Shown one piece after another: positions 1 through 64,000 of a stretch of DNA of 64,000 bases; positions within the stretch are counted from its first letter, which is position 1; every line of letters starts with the position of its first letter. The position numbers were made by a program, and so were the translations under genes. The DNA is taken from contig NZ_MQWB01000001.1 of NCBI RefSeq assembly GCF_002257665.1, positions 3,173,119 to 3,237,118 on the forward strand, in the 5' to 3' direction. The notes beneath the pieces are model-generated. The model was not told the DNA's origin. It saw only the letters and a list, made by a program, of their open reading frames with translations, and made no database searches. This DNA is from Rubricoccus marinus (GTDB taxonomy: Bacteria > Bacteroidota > Rhodothermia > Rhodothermales > Rubricoccaceae).

Positions 1-2
1 TC

Positions 3-602
3 ATGGTACCCGACGTCCGCGAGATGAGCGAGGGGCAAGCGGAAAGCGCCCTCCGCGCTGCCGGGCTTGGCGCGGAGATGCGCGAACAGCCATTCAATCC
101 CAACCTCGCCGCTGATATCGTGGTGGAGCAGACGCCTGACCCGAGCACGATGGTCAAACCTGGCCGGCGCGTGTATTACTACGTCAACGCTAGTCCAAAG
201 GAGTTGGCGGTGACGCCAGAGGTTGTCTCCATGGCAGAAGGGGTTGCTCGCACTCGGCTAGAAGAAGCGGGCCTGATCGTCAGCCGAGTCGAGAGCGACA
301 CGGTCCGCACTCCATTCCGGAATACCGTTACCCGTCAGACGCCCCCTGCTGGAAGGCAAGTCCCCAAAGGCACGCGTGTGACTCTGTGGTTGAGCCCGGG
401 CCCTGGCACCGCGAGCGTCAGGGTGCCGAACGTGGTGGGCAACACGCCAGAGGAGGCCAAAGAGATCATCCGGCGCGCGGGGCTCTGGGTGGACTCGCCG
501 AATGCAACCGGCGACCGTGTGCGTTCGCAACAGCCGGAGGAGGGATCCACCCTTCGGGAGGGTGAGGAAGTCCGCATCTCGACGAGCCCGAGCGGCGGTT
601 GA
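3..602 (+). CDS. PASTA-domain protein, 3' part of a longer gene
   Basis: Three PASTA repeats are visible, at about residues 1-65, 66-135 and 138-199. Each opens with a (V/T)P-x-V box (VPDV, TPEV, VPNV), followed by an amphipathic helix (ALRAAGL, RLEEAGL, IIRRAGL) and a strand-rich half. PASTA domains of bacterial Ser/Thr kinases and penicillin-binding proteins bind muropeptides; in Bacteroidota they also occur in small membrane-anchored proteins of unknown role. Neither kinase nor membrane segment is present here. The first Met lies inside the first repeat and only two bases precede it, so the frame is open at the window edge and the true start is outside. The gene ends convergently with pyrR and shares with it the hairpin at 625-652. 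Confidence 0.85.
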   Translation: MVPDVREMSEGQAESALRAAGLGAEMREQPFNPNLAADIVVEQTPDPSTMVKPGRRVYYYVNASPKELAVTPEVVSMAEGVARTRLEEAGLIVSRVESDTVRTPFRNTVTRQTPPAGRQVPKGTRVTLWLSPGPGTASVRVPNVVGNTPEEAKEIIRRAGLWVDSPNATGDRVRSQQPEEGSTLREGEEVRISTSPSGG

Positions 603-624
603 GCCTCTGGCGAGCCCATGGAGC

Positions 625-652
625 GAGTAGCCTCTGGCGCCAGAGGCTACTC
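625..652. terminator. Bidirectional hairpin built on the CCTCTGGCG inverted pair
   Basis: A perfect 28-bp palindrome with 14-base arms (GAGTAGCCTCTGGC and its complement) lies between two convergent genes and includes the TAG stop of pyrR. The core is the 18-bp palindrome GCCTCTGGCGCCAGAGGC; here the arms are longer than the core. Position and symmetry suit a bidirectional terminator, though there is no T-tract. Confidence 0.6.
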
Positions 653-1147
653 CTCTAAATAGACGGCCTGCTCTTCGGTGTCGACAACGACTCTCTCGCG
701 GTGCTTGGTCGGGATCCGGCGCCCGACGAAGTCAGGTTGGATGGGGACTTCGCGGTGGCCTCGGTCGATGAGGACGGCGAGTTGAATGGACCGGGGGCGG
801 CCGTGGCTGACCACGGCATCGAGGGCAGCTCGCGCGGTGCGGCCCGTAAAGAGGACGTCATCCACGATGAGGACATCCCGGCCGCTGGCGTCGGGGCCAT
901 CGAGCGCCAGAGGCACGGCGTCGGAATCGTCCCGGAAGCCGGTGAGGTCGAGCGCGTGCACGGGGATGGAACGCCCTTCCACGTCTTCGAGGGCGTCAGC
1001 GATCATCCTCGCGAGCGCTTTCCCCCGTGTCTTGAGGCCGAACACCAGGAGGGTCTCTGTTCCCCTGTTCTGCTCGCGGACCTCGTACGCGAGACGCGTG
1101 ACGGTGCGGCGCACGCGGGCGGGGGAAAGGATCTGGGAGCGCGCCAT
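647..1147 (-). CDS. pyrR: PyrR, pyrimidine regulatory protein / uracil phosphoribosyltransferase family
   Basis: A 166-residue type I phosphoribosyltransferase. The PRPP-binding loop is DVLIVDDVLFTGRT at residues 91-104, and the length matches PyrR (about 170-180). In other bacteria PyrR binds UMP/PRPP and attenuates pyr operons by binding mRNA, and has weak uracil phosphoribosyltransferase activity. The N-terminal helix, the LVFGLKTRG segment (residues 34-42) and the DLTGFRDD stretch (67-74) fit PyrR better than Upp or HGPRT. It is the last gene of a minus-strand run; the PhzF-like gene ends 21 bp upstream. No pyr biosynthesis gene is next to it, so any regulatory target must be elsewhere. 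Confidence 0.85.
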   Translation of the reverse strand: MARSQILSPARVRRTVTRLAYEVREQNRGTETLLVFGLKTRGKALARMIADALEDVEGRSIPVHALDLTGFRDDSDAVPLALDGPDASGRDVLIVDDVLFTGRTARAALDAVVSHGRPRSIQLAVLIDRGHREVPIQPDFVGRRIPTKHRERVVVDTEEQAVYLEE

Positions 1148-1168
1148 ATATAGGAGAGAGATGCAGAC

Positions 1169-1960
1169 TCAGGCGACAAGCTCGCCTTTCAGGATGGTGA
1201 CCGCGGAGCCGACGAGGAGCACGCGGTCTCCCCGCACGTCCACGGTCACGTTCCCGCCTCTGGCGGAGGCCTGATAGCAACGGACCGTTTGCGTTCCGAG
1301 TTGGTCTGCCCAATACGGGCCGATGGCGCAGTGGGCCGATCCCGTCACTGGATCTTCCGGTACACCAGAGCCCGGTGCAAAGAAGCGGGAGACGGCGTCT
1401 GTCTCGCCAGAGGCCTGCGCGGTAACGATGACGCCTCTTGCGCCAAGCGCGGCAACGGCGTCATGATTGGGGTCCAGGCCACGAACAGTCGCTTCGTCGG
1501 GCGCGACGGCGAATAGATCGAAGCGGGAGCGGCCTTCCCAGACGGGATCGAAGCCGAACACATCGGCGAAGCCAGCGGGGAGCGGTGAGGCTTCTGGCGG
1601 CGTGGCGGGAAAGTCCATCGCCAGTTGCCCATCGGGACGGCGCGAGACGTGGAGAGGACCGGAGCGCGTGTGGAACGTGGCGGTGGCCTCTGGCGCGAGA
1701 GCGTTAGTTTCGAACAGGACGTGCGCGCTCGCGAGCGTCGCGTGTCCGCAGAGGTCGATCTCGACGGTGGGCGTGAACCACCGGAGATTCCAGGCGCTGT
1801 TCTCCTTATAGATAAACGCGGTCTCCGCGTGCCGCATCTCGGCGGCGACCTGCTGCATCCATTGCTCGTCGGCTGGACCACTCAGAAGGCAGACTCCAGC
1901 GGGGTTGCCAGCGAAGGCCGTGCTGGTGAAGGCGTCGACGACGTAGATGGGGCGGGGCAT
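1169..1960 (-). CDS. PhzF-family isomerase/epimerase-like protein
   Basis: 263 residues with the hallmarks of the PhzF / diaminopimelate-epimerase fold: the N-terminal VVDAFTSTAFAGNPAGVCLL strand-loop (residues 7-26), the catalytic-type Glu46 in HAETAF, the DLCGHATLA motif and a C-terminal DPVTGSAHC motif. PhzF isomerises a phenazine precursor by proton transfer; most homologues outside phenazine clusters have unknown substrates, and no other phenazine gene is visible here. It lies between the Fur-type gene (81 bp upstream) and pyrR on the same strand. Several copies of the 9-mer repeat are inside the gene. The family call is firm; the substrate is unknown. Confidence 0.85.
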   Translation of the reverse strand: MPRPIYVVDAFTSTAFAGNPAGVCLLSGPADEQWMQQVAAEMRHAETAFIYKENSAWNLRWFTPTVEIDLCGHATLASAHVLFETNALAPEATATFHTRSGPLHVSRRPDGQLAMDFPATPPEASPLPAGFADVFGFDPVWEGRSRFDLFAVAPDEATVRGLDPNHDAVAALGARGVIVTAQASGETDAVSRFFAPGSGVPEDPVTGSAHCAIGPYWADQLGTQTVRCYQASARGGNVTVDVRGDRVLLVGSAVTILKGELVA

Positions 1961-2041
1961 CGGATTCGCCAGAGGCTTCTGGCGTGAAGTGCTGCAGGTA
2001 GAGACGGTCTGCCAACCCCTGGCATGTGGGGCGCTCCCTGA

Positions 2042-2539
2042 TCAGGAAGCCGCTTCTGTAGCGACGTTTTCGCCAGAGGTATTACGGTTAGGGCATGCCT
2101 CGCGGCGGCAATGGCCGTAAACGGTCAGGGCGTGACGAGCGACTTCGAAACCGTACACGTCGGCAACGCTCTCTTGGATCTCCTGGAGGCGTGGATCGCA
2201 GAACTCCAAGATCTCGCCGCAGTCGAGACAGATCAGGTGATCGTGTTGCCAGTACGCCCACGCGCGTTCGTACCGCGCCTGGCTCTGCCCCCACTGGTGC
2301 TTGGCGGCGAGGTCGCTCTCGATGAGCAGGTCCAGCGTGTTGTAGACGGTCGCTCGGCTCACGCGCACGCCGTCGCTCTTGAGCCGTAGGAAGAGTGTGT
2401 CGGCGTCGATGTGGTCAGCAGTGTCGTACAGCGCGTCTAGAACGGCGAACCGTTCAGGCGTGCGGCGCTGGCCGCGCTCCTGTAGGAAGGCGCCGAATCG
2501 TTTGCGGACCTCGTCGAGTTGGGATTGGGGGAGCGACAT
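2042..2539 (-). CDS. Fur-family metal- or peroxide-responsive transcriptional repressor
   Basis: 165 residues. An N-terminal winged helix (about 25-85; recognition helix around VSRATVYNTLDLL, 60-72) is followed by a dimerisation and metal domain. HDHLIC (99-104) with C104-x-x-C107 plus C144-x4-C149 form the structural zinc site of the Fur/PerR/Zur family. Which metal or peroxide it senses cannot be read from the sequence. It would act as a cytoplasmic dimeric DNA-binding repressor. Its ATG directly follows the TAG of the upstream metallophosphoesterase gene with no base between, so it is translationally linked to tmk and the phosphoesterase rather than to iron-transport genes. Confidence 0.9.
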   Translation of the reverse strand: MSLPQSQLDEVRKRFGAFLQERGQRRTPERFAVLDALYDTADHIDADTLFLRLKSDGVRVSRATVYNTLDLLIESDLAAKHQWGQSQARYERAWAYWQHDHLICLDCGEILEFCDPRLQEIQESVADVYGFEVARHALTVYGHCRREACPNRNTSGENVATEAAS

Positions 2540-3409
2540 CTATCGTGGGGGAGACCGAAGCGTAAGCACGTGGACCTCTGGCGGCACGCGGAATCGAACA
2601 GGGAGGATGCTGGTGCCGACGCCCGTACTTACGAAGAGGTCCCGCCCGTACTCGCGAACGTGGCCGCTGGCGTAGCGCTCCCCATACACCGAGGGGACGA
2701 TAGGCCTTCCCACCCCGGGCAGCGCGACCTGGCCGCCGTGCGTGTGGCCTGCGATGGTAAGCGCCACGCGGCGAGGCATCTCGGGAAAGACGTCCGGGTT
2801 GTGCGTGAACACAAGCGGCGCGGAAGTGGGCGGAACGGCTGAGAGCGCGCGGCCAATGTCGTGCGGCGCTTCCCAGTAGTCACTTACGCCGGCAAGCCAG
2901 AGCGTGTCGCCTCTGAAAGGGATCGCGGCCGATGAGTCCTCCAGGACGGTCACGCCAGAGGCCTCGAGAGCACGGATCACCCGCGGGCCGTCTAGCCACC
3001 AGTCGTGGTTGCCCAGAACGGCGAACACCCCGAGCCGCGCTTCCAATCCGGAAAGGATCTCGCCCGAGACCTCTGGCGACACGAACCGACCGCCGACCAC
3101 ACCCTGGATGACGAGGTCGCCTGCGATGAGGACGAGATCGGGACGGGCGTCGTTGGTCTCGCGGACGACGCGCGCGAGGCTTTTGGTGCCGTTCCACGGT
3201 GAGCCTGTGTGCAGGTCTGCAAGGACCGCAACGCGAAGGCCATCCAGTTCGGACGGCCAGCGCTCTAGTGTCAGCGCCGTCTCGCGCACGCGGAGCGAGG
3301 CGGGCTCGAACGCGAAGGCCCAGAGCGCGAGCACAGTCAGCAGCGCAAACACGCCTCTCGCGACGAGACGCCAGCGGCGCTTTGAACGCGACGGACTATG
3401 CAAAGGCAT
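2540..3409 (-). CDS. Membrane-anchored metallophosphoesterase (YkuE/YaeI-like)
   Basis: From the ATG at 3409 the protein has 289 residues: a basic N-terminus, one membrane helix (about 17-34) and a calcineurin-like phosphoesterase domain. Metal-binding motifs are D65-L-H67, GD (97-98), GNHD (133-136) and a C-terminal GHTHGGQ. Family members hydrolyse lipid-linked or other phosphoesters at the inner membrane; the substrate here is unknown. The frame is open further upstream to 3496, but that part lies wholly inside tmk, so the start inside the last 14 bases of tmk was chosen. That overlap, and the stop touching the Fur ATG, indicate a tightly coupled operon. Confidence 0.85.
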   Translation of the reverse strand: MPLHSPSRSKRRWRLVARGVFALLTVLALWAFAFEPASLRVRETALTLERWPSELDGLRVAVLADLHTGSPWNGTKSLARVVRETNDARPDLVLIAGDLVIQGVVGGRFVSPEVSGEILSGLEARLGVFAVLGNHDWWLDGPRVIRALEASGVTVLEDSSAAIPFRGDTLWLAGVSDYWEAPHDIGRALSAVPPTSAPLVFTHNPDVFPEMPRRVALTIAGHTHGGQVALPGVGRPIVPSVYGERYASGHVREYGRDLFVSTGVGTSILPVRFRVPPEVHVLTLRSPPR

Positions 3410-4001
3410 CAAGGTCCGCCAGGATCTGCTCGTGCAAGGCCTCTGGCGAGAGCGTGCCGTCGAGCACAACGATGCGCTTAGGTTGCCGGGCGGCAAGGGC
3501 GAGGTATGCCATGCGCACGCGCTGGTAGAACGCGTCGCCAGAGGCTTCCATCCGGTCCGCCTGCTCTCCGGCGCGGCGCCTGGAGGCCACCGCCAGAGGC
3601 ACGTCTATACAATAGGTGCGCGCGGGCGCGAGGCCACCGGTCACGAACCCGTGGAAAGCGTCGAGCCACGCTTCATCCGCCAGGCCGCGGCCGCCACCTT
3701 GGTAGGCCGTCGTCGAGTCGTAAAACCGGTCCGCGATCACGGTCTCGCCAGAGGCGAGCGCGGGGCGGATCACCTCTTCTACGAGCTGTGCGCGAGCGGC
3801 GGAGAACAAGAGGAGTTCGGCGCGGTCTGCGATGGCGAGCGCAGGATCGAGCAGGAGCGTGCGGACGCGCTCGGGCAGATCCGCGCCCCCGGGCTCGCGT
3901 ACGCGGCGCACCTGCTGGCCTCTGGCGGCGAGCGCATCGGCTAGAAGCCGTGCTTGCGTGCTTTTTCCGGAACCGTCAATGCCTTCGAACGAGATCAGCA
4001 C
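3396..4001 (-). CDS. tmk: Thymidylate kinase
   Basis: A 201-residue P-loop kinase that phosphorylates dTMP to dTDP in the cytoplasm, the standard length for bacterial Tmk. Visible motifs: Walker A GIDGSGKST (7-15), the REPGG dTMP-site motif (35-39), the DRFYDS segment (91-96) that binds base and phosphate, and a basic LID region SRRRAGEQADRM. It is first in a minus-strand operon (tmk, phosphoesterase, Fur-type gene, PhzF-like gene, pyrR) and so opens a group with two nucleotide-metabolism genes. The 3' end overlaps the next gene by 14 bases. Confidence 0.95.
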   Translation of the reverse strand: MLISFEGIDGSGKSTQARLLADALAARGQQVRRVREPGGADLPERVRTLLLDPALAIADRAELLLFSAARAQLVEEVIRPALASGETVIADRFYDSTTAYQGGGRGLADEAWLDAFHGFVTGGLAPARTYCIDVPLAVASRRRAGEQADRMEASGDAFYQRVRMAYLALAARQPKRIVVLDGTLSPEALHEQILADLDAFA

Positions 4002-4095
4002 GTGAGCAATGGAAAGCCAAGGAGTTGCGTTTGTGGAACCTCCGCGAGCGGGGCCGTAAGAGGCCTCGAAACCCGCTGCAGCACCCTCGTGGGCA

Positions 4096-4125
4096 TTGCC
4101 TCAGGGACACGGCGCCGCCTATACT
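4096..4125 (+). promoter_or_regulatory. Possible promoter for the TPR gene
   Basis: TTGCCT (4096-4101) and TATACT (4120-4125) are separated by 18 bases and end 54 bases before the ATG at 4180, in the divergent gap between tmk and the TPR gene. The match is to the general -35/-10 pattern, not to the TAnnTTTG box seen elsewhere in the window, so it is tentative. Confidence 0.3.
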
Positions 4126-4179
4126 AGCGCACGCCGACCACCCGGGCATCGGCCCGGATCCCCGCACCAGCCGACGCGC

Positions 4180-5622
4180 ATGTTCGACTACGACGACTTC
4201 GACGAGCCCATCGGAGAGGACGGCCTTCAGGATCTCGTTGAGGCGTACGAGCGCTCGCTTTCTGGCGAGGCGCCGTCGTACTTCGACAGCGATGCACTGG
4301 AGGGGGTAGCGACGTATTACTTCGAGGCCGGACGCTTCGAGGACGCGCTTGGCGTCGTGGACCACCAGCTTGGGCAGGGCGCGCCGTCTTCGGATACGTG
4401 GATGCGGCGTGGCGTTCTGCTCAATCACCTGGAGCGCCACGACGAGGCGCTGGACGCGTACGACCAGTCGCTCGCGCTCAACCCGATCGATACGGAAACG
4501 CTGATCAACCGGGGCATCACGCTGGACACGCTCGGCCGCGCCGACGAAGCGCTGGACGACTACGACCGCGCGCTGGACATCGACCCGATGATGGGCGACG
4601 CTCACTTCAACCGCGGCATCGCGTTCGAGAAGATGAGCCAGTTCGAGTTGGCCGCCGAGGCCCTCGAAACGTGCGCCGACCGCGACCCGGAGCACCCCGA
4701 GGTGTGGTACGAACTGGGGTACTGCTACGACCAGTTGGACCGCTTGGAGGACGCCATCGAGGCGTACGACAAGCAGATCGACATCGACCCGTACGCGCAC
4801 AACGCGTGGTACAACCGAGGGATCGTACTCAACCGGCTGGGACGCTTCCAGGAGTCCGTGGCGTCCTATGACTACGCGGTCCTGATCCTGGATGACTTTG
4901 CCTCGGCCTGGTACAACCGCGGCAACGCCCTCGCGAACGTGGGCGACCCCGCGGGCGCCATCGAGAGCTACCTGAAGGTGCTGGAGTACGAAGACGGCGA
5001 CGCCGCGACGTACTACAACCTCGGGATCGCCTACGACGAGTTGGGCGATCACAAAACGGCCGCCGACTACTTCCGCCGCGCTATCGCGGACGACGCGACC
5101 TACGCGGACGCGCACTACGGCCTGGGCTGCGCGCTGGACGCGCAAGCCGACTACGACGGCGCACTCGCGGCCTTTGCCGAAGCGCTCCGCCTGCAACCGA
5201 AGGAGGCCGAGTACTGGCACGCCCGCGCCGACGCGGAGTACAACGCCGGCCGCATCGCGGAGGCGTTGCGCTCCTACAACCGCACCGTCCGCCTCGCCCC
5301 GACAAACGTGGACGCGTGGATGGACCTCGCGGAAACGCGCTTGGAAGCCAACCAACCCGCTGAAGCGCTCGCGGCGTACGCCCACGTTCTCCGGCTGGAC
5401 CCAACCTCGCCAGAGGCCCATTTCCGCCAAGCCGTAGCCCTCGCGACCGTCGGTCAGCGCGAGAGCGCCGCCCGCTCGCTCCGCCGCGCCGCCGAACTCG
5501 ACCCCGAGCGCGCCGACGAAATGCGCCGCGCCTACCCGGACCTCTGGCGCGACCCGCGGGGAGGAAGCCTTCGGGGAGGCAACCTGCCGGGCCTGCCGGG
5601 ACTCTCGGAGGACGAGCGGTAG
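4180..5622 (+). CDS. Tetratricopeptide-repeat protein
   Basis: 480 residues made almost entirely of about a dozen 34-residue TPR units (recurring W-x-x-x-G/A...Y-x-x-A-x-x-x-Y-x-x-x-L-x-x-x-P pattern, for example WYNRGIVLNRLGRFQESVASY), after a very acidic N-terminal tail (MFDYDDFDEPIGED). No signal peptide or membrane segment is present, so a cytoplasmic protein-protein scaffold is likely; the partner is unknown. The ATG at 4180 was chosen because the upstream extension is basic and unlike the protein. The body (4200-5400) contains no copy of the 9-mer repeat; two copies sit near the 3' end. A frame opposite the gene is also open for most of its length, a high-GC artefact. Confidence 0.9.
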   Translation: MFDYDDFDEPIGEDGLQDLVEAYERSLSGEAPSYFDSDALEGVATYYFEAGRFEDALGVVDHQLGQGAPSSDTWMRRGVLLNHLERHDEALDAYDQSLALNPIDTETLINRGITLDTLGRADEALDDYDRALDIDPMMGDAHFNRGIAFEKMSQFELAAEALETCADRDPEHPEVWYELGYCYDQLDRLEDAIEAYDKQIDIDPYAHNAWYNRGIVLNRLGRFQESVASYDYAVLILDDFASAWYNRGNALANVGDPAGAIESYLKVLEYEDGDAATYYNLGIAYDELGDHKTAADYFRRAIADDATYADAHYGLGCALDAQADYDGALAAFAEALRLQPKEAEYWHARADAEYNAGRIAEALRSYNRTVRLAPTNVDAWMDLAETRLEANQPAEALAAYAHVLRLDPTSPEAHFRQAVALATVGQRESAARSLRRAAELDPERADEMRRAYPDLWRDPRGGSLRGGNLPGLPGLSEDER

Positions 5623-5690
5623 CACAAGGCGTGGCCTCTGGCGGAACGTCTCCGCGCAGACCGGTACAACAGGCCCCTCCCCTCCGCGTC

Positions 5691-6509
5691 GTGACTGGCC
5701 TCGTCGTTTTGCTGGGTGCTCACGTTGAGCACTCCCTCTCCCCCGCCTTGCACAACTCGGCGTTCCGGGCCCAAAACGTGGGCCTCGTCTACGCCGCCTG
5801 TTCGGTTTCGCCAGAGGCCCTGACGGACGCCATCCGCGGCTTGCACGCTCTGGGGGCCGCTGGCGCCAACGTCACGATCCCGCACAAACAAGCGGTGTTC
5901 GCGATGGCCGAGAGCGTCTCGCCAGAGGCCAAAGCGGTGGGCGCAGCCAACACGCTTGTGCGGACGGAAAGCGGGTGGCACGCGCACAACACCGACGTAG
6001 CCGGCTTTCTAGCGCCTTTGGCGGGCACGGACCTCAGCGGCGCGGAGATCACCGTTCTGGGCGCCGGCGGCGCCGCACGGGCGGTTGTGTACGCGCTCCT
6101 GACCGCCTTCGCGCCGTCTCGGCTCACGATTGCAAACCGCCGCGTGGGGCAAGCCGAGGCCGTAGCCGACGTGCTTTCCGAATACGACGCCAGAGGCGTG
6201 TTGCAAACGGTGCCTCTGGCGGAAGCGCCCTCGGCACAGCTCGTCGTCAACTGCACGCCGCTGGGCATGGTGGGTATGGAAGACCTGACGCCGATCGCTG
6301 CTGGCGCGGTGGGTACCGGTCAGATCGCGTACGACTTGGTGTACCGCCCCGCGCAGACGCGTTTTATGCGTGAGGCAGTTGCACACGGCGCCGAGGCGAT
6401 CGGCGGGCTCCCCATGCTCGTGGGTCAGGCGGCCGAGTCCTACAAACTGTGGACGGGGCGCGACATGCCGACGGACATCGCGCGCCGTGCCGCGCTCGAC
6501 GCGCTCTAG
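5691..6509 (+). CDS. aroE: Shikimate dehydrogenase
   Basis: NADP-dependent reduction of 3-dehydroshikimate to shikimate in the chorismate pathway. Counting from the GTG at 5691 there are 272 residues. The shikimate-binding HSLSP is at 14-18, the catalytic Lys is K66 in NVTIPHK, the paired Asp is D102 in NTD, and the Rossmann motif GAGGAAR is at 124-130; the C-terminal GLPMLVGQAA helix is typical. A GTG at 5631 would add 20 residues, but these come from a copy of the 9-mer and have no counterpart in the family. The gene begins 68 bp after the TPR gene and ends at a stop-codon palindrome. Confidence 0.93.
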   Translation: MTGLVVLLGAHVEHSLSPALHNSAFRAQNVGLVYAACSVSPEALTDAIRGLHALGAAGANVTIPHKQAVFAMAESVSPEAKAVGAANTLVRTESGWHAHNTDVAGFLAPLAGTDLSGAEITVLGAGGAARAVVYALLTAFAPSRLTIANRRVGQAEAVADVLSEYDARGVLQTVPLAEAPSAQLVVNCTPLGMVGMEDLTPIAAGAVGTGQIAYDLVYRPAQTRFMREAVAHGAEAIGGLPMLVGQAAESYKLWTGRDMPTDIARRAALDAL

Positions 6510-6526
6510 CCTCTGGCGCCAGAGGC
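6509..6526. repeat. Stop-codon palindrome GCCTCTGGCGCCAGAGGC after aroE
   Basis: An 18-bp perfect palindrome whose first G is the last base of the aroE TAG. It is the head-to-head form of the 9-mer pair and is probably a terminator or spacer hairpin. Confidence 0.8.
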
Positions 6527-6549
6527 CGTTCCGCTCTCTCCCCTCTTCT

Positions 6550-7242
6550 ATGACCGACGCCATTCTCACGCCTACCGTCTTCGCCGATTTGGACGGCATC
6601 GTCGCGGGCTTCACCACGCGAGACTTTTCCCCTGCCGACGAACCACGCGAGGCGACGCGCCAGAGGCTTCGGGACGAGACCGGCTTCCAGGACGTCGCAT
6701 CCGTAGGCCAGGTCCACCGCGCCGACGTGGTCGCGGTGACCTCTGGCGGGCACACGCCCGAGCACGATGGGCTCGTAACGGATCGCGCCGGGCTGTTGCT
6801 CACGACCGTCGCCGCAGATTGCGCGCTCGTGCTCCTGGCTGATCCATCCTCTGGCGTGATCGGCGCCTGCCACAGCGGGTGGCGCGGGACCGTCGCGGGC
6901 ATCGTGGCGGAGACCGTTGCTCAGATGGAGGCGCTCGGCGCTGACGCCAGAGGCCTCTACGCGTACGTCGCGCCGTGCATCTCAGCCGAGCGCTTCGAGG
7001 TGGGCGAGGAGGTCGCGGCGCAGTTCTCGCCGGAGGTCGTCGTGCGCCAGAAAGACTGGCCGCGGCCGCACGTGGACTTGAAAGCGGAATTGTCTCGCCA
7101 ACTGCGGGCGCTCGGAGTCGCGGAGGCGCAGACGGAGATCGCCAGCGGCTGCACCATGGGCGAGACCGACCGCTTCTACTCCTACCGTGCAGAGGGCGGT
7201 ACGCCGGGCCGGACGCTGGGCTTTATCGGTCGCCGCGCCTAA
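6550..7242 (+). CDS. pgeF: Laccase-domain protein (YfiH/PgeF family)
   Basis: 230 residues of the YfiH family. The conserved metal-site residues are H56 (VGQVH), C91 (AADC) and H108 (ACHSGWRG), and the YAYVAPCIS motif follows. Members were named multicopper polyphenol oxidases but have been shown to act on purine nucleosides, and in E. coli to edit D-Ser out of muropeptide precursors (PgeF). Which role applies here is not shown by the sequence. The ATG at 6550 was chosen because translation further upstream runs into aroE and the palindrome. Confidence 0.9.
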   Translation: MTDAILTPTVFADLDGIVAGFTTRDFSPADEPREATRQRLRDETGFQDVASVGQVHRADVVAVTSGGHTPEHDGLVTDRAGLLLTTVAADCALVLLADPSSGVIGACHSGWRGTVAGIVAETVAQMEALGADARGLYAYVAPCISAERFEVGEEVAAQFSPEVVVRQKDWPRPHVDLKAELSRQLRALGVAEAQTEIASGCTMGETDRFYSYRAEGGTPGRTLGFIGRRA

Positions 7243-7286
7243 GCCTCTGGCGCGAGAGAATGGGGGCGCTGGAGCGCGCCAGAGGC
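7243..7286. repeat. Split inverted pair of the 9-mer after pgeF
   Basis: GCCTCTGGCGCG (7243-7254) and its exact complement CGCGCCAGAGGC (7275-7286) are separated by 20 bases, directly after the pgeF stop. A stem of 12 bp is possible, and it fits the pattern of hairpins at gene ends. Confidence 0.65.
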
Positions 7287-7332
7287 CCATCCCGGCCGAG
7301 GCAGATTGCCAAGCGCGGTTGAGCCTGCCTGC

Positions 7333-7340
7333 TATCTTTG
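7333..7340 (+). promoter_or_regulatory. Bacteroidota-type -7 box TATCTTTG upstream of recJ
   Basis: An exact match to TAnnTTTG, the -7 element used by the primary sigma factor of Bacteroidota, 57 bases before the recJ ATG. No convincing -33 TTTG at the usual spacing could be found, so only half of the promoter is supported. Confidence 0.5.
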
Positions 7341-7397
7341 TGGCAGAACAACTATGCGGCCGGGCACCTGTAATCGCGCCCGGTCCCACCCTATCCG

Positions 7398-9200
7398 ATG
7401 GATTCAGACGCCACCTCAGGTGACGCGACGACCGCCCCTGCATTACCCGATCCCTCCCCCGGCCTTAGCACAAGCGAATACCGCTGGACCCTCCGCCCCG
7501 TCGAGGACGAGGGCCACGTCGAGAGCATCGCGACGCAACTGAACGACTTGCCCGTGCCTCTGGCGCGGTCGCTCGTGCTCCGCGGCGTGGATTCCTTCGA
7601 GGGCGCGCGGACGTTTTTCCGGCCCGAGATCTCGCGCCTCCACGACCCGTTCGAGATGCGGGACATGGATCACGCCGCCGACCGCATCATCCGCGCCGTC
7701 GAGGAAAAGGAGCACGTCATGGTCTACGGCGACTACGACGTGGACGGGACCACGAGCACGGCGATGCTCCTGACGTTTTTCGAGTCCATCGGGCTCCAGG
7801 CGTCTTTCTTTATCCCGAACCGGTTTACGCACGGCTATGGCCTGAGCCGGTTCGGCGTGGACGAGGCCATTGCCAGAGGCGTCTCCCTTATCGTCGCCAT
7901 CGACTGCGGGATCACGGCTAACGCGGAGGCGGCATACATCCGCCAGCAGGGACTGGACCTCATCATCTGCGATCACCACACCGCAGGCGACGAGCTCCCC
8001 GTCGCGACGGCGGTCCTGGACCCGAAGCGTCCCGATTGCGACTACCCGTTCGACGGGCTTAGCGGCTGCGGCGTCGGCTACAAACTCATTCAGGCTGTCC
8101 TGGTGCGCATGGGCCTCCCGCCAGAGGACGCGCACACTTATCTGGACCTCGTCGCGGTCTCCACGGCCAGCGACATCGTGCCGATGATCGGGGAGAACCG
8201 GATCCTCATGCGCGAGGGGCTGCGTCAACTCTGCGACAACCCACGCCTCGGGCTCGCAGCGCTCGCTCAGCGGGCGGGCCTGGACCTGACGTGCTGTACG
8301 TCGTCCAAGATTGTGTTCCAGCTCGGGCCGCGCATCAACGCCGCCGGGCGCATCGCGGATGCGTCCATGGCGGCCGAGCTTCTGGCGTCCACGGACGCCT
8401 CCCACGCGCAGCGTCTCGTGGACGAGATCGAAGAGCTCAACCTGCAACGGCGTGAGCTGGACCGCGAGACGCGGGACGAAGCGCTGGAGATCGCAGAGCG
8501 CTTGATGCAGGACGATCCCGTCGCCCTCGTGGTGTACAAGGAAGGCTGGCATCCCGGCGTGATCGGCATCACGGCCTCTCGCGTCGCCGAGAAGTTCCAC
8601 CGGCCTACGATCCTCCTCACCTCGCAGGACGGCCAGACCGCCAAGGGATCGGCGCGGAGCGTCAAGGGCATCTCTATCTACAAAGCCCTCGCTCAGTGCG
8701 AGGACCTGCTGGATCGGTTTGGCGGCCACGCCTTCGCGGCGGGCCTCGCGCTTCCCGTTACGAGCATCGAGGCACTTCGCGAGAGGCTTCAACCCGCCGT
8801 TGAAGGCGCGCTCGAAGTGGACGGCCTCGTCCCCGAGATCGAACTGGACTCCACGCTCGACCTCCGCGACGTGACGACGCGCTTCTGGCGCGTGCTCCAG
8901 CAGTTCGGCCCGCACGGACCGGACAACCTGCGGCCCATCTTCTGGGGCCAGAACCTCCGGATTGTCGGCCAGCCCACCAAGGTGGGGCACGAGAAGCAGC
9001 ATCTCCGCTTCCGCGTTGCCCAGCTGGACGGGGGACCCACGTTCCCCGTTATCGGCTTCAACCTCGGTGACCGCTACGACGCCGCGCTCGCGAGCATTCG
9101 CCGCGGGCGCCCGATGGAGGTCGCGTTCCAGTTGGACGAGAACACGTGGAAGGGCCGCACGACGCTTCAGCTTCGCGCCAAGGACCTACGCCTGAGCTAG
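7398..9200 (+). CDS. recJ: Single-stranded-DNA-specific exonuclease RecJ
   Basis: A 600-residue DHH-family 5'-3' exonuclease acting in recombinational and mismatch repair. Metal-binding motifs in order: DYDVDG (112-117), D169-C-G, the signature C-DHH (191-194), then the DHHA1 domain with a GGH motif (FGGHAFAAG) and a C-terminal OB-like nucleic-acid-binding domain. Length and order match RecJ rather than the shorter NrnA. About 25 N-terminal residues before YRWTLRP are low-complexity and may not be conserved. The gene holds few exact 9-mer copies compared with its neighbours. It ends at a stop-codon palindrome. Confidence 0.95.
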   Translation: MDSDATSGDATTAPALPDPSPGLSTSEYRWTLRPVEDEGHVESIATQLNDLPVPLARSLVLRGVDSFEGARTFFRPEISRLHDPFEMRDMDHAADRIIRAVEEKEHVMVYGDYDVDGTTSTAMLLTFFESIGLQASFFIPNRFTHGYGLSRFGVDEAIARGVSLIVAIDCGITANAEAAYIRQQGLDLIICDHHTAGDELPVATAVLDPKRPDCDYPFDGLSGCGVGYKLIQAVLVRMGLPPEDAHTYLDLVAVSTASDIVPMIGENRILMREGLRQLCDNPRLGLAALAQRAGLDLTCCTSSKIVFQLGPRINAAGRIADASMAAELLASTDASHAQRLVDEIEELNLQRRELDRETRDEALEIAERLMQDDPVALVVYKEGWHPGVIGITASRVAEKFHRPTILLTSQDGQTAKGSARSVKGISIYKALAQCEDLLDRFGGHAFAAGLALPVTSIEALRERLQPAVEGALEVDGLVPEIELDSTLDLRDVTTRFWRVLQQFGPHGPDNLRPIFWGQNLRIVGQPTKVGHEKQHLRFRVAQLDGGPTFPVIGFNLGDRYDAALASIRRGRPMEVAFQLDENTWKGRTTLQLRAKDLRLS

Positions 9201-9217
9201 CCTCTGGCGCCAGAGGC
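9200..9217. repeat. Stop-codon palindrome GCCTCTGGCGCCAGAGGC after recJ
   Basis: The same 18-bp palindrome as at 6509, again sharing the final G of the TAG stop. The 248 bases that follow, up to the next gene, hold no gene; a TATAAG near 9376 may be promoter-related, and one more 9-mer copy lies near 9425. Confidence 0.8.
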
Positions 9218-9465
9218 CTCGGGCGTCGCGCGGCATCCAGTATCGAGGGCTATTCGAGGCGAGGTACGCAGTGCCTCAAGTCTAGCCCAGCATGTGGATA
9301 GGCCTCTCTGCTCTGTAGCTGAGAGGAATAGACGTGTAGGAGAGACCCTGAAAGGGGGTGGGTGGGCGAACCAACGCTTATAAGGGACGCGTTGCACTCC
9401 CATACGCAGGCACCACACCTGGCTCGCCAGAGGCTGCCACCTTTTCGACCCGCATTTCTTCCTCC

Positions 9466-10179
9466 ATGTCTCAACTCGACCGCCTCACTGCGGACCTCGA
9501 CGCCGCCCCTACGGGCACGAGCCGCCGCGACTTCTTTCGTCGTGCAGGCTTCGGTCTCGGCGCCGTCGCTGCAGCCTCCGCCCTTCAGGCCTGCGACTCC
9601 GTGGACACCACGACGGACGGCGACAGCGTCGTCCTCGACTTCTCCAACGACTTCGGTGTCCTGAACTACGCCTACGCATTGGAGCAGCTCGAAGCCGGCT
9701 TTTACGCGACCGTCGTCGGCGCCAGCGGCTTCAGCAACACGTTCTCCTCTGAGGAGCAGAGCATCCTCCGCGATCTCGCCGCTCACGAGGCGATCCACCG
9801 CGACTTTTTCGAGGCGGCCATCCGCGGTGCCAACGGAACGCCGATCCCGGACCTGACGCCCAACTTTGACGACATCGACTTCTCCAGCCGCTCCAGCGTG
9901 CTCGGGACGGCGCAGGTCTTCGAGGATCTCGGCGTGAGTGCCTACAACGGCGCCGGCCGGTTTATCCAGAGCGACGCGTACCTCACGCTCGCAGGCAAGA
10001 TTGTCTCTGTAGAAGCACGCCACGCGTCCGTCATCGCGGGCCTGATCACGCCAAACGCCATCGCGAGCAGCGGCCAGATCAACGCTCAGGGACTGGACAA
10101 GGCGACCCCGCCGGCTCAGGTCATCGCGGCCGCTTCGGCGTTTATCGACGACACCATCGTCGTCCGTAACGCTTCCTAA
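9466..10179 (+). CDS. Tat-exported ferritin-like protein, probable lipoprotein
   Basis: 237 residues. A twin-arginine signal SRRDFFRR (19-26) and hydrophobic stretch end in LQAC (40-43), a plausible lipobox, so Tat export and lipidation at Cys43 are likely. The mature part is a ferritin-like four-helix bundle: NYAYALEQLEAGFY, a helix with EAIHRDFF and a last helix with VEARHAS, giving Glu and His ligands for a di-iron site. Family members are found in Bacteroidota and Deinococcus as desiccation-related proteins; iron binding is inferred. The ATG at 9466 is preferred because it starts a regular Tat signal. The next gene is a paralogue 42 bp downstream. Confidence 0.85.
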   Translation: MSQLDRLTADLDAAPTGTSRRDFFRRAGFGLGAVAAASALQACDSVDTTTDGDSVVLDFSNDFGVLNYAYALEQLEAGFYATVVGASGFSNTFSSEEQSILRDLAAHEAIHRDFFEAAIRGANGTPIPDLTPNFDDIDFSSRSSVLGTAQVFEDLGVSAYNGAGRFIQSDAYLTLAGKIVSVEARHASVIAGLITPNAIASSGQINAQGLDKATPPAQVIAAASAFIDDTIVVRNAS

Positions 10180-10221
10180 TCCGGCCCGCTCCCGCTCCGA
10201 CGACCTCAAGACTTCTATATC

Positions 10222-11028
10222 ATGACTGACTTTCTCCAAGACATCAGCGGATTGGCCGACGCGACCTCCTCGCGTCGCGACGCTCTCCGCAAGGGTGCAG
10301 GCATCGGCCTCGCTGCCGCGTTTGCCTCCATCCCGTTCCTCAAGCCGGGCCGCGTAATGGCGCAGTCCACCGAGGGCGATTTCGGCATCCTCAACTACGC
10401 GTTAACGCTTGAATACCTCGAGCGCTCGTTCTACCGCCAGGCGATCGCCACCGGTAGCATCCCGAGCAACGTTTCTTCGCTGTTCGATACCATCGAGAAC
10501 GACGAGACGCAGCACGTGCTCCTTCTCCGCGGCGCGATCAACGCCGCTGGCGGAACGCCCGTACAGTACACAGATAGCGACTTCACGTTCACGCCGTTCC
10601 TGAGCAGCTACGCGAACATCCGTACGCTTGCACAGGGTCTCGAAGACACCGGCGTTCGGGCTTACAAGGGCCAGGCTGCTGCCATCACGAGCAAGGACTA
10701 CCTCACGGTTGCCCTTCAGATCCACTCCGTGGAGGCCCGCCACGCTGCGGCCATCCGCCGCCTCAACGGCAACCAGGGATGGATCCCGAACGCACAGCCC
10801 AACGCGCCAGAGGCCATCGCGCCGGTCTACGGTGCAGGGAGCCCCGCTAGCACGTTCCCCTCTGAGGCGAACACGACGCAGGGCGGAATCAACCTCGTCA
10901 CCGGCCTCAGCGGCTACTCTGCCGAGGAGATCTCCGAGGCGTTCGACGAGCCGCTCGGCATGACGACGGTCCTGGCCATCGCAGGCCAGTTCATCAGCGG
11001 CGACGAGGGCGACGGCGACGAGGACTAG
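10222..11028 (+). CDS. Tat-exported ferritin-like protein, paralogue of the preceding gene
   Basis: 268 residues with a Tat signal (SSRRDALRKG, 16-25; hydrophobic core to VMAQ, 45-48) and a ferritin-like bundle: LNYALTLEYLERSFYRQA, NDETQHVLLLRG and HSVEARHAAAIR supply the Glu/His ligands. There is no lipobox, so this copy should be soluble in the periplasm while the upstream one is lipid-anchored. The C-terminal 80 residues are longer than in the neighbour and end in an acidic GDEGDGDED tail. The two genes form one transcription unit closed by a strong terminator at 11054-11087. Iron storage or peroxide protection in the envelope is inferred. Confidence 0.85.
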   Translation: MTDFLQDISGLADATSSRRDALRKGAGIGLAAAFASIPFLKPGRVMAQSTEGDFGILNYALTLEYLERSFYRQAIATGSIPSNVSSLFDTIENDETQHVLLLRGAINAAGGTPVQYTDSDFTFTPFLSSYANIRTLAQGLEDTGVRAYKGQAAAITSKDYLTVALQIHSVEARHAAAIRRLNGNQGWIPNAQPNAPEAIAPVYGAGSPASTFPSEANTTQGGINLVTGLSGYSAEEISEAFDEPLGMTTVLAIAGQFISGDEGDGDED

Positions 11029-11053
11029 TCCTCTCCCGCGTTCCTGACGCTTT

Positions 11054-11087
11054 ACGCGCCCGGTGCCTGTTTTGGCGCCGGGCGCGT
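11054..11087 (+). terminator. Hairpin terminator of the ferritin-like operon
   Basis: A 14-bp stem (ACGCGCCCGGTGCC with GGCGCCGGGCGCGT, one G-T pair) and a 6-base loop TGTTTT, followed by TT. It is a repeat-independent terminator 25 bases after the stop. Confidence 0.8.
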
Positions 11088-11096
11088 TTCTATTGC

Positions 11097-11128
11097 GGCC
11101 TCTGGCGCGGAGCGAGGCGCCAGAGGCC
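11097..11128. repeat. Inverted 9-mer pair between convergent genes
   Basis: GGCCTCTGGCGC (11097-11108) and its complement (11117-11128) enclose 8 bases. It lies between the ferritin-like operon and the convergent small gene at 11146. Confidence 0.7.
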
Positions 11129-11145
11129 TCGGGCGAGAGCGCGCG

Positions 11146-11361
11146 CTACGCCTTGCTGAGTTCGCTCTCTGACTTGAGAACGCGGTCGCCGTCTTCCTGC
11201 TCAATGAGGTAAGCGGGGTTGTCCTCGGTCGCGTTGCGCGTGACCTCATTGCCTTTGATGGTGCGCGTGACCTCGCTGGTGAACGTCTCTTGGACGGTGC
11301 CCTCGGCGGTGCCGGAGCCCCAGTTCCATTCTACGTGGTCGCCTTTGCTGAACTGTGCCAT
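11146..11361 (-). CDS. HVA1/DUF2945 small Tudor-like protein
   Basis: 71 residues recognisable as the hypervirulence-associated HVA1 (DUF2945) family by the opening FSKGDHVEWNWGSGTAEGTV and the NPAYLIEQEDGDRVLKSESEL end. It is a single small SH3/Tudor-like barrel without signal or membrane segment. The family is common next to stress genes, but the biochemical role is unknown. It lies downstream of the subtilisin gene on the same strand, separated by a hairpin (11382-11409) that suggests a separate transcript. Confidence 0.85.
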   Translation of the reverse strand: MAQFSKGDHVEWNWGSGTAEGTVQETFTSEVTRTIKGNEVTRNATEDNPAYLIEQEDGDRVLKSESELSKA

Positions 11362-11381
11362 GATCGGAAGGGGGAAAGAGA

Positions 11382-11409
11382 AAGGGACACCCGCTACCGG
11401 ATGTCCCTT
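11382..11409 (-). terminator. Hairpin between the subtilisin gene and the HVA1 gene
   Basis: AAGGGACA (11382-11389) pairs with TGTCCCTT (11402-11409) around a 12-base loop. Read on the minus strand it is followed by a pyrimidine-rich tail TCTCTTTCCCC. It could terminate the subtilisin transcript or lie in the HVA1 leader. Confidence 0.45.
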
Positions 11410-11429
11410 CTCATCGTTCCGAGTCTGGT

Positions 11430-11447
11430 GCCTCTGGCGCCAGAGGC
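11430..11447. repeat. Palindrome GCCTCTGGCGCCAGAGGC downstream of the subtilisin gene
   Basis: The 18-bp head-to-head 9-mer palindrome, 36 bases after the stop of the minus-strand subtilisin gene. Confidence 0.8.
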
Positions 11448-11483
11448 CTGAGCCGTCCGCGCCAGGGGCGTGTCCAGAAAGCC

Positions 11484-13040
11484 TCAGGAGCCGCTGCGCT
11501 CCATCGCGAGGCGGATGGCTGCCTCGGCGTTGACGATGCCGCCCGTGACGGAAAGCGTCCCGAAGGAAACGGCCTCACCGCTGCCAGGCTGCGGCGTCAT
11601 GGTCTCTGCCATCGGCGTGGCGGAGTCCAGCAGGATCTGGCGGACCTCCTCGGCTGAGAGGTCCGGGAAGTAGGACATCACGAGCGCCGCGACGCCAGCC
11701 ACAACCGGTGCGGCGAAGCTGGTGCCGTTGGCGACCTGCGTCTCCCCGCCAGGGGCCAGCGACTTCACGGCTGCGCCGGGCGCGAACAGGTCCACTTCCT
11801 CTTGAGCGTAGTTGGAGAAGCCTGCCGCAAGCGCCTCCATGTCGCTGGAGGACGCGCCGATCTCCATCCACGTCGAAACCAGGTCACCCGTCGTGGTGCG
11901 GTCGGTGGGGAAGTTCATGCCGTTGGCGAGGTTCTTGCCGTCGTTGCCAGCGGCGTGAACCAGCAGGACGCCGCGCTCGGCCGCGTACTGCGCGGCCTCA
12001 TCGACGACGCTCTTGCCGGGGCTGTACGCCTTGCCGAAGCTCATGTTGATGATGCGCGCGCCGTTGTCCACCGCGTAGCGGATCGCGTTGGCGATGTCCT
12101 TGTCGTACTCGTCGCCATCGGGCACGGCGCGGACGGCCATGATGCGGACGGGCCCGCCAGAGGCCATGTTGGGCGCGATGCCGTCGATGCCGAACTCGTT
12201 GCCGCGGATCGCAGCCACGAGGCCCGCGACGCCGGTCCCGTGGCTCGGGTCGGGGCCGCTGGCGTCCGCGTTGCCGTAGTACCGCTCCGTCATGTTCATC
12301 GGGTCATCGCCGACGATGCCGCGCGGGTCGAAGTCGACGTTGAGGTTGTAGTCCAACTGGCTCCGCAGGTAGGTCACGAACCCTTCGAGGTCCTCGAACG
12401 AGGCGCCCTGCGACGCGAGGAACGAGAGCATCCGCTTGGCCTGATCCGCTTCGATGTCTCCCCCGACATCGAGCGTGGTGACATCAGCGCGGTCGTAGGT
12501 GTCGGGGAAGCGCGCGGTGAGGAGCGAGTCGGCGCCCTTCATCTGCTCATAGACTGGGAAGAGGTTGCCAGCCTGCATGTTGATCTCCGAGACCTTCGCG
12601 TCGAGAGCGGTCTCGTAATCAGCGCACTCGGGGTCCGGGACTGCCATCGCGCGGCAGGCCGCTACAAGGCGCGTGATCTCCAAGCGCTCGGCGCCCACGT
12701 TCTGGCCGTCGGCACCGCCGAGGAAGCTCCAGCCGTGGATGTCATCGGTGTAGCCGTTGCCGTCGTCGTCAACGCCGTTGCCGGCAATCTCCCCCTCGTT
12801 GACCCACATGATGGGCGCGAGGTCGGGGTGCTCCCCGTCCACGCCAGAGTCAATGATGGCGACGATCACGTCGCTGGGCGTTTTGCCCTCGAGAAGCTCG
12901 TAAGCGGCGTCCAGCGCGATGCCGGGCGTGCCGCTAGCGGGGTTGGCGAGGTGCCAGTCTTCGGCGGGCTGAGCCCCGGCGGGTTGGGCCGCCAGAGGCA
13001 GCGTGAGAAGGGCGAGGGCGAGCGAAAGCGTGAAGCGCAT
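11484..13040 (-). CDS. Secreted S8 family (subtilisin-like) serine protease
   Basis: 518 residues with a signal peptide (1-23, ending near AGA-QP). The catalytic triad is D64 (IIDSGVDGEHPD), H267 (DPSHGTGVAGL) and S441 (NGTSFAAPVVAG), with oxyanion N366 in HAAGND. A calcium-loop-like DDDGNG motif (91-96) follows the Asp. About 200 residues separate Asp and His, far more than the 30-70 usual in subtilisins; this insert (about 115-255) is mostly helical and has no match I recognise. No T9SS C-terminal domain is seen. The Met at 13040 begins a proper signal peptide; the open frame upstream is repeat-rich. It is divergent from porX across 273 bp. Confidence 0.9.
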   Translation of the reverse strand: MRFTLSLALALLTLPLAAQPAGAQPAEDWHLANPASGTPGIALDAAYELLEGKTPSDVIVAIIDSGVDGEHPDLAPIMWVNEGEIAGNGVDDDGNGYTDDIHGWSFLGGADGQNVGAERLEITRLVAACRAMAVPDPECADYETALDAKVSEINMQAGNLFPVYEQMKGADSLLTARFPDTYDRADVTTLDVGGDIEADQAKRMLSFLASQGASFEDLEGFVTYLRSQLDYNLNVDFDPRGIVGDDPMNMTERYYGNADASGPDPSHGTGVAGLVAAIRGNEFGIDGIAPNMASGGPVRIMAVRAVPDGDEYDKDIANAIRYAVDNGARIINMSFGKAYSPGKSVVDEAAQYAAERGVLLVHAAGNDGKNLANGMNFPTDRTTTGDLVSTWMEIGASSSDMEALAAGFSNYAQEEVDLFAPGAAVKSLAPGGETQVANGTSFAAPVVAGVAALVMSYFPDLSAEEVRQILLDSATPMAETMTPQPGSGEAVSFGTLSVTGGIVNAEAAIRLAMERSGS

Positions 13041-13313
13041 CAGTGCGGAGGAAGTGTTGATCCCGAACGTACCGATGCCCTCCAGGCGTGTGCGATGAAG
13101 GTGCGAAGCCTCTGGCGCCAGAAGCCTCCTATGTAGACACAATGGGGCCCCAGCACCGTACAACCCCGGACCTACGCACCCGGGCACCACCGCGCCTCTG
13201 GCGGCGTTGACGCCGCACCCCGACCTTCGGCCTCTGGCGCCCCTCTCCGCCAGAGGCCTCCGAACAGCCCCGACGCGCGCCCGACCTCGGTACTCCCCTC
13301 CCCTATTGCCGAC

Positions 13314-14903
13314 ATGCCTCGCATCCTCTGGGCCGACGACGAGATCGATCTCCTCAAGCCGCACGTCCTGTTCCTCGAAGCCAAAGGCTACTCCGTCGAG
13401 ACCGTGAGCAACGGCGCCGACGCGGTGGACCGCGTCGAAAACGCCCGCTTCGACGTGGTCTTCCTCGACGAGCAAATGCCCGGCCTTGGCGGGTTGGACG
13501 CCCTAGAGCAGATCAAGGAGCGGCGGCCGGAGACGCCCGTCGTGATGATCACCAAGAGTGAGGAGGAGCACCTGATGGAGGACGCCATCGGGCGCAAGAT
13601 TGCGGACTACCTCATCAAGCCTGTCCACCCGAAGCAGCTGCTCCTCACGTGCAAGCGGCTTCTGGACGGCGACCGCATCCGCGGCGAGCAGGTCCAGCAG
13701 GATTACCTCCAGACGTTTGGGCAGATCTCGGCGCGCCTCGGCGGCTCGCTGGATGCCGACGAGTGGATCGACGTGTACCGTCAGCTCGTGCGCTTCGACC
13801 TGGAGCTTCAGGGCGGCGACGAGAGCGTGCGCCAGATCCTCGATGATCAGTACAAGGGCGCCAACGAGGCGTTCTCTCGCTTTATCGAGCGCGAGTACCC
13901 GGAGTGGATCTCGGCCTCCGCCAGAGGCGAGAAGCCGGGCGAGGCCCGCCCAACGATGAGCCACGACATCATCGGCCAGAGCGTGATGCCGCTGCTCGGC
14001 GACGTGGGCGGCAAGCCTGAGCGGCCCGTCGTCTTTTTCCTCATCGACTGCCTCCGCTACGACCAGTGGCTGCTCTTCGAGCGCACGCTGCAGCAGCACT
14101 ACGAGGTGGAAACGGACTGGCACTACTCCATCCTGCCCACGGCCACGCCGTACTCGCGCAACGCCATCTTCGGAGGCCTGTTGCCGGTCGACCTCGCCAA
14201 GCGCTTCCCGGACCGCTTCACCGCCGACGTGCGCGATGACGACGAGCCCAGCCTAAACGCGCACGAGGACGAGTTCCTCCGCGACCTGCTCGACCGCCGC
14301 CACCGGAAAGACATCCGGATGCGCTACGAGAAGATCAGCAACCAGAGCGACGGTGCCGCCTTCGCCGACCGTGTAACGGATCTCTTGCAGGTGGACCTCT
14401 CGGCCGTTGTCGTCAACTTCGTGGACATCCTCGCGCACTCGCGCTCGGACTCCCGCATCCTCCGCGAGATCGCGCCCGACGTACCCGCGTACCGCGGCCT
14501 CAGCACGACGTGGTTTGAGCATTCCTGGCTGGCCGACGCGTTCAAGCAGCTTTCCGAGCACGACTGTACGATCGTCATCACGAGCGATCACGGCGCCGTG
14601 CGGTCACTCAACGCGACCAAGGTGATCGGCGACCGCGAGACGAGCACGAGCCTGCGCTACAAGCACGGCCGCAACCTCAAGGTGGAATCTCGCGAGGCCA
14701 TCTTCGTCAAGGAGCCCGAGACGTACGGCCTGCCGCGTGCGGGCATCAACGAGAACTACGTCTTCGCGACCGAGGACCGCTACTTCGTCTACCCGACGAA
14801 CTACCACAAGTACCAGGAGCGCTACCGCGACTCGTTCCTGCACGGTGGCGTAAGCCTGGAGGAGATCCTGCTGCCCGTCGCCACGCTCCGCCCGAAAGGC
14901 TGA
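13314..14903 (+). CDS. porX: PorX-type response regulator with PglZ (alkaline-phosphatase-like) output domain
   Basis: 529 residues. An N-terminal receiver domain (1-120) has the acidic pair D8-D9, phospho-acceptor D52 (VVFLDEQMPG) and K102 (YLIKP). A helical linker (125-210) leads to a PglZ/alkaline-phosphatase domain with metal-site segments FFLIDCLRYDQW and ITSDHGAVRSL. This is the architecture of Porphyromonas PorX, which with PorY and a sigma factor controls type IX secretion genes; PorX has been reported to be a zinc-dependent phosphodiesterase acting on oligonucleotides. The two T9SS cargo proteins in this window (27498 and 33992) agree with an active T9SS. It ends with a very strong hairpin at 14929-14963. 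Confidence 0.92.
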   Translation: MPRILWADDEIDLLKPHVLFLEAKGYSVETVSNGADAVDRVENARFDVVFLDEQMPGLGGLDALEQIKERRPETPVVMITKSEEEHLMEDAIGRKIADYLIKPVHPKQLLLTCKRLLDGDRIRGEQVQQDYLQTFGQISARLGGSLDADEWIDVYRQLVRFDLELQGGDESVRQILDDQYKGANEAFSRFIEREYPEWISASARGEKPGEARPTMSHDIIGQSVMPLLGDVGGKPERPVVFFLIDCLRYDQWLLFERTLQQHYEVETDWHYSILPTATPYSRNAIFGGLLPVDLAKRFPDRFTADVRDDDEPSLNAHEDEFLRDLLDRRHRKDIRMRYEKISNQSDGAAFADRVTDLLQVDLSAVVVNFVDILAHSRSDSRILREIAPDVPAYRGLSTTWFEHSWLADAFKQLSEHDCTIVITSDHGAVRSLNATKVIGDRETSTSLRYKHGRNLKVESREAIFVKEPETYGLPRAGINENYVFATEDRYFVYPTNYHKYQERYRDSFLHGGVSLEEILLPVATLRPKG

Positions 14904-14931
14904 CGCCAGAGGCCGCTTAGAGCCTCTGGCG
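14904..14931. repeat. Inverted 9-mer pair, opposite (tail-to-tail) arrangement, after porX
   Basis: CGCCAGAGGC (14904-14913) and GCCTCTGGCG (14922-14931) are separated by 8 bases and begin directly after the TGA stop of porX. Confidence 0.7.
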
Positions 14932-14963
14932 AGACCGCCGCTGAGCCTCAGCGGCGGTCTCGC
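14929..14963 (+). terminator. Strong GC-rich hairpin downstream of porX
   Basis: A 16-bp perfect stem (GCGAGACCGCCGCTGA with its complement) closes a 3-base GCC loop and overlaps the end of the 9-mer pair by three bases. No T-run follows. Confidence 0.65.
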
Positions 14964-15046
14964 GTCCGGCGCCTGTGAGACCAGAGGGCACGCGCCCTTC
15001 GGAGAACGTCTTGCCGTCTACCTTCGGCGGCACCCTCTCCGTTCTC

Positions 15047-15556
15047 ATGCGCCTGCTCCTCCTCGCTCTGCTCCTGCCTCTGGCGGCGGGCGCCTCTGCC
15101 CAGTCCACGCCTTCCCCGGAAGACGTAGGCACGCTCGACGGCATCATTCGCGCGTACTACGAGGTCGTCTCAGGCCCCGCAGGCCAACCTCGTGACTGGG
15201 CGCGAGACAGCACCCTCCATCACCCTGACGCCCTCGTGACGGTCGTCGGGAGCGGCCCCGATGGGGAGGTGATCGTCCAGCCGACCGATCTGGCGGGCTT
15301 CCACGCGCAGAGCAGCAGCCTGGCTACGGCGGGGTTCTTCGAGGCCGAGATCGCGCGGCGCACCGAGCGCTACGGCGCCACCGCGCACGTCTGGAGTACG
15401 TACGAGTGGCGCCAGACCGAAACCGGCCCAGTGGAGGGCCGCGGCGTGAACAGCATCCAACTGGTCTGGGACGGCGCGCGCTGGTGGATCATCTCGTGGA
15501 TGTTCGACGGCCGCTCCGACAAGCCCGACGTGCCGCAGCCGTACATGCCTCAGTAA
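15047..15556 (+). CDS. Exported NTF2-like (SnoaL/DUF4440-type) protein
   Basis: 169 residues with a signal peptide (MRLLLLALLLPLAAGASAQ). The mature part has the cone-shaped NTF2-like pattern: an N-terminal helix IIRAYYEVVSGP, the LHHPDALVTVVG strand and C-terminal strands HVWSTYEWRQTETGPVEGRG, NSIQLVWDGARWWIISWMF. No catalytic residues can be assigned; such proteins are ligand-binding or unknown. The ATG at 15047 was chosen because it starts the signal peptide. The flavoprotein gene follows 43 bp later. Confidence 0.75.
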   Translation: MRLLLLALLLPLAAGASAQSTPSPEDVGTLDGIIRAYYEVVSGPAGQPRDWARDSTLHHPDALVTVVGSGPDGEVIVQPTDLAGFHAQSSSLATAGFFEAEIARRTERYGATAHVWSTYEWRQTETGPVEGRGVNSIQLVWDGARWWIISWMFDGRSDKPDVPQPYMPQ

Positions 15557-15561
15557 GCGGT

Positions 15562-15581
15562 GGCCTCTGGGGCCAGAGGCC
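15562..15581. repeat. Variant palindrome after the NTF2-like gene
   Basis: GGCCTCTGG-GG-CCAGAGGCC is the usual gene-end palindrome with the central CG changed to GG. The arms stay perfectly paired, so the hairpin is kept while the 9-mer itself is lost. Confidence 0.65.
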
Positions 15582-15599
15582 CGCGCCGTACACTGCGGC

Positions 15600-16472
15600 A
15601 TGGACGGTCTCCCCTCTTCGTACCTCGCCGCCACGGTCACACGCCGCGAGGACCACACCGATGACCTCGCCACGTTCTGGCTCCGCCCCGAGCGGCCCGT
15701 GGCCTTCGAGCCCGGTCAGTACGTCACGCTCGTGCTCCCCGGCGCCAGCGGTCAATGGGTCAAGCGCCCGTACTCCGTCCTCAGCGCGCCGCACGAGGGA
15801 GAGATCGAGCTGTTCGTCGAGCGCGTGGACGGCGGCGAGCTCACGCCCAGCCTGTTCGGGCTCGCCGCTGGCGACGCGCTCGGCGTCAGGGGCCGTGCGG
15901 CGGGCGCCTTTGCGCGAGACGGGGCGTGCACGCACCACGTCATGGCGTGCACCGTGACCGGCATCGCGCCCTTTCTCTCCATGCTCCGCCATGCCGCCGC
16001 CGATCCGGCCTCTGGCGCAAGAGGCGACCGCTTTCTGATCCTCTACGGGGCGAGCACGCCTGCTGATCTCGGCCCGTATGCCGCCGAGCTCCAGACGTTC
16101 GCCAGAGGCGAGCATGTGAGCGCTGTCGTCACGGTCAGCCGTCCGTGGGAAGCGCCGAACTGGACCGGCGAGGCGGGCCGCGTGGAAGACGTCCTCCGCA
16201 AGCACCTCGACGCGCTCGAATGGCCGCTGGAGGAGACGGCCGGCTACGCATGTGGCAACCCCGGCATGGTGAGCGCGGTCCACGGCCTCTTGCGCCGCGC
16301 CGGCCTAGACGACGCTCACCTCCACGAGGAAGCCTACTTCCCCGACGCCGGCGAGACCGCTCCTGGCGAAGCCCCGCCAGCGGCTCCGCCCGCCCGGCGT
16401 CAGGGCGTTACCGCGGCGCCTCCGGGCGGCATCGTGCTCAAGACGGCACCGCGCCCTCCTGAGAGGGACTGA
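15600..16472 (+). CDS. Ferredoxin-NADP+ reductase-like FAD/NAD(P)H oxidoreductase
   Basis: 290 residues of the FNR superfamily. The FAD-binding barrel (about 8-105) has the R56-P-Y-S motif, and the NAD(P) domain (about 110-240) has VTGIAPFLSML and the C-terminal YACGNPGMV motif, the Cys-Gly pair typical of ferredoxin/flavodoxin reductases. Residues beyond about 245 are a Pro/Ala-rich tail. There is no iron-sulfur or FMN domain, so it probably exchanges electrons between NADPH and a small carrier; the partner is unknown. The ATG at 15600 is two codons from the start of similarity. Confidence 0.85.
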   Translation: MDGLPSSYLAATVTRREDHTDDLATFWLRPERPVAFEPGQYVTLVLPGASGQWVKRPYSVLSAPHEGEIELFVERVDGGELTPSLFGLAAGDALGVRGRAAGAFARDGACTHHVMACTVTGIAPFLSMLRHAAADPASGARGDRFLILYGASTPADLGPYAAELQTFARGEHVSAVVTVSRPWEAPNWTGEAGRVEDVLRKHLDALEWPLEETAGYACGNPGMVSAVHGLLRRAGLDDAHLHEEAYFPDAGETAPGEAPPAAPPARRQGVTAAPPGGIVLKTAPRPPERD

Positions 16473-16490
16473 GCCTCTGGCGCCAGAGGC
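16473..16490. repeat. Palindrome GCCTCTGGCGCCAGAGGC after the FNR-like gene
   Basis: The 18-bp head-to-head 9-mer palindrome begins at the base after the TGA stop. Confidence 0.8.
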
Positions 16491-16533
16491 GGCCGCGAGA
16501 CAGTGGGCTCCAGCGCAACGATTCGACGCATAG

Positions 16534-17211
16534 ATGGGTAGAGCGGAAGAACGGACTCTTCCTGTATCCTCTAGCAGACCCTCAGCCCTCCGCGTGGACG
16601 ATCAACACCATTGCCCGACGTGCGGCGCCCCGCTGCGCATCAAAAACCGCTTCGTGAAAGCGGTCACCTGCGAGTTCTGCCAGAACGTGGCCCTCTACGA
16701 CGGCGTCCGCCTGGACCCCACCGGCCGCACCGCTTCGCTCGCTCAACTCAAGAGCCCGCTCTACCTCGACGCCACCGGCCGCGTCGGGACGCACGCCTTC
16801 CGCGTTCTGGGCCGTCTCGTGTACGAGTACGAGGGCGGCACCTGGCAGGAGTGGTTCTTGGATATCGGCGGCGAGAAGCGCGCGTGGCTGATCGAAGACG
16901 AAGGCGCGTTCTCCCTCCTCCAGAAGCGGCCTCTTGCGCAGGCGCCTCCCTTCGCGGGCATCCAGGTCGGTGACGTGCTCACGCTGGCCGACCGCGAGGT
17001 GCGCGTCGACGAGGTCGGCGAAGCGACCATCGTCTCGGCCGAGGGACAGTTCGGCACGCTCATTCTCCCCGGCGAAGCCATCGCCTACGTCGACGGCGCC
17101 TCTGGGGACGAAGAGGTGGGCCTGGAGTACGGCGAGCGCGAGGTGGAGCTGTTCGTGGGCCGCCCCGTGGATCGCGCGGACGTGACCGTAGACCCCGACC
17201 CTTTCAGCTAA
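16534..17211 (+). CDS. Zinc-ribbon DUF4178 protein
   Basis: 225 residues. A zinc ribbon (C27-x2-C30 ... C46-x2-C49) precedes a DUF4178 domain recognisable by HAFRVLGRLVYEYEGGTWQEWFL and a following strand-rich region. It has no membrane segment. DUF4178 proteins have no known biochemistry but recur in operons with DUF350 membrane proteins and polyamine enzymes, which is exactly the arrangement here. It is the first gene of the operon 16534-22709, with a two-base gap to the next gene. The frame is also open from the ATG used, but the domain would be complete from the later residues around DDQHHCPTC. Confidence 0.8.
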   Translation: MGRAEERTLPVSSSRPSALRVDDQHHCPTCGAPLRIKNRFVKAVTCEFCQNVALYDGVRLDPTGRTASLAQLKSPLYLDATGRVGTHAFRVLGRLVYEYEGGTWQEWFLDIGGEKRAWLIEDEGAFSLLQKRPLAQAPPFAGIQVGDVLTLADREVRVDEVGEATIVSAEGQFGTLILPGEAIAYVDGASGDEEVGLEYGEREVELFVGRPVDRADVTVDPDPFS

Positions 17212-17213
17212 AC

Positions 17214-17444
17214 ATGGGACGCATCCTCCTCCTCGTCTTTCTCGGCGGCCTCGGTGCATGGGCGGCCAGTTCCGCTGCCAAAGGCCCGAGCGCCGTGCGG
17301 CTCGCCAACGCTGCGACAAGTGCGGCGCGGCCCACCCGCGCCTACTACGTGCCGATCTACGTCCCCCCACCGCCTCGTTCCAACCGGACCGGAAGCACGA
17401 GCGGTCCGCGCGTCGGCGGAGGCGGCCCCAGCTTCGGCAAATGA
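17214..17444 (+). CDS. Small exported or membrane-anchored protein, unknown
   Basis: 76 residues: an N-terminal hydrophobic segment (ILLLVFLGGLGAWAASSAA, 4-22) and a short tail rich in Tyr, Pro, Ser and Gly (YYVPIYVPPPPR, GGGGPSFGK). It is tightly placed inside the DUF4178 operon, with two bases to the gene before and a 4-base ATGA overlap with the gene after. That spacing is the main evidence that it is real. It may be a small membrane subunit of the system; no family is recognised. Confidence 0.6.
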   Translation: MGRILLLVFLGGLGAWAASSAAKGPSAVRLANAATSAARPTRAYYVPIYVPPPPRSNRTGSTSGPRVGGGGPSFGK

Positions 17445-18937
17445 TGGAGCTCTCCCCTCTTGACCGCGCGCTCCGCGCTGCTCGCCGCGGGCACAACGTC
17501 GCCGCCCGCACGCTTCTCGACGACATCCTCGCGGCGGATCCTGCCCACGAAGAAGCCCTTCTCTGGCGCGCTCGCGTGGCGGAAGACGATGCCGAGCGCG
17601 CGGGCTTTCTACAACGCGTGCTCGCGGTCAACCCGCAGAATGCGTGGGCCGCGCAGCAACTCGCCGCCTCTGGCGGAGCCGAGGCCGCCTCTGGCGCCAG
17701 AGGCCAGGATGGCGTCCCGGACACGCTGACGTGCTCCAACTGCGGCGGATCGGTAGAGGTGCACCCCGAGCGCGGCAGCAAAGCCGCGATGTGCACCTAC
17801 TGCGGCAGCGTGCTGGACCTCGGCACCACGCAGTTGGATGTCATCGGCCAGATGAACCCCAAGGTGGGGCCGAAGCACCCCATCAAGCCCGGCGACGAGG
17901 CCACGTTCTTCGGCGAGAACCACCTCGTGATGGGCTGGATGCGCTACAAGGGCTGGGACTCCGAGGACTCCTGGCACTGGGACGAGTGGCAGCTCGTCAG
18001 CGATTCCGGCGTGCCGCGCTACCTCTCGCACTCCTCCGACGAGGGCTGGACGATCCAGACGCCGATCCGGCCCACGCCAGAGGTTTCGCGCTCCGGCATC
18101 AAGCTGAAAGAGGGCAAGGCGGGAATCAAGGAGTCCGGCCCGGCCAAGATCACGGCCATGCAGGGCGAGTTCACATTCCGCCCACGCCTGGACAAAACGC
18201 TGAAGGTGATCGAGGCCTCTCGCGGCGACCAGCATTACAGCGCCGAGCTCACCGGCGACGAACTCGAAGTCGTGGGTGGCCCTCGCGTCCCGGAGCGCGA
18301 GCTCTGGGCAGCCTTCGGGCGTGAAGACAAGCTCCGCGAGATGGACGCGCGCGCCGAGCGAGCGCGCAAGAGGCGAAAGGCGCTCCGCAGCGCCGCTCTG
18401 CTGTGCTTTCTCGCCGCTGGCGCCTATTTCATGGGCATTGGCTGGGCCTCTTCCAAAGACGGCTCCACCGTTTCCAGCGGAACAACCGAGTTCGTCTCGG
18501 ACCTCAGCGACGTTCCTGTCCTCCCGAGCCGCAGCGAGTTCACCGCCGAGCGGCGCGACTCGCTCTCGCTCGGAACGGTAGAGGTGGTGGACGCGAGCGA
18601 GGTCTACGAGGTCGTCGTCGCGACGCCACATGATGGCTTGTACCCCTACCCAGCCGCCGAGGTCTACATCGAAGAGCCCGATGGCGACGTCGTCAATCTC
18701 GGGCGCCTGACCAACCGGAGTGACGGCTACGAACTGAAGCGGGCCTTCCGGCCCAACGCGGTGGGCTCGCACACGCTCCTGATGTTCGTGGAAGAGCGGA
18801 GCCCCGACCGCCTGACGTTTACCACGACCGTCCGTACCGGCATGTGGGACCCCGGCCCCTTCGCGGTGGCCTGTGGCCTCGCCGTCCTTCTCGGCCTCGT
18901 GCTGTTCCTCGCCGGCGGCTTCGGCCGCATCGACTAG
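17441..18937 (+). CDS. Large DUF4178 membrane protein with TPR-like start and zinc ribbon
   Basis: 498 residues. The order is a short helical TPR-like region (5-75), an Ala/Gly linker made partly from 9-mer copies (ASGGAEAASGARG), a zinc ribbon (C98-x2-C101, C118-x2-C121), the DUF4178 region (about 135-300, with WHWDEWQLVSDSG), a charged helix, one membrane helix (around SAALLCFLAAGAYFMGIGW), an extracytoplasmic beta domain and a second membrane helix at the C-terminus. The start ATG overlaps the previous stop (ATGA); a frame open further upstream runs through the small gene and is rejected. Likely the membrane scaffold of this operon; function unknown. Confidence 0.8.
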   Translation: MMELSPLDRALRAARRGHNVAARTLLDDILAADPAHEEALLWRARVAEDDAERAGFLQRVLAVNPQNAWAAQQLAASGGAEAASGARGQDGVPDTLTCSNCGGSVEVHPERGSKAAMCTYCGSVLDLGTTQLDVIGQMNPKVGPKHPIKPGDEATFFGENHLVMGWMRYKGWDSEDSWHWDEWQLVSDSGVPRYLSHSSDEGWTIQTPIRPTPEVSRSGIKLKEGKAGIKESGPAKITAMQGEFTFRPRLDKTLKVIEASRGDQHYSAELTGDELEVVGGPRVPERELWAAFGREDKLREMDARAERARKRRKALRSAALLCFLAAGAYFMGIGWASSKDGSTVSSGTTEFVSDLSDVPVLPSRSEFTAERRDSLSLGTVEVVDASEVYEVVVATPHDGLYPYPAAEVYIEEPDGDVVNLGRLTNRSDGYELKRAFRPNAVGSHTLLMFVEERSPDRLTFTTTVRTGMWDPGPFAVACGLAVLLGLVLFLAGGFGRID

Positions 18938-18955
18938 CGCCAGAGGCCTCTGGCG
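18938..18955. repeat. Stop-adjacent palindrome, tail-to-tail form CGCCAGAGGCCTCTGGCG
   Basis: The two 9-mers face the other way (sharing AGGCCT at the centre). The palindrome starts at the base following the TAG of the DUF4178 membrane gene, inside an operon, so it cannot be an absolute terminator. Confidence 0.8.
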
Positions 18956-18982
18956 TTCCTTTCCCCTTCCGCTCTCGCTCCT

Positions 18983-19279
18983 ATGCGCGCCTTCCGCTCC
19001 ACCCTCGCCCTCGCGCTGACCACGCTCGCCGCCGCTCCCGCCTTCGCGCAAGAGGCCGCGGGCGACGGCAGCCTCCAGGTTTCCGTCATCGTCGCGACGA
19101 TCCTCTACGGCGCCATCGGCATCCTGCTGACGCTCGCGGGCTACTTCGTCTTCGACAAGATCGTGGGCCTGGACCTCAAGCGCGAGCTCGTGGAGGACCA
19201 GAACACGGCCATCGGCATCATGCTCGCGGGCGTGTTTATCGGGTGCTCCATCGTTGTTGCGGCCGTGATGCTGTCGTAA
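18983..19279 (+). CDS. DUF350 integral membrane protein (YjfL-like)
   Basis: 98 residues. An N-terminal signal or membrane segment (to about residue 23) is followed by two further helices, VIVATILYGAIGILLTLAGYF and NTAIGIMLAGVFIGCSIVVA, joined by a charged cytoplasmic loop (DKIVGLDLKRELVEDQ). DUF350 proteins come as single or double repeats; this is a one-repeat form. In E. coli the relative YjfL lies beside a PspA-like protein and a glutathionylspermidine-synthase-like enzyme, so the link of DUF350 with envelope stress and polyamine enzymes is seen elsewhere. It stands between the DUF4178 gene and the spermidine-synthase-like gene. Confidence 0.85.
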   Translation: MRAFRSTLALALTTLAAAPAFAQEAAGDGSLQVSVIVATILYGAIGILLTLAGYFVFDKIVGLDLKRELVEDQNTAIGIMLAGVFIGCSIVVAAVMLS

Positions 19280-19291
19280 CCCTGCCCCGTT

Positions 19292-19311
19292 GGCCTCTGG
19301 CGCCAGAGGCC
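19292..19311. repeat. 20-bp palindrome between DUF350 and the SpeE-like gene
   Basis: The head-to-head 9-mer palindrome extended by G/C on each side, 12 bases after the DUF350 stop. Confidence 0.8.
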
Positions 19312-19328
19312 GACCCGCTTCGTCTGTC

Positions 19329-20993
19329 TTGCCCCCTGACCTCGACACGCTGACTCCGGACCTCCCGCGCCCCGCCTCTGGCGACGGCGCGCGCATCGGC
19401 GTGCCGAGTGTGGCCGTAGCGCCAGAGGCCGAGCGCGAGCTGACCGACCGCCAGGTGCGCGTGCTGCTCACGTCCGTCTTGGTCGTGGCGACGTGCGGGC
19501 TGCTCTACGAGCTCATCGTCGGCACGCTCTCGTCGTACCTGCTGGGCAACTCGACGCTGCACTTCTCGCTCACCATCGGCGGGTTCATGACCGCCATGGG
19601 CGTCGGCTCGCTCGTCTCGCGCCGCATCCACGGGGATCCGCTCGTCTGGTTCGTGGGCGTGGAGTTGGCCATCGGCGTGGCCGGCGGGTGCTCCGCGGCA
19701 GCGCTCTACTGGGCGTACAGCTACGCGCCTCTGGCGTACCACGCGGTCATGGCGGGCGCCGTCTTGGTGATCGGCGTGCTCGTCGGCCTGGAGATCCCGC
19801 TCGTGGCGCGCGTGCTGGACATGGCCGGGCGCCAGAGGCGCGATACCGTCGCGAACGTGCTCGCGGTCGATTACCTCGGCGCGCTGCTCGCGGCGCTGGC
19901 GTTCCCGCTCGTGCTGCTGCCCACGCTCGGCGTGCTACGGACGGCGTTCGTGACGGGCGCCATCAACCTCGGCGTGGTCGTGGCGTGCCTGTGGGCGTTC
20001 CGCAAGATGCTCCGCCGCCAGAGGTCCTACCGGCCGCTGGCGCTGGCGACGCTCGCGCTCGGCCTGCCTCTGGCGGCGGGCGCCGTCGGCGCGGGCTGGC
20101 TGGCGGACGTGTTCGAGGCCAAGCTGTACCGCGCGCCGATCCTGTTCACCGAGCAGTCGCCGTACCAGCGGCTCGTGGTCACGCGCTCGCGCCAGGGCGA
20201 CACGCGCCTCTTCCTCGATGGCGCGCTCCAGTTCGCGACCAGCGACGAATACCGCTACCACGAGGCGCTCGTGCACCCCGCGATGGCGCTCGCCGCGCGG
20301 CGCCAGAGGGTCCTGATTCTGGGCGGCGGCGACGGCCTCGCCACGCGAGAGGTGCTGAAGTGGCCCGGGGTGGAGTCGGTCACGCTCGTCGACCTCGACC
20401 CAGCCGTGACCGACCTCGCGCAGCGCCACGCGGCCATTCTGGAGGCCAATCAGGGCGCGCTCTCGGACCCCCGCGTCGAGATCATCAACGCCGACGCGTA
20501 CCGCTTTATCGAGGACTCGCCTCTGGCGTTCGACGTCGTCCTCGTGGACCTGCCCGACCCCAACCACGAGTCGCTGGCGAAGCTCTACAGCCGCCCGTTC
20601 TACGAACTCCTGCGCCAGAGGCTCGGCGCGGGCGCGATGGTCTCGGTTCAATCCACATCGCCCTACTTCGCGCCTGAGGCCTTCTGGAGCATCGTCGCCA
20701 CGGCCGAGGCTGCGGACCTCCACCCTCTTCCCTACCACATCTACGTTCCCAGCTTCGGCGACTGGGGCTTTTTCCTGGGCTCGACGCACGCGGTCAACCC
20801 CGAGCGCTTTGCCGCCCGCCTCGCGCCTCTGGCGAGCGCCGCCGAGCCGCTGCGCTTCCTCACGCCAGAGGCCTTCGCCGCCGCGCAAACCTTCGCGCCG
20901 GACCTTACGCGCCCCGCCGGCGTGGAGGTCAACACGCTGGACGATCCGGTCCTGCTCGACTACTACCAGAAGGGGTGGGCACGATGGCAGTAG
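19329..20993 (+). CDS. Membrane-embedded spermidine/spermine synthase-like aminopropyltransferase
   Basis: About 554 residues. The N-terminal half (about 30-260) is hydrophobic with roughly seven membrane helices; the C-terminal half is a spermidine-synthase fold: substrate strand LFLDGALQFATSDEYRYHEALVHP, nucleotide motif VLILGGGDGLATREVLK, acidic VTLVDLDP, and the catalytic-region Asp segment VVLVDLPDPN. It should transfer aminopropyl groups from decarboxylated SAM, which the adjacent SpeD can supply. The start is uncertain: TTG 19329 is used here, GTG 19401 is possible, and longer frames begin in the palindrome. It overlaps speD by 10 bases. Eleven exact 9-mer copies are inside, many in loops. 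Confidence 0.85.
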   Translation: MPPDLDTLTPDLPRPASGDGARIGVPSVAVAPEAERELTDRQVRVLLTSVLVVATCGLLYELIVGTLSSYLLGNSTLHFSLTIGGFMTAMGVGSLVSRRIHGDPLVWFVGVELAIGVAGGCSAAALYWAYSYAPLAYHAVMAGAVLVIGVLVGLEIPLVARVLDMAGRQRRDTVANVLAVDYLGALLAALAFPLVLLPTLGVLRTAFVTGAINLGVVVACLWAFRKMLRRQRSYRPLALATLALGLPLAAGAVGAGWLADVFEAKLYRAPILFTEQSPYQRLVVTRSRQGDTRLFLDGALQFATSDEYRYHEALVHPAMALAARRQRVLILGGGDGLATREVLKWPGVESVTLVDLDPAVTDLAQRHAAILEANQGALSDPRVEIINADAYRFIEDSPLAFDVVLVDLPDPNHESLAKLYSRPFYELLRQRLGAGAMVSVQSTSPYFAPEAFWSIVATAEAADLHPLPYHIYVPSFGDWGFFLGSTHAVNPERFAARLAPLASAAEPLRFLTPEAFAAAQTFAPDLTRPAGVEVNTLDDPVLLDYYQKGWARWQ

Positions 20994-21565
20994 ATCCTCG
21001 GTCTTCAGTGGATGCCCTCCAGCGCACCTCCGTAGGGGCGAGGCTCGCCTCGCCCGCATTCGGAGCGCTGAGCGAGGGTGAGACAAACCCCGCACCTACC
21101 AAACCGCTCTCGCCTCTGGCGCCAGAGGCAAGCGCGAGCCAACCGGCCGGAGGCCACCACCTGCTCGTCGATTTCTGGGTGGCCGACGCGGAGCCGCTGC
21201 GCCGCGTGGCGACGTGGGAGACGCTGCTGCCGGACGCCTGCCGCGAGGCGGGCGCAACCGTGCTCGGCGGGCGCTTCCACCAGTTCGAGCCCGAAGGGGT
21301 AACCGGCATCGTCCTCCTGGCCGAGTCGCACGCGAGCCTCCACACGTGGCCCGAAGCCGGGCTCGTGACGCTGGACGTGTTCACCTGCGGCGCGCTCGAT
21401 GCGCACGCCATCGTAGATCGCATCCGAGACGCCCTCGCGCCCGTACGTGAGCGCATTACCGCCGTCGACCGGGGCGACCGTGCCCCCGACGCCGCGCGCA
21501 GCGCCAGAGGCCCGGCCTCTGGCGAAGCCCTGCCAAACAGCGCCTCTGGCGTACCCTCTCCGTAA
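20984..21565 (+). CDS. speD: S-adenosylmethionine decarboxylase proenzyme with repeat-derived extensions
   Basis: The SpeD core (about 57-165 of 193 residues) has the self-cleavage site AES115H with H120 in SLHTWPE and C135 in DVFTCG; cleavage before S115 would create the pyruvoyl group that decarboxylates SAM for spermidine synthesis. It overlaps the SpeE-like gene by 10 bases and supplies its substrate. The first 56 residues have no SpeD counterpart: they are translated from the structured element at 21031-21100 plus a 9-mer palindrome at 21112-21129 (LAPEA). The last 30 residues are similar repeat-derived sequence (ARGPASGEA). No in-frame start codon lies after the element, so the extension appears to be made. 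Confidence 0.88.
   Translation: MAVDPRSSVDALQRTSVGARLASPAFGALSEGETNPAPTKPLSPLAPEASASQPAGGHHLLVDFWVADAEPLRRVATWETLLPDACREAGATVLGGRFHQFEPEGVTGIVLLAESHASLHTWPEAGLVTLDVFTCGALDAHAIVDRIRDALAPVRERITAVDRGDRAPDAARSARGPASGEALPNSASGVPSP
21031..21100. repeat. Structured repeat-like element inside the speD 5' region
   Basis: A 70-base segment bounded by GTAGGGGCG on the left and CGCACCTAC (complement GTAGGTGCG) on the right. It contains a 9-bp hairpin, GGGCGAGGC (21036-21044) with GCCTCGCCC (21047-21055). The near-inverted ends and the internal hairpin look like a REP/MITE-like intergenic unit, here read through in frame by speD. Only one copy is in this window. Confidence 0.5.
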
Positions 21566-21593
21566 ACCAACCGCCCCGAGTGGGCACCGACAC

Positions 21594-22709
21594 ATGGGAC
21601 TCATGGACCGGCTCCGCAACGAGCTCATCGACGTCATCGAGTGGACCGATGACAGCCGCGACACCATCGTGTGGCGGTTTCCGCGCCACGGCAACGAGAT
21701 CAAGTCCGGCGCGATGCTGACGGTCCGCGAGGGCCAGACGGCCGTGTTCGTGGACGAAGGCCAACTCGCCGACGTGTTCACGCCCGGCACATACAAGCTG
21801 ACCACGGCCAACATGCCGATCCTGACGACGCTCGAGAGCTGGAAGTACGGCTTCGAGAGCCCGTTCAAGGCCGAGGTCTACTTCGTCAACACGCGGCGGT
21901 TTACCAACCAGAAGTGGGGCACGAAGAACCCCATCATGCTCCGCGACCCGGAGTTCGGCCCGACGCGCCTGCGCGCCTTCGGCACGTTCACCTTCCGCGT
22001 GACGGACGCGGACACGTTCCTGACCGAGGTCGTGGGCACGAGCGGCGACGTGAGCACGCCAGAGGTTACGGACCACATCCGTAACCTCGTCGTCTCTCGC
22101 TTTACTGAGGCCCTCGGCGAGGCCAAGCTGGCCGCGTTGGACCTGGCCGCCAACTACTCCGAGCTCGGCGGCGCACTGGGCGGCAAGATGGAGGAATCCA
22201 TGGAGGCCTATGGCGTCGAGCTGAAGGACCTGGTGGTGGAGAACATCTCGCTCCCGCCAGAGGTGGAGAAGGCAATGGACGAGCGCACCAGCATGGGCGT
22301 GATCGGCAACTTGGGCGCGTACACGCAATTCCAGACCGCGAAGGCGATGGAGGCTGCGGCGTCCAACCCCGGCGGAGGCGCCGCCGCCGCGGGCGTCGGC
22401 CTGGGCGCAGGGATGGCGATGGCTCAGGGCATGGCGGGGAGCTTTATGCAGCCACAAGGCCAGCAGCAAGCCTCTGGCGCCACGCCGCCGCCCCCTCCTC
22501 CTGCGGCCCCGAGCTTCCACGTCAGCAAAGATGGCCAGACCGCCGGCCCGTTCACAATGGATCAGCTCAAAGCGCAAGCGGCCTCAGGCGAACTGACGCG
22601 CGAGAGCCACGTGTGGCGCGAGGGGATGGACGGCTGGAAAACGGCGGGCGAGGTCGAGGCCATGCAGCCCGTCTTCGGCGCCGTGCCTCCGCCGCCGCCC
22701 GCTGCATAG
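21594..22709 (+). CDS. SPFH (virion-core-protein-like) protein with C-terminal GYF_2 domain
   Basis: 371 residues. An SPFH/band-7-type domain (about 1-225) starts DRLRNELIDVIEW and includes VREGQTAVFVDEGQLADVF and FTFRVTDADTFL; a helical region and a Gly/Ala/Met-rich linker follow; the last 60 residues are a GYF_2 domain (FHVSKDGQTAGPFTMDQLK ... SHVWREGMDGWK). SPFH proteins form membrane-associated oligomers that organise membrane microdomains; GYF_2 is a small peptide-binding fold. It has no N-terminal membrane helix. It is the last gene of the DUF4178-DUF350-SpeE-SpeD operon, 28 bp after speD. The ATG at 21594 was chosen at the domain start. Confidence 0.88.
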   Translation: MGLMDRLRNELIDVIEWTDDSRDTIVWRFPRHGNEIKSGAMLTVREGQTAVFVDEGQLADVFTPGTYKLTTANMPILTTLESWKYGFESPFKAEVYFVNTRRFTNQKWGTKNPIMLRDPEFGPTRLRAFGTFTFRVTDADTFLTEVVGTSGDVSTPEVTDHIRNLVVSRFTEALGEAKLAALDLAANYSELGGALGGKMEESMEAYGVELKDLVVENISLPPEVEKAMDERTSMGVIGNLGAYTQFQTAKAMEAAASNPGGGAAAAGVGLGAGMAMAQGMAGSFMQPQGQQQASGATPPPPPPAAPSFHVSKDGQTAGPFTMDQLKAQAASGELTRESHVWREGMDGWKTAGEVEAMQPVFGAVPPPPPAA

Positions 22710-22714
22710 CCACC

Positions 22715-22745
22715 GGCCTCTGGCGCAGAGTCCGCGCCAGAGGCC
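22715..22745. repeat. Inverted 9-mer pair after the SPFH gene
   Basis: GGCCTCTGGCGC (22715-22726) and its complement (22734-22745) with a 7-base loop, 5 bases after the stop. Confidence 0.75.
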
Positions 22746-22785
22746 CTGGGCGGCGTTCATGTCAGCGGGACCCCGATTTCCCACG

Positions 22786-22816
22786 ACGCCCTTGCGGTTT
22801 GCTCCCGCAAGGGCGT
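22786..22816 (+). terminator. 12-bp hairpin closing the SPFH operon
   Basis: ACGCCCTTGCGG pairs perfectly with CCGCAAGGGCGT around a 7-base loop, 76 bases after the SPFH stop and 33 before the next ATG. It is not built from the 9-mer. It may be a terminator or a leader element of the next gene. Confidence 0.55.
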
Positions 22817-22848
22817 ACTTGTGCTCACCTAGCCCGCCGGTGCCGCCC

Positions 22849-23847
22849 ATGGACCGCCTTTCTCGCTCTCGCCTCGCCCGTTGCACGGGTCTGCTCACGG
22901 TGATCGCGATGGGGGCTATGACGGCGCCAGAGGCCGGGGCGCAGGGCTCGTTCGAGACCCTGGACCCTTTCTATGGTGGCGAGACCGCGCGCCAGAGCTT
23001 CTACGACGGCTTTGCGGTCTCGGGGGAAGTGACCTACCGCGAGCGCGATTTGCTCGGCGTCTCCGAATCCGGCGCGCCCGTTGCAGACCTCTCCGTCGCG
23101 GCACGCTTCGACTACGCGTTGCTGCCGCAGGTGGATGTCTCGGCCGTGGCGGACCTCTCGGGAGCCGCGGCGCGGCGCGGGCCGCTCGGCCTGAGTTGGG
23201 TGGTCGTGAAGCCGTACTGGCGCAACGAGAACACGGACTATGCTGTCCGTGTCGCCGTGGACCCTGTCAGCGAGGGCAGCCTGGGCTTCCGCCAGACAGA
23301 TGTCGCGTTCCTCTCGTCGACGGCGCTCTCGCCAGAGGTCACGTCGGACTTCGCCATCGGCATCCGGCGCGTCCGTACGGGCTACGTCGAGTCCGCCGAA
23401 GCGGAGCAGGCGCTCCGGGCCTACACCGGCGGCGGGACGGCGACCGAGCCCGGGCAACTGCCGCCGTCGAGCGCGAGCCTCCTCAAAGTCGCCGACGACC
23501 GCGTCCGCCTCTTCGGGCAGGAGATCCGAGGCTCGTGGGGCTACAACGTCCTCTTCGATCCCGCAGGGAGCCGCATCGTCGGCGCCCTCGTGGCCGAAGC
23601 CGGCGACTACACTTTGGTGCGCTCCAGCAGCGAGGCGGCCTCTGGCGACGATGGCGATACGCCGGAGCGCATCCGCAGCGGCATCGCGTGGGCGCGCCTC
23701 GGCATTGAGTTCAACCGCCCGAGCTACGTCCTCGCGCCGTTTGTGAGCGTGCCGATGGTGACGTACGCGAGCGTAAGCGGCGAGCCGGTCCGCCACGGTC
23801 CTCGGCCGGACAAGACGCGGTTCGGTGTCCGCATCATGCTGCGGTAG
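22849..23847 (+). CDS. Exported protein of unknown function, possible outer-membrane beta-barrel
   Basis: 332 residues with a signal peptide (to about AGAQG, residue 26). The mature part is strand-rich, with alternating hydrophobic residues, many Tyr, Val and Arg, and a C-terminal strand ending FGVRIMLR that resembles a beta-barrel closing strand though it lacks a terminal Phe. No named family is recognised. The ATG at 22849 was chosen because it directly precedes the signal peptide; the frame open upstream crosses the hairpin at 22786. It stands alone, between the SPFH operon terminator and a short tandem repeat. Confidence 0.6.
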   Translation: MDRLSRSRLARCTGLLTVIAMGAMTAPEAGAQGSFETLDPFYGGETARQSFYDGFAVSGEVTYRERDLLGVSESGAPVADLSVAARFDYALLPQVDVSAVADLSGAAARRGPLGLSWVVVKPYWRNENTDYAVRVAVDPVSEGSLGFRQTDVAFLSSTALSPEVTSDFAIGIRRVRTGYVESAEAEQALRAYTGGGTATEPGQLPPSSASLLKVADDRVRLFGQEIRGSWGYNVLFDPAGSRIVGALVAEAGDYTLVRSSSEAASGDDGDTPERIRSGIAWARLGIEFNRPSYVLAPFVSVPMVTYASVSGEPVRHGPRPDKTRFGVRIMLR

Positions 23848-23914
23848 GAGAGGGATAGAGGATTCGGGACGGAGGGATGGGCAGAAGCCTCTGGCGAAGG
23901 CTGGGATCCGGCTT

Positions 23915-23946
23915 GCAGCGTAGCAGCGTAGCAGCGTAGCAGCGTA
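23915..23946. repeat. Tandem repeat, four copies of GCAGCGTA
   Basis: Four exact 8-base units in a row in the 130-bp gap before the next gene. It is a simple sequence repeat that could vary in copy number; it lies 32 bases upstream of the start at 23978. Confidence 0.9.
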
Positions 23947-23977
23947 AGATGACGTCCTTCTATTCCGACGCTTCCAT

Positions 23978-24514
23978 ATGCGCGCACTTCTCTTTCCTTT
24001 TCTCTTCGCCGTCCCTCATCTCGCGCCTCTGGCGCAGACTCCGCCGGAGGCTGAGGGGAGCGTGATCGTCCTGAGCGTGCAAAAGGCTGAGCACGCGACG
24101 ACCGCTTTGCCGCCAGAGGCTATCGAGCGTCTTTCGAGCAGAGCCTCAGCTACGAACCCAGCGCTGACCGCGCTCGCGGCGACGGGTGCGTACATCGTAG
24201 GTGGAGCCGTGGGCTACATGGTCGTGGACGCGATAGACCCCACGGACGAGGTGTTCTGGGAAAACCCATCCTATTCCAGCGAAGGCGTGCTGTACGGCAT
24301 CCCGATCGGAGGAACGCTCGCCAGCAGCCTCGCGGCGCATCTGGTGAGCAGCCCGGACGACCCGCTCTGGCGCACTGTTCTCGTGCCCCTAGCAGTGCAG
24401 GGCGCGTTTATCGCGGGCTCGCACCTGTTCCTGAGCACCCAGGACGGTGCGCTCCTTCTCGGTGCGCCGCCCGTCGCTGTAGTCTTTAGCACGTCCATCG
24501 CGCTCTGGGACTGA
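23978..24514 (+). CDS. Exported or membrane protein of unknown function
   Basis: 178 residues. An N-terminal signal (MRALLFPFLFAVPHLAPLAQ) is followed by a short linker containing copies of the 9-mer (PPEA), then two or three hydrophobic stretches: ALTALAATGAYIVGGAVGYMVVDAI, ILYGIPIGGTLASSLAAHL-like glycine-rich helices and VLVPLAVQGAFIAGSHLFL. It is probably a small inner-membrane or lipid-associated protein. No family is recognised. The gene is followed directly by a tail-to-tail palindrome. Confidence 0.6.
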   Translation: MRALLFPFLFAVPHLAPLAQTPPEAEGSVIVLSVQKAEHATTALPPEAIERLSSRASATNPALTALAATGAYIVGGAVGYMVVDAIDPTDEVFWENPSYSSEGVLYGIPIGGTLASSLAAHLVSSPDDPLWRTVLVPLAVQGAFIAGSHLFLSTQDGALLLGAPPVAVVFSTSIALWD

Positions 24515-24532
24515 CGCCAGAGGCCTCTGGCG
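24515..24532. repeat. Stop-adjacent palindrome CGCCAGAGGCCTCTGGCG
   Basis: The tail-to-tail form of the 9-mer pair, starting at the base right after the TGA stop at 24512-24514. Confidence 0.8.
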
Positions 24533-24585
24533 GGACGCCGCGCGCGCCTCTGGCGTAGACTGCGCGCCCTCCTCCCCCCTTTTGC

Positions 24586-25110
24586 GTGCGCCTCGGCATC
24601 GTCTCGGACACTCACGGCTACTACGACCCCGAACTGGACGACGTGCTCGCGCCGTGCGACTTGATCCTCCACGCGGGCGACGTGGGAGGTGACGGCAAAA
24701 TACTGGACCGGCTGGCGGAGATCGCGCCGGTGCACGCGGTCTGGGGCAACGTAGACGGGCGGTACATCCGCGAACGGACCGAGGAGCACGCGCGCTTCCA
24801 GGCGGGCGGGATGCGGATCTGGATGACGCACATCGGCGGGCACCCGAAGCGGTGGGCAAAAGGCATCGGGCCGGCGCTGCGCAGCGAGTGGCCGGACATC
24901 TTCGTGTGCGGCCACAGCCACATCCTGCGCGTGGAGCGCGTGCCGAGCCTGGGCGGGATGCTGTACATCAACCCCGGCGCGGCGGGCCGCCAAGGGTTTC
25001 ACCAGGTGCGGACGTGCCTGCGGCTTCGCGTGGAGGGCGGCAAGGCGATGGACGCGGAGGTGATCCACCTCGGTGAGCGGCACGTGGCGGAGAAGGGGAT
25101 CGGGAGCTAG
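24586..25110 (+). CDS. YfcE/MJ0936-type metallophosphoesterase
   Basis: 174 residues, the full length of this compact family. Motifs: SDTHGYY (7-13), HAGDVGG, VWGNVDGRY (the N of GNxD), MTHIGGH, and CGHSHI with a following NPGA. These supply the two-metal site for hydrolysing phosphodiesters such as bis-pNPP or small nucleotides; the physiological substrate is unknown. The start is a GTG at 24586, because no ATG precedes the first strand MRLGIVSDTHG. It is preceded by a tail-to-tail palindrome and followed, after 27 bases, by a head-to-head one. Confidence 0.9.
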   Translation: MRLGIVSDTHGYYDPELDDVLAPCDLILHAGDVGGDGKILDRLAEIAPVHAVWGNVDGRYIRERTEEHARFQAGGMRIWMTHIGGHPKRWAKGIGPALRSEWPDIFVCGHSHILRVERVPSLGGMLYINPGAAGRQGFHQVRTCLRLRVEGGKAMDAEVIHLGERHVAEKGIGS

Positions 25111-25137
25111 AGATTGTGGACTGGCAGAAGTGAGCGC

Positions 25138-25155
25138 GCCTCTGGCGCCAGAGGC
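25138..25155. repeat. Palindrome GCCTCTGGCGCCAGAGGC after the phosphoesterase gene
   Basis: The 18-bp head-to-head 9-mer palindrome in the 105-bp gap before the PP2C gene. Confidence 0.8.
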
Positions 25156-25215
25156 CAATGCCCCGGCTCCTAAAACCCAGTCCCGAGTCCGCCGTTACCG
25201 CCCTAGCTTCCGGCG

Positions 25216-26802
25216 ATGCCCGCCGACCGCTTCGACGACCTCCCGCTCGACCCCGAGGGTGCAGCCCAGGCGCTGCTGCTCTCGCTCATGGCGCGCCTGC
25301 TCACGCCGCGAGGGCTCGCCGCGCTGGCAGACGATAGCGGCGGCCTCCGCGTCGTCGCCGCCAGAGGCCTGGACGGGCTCGAAGCGGGCACCCTGATCGC
25401 GGACGGCGGGCCGGGCACGTTGCGCCCGCACGGGATCGCGCTGGCGCTGCCGCTGCGCCACGGCGGCGAGACGGTGGGGCTCGTCGCGTTGGGGGACAAA
25501 GCGACGGCGACGGCCTACGAGGCGGGTGAAATCGCCATCGCGCGGTCGCTGGCGAGCGCGTGTGCGGCGTCCATCCGCGCGGCCCAGGCCGCCGGCGCCC
25601 TGGCCGACGCGAACCGTCGGCTGGCAAGCCGCGCCCAGGAACTGAGCACGCTGTTCGAGCTCGCCCAGGCCTTTGGCGCCGCCTTGGACCGCGACGCCGT
25701 GCTTCGCCGGCTGGGCTTTGCGCTGATGGGGCAACTCGTCGTCTCGCGCGCCGCCGTCGCGCTTACCGAGCCCGACGGCTCGCTCGCCATCGCGGGCTCG
25801 TGGGGCGGCGCCCCCGCCTCTGGCGAGGTCCCGGCGCGGCTCCTCGCGCTCGCGGCACCCGAGGCGTACTGCGCCGACGGCTGGGCGTGGGCCGTCCCGT
25901 TGCGTGCAGGCGAGGTCGCCAGAGGCGTGATCCTGCTCGGGCCGCGGGCCTCTGGCGCGGGGCTGGACGGGACCGCATCGGCGTTCGCAGCGTCGCTGGC
26001 GGCGCTCGCCGTAGGTGCGTTGGAAACGGCGGACCGTGTGGCAGAGCGGATTGAGGCGGAGCGGATCGAGAGCGAGATGCAGCTGGCGCGGCAGGTGCAA
26101 GAGTCGCTGTTGCCAACCGACCTGCCGACGATTGGCGGTCTGGACGTGGCGGCGCGGTGGCGCCCCAGCAAAGGCGTCTCCGGCGACGCCTACGACGTGG
26201 CGGCGCTCGCCAACGGCGAGATGCTCGTCGCCGTGGCGGACGTCGTCGGCAAGGGCATCCCGGCGGCGCTGCTCATGGCGACGCTCCAGGCCAGCATCCA
26301 CACCATGCGCGATGACCTCGCGAGCGGTTTCGGCCTCGCGCGGGCGACCTCGCGGCTCAACCGGCTGCTCTGCGACGGGACCGAGATCGACCAGTTCGTC
26401 ACCTTCGCGTGGGCGCTCGTGGATCCCGCCGGAGGCGTCGTCCGCTCCGTGACGGCCGGGCACCCGGCACCGCGGCTGGTCAAGGCCTCTGGCGAGATCG
26501 CGCGGCTGGACGTCGGCGGCCCGCTGCTTGGCGTCCTCGCAGACGCGCCATACGCGCAACTCGAGACGCCGTTTGAGCCCGGCGACGCGCTCGTGCTGTT
26601 CTCGGACGGCGTGAGCGAAGCGCGGCACGGCGACGAGGAGTTCGGCGATCACGCGCTGGATGCCGCGCTGGATGCGCTCGCGGGCCAGCCCGCCGAGTCC
26701 ATCGTGGACCGCCTGGGCGCCGCGGTCCTGGACTACGCGGACGAGATCGACGACGACCTCACGCTCGTGGCCGTCCGGCGGACGCCTCTGGCGGAGCAAT
26801 AG
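25216..26802 (+). CDS. GAF-domain PP2C (SpoIIE/RsbU-type) serine phosphatase
   Basis: 528 residues. Two GAF-like domains (about 20-130 and 145-265, the first with a regular PLRHGGETVGLVALG core) are followed by a short coiled linker (ERIEAERIESEMQLARQVQESLLPT) and a PP2C phosphatase (about 300-525). Metal-binding residues lie in VSGDAYDV, ADVVGKG, LFSDGVSEAR and DDLTLVAV. RsbU/SpoIIE phosphatases dephosphorylate anti-sigma-factor antagonists, releasing stress sigma factors; no such antagonist or anti-sigma gene is next to it. The GAF domains suggest a small-molecule or redox input. No membrane segment, so it is cytoplasmic. Confidence 0.9.
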   Translation: MPADRFDDLPLDPEGAAQALLLSLMARLLTPRGLAALADDSGGLRVVAARGLDGLEAGTLIADGGPGTLRPHGIALALPLRHGGETVGLVALGDKATATAYEAGEIAIARSLASACAASIRAAQAAGALADANRRLASRAQELSTLFELAQAFGAALDRDAVLRRLGFALMGQLVVSRAAVALTEPDGSLAIAGSWGGAPASGEVPARLLALAAPEAYCADGWAWAVPLRAGEVARGVILLGPRASGAGLDGTASAFAASLAALAVGALETADRVAERIEAERIESEMQLARQVQESLLPTDLPTIGGLDVAARWRPSKGVSGDAYDVAALANGEMLVAVADVVGKGIPAALLMATLQASIHTMRDDLASGFGLARATSRLNRLLCDGTEIDQFVTFAWALVDPAGGVVRSVTAGHPAPRLVKASGEIARLDVGGPLLGVLADAPYAQLETPFEPGDALVLFSDGVSEARHGDEEFGDHALDAALDALAGQPAESIVDRLGAAVLDYADEIDDDLTLVAVRRTPLAEQ

Positions 26803-26856
26803 AGCGACCGAAGCCTCTGGCGCTCGACGTGACCTCTGCCGCCAGAGGCCCTGCGG

Positions 26857-27501
26857 CTACGCCGACGCCATCGCGCGAGCGAACGCGTCCAGCTTCGTAG
26901 GGTCCAGCGCGCCGGCCGTGCGCACGCCGGAGCACACGTCCAGCGCGAACGGCCGAACCCGCTGGATGGCCTCTGGCGCGTTGGCGGGAGTCAGCCCGCC
27001 CGCGAGAAAGACCGGGATCTCCAGCGCCGCGATGATCTCGCGGCTGATGTTCCAGTCATGCCGCTCGCCCGTGCCGCCGAGCACGCCTTCGGACGGGCGA
27101 CCGGAGTCCAGCAGGACCGCGCTGGCCGTGCGCGCTGCCTCTTGCGCCAGAGGCAGCGCGGTCTCGTCCTCGACGTGGACCACTTGGATCGCGTGGATGC
27201 CGAGCCGGCGTAGCGCCTCGTGAGCCTCTGGCGATGCTGCGCCGTCCACGAGTTGGACCGCACTCGGGCGGATGCGCTCAGCCTGTTCCGCGACGCCAGA
27301 GGCCTCGGTTCGGCTCGTCAGCAGCACGCTCGCGACCGGTGGCGGGGCGGCGCGCGCGATAGCGGCGCATGTCTCGTCCGGGATGATGCCCGGCCCGCTC
27401 GGCATCGCCGAGACGAGCCCAACCGCGTCGGCGCCGTGCGCGATGGCGAGGCGCGCTTCGGCAACACTCACGATGCAGCAAACCTTCAGGCGCGTTCTCA
27501 C
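26857..27501 (-). CDS. Phosphoribosylanthranilate isomerase family (TrpF-like), divergent
   Basis: 214 residues of the TrpF beta/alpha barrel. The catalytic pair is kept: C8 in LKVCCI (family KICGI) and D132 in LLDSG; the phosphate site FLAGGLTPAN (165-174) is clear. The usual SPRS phosphate/substrate motif after the second strand is replaced by SAMPSGPG (31-38), and D188-V-C-S-G replaces DVSSG. It is therefore either a divergent TrpF or a relative with another substrate. The GTG start overlaps the stop of the upstream T9SS gene in GTGA. No other trp gene is nearby. Confidence 0.75.
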   Translation of the reverse strand: MRTRLKVCCIVSVAEARLAIAHGADAVGLVSAMPSGPGIIPDETCAAIARAAPPPVASVLLTSRTEASGVAEQAERIRPSAVQLVDGAASPEAHEALRRLGIHAIQVVHVEDETALPLAQEAARTASAVLLDSGRPSEGVLGGTGERHDWNISREIIAALEIPVFLAGGLTPANAPEAIQRVRPFALDVCSGVRTAGALDPTKLDAFARAMASA

Positions 27502-29117
27502 CGCGTGAGCATCACCTGGCGGCTCGCGCTCGCGCCGTCCGCGCCCGTGACGCGGACGAGGTAGAGGCCGGGCGCCACGCCTGCGGCGTCCCAGGTGAGC
27601 GCGTGCGTGCCTGGCGCCAGAGACCCGTCGTGAAGGACGGCCACACGGCGGCCGGTCACACTGAACACCTCGGCGCGGATGGCCTCTGGCGCGTCCACGG
27701 TGAGGTCCAGGCGCGTGCCGGTCCGCGTTGGGTTGGGCACCGGGTTGCCCAGGCGGAACGCCAGAGGCGCGCCGGTCTCCGTGCTCGGCGTGGCCGTTTT
27801 GGTGACCGCGACTTCGAGGACGCGCTCGGACGCCCACGTCTGGCCAAAGCTGCCCGAGCCCGCCGCAATGCCGCCGACGATCCACCCGATGCGGGTCTCG
27901 CCCGCAGGAAGCGCGTCGAAGTCCACGATGTCATCGGCGTAGAACGCGAGCGCGGGGTCGAGGAAAAACGCGGCGTTGGTGCCGCGGAGCGTGGTGCAGC
28001 GGGTGCCGGAGTCGCACGCCAGAGGCATCCGCACGCCCAGGCGTCGCTCGCTCCACTCGCCATCGCGCCGCGAGACCACGCCGATGTCGTTCGTGAACGG
28101 GATAAAGGGCGGGTTGCCGACCGCCATCCAGTCGCCAGAGGCATCATCCCACGTGAACGCGTTGATGCCGCCGAAAAAGACCGTGCTCATCTCGCCGCGC
28201 TCCAGGCTGTACATCGGCAACACGGGCGAGGTGTAGTGCCCCACGTGCTGCTCGAAGTCGGCCTCTTGCGTCACGCCAGAGGTGCTGAGCATCATCGGCT
28301 TGAGGTACGCCTGGTTCGTCTGCGGGTGGAAGACGCCGCCGTAGATGCCGACGCCAATCGCGCCGCCGTCTAGCACCATTGGGGCCGCGTTGCCGTCGCG
28401 GCGGTGAAGCTCCGCGTCGGTGAACTCGTCCACGCCGCCGAGGTCGTCGCCGTCGAGCTTGAGCACGCGGACGGACTCCGTGTACTCCTGCGTAAACGCG
28501 CCGCCGTACTCCCCGTCAAAGCGGTTGCCGCCCACGAGCGCCGGCTCGCTCGCCAGGTTCACTAGGTGACCACCGGCCACCTTGAGCATGGCCTCGTCCG
28601 CCAGAGGCTGCCGGATGTGCGGCGCGAGGTCGCGCGCGCCCATGACCGCGCCGATGATTCCGGGCACGTCGATCACGGTCATCGTGCCGAACGTGATCTT
28701 GCCGCCGGCCGCCTCGCTGTGGCCGTAGCCACCGACGACGATCAGAGAGTCGCCTCTGGCGAGGAATTGCCCGTTCGTGCTGCGCAGCGGGTCCGCGATG
28801 GCGTCGGGCAGACCGTCCAGGCTCGCGCTCCACCGCGTGTCCGTCGCGCGGTCGTACACGATAACGTCGCCGTTCTCGTACTCGCGTGGAAAGGCGTCAG
28901 CGCCGAAGCCGTGCAGCCCCCCTCCTTCACCACTTTGGTTCTGAGTGCGCCCTCCCACGAAGAGCCAGAGCCCCTCGTGCTCGGCAACGGCGCCGGAGTG
29001 CAACGCCGGAGCGTTGACGAGGTCCGAGCGCTCGGTAAGCGTGACCGAGAAGGTCTCCTGCGCCGCTCCCGGGAGCGCGCAGAAAAGAACCACAAGGAGA
29101 AAAAGGGTGCGGATCAT
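27498..29117 (-). CDS. Secreted protein with type IX secretion C-terminal sorting domain
   Basis: 539 residues. Signal peptide 1-19 (MIRTLFLLVVLFCALPGAA). The body has kelch-like strands (LWLFVGGRTQNQ, DSLIVVGGYGHSE, VFFGGINAFTW) and is probably a propeller. The last 80 residues form a T9SS type A sorting domain: GNPVPNPTRTGTRLDLTV, VFSVTGRRVAVLHDG, GTHALTWDAAGVAPGLYLVRV and a basic end SRQVMLTR. After Sec export it should cross the outer membrane through T9SS and be surface-attached or released. PorX (13314) is the matching regulator. It overlaps the TrpF-like gene by four bases, an unusual partner. Confidence 0.88.
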   Translation of the reverse strand: MIRTLFLLVVLFCALPGAAQETFSVTLTERSDLVNAPALHSGAVAEHEGLWLFVGGRTQNQSGEGGGLHGFGADAFPREYENGDVIVYDRATDTRWSASLDGLPDAIADPLRSTNGQFLARGDSLIVVGGYGHSEAAGGKITFGTMTVIDVPGIIGAVMGARDLAPHIRQPLADEAMLKVAGGHLVNLASEPALVGGNRFDGEYGGAFTQEYTESVRVLKLDGDDLGGVDEFTDAELHRRDGNAAPMVLDGGAIGVGIYGGVFHPQTNQAYLKPMMLSTSGVTQEADFEQHVGHYTSPVLPMYSLERGEMSTVFFGGINAFTWDDASGDWMAVGNPPFIPFTNDIGVVSRRDGEWSERRLGVRMPLACDSGTRCTTLRGTNAAFFLDPALAFYADDIVDFDALPAGETRIGWIVGGIAAGSGSFGQTWASERVLEVAVTKTATPSTETGAPLAFRLGNPVPNPTRTGTRLDLTVDAPEAIRAEVFSVTGRRVAVLHDGSLAPGTHALTWDAAGVAPGLYLVRVTGADGASASRQVMLTR

Positions 29118-29189
29118 AGCAAAGCGGGGCCGTGGCAGAACCTACGTCGCACATACCGCCGCTCTAGAGAAATGCCCTCTGAGAGCGCG

Positions 29190-29214
29190 TCCGCCAGAGG
29201 CGGCCTCTGGCGGA
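29190..29214. repeat. 25-bp inverted 9-mer pair in a 201-bp gap
   Basis: Arms TCCGCCAGAGGC (29190-29201) and GCCTCTGGCGGA (29203-29214) with a single G between: a tail-to-tail pair. The rest of 29118-29318, between the T9SS gene start and the GlmU-like gene end, holds more single copies and no gene. Confidence 0.75.
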
Positions 29215-29318
29215 TACGTGCGCGCCCACTGGCACTACAACAACCGTGCGCCCCCGCCTCTGGCGCCGATGCCGCAGGCGCGTGTCGGCCCCGCGTGCCC
29301 ACGCCAGAGGCCGAACCC

Positions 29319-30548
29319 TTAGGCGCGGTCGGGCGCCGTCGCTTCGTGGACGGCGAGGAGCATCTTCCGGGCCTCTGGCGTGAGGTCTCGGTCGCGGCGG
29401 GCCATGACCGCCTCAGCCACGCGGAGCGCTTTGGAGGGGCGGTATTCCACGCGCCGCGAGGCGCCGCCCCACGAGAACGACGGCACGTAGCGCGGCATGA
29501 ACTCCGCCCCGAAGAGGTTGCACGCCACGCCGACGACCGTCCCGGTGTTGAACGCGGTGTTGATGGCGCACTTAGAGTGGTCGCCCATGACGAGGCCGAT
29601 AAACTGGCTCCCCGTTTTGGCGTCCCTGCCTTCCACGGCGTCGTACAGCGAGACCTCGCCGTAGTCGTTGCGGAGGTTGGACGTGTTGGTGTCGGCGCCG
29701 AGGTTGCACCAGCGGCCGAGGTACGAGTTGCCGAGGTAGCCGTCGTGCCCCTTGTTGCTCAGGCTGTGGAGCACGCTCGCATGGACCTCGCCGCCGACCT
29801 TGCTGCGCTCACCGATCGCGCTGCCGTCGATCCGGCACAGCGCCTTGACCGTCGCGCCCTGACCGATCCAGCACGGCCCCGCCACAACGGCGTTGGCCTC
29901 CAATGCGGCGCCTTGCTCCAACCGGATCGGCCCGCTTGTCGCATCCAGGACCGCGCCCGGCGCGATCCGCACGCCTGAGGCGAGGTGGATGCGCTCGCCA
30001 GAGGCCAAAACGGCCGCGGGATGAACGTCGGCGCCCTCGTGCGTGCCCAGACCGCCCATCTCCTCCAGGTCCTCCGCGATGCGTGCCGGCACGTCTTCCA
30101 CCAGGTGCCACAACCGCGAGACGACCGTCTCACCGCTGACCTCGTGGCGCTCCACGCCTTCGGGCAGCACGAACAGGTTGGTCGGGTCCGCCGGCGGGCT
30201 GGGAAGCCAGATCGCGAGCAGATCGTCGCCCTGCGCCCACACCTTGGCGTCGCCTCTGGCGCCCTCGCGGATGCGGTCTACGGTTTCGCCCCCGCGCGCG
30301 CGCCACCGTCCGTTGACGAGGAGCACGCCGCCCGTGACTGCCGCCAGAGGCACGGCCTCCGGGTGCTCTTCCAGCGTGACGCCGAGCACGGTTTCACGCG
30401 CGTGCAGCGCGAGCGTCTGAGGGGCGAAGGCCGCGACGGCGCTTTCCAGCAGCGTGCGCGCGCCGATGCGGAGGTCGTAGACCGCGCGCGTCAGCGCCAG
30501 AGGCGCGAGGTGGGCGACGGGGGCGTCCTCGAAGAGGCAGAGGGTCAT
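29319..30548 (-). CDS. GlmU-like sugar nucleotidyltransferase with left-handed beta-helix
   Basis: 409 residues resembling the alternative GlmU family of Bacteroidota. The N-terminal part (1-190) opens CLFEDAPVAHLAPLALTRAVYDLRIGARTLLE and includes VLLVNGRW. The C-terminal part (195-370) is a hexapeptide-repeat helix (VHPAAVLASGERIHLASGVRIAPGAVLDA, IGQGATVKALCRIDGSAIGERSKVGGEV), followed by LGRWCNLGADTNTSNLRNDYG and the MGDHSKCAINTAFNTGTVVG signature. By family it would acetylate GlcN-1-P and/or make UDP-GlcNAc for peptidoglycan and lipopolysaccharide. The start Met at 30548 follows an upstream frame with unrelated residues. Confidence 0.8.
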   Translation of the reverse strand: MTLCLFEDAPVAHLAPLALTRAVYDLRIGARTLLESAVAAFAPQTLALHARETVLGVTLEEHPEAVPLAAVTGGVLLVNGRWRARGGETVDRIREGARGDAKVWAQGDDLLAIWLPSPPADPTNLFVLPEGVERHEVSGETVVSRLWHLVEDVPARIAEDLEEMGGLGTHEGADVHPAAVLASGERIHLASGVRIAPGAVLDATSGPIRLEQGAALEANAVVAGPCWIGQGATVKALCRIDGSAIGERSKVGGEVHASVLHSLSNKGHDGYLGNSYLGRWCNLGADTNTSNLRNDYGEVSLYDAVEGRDAKTGSQFIGLVMGDHSKCAINTAFNTGTVVGVACNLFGAEFMPRYVPSFSWGGASRRVEYRPSKALRVAEAVMARRDRDLTPEARKMLLAVHEATAPDRA

Positions 30549-30610
30549 CGGGAGGTACGGGGAGCGGAGGGGCAAGATCACGTCAGAGGCCTCTGGCGTG
30601 ATAGGTCCGT

Positions 30611-31714
30611 CTACACCGCCACGGCGTCCCCGGTCTCGGCGGCTCGGTAAATAGCCTGCATGATCTCCACGTCGCGGAGCCCTTCGGCGCCGGGTGTGGC
30701 GGGCTCGCGGTCCTCTTTGACTGCGAGCGCCATCTCGTCCAGCATGGCCGCGAACTGGTTGGAATCCGGGATCGTGATCTCGCGCGTGCCCTCCTCGGTC
30801 TTGACCGTCAGGTTGCGCTCGTAGTAGTCCGTCGCGGGATCCAGCGTGAGTTCGCCAGAGGCGCCTTGCACGTGGATCCGCTTGGCCTGGTCCGCGCGGT
30901 AGCCGGAGGAGCACAGCGCGCGGGCGCCCGAGGGAAACGTCATCTGCCACTCGACGCCTTCCTCGACGCTCACCTCCTCCCGGTCCGAGCGCTCCAGGTA
31001 CGTCGCCGTTACCTCGGTCGGCTCCTCGCCCAGCAAGTAGCGCGCGCCGTTAACGGAGTAGATCCCGATGTCGTAGAGCGAGCCGCCAGAGGCCAGGTCT
31101 TTCTGCGCCCGCCACTGGTCACGGAGCTCGTCCAGCTTGAGCAAGCGGTGGTGGTCGGCCATGATCAGGCGCGGCTCGCCAATCTCGCCGCCTTGCACGA
31201 GGTCGATGGCGCGGCGGTTGTACGGGTCGAACTGCGCGCGGTAGGCGATCATGAGCTTCTTGCCCGCCGCTTCGCCCGCGGCGATCATCGCGCGGCAGTC
31301 TTCCACCGTTCCGGCCATCGGCTTCTCGCAGAGGACGTGCTTGCCCGCCGCGAAGGCGCGCTCTGTCCAGGCGCGGTGGAAGGCGTTGGGCAGGATGACG
31401 TACACCGCGTCGACCGTCTCGTCCTCCGCGATGCGGTCGAAGTCGTCGTAGCTGTACACGTGGGAGTCCTCCAAGCCATAGGCCCGGGCCACGGCCTGCG
31501 CCTTCTCCGCGTTGCCGCTCACGACGGCGGCGAGCCGCGCGTGCTGCGTGTTCGCGAGGTTGGGCGCGATCTGGTTCAGCGCGTACGCCCCCAGCCCCAC
31601 GAGCGCGATGCCGACCCGGGCCTCTGGCGGATCGGGGAGCGGGCGGCGCAGCGCCGGCATCGGGCGGCCGGTAAGGCCGGGATCGGAGGAGGAAGTCGGA
31701 GCGGAGGCGGACAT
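30611..31714 (-). CDS. Gfo/Idh/MocA-family oxidoreductase
   Basis: 367 residues. After an N-terminal Pro/Ser-rich stretch (1-32) comes the Rossmann motif ALVGLGAYALNQIAP, then the CEKPMAG motif with the catalytic Lys, AYRAQFDPYNRRA and the YDIGIYSVNGARYLLG segment of glucose-fructose-oxidoreductase-like members. The C-terminal alpha/beta domain is complete. NAD(P)-dependent oxidation or reduction of a sugar or inositol-like substrate is expected; which one is unknown. The N-terminal tail could point to a later start, but no better codon is evident. It lies 62 bp upstream of the GlmU-like gene on the same strand. Confidence 0.85.
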   Translation of the reverse strand: MSASAPTSSSDPGLTGRPMPALRRPLPDPPEARVGIALVGLGAYALNQIAPNLANTQHARLAAVVSGNAEKAQAVARAYGLEDSHVYSYDDFDRIAEDETVDAVYVILPNAFHRAWTERAFAAGKHVLCEKPMAGTVEDCRAMIAAGEAAGKKLMIAYRAQFDPYNRRAIDLVQGGEIGEPRLIMADHHRLLKLDELRDQWRAQKDLASGGSLYDIGIYSVNGARYLLGEEPTEVTATYLERSDREEVSVEEGVEWQMTFPSGARALCSSGYRADQAKRIHVQGASGELTLDPATDYYERNLTVKTEEGTREITIPDSNQFAAMLDEMALAVKEDREPATPGAEGLRDVEIMQAIYRAAETGDAVAV

Positions 31715-32022
31715 GGCGCGGGGGGCATCTGAGGCGTCGGCCGTACATCTGGCCTCTGGCGCTCATGTTCCACCGTCGCCGCCCCGGGCACAGGATTCAG
31801 GCCCGCCCTGAGACTTTCCAAGACCCAGCGCGAGCGGGAGCGTCGAACGCGAGAGGTATTGAGCCCGCGGCCCCTGGCGCGTCCGACTTCGCTCCGAATC
31901 CGCCGGGCGCGCGCGATCCCTCCGCAGCGCACGAGGCAGTTTAGAGGCTTCGGCGCCCCCCGACCCGACCGGGTCCCCTGGCCACAGGCCTCTGGCGCAC
32001 CCGCCCACGTAGTTCGGTTCGA
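31715..32022. other. 308-bp divergent intergenic region without a gene
   Basis: This is the region between the starts of the Gfo/Idh gene (minus) and typA (plus), so it must hold both promoters. It contains two exact copies of the 9-mer (about 31752 and 31990) and altered ones such as CCCCTGGCG near 31871. I see no clear TAnnTTTG box, no hairpin of note and no convincing small reading frame. Confidence 0.5.
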
Positions 32023-33879
32023 ATGCCTCAGATCAGAAACGTCGCCATCGTCGCCCACGTCGACCACGGCAAGACCACCCTCGTCGACGCCCTGCTCCAG
32101 CAGAGCGGCACCTTTAGCGCCCACGAGGTGATCCAGGACCGAGTCATGGACTCGATGGACCTCGAGCGCGAAAAGGGCATTACGATCATGGCCAAGAACA
32201 CGGCCGTCCGCTTCACGCCAGAGGCCGGGGACCTGGCGGGCGAGGAGATGAAGATCAACATCATCGACACGCCCGGTCACGCCGACTTCGGCGGCGAGGT
32301 GGAGCGCACGCTCCGCATGGTGGACGGCATCATGCTTCTCGTCGACGCCGCCGAGGGCCCGCTGCCGCAGACGCGGTTCGTGCTCAGCAAGGCGCTCGCG
32401 CTCGGCCTCGTGCCCATCGTGGTCATCAACAAGATCGACCGCGGCGATGCCCGCGCCGAGGAGGTGCTGGACGAGGTCTACGACCTGTTCATCGACCTCG
32501 ACGCCGACGAGCATCAGTTGGACTTCCCCGTCATCTACGCCGTCGCCCGCGACGGCGAGTGCACGACGGACCTCTCGGAGCCGCTGACGGACTTGCGGCC
32601 CATCTTCGAGGCCATCGTGGAAACGGTCCCCGCGCCCAAGGGCGACCCGGAGGCGAGCCTGCAGTTCCTCGTGACGGACGTCAAGCCCGACGCCTACCTC
32701 GGGCCTCTGGCGATCGGCCGTATCGTCAACGGCACGATCAGCACCAAGCAGCGCGTGCTGCTGTGCGGGCGCGACGGCACGCAGAAGCCGGCGCAGGTGA
32801 CGCAGCTGTTCATCTCCGAAGGCCTGGACCGCGTCCCGGTGGAGAGCGCGCCTGCCGGTGAGGTGGTCTACGCCGCAGGCCTGGCCGGCATCGGCCTGGG
32901 CGAGTCCGTAGCCGACGCGCAGGACCCGCAGCCGCTGGAGCCTCTGGCGATCGACGAGCCCACGCTCTCGATGGAGTTCCGCATTAACAACAGCCCGTTT
33001 GCGGGGCAGGACGGCAAGTACGTCACGAGCCGCAACCTCCGCGACCGCCTCATGAAGGAGGGCGAGGCCAACCTCGCGCTCCGCATTGAGGAGACCGACA
33101 GCCCGGACCGCTTCCTCGTCTTCGGACGCGGTGAGCTCCAGATGGCGATCCTCATTGAGCAGATGCGCCGCGAGGACTACGAGTTCGCCGTCGGCATGCC
33201 GCAGGTCATCACCAAGCAGGTGAACGGCAAAACGCACGAGCCGTACGAGAAGGCCATCATCGACGTGGCCGAGGAGTTCATGGGCGTCGTCATCGAGACG
33301 CTCGGCACCCGCAAGGGCATGATGGTCGGCATGAAGAACAACGGCTCCGGCCGTGTCCGCATGACCTTCGAGATCCCCGCCAGAGGCCTCATCGGCTACC
33401 GGACGGAGTTCCTCACCGACACGAAGGGCACGGGCATCCTCACGCACCTCTTCGACGGCTACCGCCCGTGGGCCGGCCCCATCACGCACCGCGCGACGGG
33501 CGCGATCGTGGCGGACCGCCCCGGCAAGGTGACTGGCTACACGATCATCAACCTCCAGGAGCGCGGCCAGCTCTTCGTGAGCCCGACGGATCAGGTCTAC
33601 AACGGCATGATCGTCGGCGAGAACGCGCGCGACGAGGACATGGAGGTCAACGTCACGAAGGAGAAGAAGCTGACGAACCACCGTGCGGCGTCGGCGGACA
33701 ACTTCGAGAAGATGAACCCCGCCAAGAAGATGAGCCTGGAGGAGGCCATTGAGTTCATCCGCGACGACGAACTGATCGAGATCACGCCCAACCACACCCG
33801 CCTCCGCAAGCGCGAGCTGGATCCGCACGAGCGCAAGCGCGCGATGGTGGCCCGCAAGGCGGAAGCCAAGGGCGACTAG
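32023..33879 (+). CDS. typA: Ribosome-associated GTPase TypA/BipA
   Basis: 618 residues, the regular length. G1 [10 protein letters not shown] (11-20), the effector-region [11 protein letters not shown]3 [13 protein letters not shown]4 NKIDR, then EF-G-like domains II, III and V and the C-terminal BipA domain ([12 protein letters not shown]-like segment, [28 protein letters not shown]). BipA acts on the 70S ribosome during 50S assembly and under stress or low temperature. Four exact 9-mer copies occur in this highly conserved gene. It is followed by a tail-to-tail repeat and a strong terminator. Confidence 0.96.
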
Positions 33880-33907
33880 TCTGCCAGAGGCCTCTGGCGC
33901 ATTGAAC

Positions 33908-33940
33908 ACCGCCCCCGCTGGTTCGCCCGGCGGGGGCGGT
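33908..33940 (+). terminator. GC-rich terminator of typA
   Basis: ACCGCCCCCGC (33908-33918) pairs perfectly with GCGGGGGCGGT (33930-33940) around an 11-base loop. A tail-to-tail 9-mer pair (33883-33898) lies just before it, between the stop and this hairpin. The convergent T9SS gene ends at 33992, so the hairpin may serve both strands. Confidence 0.8.
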
Positions 33941-33991
33941 CTGCATTCAGGCTAGGCCCCTGTCCCGAACGGGATTCAGCGGCGCCAGAGC

Positions 33992-36265
33992 CTACCGCAC
34001 GACCGTCAGCCGCGCCGCACGCCGACTCTCGCCAGAGGTCACGACGGCGGTGTACACGCCTGCACTCAGGCGGCTCAGGTCCAGTGGGATCGTGTGCTCG
34101 CCAGGGGCGAGTGCACGCTCGGGAAGGCTCAGCACCACGCGGCCGAGACGGTCCACCACCTGCACCCGCACGGCCTCTGGCGTGGCGGTCTCGAAGCGGA
34201 GCGTGGCGGCCCCGCGCGAGGGGTTCGGCGCGGCGGTGATCCGCGCGGCCTCTGATGCCAGAGGCGCTTCGTTGGCGACCAGCACGGGATCAATGGCCGT
34301 TTTCCAGAGCCCCGATCCGGCGATCTGCACGTACAGGTTGCCGTCGCGGACAAAGGCCGTCTCGCCGCGCGTCTGGAAGCCGGTCGGCCAGTTCTCGCTG
34401 TAGGTCGTCCACGTCGCCCCGTCGTCGTTGGAGACGGAGACGCCATCGATCTGGACGGCCACGACGAGGTCGCCAACGGCGTGAAGCGAGGTCGGGCCGT
34501 TTTCGAGAGCGCCGGCCTCGACCAGATCCTCCCAGGTCGCCCCGCCATCCAGGCTGCGGAAGAGCGTGCCGCCACCGTTGGAGTAGCCGATCCCCGCGAA
34601 GTAGGCCGACGAGGTGGCCGTGGCGGTGTTCACGGTAAGGGCGACCTCGGTCAGCGTTGCACCACCGTCGGTGCTGAAACGGACGCCAGAAAACTGGAAC
34701 AGACGCGAGTCGGCAAAGATGAGCCGCCCGTTGGAGACAGTCGGGAGCGTCTGAATAGCGAACTCGGTCGCCAGAGGCGACCACGTCGCGCCCTCGTCGT
34801 CTGAGCGGAACAGCGTCGCGCGCGTGCCGCCGGTCCCCGTTGAGGATCGCCAATCGATCGCGTAGAGCGAGCCCTCGCCGCCGAAGAACATGTCGGCGTC
34901 GGGAGCGCCCTCACCTTGCTTGGTCCAGCTCACGCCGTCCGCGGAGCGGAACGTAGTCCGGTCGCATACGGAGTACAGCGCGCCATCAAGCTCGGCGGAG
35001 AGACGGCGGCCCGCGCCGCAGCGGTCGTTGAACTCGACATCCTCCATGCTTCTCTGGAACCGCCACGTCGCGCCGCCATCGGCTGAGAGGTACGCGTACT
35101 CGTCGTCGCCGAACGGGGCGTAGAGCGAGTCGCCGAAGGGAAGGACGCGCTGGAGAGCGTTTTGGAAGCCGTATATGCCCGTATCGGCCCACACCTCGGC
35201 AGTCTGGCTACGATAGATGCGGCTCCCCGTCCAGGGGTACGCGTACAGGAACCCGTCTCCAGTCGCGTGAACGACGGGAGCCGGACCGCCGGCCACGTAG
35301 ATCGTCCCGCGCGCCACCGTCTCGTCCGGGTCTCCGACGCCCCACGTCGCGCCGAAATCGTAGCTGTACTCGACGAGGGCTGGGCCGTTGTTGTTGGGCG
35401 GGCGGACGTAGACGAGGGTGTCGCCAGAGGAACGGATCGAGGTGGTGCATCCGGTACACTGGGCGCCGCCGGGGAATGCGACCTCGCGCTGGCTCCACGT
35501 TTGGCCGCCGTCGTCGGTCCAGAAAAAGCGGCCGCCGGTTTGGGGGACGCTGGTGGGGGCGGAGAACCGGTAGTAGCGGTCGCCCTCGGTCCAAGTCACG
35601 CCTCCAGCGGAGGGGATGTGCGGGGTGAACGTCCACGTCGCGCCGGCATCCCGAGAGGCTAGCGTGCCCGAACTGTTCTGGGCCGAGCGTGGGAGAAGAA
35701 CGGCACCGCCGGCGCTCTCGATGTCCCCGGTAAAGAAGCCTGTGAACGTCGCGGGGTCGGGGGTCTGGTCCATCCACGTCGCACCGCCGTCCGTGGACGC
35801 CTTGATGATGGGCTGCGCGTTGACGTTCTGGATTCGCCGGTAGGTCATGATGGTCTGCGCATCGACGGCGACGATCTCCTCAACCTCGGACTCCGGGTAC
35901 TCCGTGCGGAACGTCCACGTATTGCCCCGGTCGGTGGAGGTGTAGACCCGATTGAGCGCGCTCGGGCCACCGTTCCGCGTCGTCATCACGACAACGAGTC
36001 CGTCGACGGCTGAGACCGCCTTGATGAAGTAGCCTTCCAGCGAGTTCTCGGTATCGAGCCCCGCTGTGACATCGGCCCAGGACCGGCCGCCGTCCTCTGA
36101 GCGGTAGAGAAGCGAGCCCCGCCCGACGCTTGCAACGGCGAACGTCGCACCTCCGCCGGTCTCGAAGGCGGCCTTGTCAATGCGACCGGGCCCGGCCCAG
36201 GTCCATTGCGCAACGGCCTCTGGCGAGAGGGAGAACAGGAGCAGGAAGAGGCCGACAACGCGCAT
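33992..36265 (-). CDS. Secreted BNR/sortilin-type propeller protein with T9SS sorting domain
   Basis: 757 residues. Signal peptide MRVVGLFLLLFSLSPEAVAQ. More than ten Asp-box (BNR) repeats of the type S-x-D-G-G-x-T-W (SEDGGRSWADV, STDGGATWMDQ, SLDGGATWEDL, SNDDGATWTTY) indicate a beta-propeller like sortilin or photosynthesis-stability factor Ycf48. The C-terminal 80 residues are a T9SS type A domain: APNPSRGAATLRFE, VQVVDRLGRVVLSL, GEHTIPLDLSRLSAGVYTAVVTSG and a basic end RRAARLTVVR. Destination: cell surface or medium. The sequence gives no enzyme active site. The Met at 36265 begins the signal peptide. Confidence 0.9.
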   Translation of the reverse strand: MRVVGLFLLLFSLSPEAVAQWTWAGPGRIDKAAFETGGGATFAVASVGRGSLLYRSEDGGRSWADVTAGLDTENSLEGYFIKAVSAVDGLVVVMTTRNGGPSALNRVYTSTDRGNTWTFRTEYPESEVEEIVAVDAQTIMTYRRIQNVNAQPIIKASTDGGATWMDQTPDPATFTGFFTGDIESAGGAVLLPRSAQNSSGTLASRDAGATWTFTPHIPSAGGVTWTEGDRYYRFSAPTSVPQTGGRFFWTDDGGQTWSQREVAFPGGAQCTGCTTSIRSSGDTLVYVRPPNNNGPALVEYSYDFGATWGVGDPDETVARGTIYVAGGPAPVVHATGDGFLYAYPWTGSRIYRSQTAEVWADTGIYGFQNALQRVLPFGDSLYAPFGDDEYAYLSADGGATWRFQRSMEDVEFNDRCGAGRRLSAELDGALYSVCDRTTFRSADGVSWTKQGEGAPDADMFFGGEGSLYAIDWRSSTGTGGTRATLFRSDDEGATWSPLATEFAIQTLPTVSNGRLIFADSRLFQFSGVRFSTDGGATLTEVALTVNTATATSSAYFAGIGYSNGGGTLFRSLDGGATWEDLVEAGALENGPTSLHAVGDLVVAVQIDGVSVSNDDGATWTTYSENWPTGFQTRGETAFVRDGNLYVQIAGSGLWKTAIDPVLVANEAPLASEAARITAAPNPSRGAATLRFETATPEAVRVQVVDRLGRVVLSLPERALAPGEHTIPLDLSRLSAGVYTAVVTSGESRRAARLTVVR

Positions 36266-36321
36266 GAGGACAGGAGGCAGAAAGGTCTCTCCAACCTCCC
36301 GCACGCCCCCGCCCTATCGCT

Positions 36322-36339
36322 CTCCCTAGTTCTAGGGAG
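36322..36339. promoter_or_regulatory. 8-bp inverted repeat CTCCCTAG-TT-CTAGGGAG in a divergent promoter region
   Basis: A perfect 18-base inverted repeat in the 146-bp gap between divergently transcribed genes (T9SS cargo, minus; TerB-like, plus). It is unrelated to the 9-mer repeat. Size and position would suit an operator for a dimeric regulator or a short stem. Confidence 0.4.
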
Positions 36340-36352
36340 GCGGCCCGCCTGC

Positions 36353-36370
36353 GCCTCTGGCGCCAGAGGC
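36353..36370. repeat. Palindrome GCCTCTGGCGCCAGAGGC in a divergent promoter region
   Basis: The 18-bp head-to-head palindrome, here upstream of two gene starts rather than at a gene end, 41 bases before the TTG at 36412. Confidence 0.8.
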
Positions 36371-36411
36371 CGCGCGCCCCGTTAGCTTCTGCGCGCACCA
36401 CTCCGCGCAGC

Positions 36412-37806
36412 TTGGGACCCTTCGACCTCCTCCACCCGCTCCCCGCCGACCGCCGCGGACGCGAACCCGAGGCCAACGCCTGGATCGAGCTCCACAACGT
36501 CGTCGTGGCCGCCGAGCGCCTGGACGAGTTCGGCCCCGAGGACTACGACCGCATCGGGCGCCAGAGGCGCGTGGACCTCGGCGCGTACGAGGGCAAACGC
36601 ATCGAGCTCTACCAGCGCTTCCTGGACTGGACGCTGGAGGACGGCGACTTCTCCGAGGCCAACCGCACGCTGCTCGCGCACATCGCGGAAACGCTGCACC
36701 TCGGCCCCGGCCTCTTGCGCGATTCGCACGAGCGCGCCTTCGGGACGGTCGTGCACCACGCGCTCGCGGACGACTGCCTGAGCGTGGACGAGCGCCTGCT
36801 GCTCTACAAGCTCCAGCACACGCTCGGGCTGGACCCAGACCTCGCCTCTGGCGCCTACGAGGTCATGGCCCGCCAGAGGCTGCTCGTGACCGTCGCCCGC
36901 GTGCTGTGCGACGGGAAGCTCTCGCCAGAGGAGGCCGACGAAGTGGCGCGCGCCCAGGCGCAGATCGGCGTCAACGTGCCGCAGCGCGTGGCCGACATGC
37001 TCGACGAGGCCGCCGCGCGCTGGCACACCCACCACGCCGCGAGCCTGCCCACGCCCGCCGCCGAGCCCCGCCCGCGCGCCCGGTTCACGACAGCGGGCCG
37101 CTGGCGCGAGGTCGTGTTCGCGCGGCTGCTCAAGGTGTTCGGCACCCCGGAGGACCTCGACGCCTTCGCCAGAGGCGACACGTTCCACTACCGCGTCCCG
37201 GCGGTCGCGCTGCGCGGCATCCGCGCCGTAGGCCGCGCCGATGTCACCCGGGACCGTATCGTGCTGGACGCCAAAGCCGAGGCGCCCAAGGTGTTCATTG
37301 CGGCCACCGTCTCACGGGCGCTCCGCTTCAACAACGGCGTGCTCATGCACTGCGCAGACGGCCGCGTGCTGTTCATCGAGAGCGACGACGACGCGGGCCT
37401 GCACGGCGCCATCGAGCAGATGATTTCGGGCCGGGACCAAGGTCAGAGCTCGTGGGCGGGCCGCTGGCGCCCGCTGTTCGCCCCGGAGCGCGACGTGGCG
37501 TTGCAGAACGTGCCCCGCCGTGTGCCCTCGCACGAGCGCCCGGTGGCGGCGCTCGGCAAGCTGCTCCGCACCGGCGGCTGGGGCGGCATTGGCGATCTCC
37601 ACCTCTCCGGCGATACGCTTACGCTCCGCCACAAAGGCGACACGCGCGAGGTCACCGTCCGCAACCTCCGCGGCGTGCACCACCACCGCCGCCTCGTCTG
37701 GATCGACCGCCGGAGCGCGCACGACTGGCTCGTGGAGTTCACGACCGACGCCGACGCGCAGAGCTTCGCGAACGCGCTCCTGACCGGCCCTGAGAACGAT
37801 GGATAA
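36412..37806 (+). CDS. TerB-like helical protein of unknown function
   Basis: 464 residues from a TTG start. Residues about 55-200 look like two TerB-type helical bundles (YQRFLDWTLEDGDFSEANRTLLAHIAETLHL; LVTVARVLCDGKLSPEEADEVARA), with acidic D-G-D/D-G-K turns that could bind metal. The C-terminal 240 residues are strand-rich with two PH-like segments (VPAVALRGIRAVGRADVTRDRIVLDAK; GDLHLSGDTLTLRHKGDTREVTVRNLRGVHHHRR). No signal or membrane segment. TerB-like modules are common in phage- and stress-response proteins. No ATG is available near the start. It ends convergently with the gene at 37845, with a 22-bp palindrome between. Confidence 0.6.
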   Translation: MGPFDLLHPLPADRRGREPEANAWIELHNVVVAAERLDEFGPEDYDRIGRQRRVDLGAYEGKRIELYQRFLDWTLEDGDFSEANRTLLAHIAETLHLGPGLLRDSHERAFGTVVHHALADDCLSVDERLLLYKLQHTLGLDPDLASGAYEVMARQRLLVTVARVLCDGKLSPEEADEVARAQAQIGVNVPQRVADMLDEAAARWHTHHAASLPTPAAEPRPRARFTTAGRWREVVFARLLKVFGTPEDLDAFARGDTFHYRVPAVALRGIRAVGRADVTRDRIVLDAKAEAPKVFIAATVSRALRFNNGVLMHCADGRVLFIESDDDAGLHGAIEQMISGRDQGQSSWAGRWRPLFAPERDVALQNVPRRVPSHERPVAALGKLLRTGGWGGIGDLHLSGDTLTLRHKGDTREVTVRNLRGVHHHRRLVWIDRRSAHDWLVEFTTDADAQSFANALLTGPENDG

Positions 37807-37817
37807 GGGCGGGCCCG

Positions 37818-37839
37818 GGCGCCAGAGGCCTCTGGCGCC
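37818..37839. repeat. 22-bp palindrome between convergent genes
   Basis: A perfect tail-to-tail 9-mer palindrome extended to 22 bp, with GGCGCC at each end, midway in the 38-bp gap between convergent stops. A bidirectional terminator is the likely role. Confidence 0.8.
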
Positions 37840-37844
37840 GCGCT

Positions 37845-38363
37845 CTAGCTGTTGCGCGCCCGCCGACGGAAGCGTGCCATCAGCAACGCGAAGCAGAACA
37901 CCTGCAGCGCCAGCGGCACGGCCGGGTTGAACCGGAGCGCGAAGTGCCGGAACAGCATCGACTCCTTGGTGATCTCGCCCCACTTCGTCTCGCCCAGCGA
38001 GAAGTCGACGGCGGAGGTGAACGATCTCTGCGGCGTGAGGTGGAACGTCACGCGGTCCCCGAGTTCCACGCCGGGAGACAGGATCGCGCCTTCCACTGTC
38101 ACGGTGTTCGTGTTCGAAAACGAGCCCTGGGACTCGGCTCGCGCCAGAGGCTGCCGCTCGAACAGCATCCGATACGACGTGGACATCCCCACCCGGTCGA
38201 GCTCGAACGGGACGCCGCCAACGCGGATCTCGCCTTCGTCCCACATCCCGCCGATCTCGACCTCGGCCACGATCTCGCCGGCGTCGTCCGCCTCGCGGAT
38301 CTCGAAGTGCCAGGACCCGGCGCTTCGGGGCTGCGCCGTGTACACCGTGTGCGCGCCCTTCAT
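37845..38363 (-). CDS. Membrane protein of unknown function, coupled to the amylase gene
   Basis: 172 residues from the ATG that overlaps the amylase stop (a GTG one codon earlier is possible). A beta-sandwich-like domain (HFEIREADDAGEIVAEVEIG, FELDRVGMSTSYRMLFERQPLARA, VTVEGAILSPGVELGDRVTF) is followed by one C-terminal membrane helix (NPAVPLALQVFCFALLMARF) and a basic end RRRARNS, so it is probably tail-anchored. The strands resemble LURP-one/tubby-like folds, but the match is by eye only. The ATGA overlap makes translation depend on the GH13 gene. Confidence 0.6.
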   Translation of the reverse strand: MKGAHTVYTAQPRSAGSWHFEIREADDAGEIVAEVEIGGMWDEGEIRVGGVPFELDRVGMSTSYRMLFERQPLARAESQGSFSNTNTVTVEGAILSPGVELGDRVTFHLTPQRSFTSAVDFSLGETKWGEITKESMLFRHFALRFNPAVPLALQVFCFALLMARFRRRARNS

Positions 38364-40852
38364 CACCGGACGAGAACGCGGTAGCCGCCGGCCGGGACGG
38401 TGAACCGCAGGCCGCCATCATCTGAAGCCACGCGCGCGGGCTCGTCGAACGCGTCGCGCGCTCCGCCCCAGCCGCTAGAGGCCGGGTTCGCCTCTGGCGG
38501 TGCGGTGAACCGCACGGGCTCGGCACCGGTGTTGAGCGCCACAACGACCGTCTGGCCGGGCGAGTCGCGGCGGAACACCCAGAGCGTCTCCGAGGCTTGC
38601 ATCGTCTCGTACGTCCCGTGGCGGAGCGCCGGGAGCCTCTGGCGGAGCCTGGCCAGTTGCGAGACGCGCGCGCGGTGGGCGCGCTCCTCTGGCGTCACAT
38701 CGGCGCCCCAGCGCATGTCGCGGCGGTTGTCCGGGTCGGCGGCGCCCGTCATCCCGATCTCGTCACCGTAGTAGAGCACGGGCACGCCTGGAACGGTGAG
38801 CACGTACGCGAGGCCGAGTTCCAGCCGCGCGAGGCTGCCAGCCTGATCGCGCACCGGCGGGTTGTCGAAGCCGATCTGGACGGCGTCGGCCTCTGGCGGC
38901 GTGTCGTTCTCCAGGATCGCGAGAAAGCGCGTTTTGTCGTGGGAGTTGAGCAGGTTGCCCATGAGGTGCAGCGGCCCGTACTGCCGCAGGCCTTCTTCCA
39001 CGGCGCCGGCGAGGGCGGCGAGCGAGCCGCCTCTGGCGAGCCCGCTGATGGCGGCGTCGTACTGGTTGAACTCGAACTGCGCGTCTAGCTGGCCCGGTCG
39101 CACGTACGAGCCCACGAGCGCGTGCGAGCCGAACGTCTCGCCGATCTGGAACAGGTCGCGGTCGGGAAGCTCCTCGTGCAACCGCTGGGTAAGGCGGCGC
39201 CAGAACAGGCTCGGAATGTGCTTTACGGCGTCGTGGCGGAAGCCGTCGGCGCCAGAGGCTTGGAGCCACCAGACCGCGTCGGAGGTCATCTGCTCCACGG
39301 CCTCTGGCGAGGCGGAGTAGTCGAAACTGGGGAGGTAGGGCTCGAACCACGTCGTGAGGCGGTAGTCGTCCCAGCGGCGGAGGTTGAGCGAGCCGTCCGG
39401 CAGTTCCAGCGTGCCGAACCAGTCGCGGTTCTCCCGGAAGTACGGGTGGTCTTCGTGCGTGTGGTTCGCCACGAAGTCCAGGAGCACGCGGAGCCCCTGC
39501 GCGTGCGCCTCATCCACGACCTCGCGCAAGAGGCCGATGTCGCCCAGGTGCTCGTCAACCTTGCGCGGCGCGATGGGCCAGTAGCCGTGGTAGCCGGTGT
39601 AGCGCCGGTGCGGCGGCGGAAACTCGACCTCGGAATGGTTCGGGTTGTCGTAGACCGGCGAGATCCAGAGCGCGGTCACGCCGAGGTCGCGGAAGTAGCC
39701 CTCGCGGAGCTTCTGGCGCAGCCCGGCCAGGTCGCCGCCGTGGTACTGCGCGGGCGCGAGAACGCTGTCGGGGTCGACCCGCGCGTCGTTGGTCGGGTCG
39801 CCGTTGGCGAAGCGGTCCAGGACGACCTGGTAGATGATCTGGTCGTGCCACGTCTCGGTCTCGCCAGAGGCCTCTGGCGCGCGGCCTTCCGCCTGCGCGT
39901 TCGCCAGAGGCAGGCCGTTGTAGAGCAGGACCTCGCGCCAGTCCGAGGCCACGCCGCCCGCGCTCGCGGCCACGCGGAGGACGCGGTGGCCGGTGAGGTC
40001 CGGCATCCCCGGCAACGGCCGCAGGCCGATCAGGAACTCCGTCCCGTGTACTTCCATGGCCTCGTCGGGAATCCGCACGTTGCCGATCAGCGCGACCACG
40101 TCCTCGGGCTCCAGGTCCACCTCCATCGGCGCGCCCTCGCGGTCCGTGCGGAGGGCCTCGAACTCGATCTGGTCCTCGGTAAACGGCGGGAGGAGGCGGA
40201 GCCCCAGCCGGCCCTCACCGGGCGGCTCCACGACGAGGATGTTGTTGAAGTCGCCGAACGGGTTGGGCGCCGTCTCCGCGTTCGCGGGGTCCAGGACCTC
40301 GGCGCCGTCCACGGTCAGCTTGTACTCGTAGCGGCCGGGCGCGACGGGCCGCGTGCGCGCAAGCGTGCCGTCGCCGCGGTCCTCCAACGGGTCGGCCGTC
40401 CGGCTCCAGTCGTTGAAGCCGCCGATGACGAACACCTCGGGCGCGCCAGAGGCCGCAGTCACGTCGGGCGTAAACGCGAACGTCACCTCGGGCTCCACGG
40501 AAACGTTCACGGGCAGCGCGAGGGCGGCGCCTCTGGCGACGTAGGGAACGGCGGCGACGCCGCTGAACCCGTCGCGCGCGCGGACGACGAAGCGGTCACC
40601 CAAGCTCTCGACGGAGACATCGGCGTGCGACTCGAACACCGGGCGCACGTCGGCGCCCATCCAGTCCTGCACGAGCAGCGTATCCGCCCGCCCGGCCACC
40701 ACGCGCACGACCGGTACGGGCTCCGCCAGCGGGTCGCCCGGCGCGTCGGTCACCGCGTCAGCGAGGGCCGCCGTGGAATCGGCGGGCGGGGTCGCGCAAG
40801 CCGCGAGAAGGATCAGGGCGGCGAGGCTCGCCAGAGGCAGGAACGGGCGCAT
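38363..40852 (-). CDS. GH13 alpha-amylase family lipoprotein
   Basis: 829 residues. Lipoprotein signal ALILLAAC (C19). Domains in order: an N-terminal beta region (50-120), a CBM48/E-set-like domain with FNDWSRTADPLEDRGDGTL and YEYKLTVDG, another beta domain, the GH13 barrel (about 345-740) and a C-terminal beta domain. GH13 regions: DFVANHTH (I), DGFRHDAVKH with nucleophile D541 (II), IGETFG with acid/base E572 (III) and LLNSHDKTR (IV). It hydrolyses or rearranges alpha-glucans; a DRFANGDPTND segment (family I signature) resembles neopullulanase and cyclomaltodextrinase types. Likely anchored in the outer membrane. Overlaps the next gene by one codon position (ATGA). Confidence 0.9.
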   Translation of the reverse strand: MRPFLPLASLAALILLAACATPPADSTAALADAVTDAPGDPLAEPVPVVRVVAGRADTLLVQDWMGADVRPVFESHADVSVESLGDRFVVRARDGFSGVAAVPYVARGAALALPVNVSVEPEVTFAFTPDVTAASGAPEVFVIGGFNDWSRTADPLEDRGDGTLARTRPVAPGRYEYKLTVDGAEVLDPANAETAPNPFGDFNNILVVEPPGEGRLGLRLLPPFTEDQIEFEALRTDREGAPMEVDLEPEDVVALIGNVRIPDEAMEVHGTEFLIGLRPLPGMPDLTGHRVLRVAASAGGVASDWREVLLYNGLPLANAQAEGRAPEASGETETWHDQIIYQVVLDRFANGDPTNDARVDPDSVLAPAQYHGGDLAGLRQKLREGYFRDLGVTALWISPVYDNPNHSEVEFPPPHRRYTGYHGYWPIAPRKVDEHLGDIGLLREVVDEAHAQGLRVLLDFVANHTHEDHPYFRENRDWFGTLELPDGSLNLRRWDDYRLTTWFEPYLPSFDYSASPEAVEQMTSDAVWWLQASGADGFRHDAVKHIPSLFWRRLTQRLHEELPDRDLFQIGETFGSHALVGSYVRPGQLDAQFEFNQYDAAISGLARGGSLAALAGAVEEGLRQYGPLHLMGNLLNSHDKTRFLAILENDTPPEADAVQIGFDNPPVRDQAGSLARLELGLAYVLTVPGVPVLYYGDEIGMTGAADPDNRRDMRWGADVTPEERAHRARVSQLARLRQRLPALRHGTYETMQASETLWVFRRDSPGQTVVVALNTGAEPVRFTAPPEANPASSGWGGARDAFDEPARVASDDGGLRFTVPAGGYRVLVR

Positions 40853-40881
40853 GGGGTGGGGGCGGTCTAGCGAAAGCTAGA

Positions 40882-40899
40882 GCCTCTGGCGCCAGAGGC
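40882..40899. repeat. Palindrome GCCTCTGGCGCCAGAGGC between DUF7218 and amylase genes
   Basis: The 18-bp head-to-head palindrome, 2 bases after the stop of the minus-strand gene at 40902 and 29 bases upstream of the amylase ATG. Confidence 0.8.
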
Positions 40900-40901
40900 G
40901 G

Positions 40902-41162
40902 TTAGTGGTTCCGCAGCGCCTCGATCAGCTCCGCCTTGTTCATGTCCGAACGCCCGCGGATGCCGACCTCTTGCGCGCGGCTGTAGAGTTCGTCCTTGGC
41001 CCACTGCTCGTAGGGCGGCTCGTGGCCACCTTTTTCTGAGGGGTGCTGGTCCGGGTTGGCCTGCGCGTTCGCGATGCGGGCCGCTTTTTCCTTGGAAGCG
41101 CCGTCGGCGCGGAGGGCCTCGTACGTCTCGTCGTCTTTGATCTGGGGTCCGTGGTCTGCCAT
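40902..41162 (-). CDS. DUF7218/Rho-N-like small protein
   Basis: 86 residues. The N-terminal half, MADHGPQIKDDETYEALRAD followed by GASKEKAARIANA, matches a small family widespread in soil and marine bacteria. The C-terminal half, YEQWAKDELYSRAQEVGIRG followed by RSDMNKAELIEALRNH, is a Rho-N/SAP-like helix-extended-loop-helix nucleic-acid-binding motif. A DNA-associated stress protein is plausible but unproven. The ATG at 41162 begins the conserved sequence; another Met two codons earlier is possible. The frame stays open further upstream, but that part is repeat-derived. Confidence 0.75.
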   Translation of the reverse strand: MADHGPQIKDDETYEALRADGASKEKAARIANAQANPDQHPSEKGGHEPPYEQWAKDELYSRAQEVGIRGRSDMNKAELIEALRNH

Positions 41163-41249
41163 AGCCATGAGGAGCGAAGGGGGACCGATACCCGCTCCGC
41201 CCTGCCACTGTGCCTCCACAGCAGCGGATTCGGGGAATCCCTCACGCGA

Positions 41250-41267
41250 GCCTCTGGCGCCAGAGGC
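41250..41267. repeat. Palindrome GCCTCTGGCGCCAGAGGC after the transglycosylase gene
   Basis: The 18-bp head-to-head palindrome, 13 bases after the stop of the minus-strand gene at 41281. Confidence 0.8.
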
Positions 41268-41280
41268 CCCGCCACCGGCG

Positions 41281-42732
41281 CTACACGTCGGACTGCGCGT
41301 AGAAGATGGCCGCGAGAAAGCGCGGCACGTAGTCACGCGTCTCGCGCGGCAGGCGGCTGCGAATCTCCCAGAAGGTGGGCGGGCGGCCCTGGGCGCGTTC
41401 GAACTGTCGCACAAAGCCCTGCACGCGGCCGGGCCCGGAGTTGTACGCCGCGATGGCCAGAAGCCAGTCGCCGTCGAACATGCGGTGCAAGCGCTCCAAG
41501 TACTGGACCGCGATGCGGGTCGCCACCTTGGGATCGTGGACGGCCATTGAGTCCGCGCCGAAGTCCCCGGCCGTTTCTGGCATGATCTGCCAGAGGCCTC
41601 TGGCGCCGGCGTGGCTCACCGCCAGCGGGTCCATCGAGCTCTCGATCAGCGCGAGATACTTGAGCTCTTGCGGCAGGCCGCGGCGCGCCAGCGCCGTCTC
41701 GATCATCGGGAAGTACGCGCGGCGGCGCTTGCCCGAGGTGTTGAACAGGCGCCCCACCCGGACCGCCTCCGCCAGCACGTAGTCCATGCCCTCGGGCGAG
41801 ACCACGAAGTGCCCGGCGGCGGTGATCCCGAGCGCGGACTCGAACTCCGCCAGAGGCTCGGGCAGCGGCAGCACCTTGTGCCCCTCGGCCACGCGGAAGT
41901 CGAACATCAGGTCGTCCCGCTCGGCGAGGTCCTTGTGGCCGCTCGCGATGCGCGTGTCGAAAAACGTCGGCGGCGGCACGTCCGCCAGCGGCTTGTGCCC
42001 CGCCGCGATGTGGGTGTCGAACAGGCTGGGTGCGGCCTCGGGCGCGTCTACGCCCGGCGTCACCATCGGCTGCGTCGCCTCGTCGGGGTTGGGCGCGGGG
42101 ACGGAGACTGGCGCGGGGGCTTCGGTCGCGCTCGCGGGCTCCACGTTGGGCGCCTGCGGCGCGGCGGGAAGCTCGGCGACGAGAGGGACCTCGTCCGCAG
42201 CATCGGCCTCTGGCGCGATCGCCGGGTCTAGCACGTCCTCCGCCTCGGACGCATCGGCCGCCGCGCGCTCCGCGGCCTCTGGCGCCAGAGGCGCTTCCGT
42301 CGCCAGAGGCTCCGGGTCTGAGGCGCTACCGGGTTCGTCGGCCGCGATCGCGCTCAGCGTCACGGGCGCGGCTTCGTAGGTGGAGCCTGGGCGCTCGGGC
42401 TGCGGCGGCAGGGGCGACAGCACGACGTGCCCCGGCGGCAGCGCGGCCTCTGGCGGCGCGCCCGGGACCGTCGCCGTGCTCACGGCCGGGGCGACGGACG
42501 CCGGCGCCGGAACCGCTGGGCGGGTTGCTGTCGCCGGCCGCATGCCGCGGCGGCGCGGCTTGTGCCCGTCGGCCACATCGGCGTCGAAGAAAGAAGAGTC
42601 CTGCGCCGTGGTGTCGGTGACGGCCTCTGGCGAGGCCGGAAGCTCTGCCTGCGCGTCCGCCGGGCGCGCGAGCCCGGCCCCGAGCAGCACGCACGGGAGA
42701 ACCAGTCGGAGCAGAAAGCGGGGGTGGCGCAT
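41281..42732 (-). CDS. Lytic transglycosylase (SLT domain) with four GHK repeats
   Basis: 483 residues with a signal peptide (1-27). The C-terminal SLT domain (about 330-480) has catalytic E364 (YLALIESSMDPLA), the ARGLWQIMPETA motif and AAYNSGPGRV, as in MltD/Slt enzymes that cleave peptidoglycan to anhydro-muropeptides. Between signal and enzyme lies a Pro/Ala/Glu-rich stretch (60-235) and four copies of a short repeat, F-D-x-x-(I/V)-A-x-G-H-K, at 49-58, 238-247, 258-267 and 277-286. No LysM is seen; the repeats may replace it as a binding module. The Met at 42732 starts the signal peptide. Confidence 0.88.
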   Translation of the reverse strand: MRHPRFLLRLVLPCVLLGAGLARPADAQAELPASPEAVTDTTAQDSSFFDADVADGHKPRRRGMRPATATRPAVPAPASVAPAVSTATVPGAPPEAALPPGHVVLSPLPPQPERPGSTYEAAPVTLSAIAADEPGSASDPEPLATEAPLAPEAAERAAADASEAEDVLDPAIAPEADAADEVPLVAELPAAPQAPNVEPASATEAPAPVSVPAPNPDEATQPMVTPGVDAPEAAPSLFDTHIAAGHKPLADVPPPTFFDTRIASGHKDLAERDDLMFDFRVAEGHKVLPLPEPLAEFESALGITAAGHFVVSPEGMDYVLAEAVRVGRLFNTSGKRRRAYFPMIETALARRGLPQELKYLALIESSMDPLAVSHAGARGLWQIMPETAGDFGADSMAVHDPKVATRIAVQYLERLHRMFDGDWLLAIAAYNSGPGRVQGFVRQFERAQGRPPTFWEIRSRLPRETRDYVPRFLAAIFYAQSDV

Positions 42733-42925
42733 GAGGGCGTGGGGCTGGAACCCCTGACGGAGCACATCTCGTGCCCTATTGGCCCGCAAGGTAGAGGCCT
42801 CTTGGGGGAAGTCCGAATGGATCAGGCGCACAGAAATGCCCGCCTGCGCCAGAGGCCTCGGGCGGATCGCCTCGCGCCAGAGGCGGTATCTCAGCCGCGG
42901 CGCTCCCCTGTGCCCCGGGCCAGAC

Positions 42926-42933
42926 TACCTTTG
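42926..42933 (+). promoter_or_regulatory. Bacteroidota-type -7 box TACCTTTG upstream of the REC-cyclase gene
   Basis: An exact TAnnTTTG match 19 bases before the ATG at 42953, which would give a very short leader. No clear -33 element is seen at the usual distance. Confidence 0.45.
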
Positions 42934-42952
42934 CATACTGGCATCTGCCCTC

Positions 42953-44413
42953 ATGTCCGAGTTCCCTCCAGACCCCTCCGCCGCGCCCGAACCCGTCCAA
43001 GACGTGGTTCCGCTCAAGATCCTGTTCGTCGACGACGAGCCGGACCTGCAGCCGCTCATCCGGCAGAAATTCCGCCGCAGCGTGCGCAAAGGGGACCTCG
43101 ACCTCAGCTTCGCCGAGGACGGCGTCGCGGCCCTTGAGGCCCTCGCGGCCGACCCCGACATCGAGGTCATCGTGACGGACCTCAACATGCCGCGCATGGA
43201 CGGGCTCACGCTTCTCGGCCGCCTGGCCGAGATGGACCGCCGCCACAAGGCCGTGGTGGTGACGGCCTACGGCGACATGGAGAACATCCGCACGGCCATG
43301 AACAAGGGCGCGTTCGACTTCCTCACGAAGCCGATCGACATGGACGACCTCCAGATCACGATCCAGCAGGCGCGCCGCGCTGTGGAGACGGAGCGCGAGG
43401 CCGACCGCGTGCGCCTCGCGCTGGGCATGTACCTCTCCTCCGAGGTGGCGCAGGCCATCCTGGACAACCCCGGCGCGCTCGCGCTGGAGGGCGAGATGCG
43501 GGTCGTGAGCGTGCTCATGAGCGACCTCTCCGGCTTTAGCCGGATCTCCGAGGAGTTGGACGCGCCCCGCGTTGTCGAGCTTCTAAACGTGTACCTCTCC
43601 GCGATGACGGACGTCGTGGACGAGTATGGCGGGACCGTGGACGAGTTCATCGGCGACGCCGTGCTCGCCATTTTCGGCGCCCCGTTCGAGCAAGAGGACC
43701 ACGCCGACCGCGCCGTCGCCTGCGCCATCGCGATGCAGGCGCGGATGGACGAGGTCAACGAGGTGATGAAGGAGAAAGGCCTCCCACACCTGGAGATGAC
43801 CGCCGCCGTGAACTCCGGCGAGGTCGTCGTGGGCAGCATCGGCTCGCAGAAGCGCGCGAAGTACGGCGTGGTGGGCAGCCCCGTCAACCTCACGGCCCGG
43901 ATCCAGAGCCAGGCCGCGCCGGGCGAGGTCCTCATCTCCGAGGCCACGCGCGGATCGGTCCAGGCCAACCTGACCCTCGCCGAGACGCGAGAGGCCGGGC
44001 TCAAGGGCTTCTCCGAGAACATCGCGCTCCACAGCGTTACCGCCATCGACGGCGAGCACGCCTTTGCTCTGACGCAGACCGAGGTGCATTACCGAGCACT
44101 CGGCGAGCCTCTGGCGTTCGACTACGTGCGCCTGGACGGCAAGCGCATCGATAGCGAGAGCGCGCCCGGGCGCCTGGTCCGGCTCAGCGAGCGCGGCGGC
44201 GAGGCCGTGACCGAGCAGGCGCTGGAGCCGCACACCGACCTCCGCATGACATTTACGCTCCCCGGGCAAAGCGAGGCCACCGAGGTCTACGCCAAAGCCC
44301 TCAGCGCCGAGCCGGACCCCTCCTCTGGCGGCACCCGCGTCCAGATGCGGTTTACCGCCGTTCCCGAAAGCGTAGGCGAGGCGTTGAACGCGCTCGTCCC
44401 CGAATCCGCCTGA
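42953..44413 (+). CDS. Response regulator with class III nucleotide cyclase and PilZ-like C-terminus
   Basis: 486 residues. Receiver domain (20-140): acidic pair D27-D28, phospho-acceptor D76 (VTDLNMP), K126 (LTKP). A short coiled linker leads to a class III adenylate/guanylate cyclase domain (about 180-355) with metal ligands D191 (MSDLSGFSRISEE) and D235 (EFIGDAVLAIFG), and KRAKYGVVGSPVNLTARI. The last 110 residues (GRLVRLSERGGEAVTEQAL ... RVQMRFTAVP) resemble a PilZ domain. It probably makes cAMP in response to phosphorylation; base specificity is not read with confidence. The sensor kinase 11 bp downstream is the obvious partner. Confidence 0.88.
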   Translation: MSEFPPDPSAAPEPVQDVVPLKILFVDDEPDLQPLIRQKFRRSVRKGDLDLSFAEDGVAALEALAADPDIEVIVTDLNMPRMDGLTLLGRLAEMDRRHKAVVVTAYGDMENIRTAMNKGAFDFLTKPIDMDDLQITIQQARRAVETEREADRVRLALGMYLSSEVAQAILDNPGALALEGEMRVVSVLMSDLSGFSRISEELDAPRVVELLNVYLSAMTDVVDEYGGTVDEFIGDAVLAIFGAPFEQEDHADRAVACAIAMQARMDEVNEVMKEKGLPHLEMTAAVNSGEVVVGSIGSQKRAKYGVVGSPVNLTARIQSQAAPGEVLISEATRGSVQANLTLAETREAGLKGFSENIALHSVTAIDGEHAFALTQTEVHYRALGEPLAFDYVRLDGKRIDSESAPGRLVRLSERGGEAVTEQALEPHTDLRMTFTLPGQSEATEVYAKALSAEPDPSSGGTRVQMRFTAVPESVGEALNALVPESA

Positions 44414-44424
44414 CCCCTCTGGCT

Positions 44425-47400
44425 GTGCGCACTTCCCACCACCGCACGTCTCACTGGCTCGCCGCTGCCGCGGTCCTGCTGTGCTGTGGCCTCGCCCTCG
44501 CGGGCCCCGGCTGGCTGGCCGCTCAGAACGCGGCCTCTGGCGCGAGCGCCGGGGAGCCGCCAGAGGCCGAGCGCGTCGCGTTCCGCCACCTCACGACAAG
44601 CGACGGCCTCGCCAACGAGTCCGTGGCGACGGTTCTCCAAGACCGCTTCGGCTTTATCTGGATCGGCACCGCCGACGGCCTCAACCGCTACGACGGCTAC
44701 CAGCTGATCGAGTACAAGCGGGGGCCGGACTCGACGAGCCTCTCGGACAACGTGGTCTCGGCCCTCGCGGAGGACGCCAGAGGCTCGCTCTGGGTGGGCA
44801 CGCGGCGGGGCCTGAGCCGCCTGGACCGCGAGACCGAACGCTTCCAACGCTTCCGCGCCGGCCGGGGCTCGATCCCCAACGACGACGTGATCGCGCTCCT
44901 GGCAGACAGCTCGGGCGCCGTCTGGGCCGGCACGGGCGGCGGCCTTGGCCGCTACGACCTGGAAACCGAGGCGTGGACCACGTTCCGCCACGCCCCTGGC
45001 GACGCCTCCACGCTGCCGAACGACAACGTCAGCGCCCTCGCCCTCGGCAGCGACGGCGCGCTCTGGGTCGGCACAGACGACGGCGTGTCGCGCCTAGACA
45101 TGGAGACGGGCACGTTCCGGGCGTACCGCCCGCCGGGCACGAGCGACGGGTTCAGCGGCGCCGTCTCCAGCATCTCCGTCAGCGAGGAGGGCCACCTCTG
45201 GGTGGGCACGCTCGGCAACGGGCTGTACCGCCTGGACCCGGCCTCTGGCGCGTTCGAGCCCGCCGCCATCGCGGGGCTCTCCGTCAGCGTGGTCTCGTCC
45301 GTCTACGAGGACGGTGGCGGCACGCTCTGGGTAGGCACCTTCGGCGACGGTCTGCGCCAGATCCCCCCCGGCGCGACCGAGGCCATCGAGTACCAGGCCA
45401 CCGAGGGCGACCCGGACGCGCTGATCGACGAAGCCGTTTCAGACATCTACGAGGACCGCCAGGGCGTGCTGTGGGTCGCGACGTACGGCGGCCTGGACCG
45501 CTTCGACCGCGCCAGAGGCACCGTCGCCCGCTTCCGCCACGACCCTCAGGAGCCCACCTCGCTCTCTAGCAACGACGTGGCCGCGCTCCTCACCACCCGC
45601 GACGGCACGCTCTACGTCGGCACAGACCGCGCCATCGACGTCACCACCGACCGGAGCTCGTTCCGCCACACGCCGGTCTCCGGGACCAGCGGGCCGGCGG
45701 CAACCCTGGCGCTTCTCGAAGCCGAAGACGGCACGATCTGGGCCGGCACCGAGGCAGGCATCTTCCGCGTCAGCGCCAGCGGCGCAGAGCCGGTAGCGCT
45801 CCCCGGCCGCGCCATTATCGCCAAGGCCCTCCTGGAGGACCGCGACGGCTCGCTTTTCGTCGGCACGCTCGGCGAAGGCCTTATCCAGCGCGACCCGGCC
45901 TCTGGCGGCACGGTCTCGTACACCCACGACCCCGCCGACCCCGGCTCCATCGCGCACGACCACGTCCGCGCGCTCGCCGAGGACGCCAGAGGCGCTCTCT
46001 GGGCCGGGACCGAAGAAGGCCTCTGCCGCCTGGACGAGGCGGGCGCCAATGCGCGCTTTACCTGCTTCCGAGCGGCGCCAGAGGACCCAGACGCCCTCGC
46101 GGACGGCTACATCCACACGCTCCACGCCCGCGAGGACGGGACGCTGTGGATCGGGACCAAGGGCGGCCTGCACAAGCTGGACACGTCGGCACCGGAGCGC
46201 GGCTTTTCCCGCCTGACCGAGGCCGAGACGGACCTCCCGAGCGACGACGTGCTCGCCATCGTCGAGGACGACGACAACTACCTGTGGCTCGCGACGAGCC
46301 GCGGCCTCACGCGCTTCGACCCCGTCACGGACACGTTCCAGCAGCGCACGCTCGGCGGTGAGGGCTCGGCGCGGACGCTGGGCGAAGCCGCCACGCGCAC
46401 CGCCAGCGGCGAGCTCCTCTTCGGCGGAAGCAACGGCCTGCTGGCCTTTTTCCCGACGCAGCTCGCGGCCAGCAACCCCAACCCGCCCGAGGTGGTCATC
46501 ACCGCCGTCTCGCTCGGTGGCGAGCCTCTGGCGCCGGGCCCTGACAGCCCCCTGGACGCCCCGGCGCCTCTGGCGGAACGCCTCAAGCTGGACCACGCGC
46601 AGGCCAACTACGTCACGTTCGCCTTTGCCGGGCTCCACTTCTCGGACCCCGGCCGCAACAGCTACCGGTTCACGATGGAGGGCTTCGACGAGGACTGGCG
46701 CGGCGGGCTGGGCGCGCGCGAGCGGACGGCGCCTTACACCAACATCCCGCCGGGCAAGTACACGTTCCGGGTGCAGGCCGCCAACGCGGACGGCGTGTGG
46801 AACGAGACCGGCGCGAGCCTCGACGTCGTGGTCACGCCGCCGTGGTGGCGCACGCCGTGGGCGTACCTCGCCTACGCCGGGCTCCTCGTCTTCGGCTTCG
46901 TGCGGTTCGACAAGTGGCAGCGCCAGAGGCTGCTCAAGGAGGAGCGCGAGCGCGCCGAGCGACGCGAGCAGGAGATCCGCGCCGAGACCGCCGAGGCCGA
47001 GGCGCAGCAGGCCGAGGCCGACCGCCAGCGCGCCGAGGCCGAAGCCCGCGCCGCCCGCGCCGAGGCCGACCGCCAGAGGACCGAGGCGGAGGGCAAGCGC
47101 GAGATCGAGAAGGCGTTCCGCGAGCTCAAGGCCATGCAGACCCAGCTCGTGCAGTCGGAGAAGCTGGCCTCGTTGGGGCAGCTCACGGCCGGCATCGCGC
47201 ACGAGATCAAGAACCCCCTCAACTTCGTCAACAACTTCGCCGACCTCTCCGTCGAACTCGCGGACGAGCTGGGCGAGGAGCTGCGCGACAACAAAGACAA
47301 GCCGGTCTCGGCCGTCTTGGAGGAGGTCACGGCCATCCTCGACGACCTGCGCGAGAACTCCCGCCGCATCCACGAGCACGGCACGCGCGCCGACCGCATC

Positions 47401-47967
47401 GTCAAGGCGATGCTGCTCCACAGCCGCGGCAGCTCCGCCGAGCGCGGGCAGATCGTCGCCAACGCGTTCGTGGAGGAGTACGCCAACCTCGCCTACCACG
47501 GCGCGCGCGCCAACGACAAGGAGTTCCAGGTGGACCTGGTACGCGACCTCGACCCCAACGCTGGCGAGGTGGAAGTCATCCCACAGGAGCTGGGCCGCGT
47601 CCTGATCAACCTGCTCTCGAACGCGTTCTACGCCGTCGGCCAGCGCAAGAGGACCGACGGCGAGGGCTACGAGCCGCGCGTAACGGTCGCGACCACGCGC
47701 GAGACGGATCCCGAACAGGACTGGGTGGAAATCCGCATCGAGGACAACGGCACCGGCATCCCAGACGAGATCCGCGAGAAGGTCTTCGAGCCGTTCTTCA
47801 CCACCAAGCCCACCGGCGACGGGACCGGGCTCGGCCTCTCGCTCGCCTACGACATCATCACGCAGGGCCACGGCGGCACGCTCGCGGTGGAGAGCGAGGA
47901 GAACGTGGGCACGACGTTCATCATCCGCCTGCCCGCCAAGTCCGCGCCAGAGGCCGTCACGGCCTGA
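44425..47967 (+). CDS. Two-component-propeller sensor histidine kinase
   Basis: 1180 residues from a GTG start. Signal peptide (to about 34), then about fourteen propeller repeats in two seven-bladed units (recurring D-x-x-G-x-(I/L)-W-(I/V)-G-T), a Y_Y_Y domain (about 690-790, ending [20 protein letters not shown]), one membrane helix, an E/R/A-rich coiled coil (830-895), a HisKA domain with H926 ([12 protein letters not shown]) and an HATPase domain ([33 protein letters not shown]). It has no receiver or AraC domain, unlike polysaccharide-sensing hybrid kinases of gut Bacteroides. It senses a periplasmic ligand and very likely phosphorylates the upstream REC-cyclase. Confidence 0.92.
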
Positions 47968-48018
47968 GCCTCTGGCGCGGCGTGGCACATCCAGCGAACG
48001 CTTGGACGGACAGATGCG

Positions 48019-48050
48019 GAGGCCCCGTCGGGAGCGGACGTCGGGGCCTC
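48019..48050 (+). terminator. Hairpin downstream of the sensor kinase gene
   Basis: GAGGCCCCG (48019-48027) pairs with CGGGGCCTC (48042-48050) around a 14-base loop, 51 bases after the stop. Its right arm runs into the next 9-mer palindrome, so the two hairpins are mutually exclusive. Confidence 0.5.
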
Positions 48051-48063
48051 TGGCGCCAGAGGC
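48046..48063. repeat. Palindrome GCCTCTGGCGCCAGAGGC before the OsmC gene
   Basis: The 18-bp head-to-head palindrome. Its left arm overlaps the right arm of the hairpin at 48019-48050. Confidence 0.8.
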
Positions 48064-48126
48064 GAGAACACGGGAGGCGGGGAAATCGTTGGACGGCTCC
48101 TTTCCATCCCCACGCCTCCTCCCGCT

Positions 48127-48567
48127 ATGACCACCCGCACCGCAGACGCTCACTGGAGCGGCTCCCTCTCCGACGGCAACGGCAACATCTCCGTCGAGAG
48201 CGGCGCCTTCGACGTGCCGTACTCGTTCGACTCCCGCTTTGGCGAGGGCACGCCGACGGCCGCCTCCAACCCCGAAGAACTGCTCGGCGCCGCCCACGCG
48301 GGCTGCTTCACGATGGCCGTCTCGCACGAGCTCGCCGAGGCCGGTCACCCGCCCAAGGACGCCCACACCACCGCGAAGGTGCACATCAAGCAGACCGGCG
48401 GCGGCTTCGAGATCCCGAAGATCGACCTCGTCCTGAACGCCGACGTGCCGGGCATCTCCGAGGAGGAGTTCCAGCGCATCGCGCAGCACGCCAAGGAGAA
48501 CTGCCCGCTCTCGAAGGTGCTCGCCGCCGCCGAGATCACGCTCGACGCCACGCTTGCGAGCGCCTGA
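48127..48567 (+). CDS. OsmC-family thiol peroxidase
   Basis: 146 residues, the usual length. The two redox cysteines are C60 ([14 protein letters not shown]) and C126 (KENCPLSK), with the [13 protein letters not shown] helix typical of OsmC rather than Ohr. OsmC reduces organic hydroperoxides in the cytoplasm and is generally induced by osmotic or oxidative stress. It is a single-gene unit, with a hairpin terminator at 48612-48640. Confidence 0.92.
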
Positions 48568-48611
48568 TCCGCGCCTCTGGCGACAGGCCGCGCTCCTCGC
48601 GTTCCGATTCT

Positions 48612-48640
48612 GAGCCGCCCCGCATCGCGCGGGGCGGCTC
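48612..48640 (+). terminator. Terminator of the OsmC gene
   Basis: A 12-bp stem, GAGCCGCCCCGC with GCGGGGCGGCTC, and a 5-base loop, 44 bases after the stop and independent of the 9-mer. Confidence 0.75.
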
Positions 48641-48764
48641 GCGCTGTTGTAGGGCCTCTGGCGTCAGAGGCCGTGCGCCGTTTCTACCGAGCCTCCACGC
48701 TCTTGCGGCTAGCTTCCGGCCCCTCCACCCGCGCCGGCTTCCGGCGCCCAGACCCCCGAAGCAG

Positions 48765-49490
48765 ATGGGCCGGATGTTCGAAAAGCGCAAGCACACCATG
48801 TTCGCGCGCTACGACCGCATGGCGAAGCAGTTCTCCCGCATCGGGAAGGACATCGTGATCGCTGTCAAGGCGGGCGGGCCGGACCCGGACATGAACCCGC
48901 AGCTCCGGCGCGTGATGCAGAACGCGAAGGGCGTCAACATGCCCAAGGAGAAGGTGGACGCGGCCATCAAGCGGGCGTTGGGCAAGGACACCGCCAGCTA
49001 TGACGAGGTGCTCTACGAGGGCTACGGCCCTCACGGCGTGCCCATCCTCGTGGAGGCCGCGACGGACAACGTCAACCGGACCGTTGCCAACCTCCGGGCG
49101 CTGTTCGACCGCGGCAACGGCAACCTCGGCAACTCGGGCTCGGTGGCGTTCCAGTTCAACAAGATGGGCGCCTTCTCGCTCGCGCCAGAGGCCGTAGCCG
49201 ACCGCGACGAGTTGGAGCTGGAGTTGATCGACGAGGGCCTGGAAACGCTGGAGGACGGCGCGACCGAGGACGGCCGCGAGGTGGTCGTCGCGCGGTGCGC
49301 GTTCTCAGACTTCGGCACGATGCAGAAAGCGTTGGAAGAGCGCGGCATCGAGCCCGTCGCCGCTGAGATCGAGTGGGTGCCAACCACGACCGCCGAGCTG
49401 ACCGACGAGCAGGCCGACGCCGTGCTCGAACTCGTCGGCAAGCTCGAAGCCGACGAGGACGTACAGAAGGTCTTCCACAACCTCGCCTGA
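48765..49490 (+). CDS. YebC/PmpR-family protein
   Basis: 241 residues, the family length. [20 protein letters not shown] is a variant of the canonical MAGHSKW start; then the family segments [59 protein letters not shown] and [11 protein letters not shown] are plain. Members act as transcriptional regulators or, as shown more recently for several, as translation factors that relieve ribosome stalling at polyproline. The Bacteroidota-type version lacks the AGHSKW start, as here. The frame is open far upstream through the kinase gene, but that part is a shadow and the ATG at 48765 fits the family. Confidence 0.92.
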
Positions 49491-49571
49491 GGAGGGATTC
49501 GGGATGCACGCCTCTGGCGTGCTCGGGGTAAGGGAGCGGCAGAGGACGCCGCATCCTGTCCACGTCTCCCC

Positions 49572-49591
49572 GGCCTCTGGCGCCAGAGGCC
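49572..49591. repeat. 20-bp palindrome between YebC and the EamA gene
   Basis: The head-to-head 9-mer palindrome extended by one G/C pair, 14 bases before the GTG at 49606. Confidence 0.8.
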
Positions 49592-49605
49592 ACCTGCCGC
49601 GATCT

Positions 49606-50499
49606 GTGCGCACGTCACCTGATCCTGCCGACCGACTCGGCCTCTCGCTCGCGGCTCTCTCCGCCGCCACGTGGGCGCTCGCGGGCGTGTGGGTGCGCCT
49701 GCTCCCCGGCGTGCCCCTTGCCACGATCGTCGCCGGCCGGCTTGCCCTCGCGCTCGTCGCGCTGGCGCCTCTGGCGTGGGTGTGGCGCGAGAGGCTCCGC
49801 CTGACGCCCGCAACCTGGGGCCTGGCGACGCTAATGGTGGCGTACTACGGCTGCGCCGTCGCCGCCTTCCGGTTTACGGCCGTCGCCGAAGGCACGCTGT
49901 TTATCAACATCTCGCCGCTGTTCGCGGTCGCGTGGGCCGTCGCCAGAGGCGAGGCGGTGCGCCGCGGCGAGGCGTGGGGCACGGCGCTGGCGCTGGCGGG
50001 CGTGGCCGTGATCCTGGCGCCGAGCGCTCTGGAAGCGTCTGGCGCGGCGCAGGACCGGCTGATCGGCGACGCGCTGGCGCTTCTAGCCGCGCTCGGCATG
50101 GCCGCCTACGCGATCTCGTTCAGCCGCTTGCGGGGGGCGGACCGCGCGCCGGAGCCTCTGGCGGTGACGCTGCTGACGTTCGGGCTCGGCGCCGTGGCCG
50201 CGCTCGGGCTTTGGGCGGTTCAAGGAGACGCCGCGCTCGTGGGGCTGGACAGCCCCGCATCATGGGGCGCTCTTATCGCCCTCGCGGTCATCACGACAGC
50301 CATCCCGACGTTCGCATACAGCGTCGCCTCGCACCGGCTGCCGCCCATCCTCGCGACGACCGTGCGCTTGCTCACGCCCGCCTTCGCCGCCGTCGCAGCG
50401 TGGCTCGTGCTCGGCGAGGTGCCATCGGCCTGGCTGATCCCGGGCGGCGCGCTCGTGCTCGGGGGCTTGCTCCTCTCCGTGCGCGCCAAGGCCGCCTAG
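49606..50499 (+). CDS. EamA/DMT-superfamily transporter
   Basis: 297 residues with ten predicted membrane helices in two EamA repeats (about 12-140 and 160-290): LSLAALSAATWALAGVWVRLL opens the first, GDALALLAALGMAAYAISFS the second, and the C-terminal helix has GGALVLGGLLLSV. DMT transporters export amino acids, nucleosides or other small metabolites; the substrate is unknown. The GTG at 49606 was chosen; the frame upstream crosses the palindrome and lacks similarity. Confidence 0.88.
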   Translation: MRTSPDPADRLGLSLAALSAATWALAGVWVRLLPGVPLATIVAGRLALALVALAPLAWVWRERLRLTPATWGLATLMVAYYGCAVAAFRFTAVAEGTLFINISPLFAVAWAVARGEAVRRGEAWGTALALAGVAVILAPSALEASGAAQDRLIGDALALLAALGMAAYAISFSRLRGADRAPEPLAVTLLTFGLGAVAALGLWAVQGDAALVGLDSPASWGALIALAVITTAIPTFAYSVASHRLPPILATTVRLLTPAFAAVAAWLVLGEVPSAWLIPGGALVLGGLLLSVRAKAA

Positions 50500-50515
50500 C
50501 CCCTAGTGGCGGGAA

Positions 50516-50541
50516 GCCTCTGGCGGAATCGCGCCAGAGGC
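50516..50541. repeat. Inverted 9-mer pair between convergent genes
   Basis: GCCTCTGGCG (50516-50525) and CGCCAGAGGC (50532-50541) with a 6-base loop, between the EamA stop and the convergent SDR stop. Confidence 0.75.
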
Positions 50542-50556
50542 CGGGGAGCCCTCGCG

Positions 50557-51483
50557 CTACTCGCTCAAAAACGAGACGCCGGTGAGCGACTCGCACTCAC
50601 GCCAGAGGCGCGCGCGGACCTTGGCATCCAGCGCCTTCGTGGGCGGGTTCACCTCCACGGCGTGGCCGCGCATCTTGTAGCGCGGGCCGTAGAAGGCGCC
50701 GCCTCTGGCGCGCGGGTCCGTCCCGGCGCGGAGCTGCGGGAGCGCGCCCTGGAGCGCCGTCATCGCGACGCGGTCCATCGTCAGGCTGTAGAAAAAGCTT
50801 TCCAGCTTGGAGCCGCTCTTTTCGGCGCTTGTGGCCTGAAGGTCCGTGTTGGAAAGCCCCGGGTGCGCCGCGAGGGCGACGGATGACTCGCCGGCGTCTT
50901 GCAGACGACGGTTCATCTCGTAGGCCAACATCAGGTCTGAGAGCTTGGACTGGTTGTAGGCGCCCCAGCGGCTGTAGCTCTGCTCCCCCTGGAGGTCCGA
51001 GAATGAGATCTTGCCACCCCACGCGGCCATGCTGCTGAGCCAGATCGTCCGGGAGCCCTCGGTCTTGAGCAGCACCGGCAGCAGGCGCCCGACGAGCGCG
51101 AAGTGGCCCAGCACGTTGACGCCGAACTGCGTCTCGAAGCCGTCATCGGTCTCGCTGCGCGGGATCGCCATGATTCCGGCGTTGCAGTAGAGCAGGTCCA
51201 AACGCTCGGCGCCAGAGGCGAACCGCTCGCCGAACGCACGGACGCTGTCCAGGCTCGCGAGGTCGAGGATCTCGATGGCGAGGTCGGCGTCCGGCACGTC
51301 GCGGCGGATGTCATCGGCGGCCTCTTGCGCGCGCTTCTCGCTGCGGCACGCCATGACGACGTGCGCGCCTTTGCGGGCCAGTTCTCGGGTGGTCTCTTTG
51401 CCCAGCCCGCTGTTGGCGCCGGTCACGACGGCGGTTTTTCCAGAGAGATCGGGGATGTCTTGAGTGGACCAGTGGCGGGCCAT
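50557..51483 (-). CDS. Short-chain dehydrogenase/reductase (retinol-dehydrogenase-like)
   Basis: 308 residues. NAD(P)-binding TGANSGLG (21-28), the CNAG motif (DLLYCNAGIMAIP), catalytic Ser in IWLSSMAAW and the YNQSK active-site pair. Basic residues after the first strand (ACRSEKRAQEA) favour NADP(H). The C-terminal part resembles the protochlorophyllide-reductase/WW-oxidoreductase group, whose bacterial members act on varied alcohols and ketones. Substrate unknown. It starts at 51483 and is divergent from the esterase genes at 51587. Confidence 0.9.
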   Translation of the reverse strand: MARHWSTQDIPDLSGKTAVVTGANSGLGKETTRELARKGAHVVMACRSEKRAQEAADDIRRDVPDADLAIEILDLASLDSVRAFGERFASGAERLDLLYCNAGIMAIPRSETDDGFETQFGVNVLGHFALVGRLLPVLLKTEGSRTIWLSSMAAWGGKISFSDLQGEQSYSRWGAYNQSKLSDLMLAYEMNRRLQDAGESSVALAAHPGLSNTDLQATSAEKSGSKLESFFYSLTMDRVAMTALQGALPQLRAGTDPRARGGAFYGPRYKMRGHAVEVNPPTKALDAKVRARLWRECESLTGVSFLSE

Positions 51484-51586
51484 TGTCTTTTCGGGTGTGT
51501 GTGCCCCTCGGACGCCTACGCGCGGCGCGCGGTTCGGCCTCTGGCGTCAGAGGCCGGTATCATGCGCCTCCCCACTCCGCCTGTTG

Positions 51587-52465
51587 ATGCGCGCCACTCT
51601 CTTCGCTCTCGCCCTCATGGCCGCGGCGGCTCACGCCCAAACGGCCCCTGTGGCGTCGGAGGCTGAGCCGCTGGCGCTGCCCGGCGGAATGACGTTCACT
51701 CTGGACGCCCCCGCGCAGACGTACCGGATTCACGTCACGCTCCCGCCGGACTACCGCGCGACGGGAGACTCGCACCCCGTGCTCTACTACGCCGACGCGC
51801 AGGCGCTGACCGAGATCGTTGTCGGGACGCACCGGCTCGCAGCGGCCGTACGGACCGCCGACATCGAGACCGCGATCCTCGTCGGCATCAGCGTGGACGG
51901 CGACGAGGCGGCGTGGAACGCCCAGCGCAACCGGGACCTCACCCCGACTCCGTTCGACCCGTCGGGGGTGGACTCGTCGCAAGAGGGGGACTTTCTCATC
52001 GCGCTGTGGGCGGCCTGGTCGCCAGGTGCGAACGAGACGGGAGAGGCGGCGGCCTTCGCGACGTTCATCCGCGAGTCCCTCGCGCCGCGGGTCGAGGCGT
52101 CGTACAACGCGAGCGCGACCGACCGTGGCTGGCTCGGGCACTCGTTCGGCGGGCTCTTCGGCGCGTGGGCGGAAGCGGAAGAGCCGGATCTGTTCAACCG
52201 CCTCCTGCTCGTCTCGCCTGCCATGTGGTGGAACGAGGGGGAGGTCGTCGCCTCGGAGTTCGCCGCGCCAGAGGCGGAGGAGGGGGTGTTCATCGCGTAC
52301 GGCACGGCGGAGGACCGGCCTATCACGCGGTGGGCGCCGCCCCTGGCGGAGGCCATGAAAGCAGCGGGCTACGGCCCCACGCTCCGCGCCTACGACGGCG
52401 CGGACCACTACTCGATCGTTCCACGCGCGATCTATGACGGACTCGTTGCGCTGTACGGGAGATAG
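51587..52465 (+). CDS. Exported alpha/beta hydrolase (esterase-D/IroE-like), first of a tandem pair
   Basis: 292 residues with a signal peptide (MRATLFALALMAAAAHA). Esterase-D-type alpha/beta hydrolase: YRIHVTLPPDY opening strand, nucleophile in GHSFGGLFGAW, a late Asp and catalytic His in YDGADHYSIVP. Relatives include siderophore esterases and S-formylglutathione hydrolase-like enzymes; the substrate is open. The next gene (52521) is a close paralogue, and the phrase APAQTYRIHVTLP is identical in both. The Met at 51587 starts the signal peptide. Confidence 0.87.
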   Translation: MRATLFALALMAAAAHAQTAPVASEAEPLALPGGMTFTLDAPAQTYRIHVTLPPDYRATGDSHPVLYYADAQALTEIVVGTHRLAAAVRTADIETAILVGISVDGDEAAWNAQRNRDLTPTPFDPSGVDSSQEGDFLIALWAAWSPGANETGEAAAFATFIRESLAPRVEASYNASATDRGWLGHSFGGLFGAWAEAEEPDLFNRLLLVSPAMWWNEGEVVASEFAAPEAEEGVFIAYGTAEDRPITRWAPPLAEAMKAAGYGPTLRAYDGADHYSIVPRAIYDGLVALYGR

Positions 52466-52471
52466 GACGTA

Positions 52472-52491
52472 GGCCTCTGGCGCCAGAGGCC
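52472..52491. repeat. 20-bp palindrome between the tandem esterase genes
   Basis: The head-to-head 9-mer palindrome extended by one pair, 6 bases after the first esterase stop. GGTACTTTG follows immediately (52491-52500), one base short of a TAnnTTTG box. Confidence 0.8.
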
Positions 52492-52520
52492 GGTACTTTG
52501 CGCACCCCTCGGATTGGGTT

Positions 52521-53384
52521 ATGCGCCTCGCTCTTGTGATTCTCGCCCTCGTGGCTACGTCGGCCCGCGCCCAAACGGAGCCGGCGGGCTCCGCGCCCGA
52601 GCCTCTGGCCATACCGGGAGCCGAGACGTTCACCTTGGACGCGCCCGCGCAGACGTACCGCATCCACGTCACCCTCCCTGAAGGCTACCGCGAGACGGGC
52701 GCGCCGCACGCCGTCCTCTACTACGCCGACGCGTGGTGGCTGACCGAGGCCGTCGCGGGCATCCGAAGACTGGCCGATCTGGCGGAAAGCACGGACATCG
52801 AGCCGGTCATTCTCGTCGGCATCGGGATGGACGGTGAACCCCGGGCGTGGAACGCGCAGCGCAACCGCGACCTCACCCCTTCGCCGACGCAGTTCGCCGG
52901 CGGCGGCGGCTTCCCCATCGGCGGCGTCATCATGGACTCCACAAACACGGGTGGCGCCCCGGCCTTTCTGCGCTTTATCCAGGACCGTCTCGCGCCCCGC
53001 ATCGAGGCCCACTACAACGCGAGCGCCACGCGCCGCGGCTGGCTCGGGCACTCGCTCGGCGGCCTCTTCGGCGCGTGGGCGGCGCAGGCCCGTCCCGATG
53101 CGTTCGAGCGGTTGCTGCTTATCTCTCCCTCGGCGTGGTGGAACAACGGCGAGGTCGTAGAGGCCGGCTTCACGGCGCCAGAGGCTCAGGACGCGCGCGT
53201 CTTTCTCGCCTACGGGATCGAGGAAGGCAACCTGCTTCGGACCTGGGCGCCGCCTCTGGCGGACGCGATGGAGGCCGGCGGCTTTCCCGTCACGCGCCGG
53301 GTCTACGAGGGCGCGGGCCATCACTCCATCCTGCCGCAGGCGATCTGGGACGGGCTCGTGGCGCTCTACGGCGAGGCGGAGTAG
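52521..53384 (+). CDS. Exported alpha/beta hydrolase, second of a tandem pair
   Basis: 287 residues. Signal peptide MRLALVILALVATSARA, then the same fold and order as the gene before: TFTLDAPAQTYRIHVTLPEGY, nucleophile in GHSLGGLFGAW and His in YEGAGHHSILP. Much of the sequence (APAQTYRIHVTLP, WNAQRNRDLTP, YNASATxRGWLGHS) is shared, so this is a gene duplication. The region between WNAQRNRDLTP and the nucleophile differs most and may set substrate preference. It closes with a palindrome at 53391 and faces the convergent YdeI-like gene. Confidence 0.87.
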   Translation: MRLALVILALVATSARAQTEPAGSAPEPLAIPGAETFTLDAPAQTYRIHVTLPEGYRETGAPHAVLYYADAWWLTEAVAGIRRLADLAESTDIEPVILVGIGMDGEPRAWNAQRNRDLTPSPTQFAGGGGFPIGGVIMDSTNTGGAPAFLRFIQDRLAPRIEAHYNASATRRGWLGHSLGGLFGAWAAQARPDAFERLLLISPSAWWNNGEVVEAGFTAPEAQDARVFLAYGIEEGNLLRTWAPPLADAMEAGGFPVTRRVYEGAGHHSILPQAIWDGLVALYGEAE

Positions 53385-53390
53385 CGCGGC

Positions 53391-53408
53391 GCCTCTGGCG
53401 CCAGAGGC
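53391..53408. repeat. Palindrome GCCTCTGGCGCCAGAGGC between convergent genes
   Basis: The 18-bp head-to-head palindrome, 6 bases after the esterase stop; a third 9-mer copy lies 8 bases further on, near 53415. Confidence 0.8.
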
Positions 53409-53428
53409 CGCGCGCGCCAGAGGTCCGG

Positions 53429-54019
53429 CTACCGGTCGTGGATGCCTTTGCCGGCCAGGATGCGCGGGCGGTGCTTCTCGACTCTCGCCGAGCGCGTGGC
53501 CGTCTGCTTGGCTCCGCCGATGTGGAGGAAGTAGCCCCGCTGGCGCCCTGGCGTGAGCGCCTCGAACGCGGCGCGAAACGCGGCGTCGGCGTCGAGTTGC
53601 TCCTGGAGTTCGGCGGGGACGGCGTACTCGCGCATCTTCTTGAGCTCGACGGTTCGCCCGGCGCGCTCGATTTCGATGGCCTCCGCGAGGTAGGCCCGCA
53701 CGATGGGTTCGAGATCTTCGATCTGCTCGACGCTCGTAAATCGCATCTGGCGCCCGGACTGCGTGTGCTCCCCGGCCTGATGCAAAAGGCCGTGCTCGTC
53801 TTTCAGGAGCACGCCTTTAAAGAATGCGAGGCAGGCGTGGCCTTTGAAGGCGCTCACGATGACGACGTTTTTCCCGCCGAGCGTGTAGCACGGCTGCCTC
53901 CACTTGACCTCCTCCAGCAACGGCGTATCGAGGCAGATCTCCCGGAGCCGGAGTTGCTCCTCGCGCCACTGCGCGGCCCTGCTCAGGCGTTCGTCGACCT
54001 CGGGGTTGGGAGCGTTCAT
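53429..54019 (-). CDS. YdeI/OmpD-associated family protein (DUF1801-like N-terminus)
   Basis: 196 residues. The N-terminal half (LREICLDTPLLEEVKWRQPCYTLGGKNVVIVSAFKGHACLAFFKGVLL) is the DUF1801/YdhG domain. The C-terminal segment FEALTPGRQRGYFLHIGGAK with TATRSARVEKHRPRILAGKG is the YdeI/OmpD-associated motif, linked in enterobacteria to resistance to cationic peptides. The molecular role is unknown. The Met at 54019 was chosen; a longer frame to 54073 adds a stretch without similarity. Confidence 0.85.
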   Translation of the reverse strand: MNAPNPEVDERLSRAAQWREEQLRLREICLDTPLLEEVKWRQPCYTLGGKNVVIVSAFKGHACLAFFKGVLLKDEHGLLHQAGEHTQSGRQMRFTSVEQIEDLEPIVRAYLAEAIEIERAGRTVELKKMREYAVPAELQEQLDADAAFRAAFEALTPGRQRGYFLHIGGAKQTATRSARVEKHRPRILAGKGIHDR

Positions 54020-54243
54020 CGGAGCACCGGGCTTATCGGAAGGAACGATTGCGTGGGACGCCAGAGGCCCCACGGTCGGGCAGAAAGTAGAGGACCGCGC
54101 CTCGCCCGCCTAGACGCGGCCTCTGGCGCCAGAAGCCGCACCGCGTTGCGCGCGCCGAGTTGTCTCCGCAGGCCTACGCCAGAGGCGGCGTCTCCACGAG
54201 AAACCGGCGGAGCCTCCTGAAGTCCGCGTCGTTTGCGGCGCCA

Positions 54244-55587
54244 ATGGACACACCCCAGGACCCCGCCCCCGACGAAGGCCGACGCCCCGGAGCCTCTGGC
54301 GCCGAAGCCGAAATCGACCACCAGGAGGGCAAGCATCCGGCAAAGCAGGACCCGTTCGCGTCGTTGCGAAACGCCGGGTTCGCGCTCTACCTCGTGGGCA
54401 GCCTCGTCTCGAACGCGGGCAACCAGATGCGCGTCGTGGCGGTCGGGTGGGAGGTCTACGAGCGGACGCAGACGGCGCTCGGGCTCGGACTGATCGGGCT
54501 GACGCTCGCGCTGCCGGTTCTCCTCCTCGCGCTGCCCGCGGGCGCTGCGGCCGACCGGTACCCGCGCAAGAGGCTCATCCAGATCGCCCAGATCGGACTC
54601 GCGGCCTCTGGCGCCGGGCTCGCGTGGGTGTCGTACACCGGCGCGCCGGTTGCGCTGACGTACCTGTTCCTGCTCGGGACGGGCATCTTCCGCGCGATCG
54701 GATGGCCCGCCTCACAAGCCATCGTGACCGGCCTGGTGCCGACGCGCGTGTTCGCTAACGCCACGATGTGGCGGAGCGTGGCCTACCAGATCGCGTCCAC
54801 GCTGGGGCCTCTGGCGGGCGGCTTCCTCGTCGCATGGCACGGCCCGGCGACGGTCTACATCACCGATGCGGCCTCCAGCCTCGTCCTGCTGGGCTGCCTC
54901 TTTTTCGTGATCCCGACGCCGCAGGCGCGCTCGACCGAAAAGAAGTCGTGGCGGAGCCTGATCGAGGGCGCGCGGTTCGTGCGGCGCCAGCCGGTCATCC
55001 TCTCCACCATCACGCTGGACATGGTGGCGGTCCTCTTCGGCGGCGCGACGGCACTGTTGCCCATCTACGCGACCGACGTGCTGGGCGTCGGCGCCGAGGG
55101 CTTCGGATGGATGCGTGCGATGCCGTCGCTGGGCGCCATCGCGATGGGCCTCTCGCTCGCGCTGCTCCCGCCGATGCGCTACGCCGGGCGCACGCTCCTG
55201 CTCGCCGTCGTCGCCTTCGGCGTCTCGACGATCGTGTTCGGGCTCTCGACGAGTTTCCCGCTATCGCTTGTGGCGCTGTTCTGCCTCGGCGCGGCCGACA
55301 ACATCTCGGTCGTGGTCCGCTCGACGGTGCTCCAACTGCTCACGCCCGATGAGATGCGCGGGCGCGTTGCCGCCGTCAACGCGGTGTTTATCGGCACGAG
55401 CAACGAGATCGGCGAGTTGGAATCCGGGACGGTCGCGAGCGTGATCGGCGCCGTGCCCACTGTCGTCTTCGGCGGCGTGATGACGCTCCTCACGGTCGGG
55501 GCGGCGGCATGGATCTGGCCGCCGCTGCGCCGCCTGGGTGCCCTCGAAGACCTGGAGCCGCCAGAGACCGTGCCCGCGCCCGCCTGA
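54244..55587 (+). CDS. Major facilitator superfamily transporter (EntS/MFS_3 type)
   Basis: 447 residues: a hydrophilic N-terminal tail (1-38), then twelve membrane helices (ALYLVGSLVSNAGNQMRVVAVG is the first) with the MFS loop motif PAGAAADRYPRKR between helices 2 and 3 and a central cytoplasmic loop (PTPQARSTEKKSWRSLIEGARFVRR). The MFS_3 group includes the enterobactin exporter EntS and many drug-efflux pumps; the substrate cannot be told. The ATG at 54244 was chosen since the upstream frame passes through a 9-mer copy. No adjacent gene explains its role. Confidence 0.88.
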   Translation: MDTPQDPAPDEGRRPGASGAEAEIDHQEGKHPAKQDPFASLRNAGFALYLVGSLVSNAGNQMRVVAVGWEVYERTQTALGLGLIGLTLALPVLLLALPAGAAADRYPRKRLIQIAQIGLAASGAGLAWVSYTGAPVALTYLFLLGTGIFRAIGWPASQAIVTGLVPTRVFANATMWRSVAYQIASTLGPLAGGFLVAWHGPATVYITDAASSLVLLGCLFFVIPTPQARSTEKKSWRSLIEGARFVRRQPVILSTITLDMVAVLFGGATALLPIYATDVLGVGAEGFGWMRAMPSLGAIAMGLSLALLPPMRYAGRTLLLAVVAFGVSTIVFGLSTSFPLSLVALFCLGAADNISVVVRSTVLQLLTPDEMRGRVAAVNAVFIGTSNEIGELESGTVASVIGAVPTVVFGGVMTLLTVGAAAWIWPPLRRLGALEDLEPPETVPAPA

Positions 55588-55627
55588 GCCTCTGGCGCCA
55601 GAGACGAACGGCCTCAGCGGCGTGCCT

Positions 55628-56197
55628 CTACGGCTCCAGTTCGCTCGCGGGCGGGAGGTTGACGTTGCGCATCGCGGCCGCGTCCAGCGCCACGCCGTGC
55701 ACGGTCAGGAGGTCGAGCAGCGCGAACATCGCGAGGTCGCCTCTGGCGATCTGCTCCTCAACGACCGGCGCCACGGCCTCGACACGCCAGAGGCCGCAGA
55801 CGGGCTGCATCCGGTCGCCGGGCTCCTGCGCGATAAAGGCGTCTGCGTCGCCAGAGGCCGCTTCCAGAAGCGGCGTCAGCGCCTCTGGCGTGAGGTGCGG
55901 CATGTCCACGGCCGCCGCCAGAAGCCACGGCGTCTGCGTCGCGGCCAGCCCGGCCGCGAGGCCCGCCAGCGGCCCGCCGTCGGGGACCGAATCGGTCACG
56001 ACCTCAGCGCGGACGGGGTACGGCCTCGGCGTGGGGCCGGTCGCGATGAGCACGCGGCTCGCCAGAGGCTCCAGGGCCATGAAGACGCGCTCGACGAACG
56101 AGAGGCCGCCCACGTCGGCGAGGGCCTTGTCGCTGCCGAACCGGCGGCTCTTGCCGCCCGCGAGGATGAGCGCGGTAACGTTAGACGGAGTCAGCAA
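55628..56197 (-). CDS. mobA: Molybdenum cofactor guanylyltransferase
   Basis: 189 residues. The nucleotidyltransferase motif ALILAGGKSRRFGSDKAL (9-26) binds GTP; DGGPLAGLAAGL and AAAVDMPHLTP are further MobA signatures. MobA attaches GMP to molybdopterin, making the bis-MGD cofactor used by formate dehydrogenases and related enzymes. The start is a TTG at 56197, overlapping the upstream DUF7009 gene by 17 bases; there is no ATG or GTG before the first motif. With fdhD close by (57319), it suggests a molybdoenzyme elsewhere in the genome. Confidence 0.9.
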   Translation of the reverse strand: MLTPSNVTALILAGGKSRRFGSDKALADVGGLSFVERVFMALEPLASRVLIATGPTPRPYPVRAEVVTDSVPDGGPLAGLAAGLAATQTPWLLAAAVDMPHLTPEALTPLLEAASGDADAFIAQEPGDRMQPVCGLWRVEAVAPVVEEQIARGDLAMFALLDLLTVHGVALDAAAMRNVNLPPASELEP

Positions 56198-56549
56198 GGG
56201 GGTTCGGGAAGGCGTCCAGTTCGTCCGGGCGCTTGTGGAGGCACGCGAAGTCCTTCTCGACGAGGATCGCGAGCGTGCGCCCGTCGCCCGCGTCCTGCTC
56301 GCCGCTGAAGCCGACCTCGTCGCCCCCCGCCCACGGGCCGATCCACGCCTCGGGCACGAGCACGGTCACGCCTCTGGCGTCCATCTCGACGCGGAGGTCG
56401 CCTCCGCCAGAGGCGCGGAGGCCGTACGCGAGCGCAGCCTCTGGCGCGACGCGCATCGCGCTCTCGACGGCGCCGGTTTCGGCGAGCGTCTTGACCTCGG
56501 TCTGAGTCAGGCGGAGGCGGATGGAGTCGCCCTTGATACGGAGTTTCAT
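56181..56549 (-). CDS. DUF7009-type small protein
   Basis: 122 residues beginning MKLRIKGDSIRLRLTQTEVK, a conserved opening in a small family found mainly in Bacteroidota. The rest is strand-rich (GGGDLRVEMDARGVTVLVPEAW, VGFSGEQDAGDGRTLAILVEKDFACLHKR). The family often sits beside molybdenum-cofactor genes, as here with mobA, which it overlaps by 17 bases; a role in cofactor supply is inferred from that alone. Its Met is at 56549; the frame upstream reads through the divergent promoter region. Confidence 0.7.
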   Translation of the reverse strand: MKLRIKGDSIRLRLTQTEVKTLAETGAVESAMRVAPEAALAYGLRASGGGDLRVEMDARGVTVLVPEAWIGPWAGGDEVGFSGEQDAGDGRTLAILVEKDFACLHKRPDELDAFPNPLADSV

Positions 56550-56682
56550 AGCGGTCGGCGGTGGCGGCGATCTCACGCGTGGCCTCGCGCGAGGGTCCGG
56601 CAGGCGGCACCTCGTTCGCATAAGCTTGTTGAAACAAATAAATGGTCCACATCGCTCAAGCCGCCACCGATCCCCTATCCGC
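56550..56682. promoter_or_regulatory. Divergent promoter region with an AT-rich core
   Basis: 133 bases between the starts of the DUF7009-mobA unit (minus) and the nitroreductase gene (plus). The core 56621-56645 is the most AT-rich stretch of the neighbourhood and holds TTGTT-GA-AACAA (56626-56637), an inverted repeat with 5-base arms. On the minus strand TTTATTTG is one mismatch from TAnnTTTG. No 9-mer copy lies in this region. Confidence 0.45.
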
Positions 56683-57300
56683 ATGCAGGTCCTCCCCGAC
56701 ACCTCCGCTCTCCTCGCCCTCGACTCCGAGGCGCAAGACCTCCTCTTCCGCGAGGCGCACACGACGTACACCTTTGCCGACGAGCCCGTGACGGACGAGC
56801 AGGTCCGCGCCATCTACGACCTCGTCCGCTGGGCGCCCACGGCCGTCAACGGCCAGCCGCTCCGCGTGCTCCTCGTCCGCTCCGGCGACGCGCGCCAGAG
56901 GCTCGTCCCGTTCATGATGGACAGCAACCAGGGCAAGGTCGCGACCGCGCCCCTCGTCGCCGTCCTCGCCTACGACACGGACTTCCACGAGAACCTCCCG
57001 CGCCTCCTCCCGCACGCGCCGGGCGCGAAGGACTGGTTCGCGCAAGAGGCCCCGCGCGTCGCCTCGGCGCACGAGAACGCGGCGTTGCAGGCGGCTTACT
57101 TCCTCCTCGGCGTCCGCGCCGCCGGTCTCGGCGCCGGCCCCATGAGCGGGTTCGACGCCTCTGGCGTCGACGCCGAGTTCCTCGCGGACACGTCGTGGCG
57201 CTCGTTCATGGTCGTCACTCTCGGCGTCCCCGCTGAGGAAGGCGCGTGGCACCCGCGCAGCCCGCGGATGGACTACGAGGAGGTCTTCCACGAGGTCTAG
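56683..57300 (+). CDS. Nitroreductase-family protein (RutE/malonic semialdehyde reductase type)
   Basis: 205 residues of the FMN-binding nitroreductase family. LFREAHTTYTFADEPVTDEQVRAIYDLVRWAPTAVNGQPLRVLLV carries the FMN-site RWAPTA-N-QP motif, and SAHENAALQAAYFLLGVRAAGLGAGPMSGFD the second flavin-binding segment. The closest type by eye is RutE/HadB, which reduces malonic semialdehyde with NAD(P)H. No other rut gene is nearby. Flavin-dependent reduction of a small aldehyde or nitro compound is a safe description. Confidence 0.87.
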   Translation: MQVLPDTSALLALDSEAQDLLFREAHTTYTFADEPVTDEQVRAIYDLVRWAPTAVNGQPLRVLLVRSGDARQRLVPFMMDSNQGKVATAPLVAVLAYDTDFHENLPRLLPHAPGAKDWFAQEAPRVASAHENAALQAAYFLLGVRAAGLGAGPMSGFDASGVDAEFLADTSWRSFMVVTLGVPAEEGAWHPRSPRMDYEEVFHEV

Positions 57301-57318
57301 CGAGTCCCGCCTCTGGCG

Positions 57319-58191
57319 TCAGCGGTCACCAGAGGCGCTCAGATCGAGCCGCTCGGCGCCCGCATAGACGTTGAAGCGTCCGTCGCGGACGAACCCGAGC
57401 AGCGTCATGCCGTGCTCCCGCGCGAGGTCCGCCGCGAGCGACGACGGCGCACCGACCGCGGCCAGGACGGAGATCCCTGCCACGAGCGCCTTCTGCGCCA
57501 GCTCAAAGCTCGCGCGCCCGCTCACGAGCACCACCGCCTGTGGCGGGACGGTCTCGCCAGAGGCGAAGTAGGAGCCCACGAGCTTGTCGACGGCGTTGTG
57601 CCGCCCCACGTCCTCGCGGACGCGCAGGAGGTCGCAAGAGGCCCCGCCGCCCGACACGCTGAACAGCGCCGCAGCGTGGAGCCCGCCGGTCTGCTCGAAG
57701 ACGTCCTGCGCCTCGCGTAGCAGAGCGGGCATCGCGTGGATGGCCTCTGGCGTGAGCCTCGGCCCCGGCGCCAGAGGCGCCCCGGTGATGACTCCGACCG
57801 CCTCCAGCGAGGCCTTGCCGCACACGCCGCAGCTGGAGGTCGTGTACACGTGCCGCTCCAGCCGTCCGGCGTCGAACGTGACGCCAGAGGCGAGCCGAAC
57901 GGCGACGATGTTGGGGTCGGTCTGCCCCCCCTGGATCGGCGCGTGGAACGCGTCCAGCACGTCCTCTGGCGACCGGATCACGCCCTCACCGACGAGAAAG
58001 CCGACCGCGAGGTCGGCGTCGTGGCCGGGCGTCCGCATGGTCACCGCGAGGCGCTGCACGCGATCGCCCCACATCAGGCGGATCTCCAGCGGCTCCTCTG
58101 CCGCGAGCCAGTCATCGGCCGTCTCGGCCTGCCCGCCGCGCACGCGCACAACAGGGAGCGCGCGGGCGCCAGAGGTAGAGAGCAACGGCAT
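57319..58191 (-). CDS. fdhD: Formate dehydrogenase accessory sulfurtransferase FdhD
   Basis: 290 residues. The catalytic CxxC is C121-G-V-C124 in YTTSSCGVCGK, and the family motifs DLAVGFLVGEGVI, HAAALFSVSG, VREDVGRHNAVDKLVG and VLVSGRASFELAQKA are all present. FdhD passes sulfur from a cysteine desulfurase to the molybdenum of bis-MGD, activating formate dehydrogenases. No formate dehydrogenase gene is in the window. The Met at 58191 was chosen; a frame open to 58278 is basic and repeat-derived. Confidence 0.93.
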   Translation of the reverse strand: MPLLSTSGARALPVVRVRGGQAETADDWLAAEEPLEIRLMWGDRVQRLAVTMRTPGHDADLAVGFLVGEGVIRSPEDVLDAFHAPIQGGQTDPNIVAVRLASGVTFDAGRLERHVYTTSSCGVCGKASLEAVGVITGAPLAPGPRLTPEAIHAMPALLREAQDVFEQTGGLHAAALFSVSGGGASCDLLRVREDVGRHNAVDKLVGSYFASGETVPPQAVVLVSGRASFELAQKALVAGISVLAAVGAPSSLAADLAREHGMTLLGFVRDGRFNVYAGAERLDLSASGDR

Positions 58192-58202
58192 GGGAAGAGA
58201 GG

Positions 58203-58235
58203 GGCCTCTGGCGCTGGAAGCGCGCGCCAGAGGCC
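58203..58235. repeat. Inverted 9-mer pair upstream of fdhD
   Basis: GGCCTCTGGCGC (58203-58214) and its complement (58224-58235) with a 9-base loop, 12 bases before the fdhD ATG (minus strand). The remaining gap to 58388 holds a T-run (58309-58314) and ATATAAAAG near 58340 that may belong to the promoter of the ligase gene. Confidence 0.7.
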
Positions 58236-58388
58236 TCGTGTAGGCCCTCGCGTGGCCTCGCGTTCCCCGGGCGCGCACTCGGGGGAGTTCGGGGCCGCAG
58301 ACCCTCTGTTTTTTGCGGGCCGGGCCCTATCTGTACGGATATAAAAGTCCGGCCTAGTAGTTTCCCCTACTTCCCAAGCCATTGCCCT

Positions 58389-60086
58389 GTGTCTCAGCCC
58401 TCTACTCTCGTCGACATCCTGCTGGAGCGCGCCTCTCAAGAAACGGCCGCCCCTGTGATCTACCTCCCGGATGGTGAGAGCGACGAAGTGCGGCTCACCT
58501 ATGGTGAGATCGACCGCCATGCGCGAGCGCTCGCAGCGCAGTTGCAGACGATGACGCAGCCTGGGGACCGCGCGATGTTGCTCTTCGCGCCCGGGCACGA
58601 AGCCATCCTGGGGTTCTTCGGCGCGCTCTACGCAGGCCTGTATCCGGTCCCGGTTCTCCCGCCGCGCCCGGGCCAGTCTCCGGACGACCTCCTCTCCTTC
58701 GCCGCCGATTCCAAGCCATCGGTCCTGCTGACCTCGGCCGCGATTGCCCCCATGATCCAGGGCATGCTCGCGGCCACGGGCTCGCAGACGCCCGTCGTGG
58801 CGGCCGACGCGCCAGAGGCCTCTGGCGACGATTGGACGCGCCCGGACGTTTCGCGGGACGACATCGCGACGCTGCTCTATACCTCGGGCTCGACGCGGCG
58901 CCCTCGTGGGACGCGCCTCACGCACAGGGTCATCATCGACCGCTTGCGCCCGTTGAAGGAAATGATGGAGCGCATCAGCGGGCACGAGTCCCCCATCGTC
59001 TCGTGGGCTCCACTGAGCCACGCGATGGGCCTGTTTGCGAACGTGCTCCAGCCACTCTACTGCGACCGCACGGCCGTTATCCTCTCACCAGTGGCGTTCA
59101 TGGAGAAGCCCACGCGGTGGCTCCACGCTATTACGCGTTACGAAGGAGGCATCACGACGGCCCCCAACTTCGCGCTCCAGATGTGTGTGGACCGCAGCAC
59201 GCCAGAGGACCGCGAGGGGCTCGACCTCAGCACGTGGAAGGCGATCGCCCTCGGCTCTGAAGCCATTCGCCTGGACACGCTCGACGCCTTCGCCGAGATG
59301 TACGAGCCCTACGGCTTCGACCGGCGCGCGTACCAGATGGCCTACGGCATGTCCGAGGGCTTCGGCGTCGGCACGTTCTACATCGAACAAGCCCCGGATG
59401 CGCCGGTCCACCTCGCCACGGCCTTCGACCGCGACGAACTCCTGGACGGCCGCGCGGTCGCCGTCTCGCCAGAGGCCCCTGGCGCGCAGATGATCGTGCG
59501 CTGCGGGATTGTGCCTCCCAATGAAGACCGCACCGTAACTGTTTTCGATCCCGAGACGCACCTCCCTCTTCCCGAGGGCCGCGTCGGCGAGATGTGGATC
59601 CGAGGGGCCAGCGTGGCGGACGGCTACTGGGAGAACCCGGAGGCAACCGCCGAGACGTTTGGCGGCGTCCGCGCCGATACCGGCGAGGGAGGCTACCTCC
59701 GCAGCGGCGACCTCGGGTTCTACCACGAGGGGCAGCTGTACGTCGCCGGGCGGCTCAAGGACATGATCATCGTGCGCGGCAAGAACCTGTACTCCGTGGA
59801 CGTGGAGGCCCTTGCTGAGAACTCGCACCCGGCGCTGGTGCAGGGCGCGAGCGCGGCGTTCTCAATCGAGGAGAACGGCGAGGAGCAACTCGTCACGATC
59901 GTCGAGACGGAAGAGGCGGAGCCCGACGTCGAGAGCATCGCGAGCGCCGTGCGCCAGGCCGTTGGAGAAGCGATCAACCTGCCCGTGCTCTCCGTCGTCG
60001 TTGTGGAAGCGGGAAGCTTGCCGCGGACGCGCTCGGGGAAGATTCAGCGGTACAAGGCACGCGAGCAGTTCCTCGCCGCCCGGTAG
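58389..60086 (+). CDS. Fatty acyl-AMP ligase (FAAL)
   Basis: 565 residues, ANL superfamily, from a GTG start. N-terminal domain: RLTYGEIDRHARALAAQL, GALYAGLYPVPVLPPRPG, the adenylation loop YTSGSTRRPRGTRLTH (family YTSGSTGxPKG), APNFALQMC and YGMSEG. C-terminal domain: RSGDLGFYHEGQLYVAGRLKD, MIIVRGKNLYSVDVE and the lysine of RTRSGKIQRYK. FAALs convert free fatty acids to acyl-adenylates and hand them to a carrier domain without CoA. The P-loop has RR in place of G-x and R for K, an unusual variant. The NRPS begins four bases after the stop and starts with a carrier domain, so the pair is a loading unit. Confidence 0.88.
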   Translation: MSQPSTLVDILLERASQETAAPVIYLPDGESDEVRLTYGEIDRHARALAAQLQTMTQPGDRAMLLFAPGHEAILGFFGALYAGLYPVPVLPPRPGQSPDDLLSFAADSKPSVLLTSAAIAPMIQGMLAATGSQTPVVAADAPEASGDDWTRPDVSRDDIATLLYTSGSTRRPRGTRLTHRVIIDRLRPLKEMMERISGHESPIVSWAPLSHAMGLFANVLQPLYCDRTAVILSPVAFMEKPTRWLHAITRYEGGITTAPNFALQMCVDRSTPEDREGLDLSTWKAIALGSEAIRLDTLDAFAEMYEPYGFDRRAYQMAYGMSEGFGVGTFYIEQAPDAPVHLATAFDRDELLDGRAVAVSPEAPGAQMIVRCGIVPPNEDRTVTVFDPETHLPLPEGRVGEMWIRGASVADGYWENPEATAETFGGVRADTGEGGYLRSGDLGFYHEGQLYVAGRLKDMIIVRGKNLYSVDVEALAENSHPALVQGASAAFSIEENGEEQLVTIVETEEAEPDVESIASAVRQAVGEAINLPVLSVVVVEAGSLPRTRSGKIQRYKAREQFLAAR

Positions 60087-60090
60087 TCCC

Positions 60091-63000
60091 ATGAAGATCC
60101 TCGGCATCAGCCAGCTCGGCGCCTCTGGCGACGGCTCCGCCCTCCCGCTCCAGACCGATACCGAAGCCACCGTTGCACGCCTCTGGCGAGAGGTGCTGAA
60201 GGTCGAAACCCTCGGGCGCGACGATCACTTTTTCGTGGTTGGCGGAAGCTCCATCGGCGTGGCACAGGTAGCTGCGCGCGTGCGCGAGGCGTACGGCGTG
60301 GATGTGCCCCTGGACGCGCTTTTCCGCATCCCGACCGTTGCCGGCATGGCCGCCGCGGTCGACGAAGCCCTGGAGCGCGCCGCAGCGCCAGAGGCCGACG
60401 CGGCGGTCCCGCTCGTGGCCTCTGGCGAGGGTGACGCCCCGCTCACGCCCGCGCAGGAGCGGATGTGGATGCTCCACCGTCTGGACCCTGACGGCACGGC
60501 TTATACCATCGCGGGCGCCGTTCGCCTAAAGGGCCAGGTGGATGCCGAGGCGCTAGAGGCCGCCTTCGGCGCGCTCGTCCAGCGCCACCACGGACTCCGG
60601 ACGCGGTTCGTCACCGAAGATGGGGGCCTGGTGCAGCGGCTAAGCGAACCCGACTACGCGCTTACCGCCGTGGACCTTCGCGCCTATCCAGAGGCCGAGC
60701 GGGAGACGATGCTGAGTGGCAAGATGGGCGCCGTGGTCCGCCGCCCGTTCAACCTGGAAAGCGCGGCGCACCTCCGCACAGTGCTCTACCGCCTCGCGGA
60801 CGACACCTCCGTGCTCTTGCTCACGATGCCGCACATCGTCGGCGATGCGTGGTCGCTGGGCGTTCTCCTGGGCGAGCTGTCGGCCGTTTACGGTGGCCTC
60901 TCGCCAGAGGCGCTGCCGCCGCTAGAGGTGCAGATGACCGACGTGGCGCGGTGGCAACGCCAGAGGCTGGAGTCGGGCGCACTGGAGCCGCAGCGCGCGT
61001 ACTGGCTGGAGCAGTTGGCAGGCGTGGAGCCGCTGGACCTTCCCACGGACCGCGTGCGCCCTCGGGAGCAGCGCTTCGAGGGTGCGATGGTCTCGCGGCC
61101 TCTGGCGCCAGAGGTGCTGGAGGGGCTCCGGCGCGTAAGCCAGGCCAACGGCGCAACGCTGTTCATGACGCTTCTGGCGGCTTTCCAGGTATTTCTCCAC
61201 CGGTGGACGGGCAGCGCGGACGTGGCCGTTGGTGTGCCCATCGCGGGCCGCGAGACGCCGGAGATGGAGCGCCTCGTCGGGCTGTTCCTCAACACGATTG
61301 TGCTTCGCGCGGACCTGGCGGGCAACCCGCGCTTCGAGGACGCGCTGAGCGGCATCCGGGAGACCGTCGTCGACGCGTTTGCCAACCAGGCGTATCCCTT
61401 TGCAGAGTTGATCGGCGACCTCCACCCGGAGCGCGATCCGAGCCGCCCGCCGCTCGTCTCGGTGATGTTCAACCACATCAACGTGCCGCTCCCGACGACG
61501 CAACTCGGCGGCGTGGAGATGGAGCCGGTGGACCTCGACCGCGGCGGCGCGCAGTTCGAGCTTGTCGGCATCGTGACCGAGTTGGCCGGGATGGAGTCCC
61601 TACAGTTCGAGTACCCCACGGCGCTGTTCGACGCGGCGACGATGGAGCGCCTGCTCGACCGGTTCCACGCGCTTCTCGTCGCGCTTGCGCACGCGCCAGA
61701 GGCCCGCATCGGGGACCTCCCCGTGATGCCCGAGGACGAGGCCCGCGCGATGCTCACCGCCTGGACCGGTCCTGACACGCCTCTGGCGGCCGAAACCGCG
61801 CACGAGCTCGTGCACGCCCAATCCCTCCGCACGCCCGACCGTGTCGCGGTCCGCGACGGTGAGATCGCCCTCACTCACGGCGACCTCGACGCCCGCGCGG
61901 AGGCGGTCGCGGTCCTCTTGCGCGCCAGAGGCCTCGGGCCGGGAGACCGTGTCGCGCTCCACATACCCCGCGGCGCCTCGGCGGTTGTAGCGCTGCTGGG
62001 CGTCTTGAAGTCGGGCGCGGCGTACGTCCCGCTGGACCCCGGGTACCCGGCCTCGCGCCTCGCGTTCATGCTGGAAGACAGCGGCGCGCGCCTGGTCCTC
62101 ACCGCGCACGGCCTCGCGCCTCTGGGAGATGTACCCACGCTCACCCTCGCGCCCGACGGCTCGCCTCTGGCGACGGAGGCTCAGTCCGCCGGGGGTGAAC
62201 CGCGGGACGCAGCGCCAGAGGCCGCGTACGTCCTGTACACGTCAGGATCGACAGGTCAGCCCAAGGGGGTGATCGGGCTCCACCGCGGCATCGTCAACCG
62301 TATCGGGTGGATGGAGGCGGCGTTCCCGTGGCGCGAGGGCGAGGTGGCGGTGCAAAAGACCGCGCTCTCGTTCGTGGACAGCGTGTGGGAAATCCTGGGG
62401 CCTCTGGCGGCAGGCGTTCCCCTCCACGTCGTTCCGCCAGAGGCCGTGCGCGATCCGGCGGCGTTCGTGGACGCTCTGGCGGAAACAGGCGCCACGCGGG
62501 TCGTCCTCGTGCCCTCGCTGCTCCGCGCGATCCTGGACCGCGCGCCGGACCTCGGCGAGCGCCTACCGCGCCTCACGCTCTGGACCGCCAGTGGCGAGCC
62601 CCTCGCGGCAGACCTCGCCGCGCGCTTTGCCCGTGCGCACCCCACGGCAACGCTGCTCAACCTCTACGGATCGACGGAGGTCTCCGCCGATGTGACGGCG
62701 CACGTCCTCGCGCCAGAAGCAGCACCGCCAGAGGCCTCTGGCGCGACGGTCCCCATCGGCCGCGCGATCTCGAACACGCAACTCGTCGTCGTGGACGGGT
62801 ACGGCAATCCGGTCCCGGCGGGCGTGCCGGGCGAGCTCTTGGTCGGCGGCGCAGGCGTAGCGGGCGGCTACCACGCGCGGCCCGGCCTCAGCGCAGAGCG
62901 CTTCGCGTCCAACCCGATCGCCTCAGGGCCGGTATTCCGCACCGGCGACCGAGTCGTTTCGGACGCCAGCGGCTCGCTGCGTTTCCTCGGCCGCGTGGAC

Positions 63001-64000
63001 CGGCAGGTCAAGGTCCGCGGCGTCCGTGTGGACCCGGCGGGGGTCGAGGCCGTTCTCAGTTCGCACCCCGACGTGAGCGCCTGCGCCGTCGTCCCGTTCT
63101 CGCGCGCGGACGCCGCGCCAGAGGCCCACGAGCTTGCGGCTTACGTGGTCCTCTGGCGCGGCGACACAGCTTCCGGCAGTACGACAGCAGGCTTGCGCGA
63201 CTTCCTCGCGTCCCAGCTTCCGTCCGCCGCCGTCCCGACCGCCGTGGTGCTCCTGGACGCGCTGCCGCAGCTTCCCAACGGCAAGCTGGACCGAGGCGCG
63301 CTGCCCGAGCCCCTGGCGGAGGTCACGCCAGAGGCCGCCTACGAAGCACCGCAGGGCGAGATGGAGAAGCGCCTTGCGTCGGTCTGGCAGGCGGCCCTCG
63401 GCGTGGAGCGCGTGGGGCGCCACGACGATTTCTTCGACCTCGGGGGACACTCCCTCCTAGCGGCGCAGATCGCCGTTCGAATTGAGGCCGAGTTGGGCGT
63501 CTCGTTCCCGCTCGTGACGTTTTTCCACGCCCCGACCGTCGCGCAGATCGCCGAGCGGCTGAGTGCCGAGACGGAATGGACGCCCCTCGTGGCTCTCCAA
63601 CCTGAAGGCGAGCGCCCCCCGCTGTTTTGCGTGCATAGCATGGCCGGGCACGTGCTTTCGTTCCGCGAGCTCGCCCATCGCCTCGGACCGGACCAGCCGT
63701 TTTATGGCATCGAGGCACGAGGCATCGACGGGCGCCAGAGGCTCGCGACCACCATTGAGGAGATGGCCGTGGACTACATCCGGGAGATTCGCAGCGTCCA
63801 GCCCGCAGGCCCGTATTACCTCGCGGGCTCCTCGTTTGGGGGCGCCGTCGCGTTCGAGATGGCGCAGCAATTACAGGCCTCTGGCGAGACCGTTGGGCTC
63901 CTCGCCCTACTAGACAGCCGGCCGCCTCTGGCGCAGTCCCGCCTGACCAAAGCGCGGCAGGTGGCGCGGCACGCGGGATGGCGCGCACGCGTCGAATGGC
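60091..64000 (+). CDS. Single-module NRPS, carrier-C-A-carrier-TE, 3' end outside the window
   Basis: 1303 residues are visible, open at the right edge. Order: N-terminal carrier (25-100; Ppant Ser54 in VGGSSIG), condensation domain (about 110-545; active-site MPHIVGDAW with H248, first His of HHxxxDG replaced by P247, G by A), adenylation domain (about 570-1075; YTSGSTGQPKG at 716, GRVDRQVKVRG, LPNGKLDRG), carrier (Ser1121 in DLGGHSLL) and type I thioesterase (nucleophile S1248 in GSSFGG). The specificity residues read V-D-W-V-T-S-L-A-D-K, nine of ten as in the beta-alanine code. Predicted product: an N-acyl-beta-alanine released by the TE. It follows the FAAL gene by four bases. Confidence 0.92.
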   Translation, partial: MKILGISQLGASGDGSALPLQTDTEATVARLWREVLKVETLGRDDHFFVVGGSSIGVAQVAARVREAYGVDVPLDALFRIPTVAGMAAAVDEALERAAAPEADAAVPLVASGEGDAPLTPAQERMWMLHRLDPDGTAYTIAGAVRLKGQVDAEALEAAFGALVQRHHGLRTRFVTEDGGLVQRLSEPDYALTAVDLRAYPEAERETMLSGKMGAVVRRPFNLESAAHLRTVLYRLADDTSVLLLTMPHIVGDAWSLGVLLGELSAVYGGLSPEALPPLEVQMTDVARWQRQRLESGALEPQRAYWLEQLAGVEPLDLPTDRVRPREQRFEGAMVSRPLAPEVLEGLRRVSQANGATLFMTLLAAFQVFLHRWTGSADVAVGVPIAGRETPEMERLVGLFLNTIVLRADLAGNPRFEDALSGIRETVVDAFANQAYPFAELIGDLHPERDPSRPPLVSVMFNHINVPLPTTQLGGVEMEPVDLDRGGAQFELVGIVTELAGMESLQFEYPTALFDAATMERLLDRFHALLVALAHAPEARIGDLPVMPEDEARAMLTAWTGPDTPLAAETAHELVHAQSLRTPDRVAVRDGEIALTHGDLDARAEAVAVLLRARGLGPGDRVALHIPRGASAVVALLGVLKSGAAYVPLDPGYPASRLAFMLEDSGARLVLTAHGLAPLGDVPTLTLAPDGSPLATEAQSAGGEPRDAAPEAAYVLYTSGSTGQPKGVIGLHRGIVNRIGWMEAAFPWREGEVAVQKTALSFVDSVWEILGPLAAGVPLHVVPPEAVRDPAAFVDALAETGATRVVLVPSLLRAILDRAPDLGERLPRLTLWTASGEPLAADLAARFARAHPTATLLNLYGSTEVSADVTAHVLAPEAAPPEASGATVPIGRAISNTQLVVVDGYGNPVPAGVPGELLVGGAGVAGGYHARPGLSAERFASNPIASGPVFRTGDRVVSDASGSLRFLGRVDRQVKVRGVRVDPAGVEAVLSSHPDVSACAVVPFSRADAAPEAHELAAYVVLWRGDTASGSTTAGLRDFLASQLPSAAVPTAVVLLDALPQLPNGKLDRGALPEPLAEVTPEAAYEAPQGEMEKRLASVWQAALGVERVGRHDDFFDLGGHSLLAAQIAVRIEAELGVSFPLVTFFHAPTVAQIAERLSAETEWTPLVALQPEGERPPLFCVHSMAGHVLSFRELAHRLGPDQPFYGIEARGIDGRQRLATTIEEMAVDYIREIRSVQPAGPYYLAGSSFGGAVAFEMAQQLQASGETVGLLALLDSRPPLAQSRLTKARQVARHAGWRARVEW

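Follow-up and report, generated by a model that had tools for sequence, protein, structure and literature searches.

Clusters of an AdoMet decarboxylase (AdoMetDC), a membrane-spermidine synthase (SpdSyn) fusion and DUF350 were reportedly described by Li et al. in 2019, who are said to have proposed a polyamine-independent role for them. SpeD, membrane SpeE and DUF350 are common to those clusters and to the Rubricoccus marinus operon analyzed here; the acceptor was reportedly left open in that work, whereas the candidate proposed below is the lysine that ends a tail encoded in the operon. According to passages of Ravi et al. 2024 (PMC11237479), a second group of systems combines a 7TM-spermidine-synthase, DUF350 and DUF4178 in PspA-CesT operons, and aminopropylation of other substrates is also suggested there. 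As described in those passages, the group shares the SpeE fusion, DUF350 and DUF4178 with the R. marinus operon, but its CesT/Tir-PspA pair is absent here, with an SPFH-GYF_2 protein in its place, and its 'Ctha_1186' lipoprotein contrasts with the one-helix carrier found here. A lysine tail is not mentioned in the main-text passages of that paper. The operon type is thus already published, the new element being the likely acceptor.

Polyamine chemistry on peptides has a further precedent in E. coli, where YgiB-YgiC and YjfM-YjfC are reportedly peptide-spermidine ligase systems (Pederick et al. 2023). YjfM terminates in HWGG and YgiB in SMGG, and both are encoded beside annotated peptide-spermidine ligases. 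In the yjf operon, which the first-pass annotation mentioned, DUF350 occurs together with the annotated ligase. The YgiC/YjfC systems and the SpeE operon would both direct polyamine chemistry to a peptide, and in both an envelope protein whose tail is rich in Ser, Gly and Arg is encoded nearby; however, YgiC and YjfC are ATP-grasp amide ligases paired with GG/GS tails, while the SpeE operon would use SAM-type aminopropyl transfer with K tails. None of the seven operon genes encodes an ATP-grasp GSP_synth domain, and the R. marinus tail ends in GK, unlike the GG/GS carriers. Propyleneamine units on lysine epsilon-amines are also known from the Ser-rich, exported silaffins of diatoms (PMC4557024), which are eukaryotic, are modified on internal lysines and bear N-methylated chains; no kinship with the carrier proteins is claimed.

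The window, i.e. the whole 64,000-nt stretch analyzed (NZ_MQWB01000001.1, positions 3,173,119-3,237,118; coordinates below are positions within it), contains the following genes:

16534..17211, + strand: DUF4178 protein with an N-terminal zinc ribbon, 225 aa, without a membrane helix (PF13785, 1.7e-14)
17214..17444, + strand: 76-aa one-helix protein with an Arg/Gly/Ser-rich tail (...GGGGPSFGK), the proposed substrate (sequence; same-family equivalents)
17441..18937, + strand: membrane DUF4178 protein, 498 aa (PF13785, 1.2e-7; translation)
18983..19279, + strand: DUF350 small membrane protein, 98 aa (PF03994, 5.9e-12)
19290..20993, + strand: predicted membrane aminopropyltransferase SpeE (NF002956; AlphaFold2; Foldseek; residue conservation; topology)
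20975..21565, + strand: SpeD, class 1b AdoMet decarboxylase (PF02675, 1.6e-32; TIGR03330; alignment to 2iii and 1tlu)
21594..22709, + strand: SPFH/Band_7_1 protein with a C-terminal GYF_2 domain (PF13421, 1e-97; PF14237, 4.2e-19)

All seven genes read from the sequence in the first pass were found in that order on the + strand, and Pfam and NCBIfam confirmed their families. The overlaps and tight spacing also held: the 76-aa ORF ends with a TGA stop at 17442-17444 that shares bases with the ATG opening the second DUF4178 gene, whose start was corrected to 17441. The SPFH start was corrected to the ATG at 21594 as the most likely, and the SpeE start is uncertain, at TTG 19290 or later. The 225-aa DUF4178 protein was modeled by AlphaFold2 as all-beta (pLDDT 85.9), with no significant structural match in the PDB. 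The membrane DUF4178 protein comprises a weak N-terminal TPR-like stretch, a zinc ribbon, DUF4178 and two hydrophobic helices, and lacks a tail in R. marinus. The only PspA match in the genome (G000:C1:3079892) lies outside the window. Homology of DUF4178 to E. coli YjfK (DUF2491) received no support from hhalign, and a defence-system reading was set aside, PADLOC having returned just a weak methyltransferase-type match.

SpeE matched Spermine_synth (Pfam, 2.9e-33) and, over its full length, NF002956 (622.6 bits against a cut-off of 472). The roughly seven membrane helices of the first-pass annotation were recovered by AlphaFold2 (pLDDT 95), which places seven, at about 19446-20129, ahead of a SpeE domain at about 20139-20990, and Foldseek matched the fold to 1uir (1.2e-17) and 3anx. 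Catalytic positions and the donor-site positions expected to bind decarboxylated SAM are conserved in 86 homologues, ruling out a loss of donor residues: the equivalents of E. coli Q33, Q54, Y63, D88, E108, D140, D158, D161 and Q191 are 91-100% conserved, with mostly D at the position of E108. In the same alignment the acceptor-side motifs differ from those of E. coli SpeE. Four buried acidic residues in the seven-helix part are nearly or fully invariant. Charge distribution followed the positive-inside pattern (K+R 9.0 vs 1.6) in 86/86 sequences, and the SpeE domain is therefore predicted to be extracytoplasmic. Most tails, like the SpeE domain, should be outside the cytoplasm, with the positive-inside rule being a heuristic and the small tails net positive; for tails fused to DUF4178, flanking charges do not settle topology.

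SpeD belongs to AdoMet_dc (PF02675, 1.6e-32) and scored above the TIGR03330 cut-off. Its pyruvoyl Ser (ESH), His and Cys are intact (AESHASLHTWPE...FTCG), aligning with S63, H68 and C83 of T. maritima in 2iii/1tlu. The N-terminal extension of SpeD holds the dispersed palindrome. The genome encodes a single SpeE and a single SpeD, and no PLP ornithine/arginine decarboxylase was found in it (the Orn_Arg_deC match is LysA alone, and OKR_DC_1 gave none), so that ordinary spermidine synthesis looks unlikely. Such synthesis, in which SpeE would turn a free diamine into spermidine or aminopropylagmatine and the presence of the tailed protein would be incidental, accords with the fold and residues shared with the Thermus triamine/agmatine aminopropyltransferase, with the NCBIfam label of polyamine aminopropyltransferase and with the lack of a second SpeE in the genome. 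We nevertheless consider it very unlikely, given that neither decarboxylase family was found, that the acceptor-side motifs are unlike those of canonical SpeE and that a conserved lysine tail would be left unexplained. Furthermore, a SpdSyn mutant was reportedly not complemented in the work of Li and colleagues from 2019.

Among 127 homologous loci located via SpeE, DUF350 was present near SpeE in 121, DUF4178 in 101, SpeD in 70 and SPFH in 42, frequencies that place the combination far from chance; SpeD was not adjacent to SpeE in the other 57. The association extends beyond R. marinus across many phyla, which rules out an operon unique to this genome.

The 76-residue ORF has no family match, and homologous or equivalent genes in relatives indicate that it is a real gene. 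Its C-terminal lysine is encoded by AAA at 17439-17441, and the equivalents in genomes of the same family terminate in ...SGGGPSFGK, ...SGGGPSSGK and ...SGGGYSGGK. A Gly/Ser-rich tail with a terminal lysine is encoded in 125 of the 127 loci, the remaining two being contig-truncated. The terminus is HK or GK in 118 of these 125, and the apparent alphaproteobacterial exceptions end in GRVK or GRIK. GS-rich [GH]K tails were found in 131/3368 ORFs near core genes compared to 19/13519 far away, for a pattern spotted before the statistics were run and with several loci being close relatives or duplicates. The carriers differ in kind, including one-helix micro-proteins, DUF4178 C-termini, DUF4247 proteins and lipoproteins, and in other phyla the membrane DUF4178 protein itself bears the HK/GK tail. 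No locus combines a DUF4178-fused tail with a separate one (33 have the former, 60 the latter). An initial impression that Betaproteobacteria and Clostridia lack the tail was wrong, since it is fused to DUF4178 there. Mapped onto a tree built from 78 SpeE proteins, the penultimate tail residue (H or G) requires two changes and the carrier kind six, a test that partly mirrors shared ancestry of enzyme and carrier. The prediction that genomes with an orphan SpeE encode the tail elsewhere was put to the test, and a tail was found at a distant DUF4178 locus in 8/9 testable cases. At one locus (L166) no tail could be recognised although a DUF4178 pair is present, and at two others (L157 and L159) this membrane SpeE has an ATP-grasp gene and a carrier ending in GG as neighbours. 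Tails adjoining ATP-grasp GSP_synth genes end in GG or GS, with K in 0/12.

The near-universal terminal lysine on a small envelope protein points to this residue as the likely target of SpeE. A C-terminal lysine is also what links Braun's lipoprotein Lpp to peptidoglycan, and an L,D-transpeptidase could similarly anchor the tailed proteins while SpeE acts elsewhere; in favour of this reading, lipoproteins and proteins with an outward tail are common among the carriers. The tail, however, follows SpeE clades and SpeE loci, Clostridia included, the sister ATP-grasp tails terminate in GG or GS, and no transpeptidase is among the standout recurrent neighbour clusters, and we consider this explanation very unlikely. 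The 76-aa protein itself has a C-terminal lysine and no lipobox. Anchoring of this kind could be combined with aminopropylation. Alternatively, the K-terminal tail may not be a substrate and may instead serve in docking or regulation, whether of SpeE or of a chaperone or protease, with SpeE modifying a lipid or a small envelope metabolite. All of the tail-SpeE association data would fit binding as well, and the contexts of DUF350, SPFH and PspA, as far as published passages describe them, suggest membrane stress. Binding alone would require neither lysine as the last residue across carrier kinds nor the switch to GG/GS with ATP-grasp enzymes, and we regard docking as unlikely.

Aminopropylation of the C-terminal lysine of a tailed envelope protein by SpeE, with the operon as a dedicated protein-modification system, is on balance somewhat probable judging from the sequences compared. 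SpeD would decarboxylate S-adenosylmethionine in the cytosol, and membrane SpeE would move the aminopropyl group from decarboxylated SAM to the C-terminal lysine of the 17214-17444 protein, presumably yielding N-epsilon-aminopropyl-lysine. The lysine side chain offers a terminal butylamine arm resembling putrescine, the usual acceptor, and both tail and SpeE domain are predicted to lie outside the cytoplasm. Extracytoplasmic catalysis would need decarboxylated SAM on that side of the membrane, which counts against the model, as we know of no exporter for it; the 57 loci without an adjacent SpeD and the irregular loci L166, L157 and L159 also count against it. The seven-helix part, with its buried acidic residues, may provide this cationic donor with a route through the membrane, which is the step of the model we are least sure of. 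DUF4178, DUF350 and SPFH probably act as partners in assembly or stress sensing, and the envelope protein would gain an additional cationic tip bearing an amine. The earlier suggestion of a SpeD-fed membrane aminopropyltransferase with a lipid, protein or membrane-bound polyamine acceptor in the envelope therefore stands as a prediction for the enzyme and its envelope acceptor; the comparison favors a protein, specifically the small tailed neighbour, which the first-pass annotation listed without giving it a role, over a lipid or membrane-bound polyamine. A response to envelope damage and an organising role of SPFH, as put forward in that annotation, may apply as well, with SPFH near SpeE in only 42 of the 127 loci. 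The broader proposal, of a new and widespread post-translational modification in which an extracytoplasmic SpeE-like domain, fed via its own seven helices, aminopropylates C-terminal lysines in parallel with ATP-grasp GG/GS ligation, is offered more tentatively, as a possibility somewhat short of probable.

This membrane-bound spermidine-synthase homologue, present in many phyla, has been without a known acceptor since it was judged unlikely to make spermidine, and the conserved, operon-encoded lysine tail reduces the acceptor question to one mass-spectrometry experiment. If the proposal is true, aminopropylation would be an additional protein modification, and overlooked micro-proteins and the tails of DUF4178/DUF4247 proteins would be its substrates. 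Polyamine chemistry would then be tied to the bacterial envelope via two parallel chemistries, one on lysine tails and the other on GG/GS tails.

Seven genes lie on the forward strand at 16534-22709, and reading frames and family matches bear out the position and order described in the first-pass annotation:

16534-17211, forward strand, DUF4178 protein (family search)
17214-17444, forward strand, 76-residue protein (reading frame)
17441-18937, forward strand, second, membrane DUF4178 protein (family search)
18983-19279, forward strand, DUF350 protein (family search)
19290-20993, forward strand, SpeE-type aminopropyltransferase (family search)
20975-21565, forward strand, SpeD (family search)
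21594-22709, forward strand, SPFH/GYF_2 protein (family search)

The 76-residue gene shares a four-base overlap (ATGA) with the ATG of the next gene. An all-beta fold was predicted for the DUF4178 protein at 16534-17211 (AlphaFold2, pLDDT 85.9), for which comparison with the PDB yielded no significant match, only weak calycin-like ones. Upstream of the operon, the protein at 13314-14903 looks PorX-like, apparently joining a response-regulator domain to one resembling PglZ/alkaline phosphatase. Scattered across the window is a perfect 16-bp palindrome, CCTCTGGCGCCAGAGG (e.g. 631, 6510, 17688, 19294, 21113, 61099), with 33 matches at up to two mismatches vs 0.07 expected. Within genes it is translated as PLAPEA, GLWRQR or ASGARG; this HIP1-like highly iterated palindrome was not found in the fetched loci of the R. 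marinus genus and family.

Using the window SpeE as query, 570 relatives were confirmed and 80 loci kept, spanning Bacteroidota, Acidobacteriota, Pseudomonadota, Bacillota, Nitrospirota, Gemmatimonadota and others. The families co-occur beyond R. marinus, with SPFH, SpeD, DUF4178, DUF350 and SpeE grouped in loci of many phyla, usually in the order SPFH-SpeD-DUF4178-DUF4178-[small gene]-DUF350-SpeE. Occurrence is sporadic in the window's own lineage (6 of 60 relatives), with matches in 24 of 345 genomes of its phylum and 40 of 398 in the phylum to which a Delftia-type reference genome belongs. Li and co-workers reportedly found AdoMetDC genes adjoining a membrane-SpdSyn fusion in thousands, in a cluster to which DUF350 is said to belong; a SpdSyn mutant was reportedly not complemented and the acceptor left unknown. 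The gene association is therefore real but not new, since this kind of operon has been published (Ravi et al. 2024, PMC11237479). Its authors describe six-to-seven-gene operons in which a fusion of 7TM and spermidine-synthase-like domains accompanies DUF350, DUF4178 and a lipoprotein, with PspA-CesT alongside, propose other substrates for aminopropylation, and refer to Li et al. 2019 (Biochem J).

The AlphaFold2 model of the window SpeE (mean pLDDT 95) comprises seven helices followed by a SpeE domain matching the Thermus and Pyrobaculum aminopropyltransferases. Across 86 homologues, the counterparts of E. coli Q33, Q54, Y63, D88, D140, D158, D161 and Q191 are 98-100% conserved and the E108 equivalent is D in 91%, leaving the donor site intact; the lack of decarboxylated-SAM residues that would have counted against the first reading was not seen. 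The IGPGES loop of E. coli SpeE is replaced in the homologues, where PTYYGG gives way to PSFGEWG, its Trp invariant, and therefore the acceptor side differs, with the roles of all these residues assigned as in known SpeE structures. SpeD retains its pyruvoyl serine, histidine and cysteine. The window genome (97.7% complete) encodes one SpeE and one SpeD; a search with Orn_Arg_deC gave a single match, scoring as LysA, and OKR_DC_1 was not found there.

In the gap before DUF350 each locus has its own, different tiny one-helix protein, nearly all ending ...HK or ...GK, while in loci lacking the small gene the Gly/Ser-rich tail is borne by the DUF4178 protein itself, ending ...SSGGGHK (Betaproteobacteria), ...SSGGGLSSGK (Clostridia) or ...SSGGAHK (Psychrobacter). 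Fused and separate tails (33 vs 60) never co-occur. Within the window's own family the carriers vary in length (75, 76, 116 and 118 aa) and end ...GGGPSFGK, ...GGGPSSGK or ...GGGYSGGK. Elsewhere the carrier is a DUF4247 protein (L010:8091-8519, PF14042 2.4e-12, ending ...RGGGFGFGK), a DUF4178 variant (L163), or a lipoprotein without a Pfam family (L160, L230, L047); the actinobacterial DUF4247 partners of SpeE (Rv2599 group) are candidates for the same end. Among the 127 loci that have SpeE together with DUF4178 or DUF350, picked by likeness to the window SpeE and including near-duplicates, a Gly/Ser-rich ORF ending [GH]K was present in 118, a pattern first spotted by eye and counted afterwards, in small ORFs whose start positions are uncertain. 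Six alphaproteobacterial loci ended GR[VI]K (L026 and L174 being one genome), L093 ended GGGPRVGK, and the remaining two, L016 and L062, were interrupted by contig ends. Of the ORFs lying no more than 600 nt from core genes, 131 of 3368 had such [GH]K tails, vs 19 of 13519 beyond 2.5 kb, where p about 2e-71 is descriptive because ORFs are not independent. For Gly/Ser-rich tails ending [GH]X, K led near core genes (131, followed by R at 23), vs 20 K and 115 R far from them.

It was predicted that genomes with a lone SpeE should have the tail at a DUF4178 locus elsewhere, and it was found at such a distant locus in eight of nine testable genomes, the miss being L166, where no tail was found at the DUF4178 locus; a further lone-SpeE case, L135, has a truncated locus. 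In a phylogeny of 78 SpeE proteins, with near-identical proteins removed, the penultimate tail residue (H/G) required two changes and carrier kind (separate, fused, long/lipoprotein) six. The tail dipeptide tracks the enzyme through carrier switches. Positions best splitting HK from GK enzymes, although confounded by phylogeny, include 384, 390 and 393 (alignment numbering), all three in the loop that follows the catalytic aspartates.

The sequence shows the genes, the conserved lysine tail, the intact donor site and the covariation of enzyme and tail, and it gives the predicted fold and topology; we infer that SpeE would transfer an aminopropyl group onto the epsilon-amine of the tail's C-terminal lysine, with DUF4178, DUF350 and SPFH as probable helpers. 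A lysine side chain is similar to putrescine, and silaffins are known to carry lysine-linked propyleneamines (PMC4557024). Transfer would take place outside the cytoplasm. Loops 2-3, 4-5 and 6-7 of SpeE average 9.0 K+R vs 1.6 in loops 1-2, 3-4 and 5-6 (86 of 86 sequences), and with the N-terminus in and seven helices, the SpeE domain is predicted to lie outside. Lipoprotein and DUF4247-type carriers are also predicted to point outside; small tails carry net positive charge, and flanking charges of the fused DUF4178 tails point to neither side. The model is at its weakest in the export of the donor, for which four buried acidic residues of the SpeE helices (alignment positions 37, 88, 131 and 157, 92-100% conserved) could suit passage of a cationic donor. 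In 61 loci SpeE has a flavin amine oxidase (PF01593) no more than 600 nt away (downstream, as at L053:11495-13165, L006, L015, L074 and others), often with a twin-arginine-like start that would also place it outside; it may oxidise the proposed aminopropyl-lysine.

The strongest rival reading takes the tail as a docking element and not the substrate. A sister chemistry offers a comparison. Carriers adjoining ATP-grasp GSP_synth genes end in GG or GS, with K in 0 of 12 vs 125 of 127 at SpeE loci (p 1.4e-15). E. coli YjfM (...ARGHWGG) and YgiB (...SSRSMGG) have partners annotated as peptide-spermidine ligases, after Pederick et al. 2023. Separately, two hybrid loci (L157:2882-4625 and L159:3496-5242) have a membrane SpeE and SpeD adjoining a GSP_synth ATP-grasp gene, with a carrier ending ...TRSYGG. 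Under aminopropylation of the terminal lysine, the split between the two kinds of locus suggests that a Gly/Ser end pairs with an enzyme ligating to the carboxylate, as for YjfM and YgiB, whereas a Lys end pairs with one that would transfer to the amine.

Follow-up and report, generated by a model that had tools for sequence, protein, structure and literature searches.

The genome of Rubricoccus marinus carries an asymmetric 10-nucleotide word, GCCTCTGGCG/CGCCAGAGGC, at 14,176 copies (7,049 and 7,127 by orientation), where its reversed-word control occurs 61 times. The signal is genome-wide and species-specific, and sister species carry other words, which goes beyond what a first-pass annotation of this DNA had described. 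On balance we think it probable, by analogy with DUS and USS, that GCCTCTGGCG/CGCCAGAGGC is a self-recognition word spread by biased transformation, a mechanism that we infer from the patterns set out below. A wider proposition, for which we hold the chances to be about even, is that a Rhodothermales family possesses its own DNA self-recognition language, independent of those of Neisseria and Haemophilus, with at least three dialects built on a 5'-CGCC core and at least two switches between them, one species being the densest among the systems compared and having tripeptides raised up to five-fold across its proteome. The kind of system is known, the phylum is unreported and the density is very high. 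Uptake-sequence systems are a textbook case of molecular drive that is based on two gamma- and betaproteobacterial families. If true, the present case would be a third independent origin in another phylum, would make word origin and replacement testable, and would provide a clean measure of DNA-level drive on protein sequence, ASG being raised 5-fold in the sampled proteome.

The window, the whole stretch of 64,000 nucleotides analysed, contains 280 exact copies of the 8-mer core form CCTCTGGC/GCCAGAGG, against 4.7 ± 2 expected from dinucleotide-preserving shuffles. A G stands after CCTCTGGC in 97% of these copies and before it in 89%, and there is no conservation beyond the 10 nucleotides. 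The complete genome (4.43 Mb, GC about 0.69) contains 15,851 8-mers in balanced orientations (7,900/7,951), with 591 for the reversed-word control, and the word density is 3.2 to 3.6/kb. Nothing remotely comparable in abundance of CCTCTGGC/GCCAGAGG was found in 295 other Bacteroidota genomes, and neither orientation of the 8-mer appears as a word in any of 5.39 million papers searched. Chance or base composition as the origin is ruled out by the shuffles, the reversed-word controls and relatives whose GC is similar. The word CGCCAGAGGC differs from its reverse complement; the genome shares with DUS and USS systems a non-palindromic short word far above its expected copy number.

Distribution was analysed in 56 stretches of 20 kb, one per 70 kb (1.12 Mb), plus the window, 1.18 Mb in total or ~27% of the genome; the main relatives were represented by 0.14 to 0.26 Mb each, and the compared genomes are 81 to 98% complete. 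A simple Markov gene finder yielded 961 genes with approximate starts. Orientation is balanced in nearly every 20-kb sample, with no overall bias, spacing between words is near-exponential, and the variance/mean of words in 5-kb bins with GC > 0.66 is 0.99, so that the equal orientations and spread across the whole core chromosome that typify DUS and USS are found here too. Density between genes is 8.69/kb compared with 3.14/kb in coding DNA, a 2.8-fold difference. The scarcity in recently acquired DNA that is likewise characteristic of DUS and USS is seen in three 5-kb bins with GC < 0.60, which hold 6.3 words compared with about 20 elsewhere. Word-poor islands of low GC (0.59-0.60) lie in G000:C1:2520001-2540000 and, at about 5-10 kb, in C1:3570001-3590000 of the R. 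marinus assembly and are probably recently acquired DNA; word density might serve as a clock for time since acquisition. Tandem arrays with a 16-nucleotide unit made of the word plus 8 nucleotides (CCTCTGGCGCGGGACG; CCTCTGGCGGGGTAGG) were observed at G000:C1:2334505-2334608 and 2789844-2789899.

Single words outnumber paired words about 4:1. The sample contains 451 abutting inverted pairs (290 + 161), 324 of them intergenic, including the following in the window:
6510..6525, unstranded: abutting inverted pair immediately past a stop codon
9201..9216, unstranded: abutting inverted pair immediately past the recJ stop codon
18939..18954, unstranded: abutting inverted pair GCCAGAGGCCTCTGGC directly past a DUF4178 stop codon, hairpin/terminator-like
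19294..19309, unstranded: abutting inverted pair CCTCTGGCGCCAGAGG shortly before the SpeE-like gene start
21113..21128, unstranded: abutting inverted pair between speE and speD
Pairs number 0.56 per convergent gap, 0.37 per tandem gap and 0.26 per divergent gap, an order that is retained per kb, and they lie a median of 20 nt past the stop codon. Each is predicted to fold into a 7-bp stem with a tetraloop, and T-tracts are weak, so that a terminator role is no more than plausible. One-off variants of the 10-mer are also in excess, at 1,635/Mb compared with 281 to 362 in relatives. They fall mainly at positions 3, 6, 7 and 9 (counted from 0) and are nearly absent at 0, 1, 2, 5 and 8, a pattern suggestive of a protein that reads a core, much as DUS depend on an essential CTG core (PMC3630211).

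The word has no stop codon in any frame, and therefore all six coding phases are open. The first-pass annotation had read them as six tripeptides, and all six are in use: the coding words of the sample comprise 1,024 in phase ASG, 821 PE, 582 PLA, 422 ARG, 199 RQR and 104 LWR, a ten-fold spread that appears to track the acceptability of the residues. When compared with the predicted proteins of three relatives, G296 (the congener) and G299+G301, tripeptide frequencies are raised 5.0-fold for ASG, 3.6-fold for LWR, 2.7-fold for PLA, 1.9-fold for PE[AVDG], 1.85-fold for ARG and 1.5-fold for RQR, whereas scrambled control tripeptides are at 0.7 to 1.2-fold. The idea that a signal at the DNA level shapes protein sequence, first raised in that annotation, is supported by sequence comparison, since the tripeptides are 1.5 to 5-fold more frequent than in relatives and the words are lineage-specific and fall on less-conserved residues.

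A gene cluster at 16594-21565 of the window encodes two DUF4178 proteins, a membrane protein of the DUF350 type and proteins like SpeE and SpeD. The SpeE-like protein has a Spermine_synth domain at residues 308-485 and a long helical N-terminal part. The codon alignment of its gene leaves out the G301 locus. Coding features of the window, with their basis in brackets, are:
4200..5400, + strand: TPR repeat region containing no words (word positions)
17666..17704, + strand: coding word cluster giving ASGGAEAASGARG in a DUF4178 protein (translation, positions)
19329..20993, + strand: SpeE-like gene with 11 exact words (Pfam PF01564, E 2.8e-33)
19375..19382, + strand: word in phase ASG, which alone among the 11 is also present in the congener G296 (codon alignment)
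19421..19428, - strand: word in phase PE, N-terminal linker (codon alignment, structure model)
19728..19735, + strand: word in phase PLA, loop between helices (alignment, structure model)
19831..19838, - strand: word in phase RQR, loop at the site of an insertion in the G299 orthologue (alignment, model)
20017..20024, - strand: word in phase RQR, loop (alignment, structure model)
20067..20074, + strand: word in phase PLA, within a predicted helix (alignment, structure model)
20302..20309, - strand: word in phase RQR, loop preceding a strand, confident model part (alignment, model)
20520..20527, + strand: word in phase PLA, loop, confident model part (alignment, model)
20614..20621, - strand: word in phase RQR, helix end/loop, confident model part (alignment, model)
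20826..20833, + strand: word in phase PLA, in an 8-residue stretch missing from G296 and G299 (alignment)
20864..20871, - strand: word in phase PE (codon alignment)
21503..21550, + strand: three words that make up the C-terminal tail ARGPASGEALPNSASG encoded by the SpeD-like gene at 21179-21565 (Pfam AdoMet_dc, translation)

The protein positions that carry words are the less constrained ones. Conservation was scored without R. marinus itself, as identity among at least three relatives, and was 0.52 at word columns, 0.64 in the eight flanking codons on each side and 0.73 in the remainder (P 9e-7 and 7e-6; nine genes). Pairwise comparison with five relatives gave the same order, word below flank below rest. 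The further claim that strongly constrained genes resist the word was only weakly borne out: the most conserved quartile has 1.75 words/kb compared with about 3.1/kb and is the only quartile that is clearly lower, and the gene-level correlation of word density with conservation is weak (rho -0.19, P 0.045, n = 117 genes). Constraint thus selects sites more than genes, given the site-level gap in identity and the weak gene-level rho. Amino acid change in the R. marinus lineage went in the predicted direction, 0.175 at word codons compared with 0.050 elsewhere, but its acceleration relative to the congener at the same columns did not reach significance (OR 2.1, P 0.15, 14 genes). That copies sit in loops agrees with a structure model of the SpeE-like protein, which is poor overall (mean pLDDT 52) and confident only for about residues 265-440: loops contain 22 of 35 word residues and 160 of 519 others (OR 3.8), and, within its confident part, the spermidine-synthase domain, 7 of 9 word residues and 54 of 170 others.

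Differences between genes are mostly Poisson scatter about 3.1/kb, because words per gene give a chi2/df of 1.37 over 895 genes, the count for the SpeE-like gene has a P of 0.019 and the variance/mean of the bins is 0.99. The assertion that copy number varies strongly between genes was therefore an overstatement. Position counts reproduce the 11 copies in the SpeE-like gene (rank 23 of 895, an ordinary upper-tail value), the empty TPR body at 4200-5400 (the full TPR gene has 2 words, at 5409 and 5541), the 4 copies in typA (32023-33879; identified by Pfam/NCBIfam) and the ASGGAEAASGARG stretch, found at window position 17666. In recJ (7398-9200), for which 2 copies had been reported, we count 3 internal words, in addition to the inverted pair abutting the stop codon. 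The SpeE-like gene as a hot spot was dropped, its P of 0.019 being one among 895 genes.

The congener has just 2 of the 166 alignable coding words, in genes of 74% nucleotide identity, so the position-conserved copies in distant orthologues that the first-pass annotation had named as counting against a DNA-level signal were not found. Of 180 coding sites compared with the congener, 166 align ungapped and 14 fall in gaps, and the orthologous 8-mer differs at 3.5 of 8 bases, compared with 2.1 for random 8-mers. The words are thus young and were made mainly by substitution, because so few are shared, mismatches exceed the background and gaps are few. Origin by substitution at permissive sites instead of insertion is also what is described for DUS and USS. 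Mobile insertion as the source of coding copies is ruled out by the ungapped alignments. In-register conversion of an old dialect word into the new one was seen at 3 of 166 sites, above expectation yet not the main route. In the SpeE-like gene, 1 of the 11 words recurs in G296 and none in G299; the G296 orthologue contains six copies of G296's own word.

That other word is CCGCCAGC, with 8,020 copies in G296 (control 1,599) and 7,454 in G302 (control 2,023); in R. marinus it is at control level (1,111 vs 1,125). Conversely, CCTCTGGC/GCCAGAGG is lacking in the congener, and only the R. marinus genome carries it. A further word, CCGAGGCGG, occurs 4,084 times in G299, 3,300 in G301 and 2,523 in G303 (controls 459, 241 and 304). 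The words of the relatives are weaker, 4 to 14-fold over controls, and CCGCCAGC is little enriched between genes. 5'-CGCC is common to the three words CGCCAGAGGC, CCGCCAGC and CCGCCTCGG. On a well-supported RecJ tree, ((R. marinus,G296),(G302,(G301,(G299,G303)))), the simplest reading would be that CCGCCAGC is ancestral to the six genomes, with one switch in the R. marinus lineage and one in that of G301, G299 and G303. We read this as dialect turnover inside one Rhodothermales family. In the small amount of sequence examined, no strong word was seen in G297, G298 and G300. A candidate fourth dialect, CCGTCAGC in G179, was dropped as it is partly a local tandem array with a 7-nt period; in the same genome AGCCGTCAGC is over-represented, partly in 7-nt tandem arrays, and may be a genome-wide word. 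On G310:C1, words of the CAACCTGC(C)AAC type are strongly enriched locally, probably because of a repeat protein instead of a dialect.

Among the closest counterparts is DUS (PMC3630211, PMC2397512), likewise an asymmetric word of ~10 nt in thousands of copies, enriched between genes, forming inverted-repeat hairpins, placed at permissive sites of core genes, scarce in acquired DNA, accompanied by an excess of near-misses and diversified within one family into related dialects with a short common core (here 5'-CGCC). In Neisseriaceae, DUS are found in dialects (PMC3630211), and they occupy permissive sites in core regions and inverted-repeat terminators and are missing from new genes (PMC2397512). 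In contrast to DUS, the present word belongs to Bacteroidota, reaches 3.2-3.6/kb instead of roughly 1-1.3/kb or less (about three times the densest DUS genomes), has a ratio of exact copies to one-off variants of 1:0.46 compared with 1:1.15-1.45 in two Neisseria genomes, lacks a stop codon in every frame, and is not known to have a ComP-type receptor or to act in transformation. With the USS of Pasteurellaceae (PMC1626085, PMC2346458) it shares substitution in existing genes, random spacing, subclade-specific variants and, putatively, use in terminators, and USS are known to arise by substitution, not insertion (PMC1626085). However, the USS core is flanked on one side by further motifs, which are lacking here, and USS are less dense and bear no family-level relation. 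Within Bacteroidota, Riemerella is competent with unusual machinery (PMC8459023). Naturally competent R. columbina shows a preference for its own DNA (PMC7965970). The over-represented k-mers of Riemerella and Flavobacterium (PMC7965970) are from the same phylum, but these candidates are A-rich and at only about 0.5/kb, unlike the 14,000 copies of a GC-rich 10-mer described here.

In an uptake mechanism, a putative surface DNA receptor would prefer word-bearing fragments, which would enter by a type-IV-filament/ComEC route and then recombine into the chromosome. With each cycle of uptake, word-bearing alleles would overwrite word-less ones by biased gene conversion, a molecular drive, and copies would build up where proteins tolerate them, dragging along the amino acid changes PLA, ASG, LWR, RQR, PE and ARG. 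A shift in receptor specificity would allow a new word to displace the old, giving dialects, and protein evolution at word sites would be a side effect of the DNA signal. ComEC is near-universal and non-discriminating. It is present in R. marinus, whose main chromosome also has a GspF/PilC-like gene and a GspE/PilB-like gene, the latter at about 209.7-210.9 kb of C1; these constitute the machinery seen, and no word-specific receptor was identified in this genome. Canonical N_methyl pilins were found only on its contig C11 and in 0 of 4 relatives tested, and the congener, whose assembly is 91% complete, yielded no PilB-like ATPase. C11 (168 kb, about 70% GC in the parts read) carries genes for type IV pilins and for an ATPase resembling PilB; its parts read contain 0, 0 and 2 words where about 10-14 each were expected, and it may be a plasmid or a contaminant or have been acquired recently.

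An uptake drive and rival drives without uptake selectivity predict the same sequence patterns, and a gene-conversion or mutation bias toward the word would fit all the distribution data, as would any process turning near-matches into it. We know of no gene-conversion or mutation process with an asymmetric specificity of 10 nt, and dialect switching and core-like tolerance of variants better suit a recognition protein, so we regard such a bias as unlikely. Even less probable is a by-product of methylation-directed mismatch repair (Elhai's model), with a resident methyltransferase for the word. Cyanobacteria provide the precedent: HIP1 is a genome-wide 8-mer of comparable habit, and in some genomes alternate HIPs take its place, each paired with a methyltransferase that fits it (PMC4390886). 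However, HIPs are palindromes tied to methyltransferases, their near-misses are mostly at the two ends rather than, as here, at internal positions 3, 6 and 7 and one end only, and the model saturates near 1/kb instead of the 3.6/kb seen here. Searches for PF00145 (C5) and PF01555 (N4/N6) methyltransferases found neither in R. marinus, both being positive in control genomes. The model is disfavoured because of the non-palindromic word, the near-miss pattern and the missing PF00145 and PF01555.

Chi sites are over-represented, asymmetric, species-specific octamers, which speaks for a Chi-like reading, and are usually strand-biased with replication. A recombination or repair signal of the RecBCD/AddAB type, kept by selection and protecting or steering recombination of own DNA, is nevertheless very doubtful: 3.6/kb far exceeds known Chi densities, the two orientations are about equally frequent overall and in almost every 20-kb sample, and neither the abutting inverted pairs that follow stop codons nor the full turnover between congeners is readily explained by such a signal. 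We give scarcely any weight to a dispersed REP/MITE-like mini-element whose palindromic pair would be the unit moved by a transposase. The mostly intergenic inverted pairs would be in its favour, as would words in small indels, such as that at 20826 in the SpeE-like gene, but gaps in the alignments account for just 14 of 180 coding sites, single words predominate, conservation ends at 10 nt and all six coding phases are used, unequally. For coding copies, the alignments indicate that the mini-element reading is largely refuted. Elsewhere in the window, 13314-14903 encodes a protein with a response-regulator and a PglZ domain that is PorX-like, a type IX secretion regulator by architecture.
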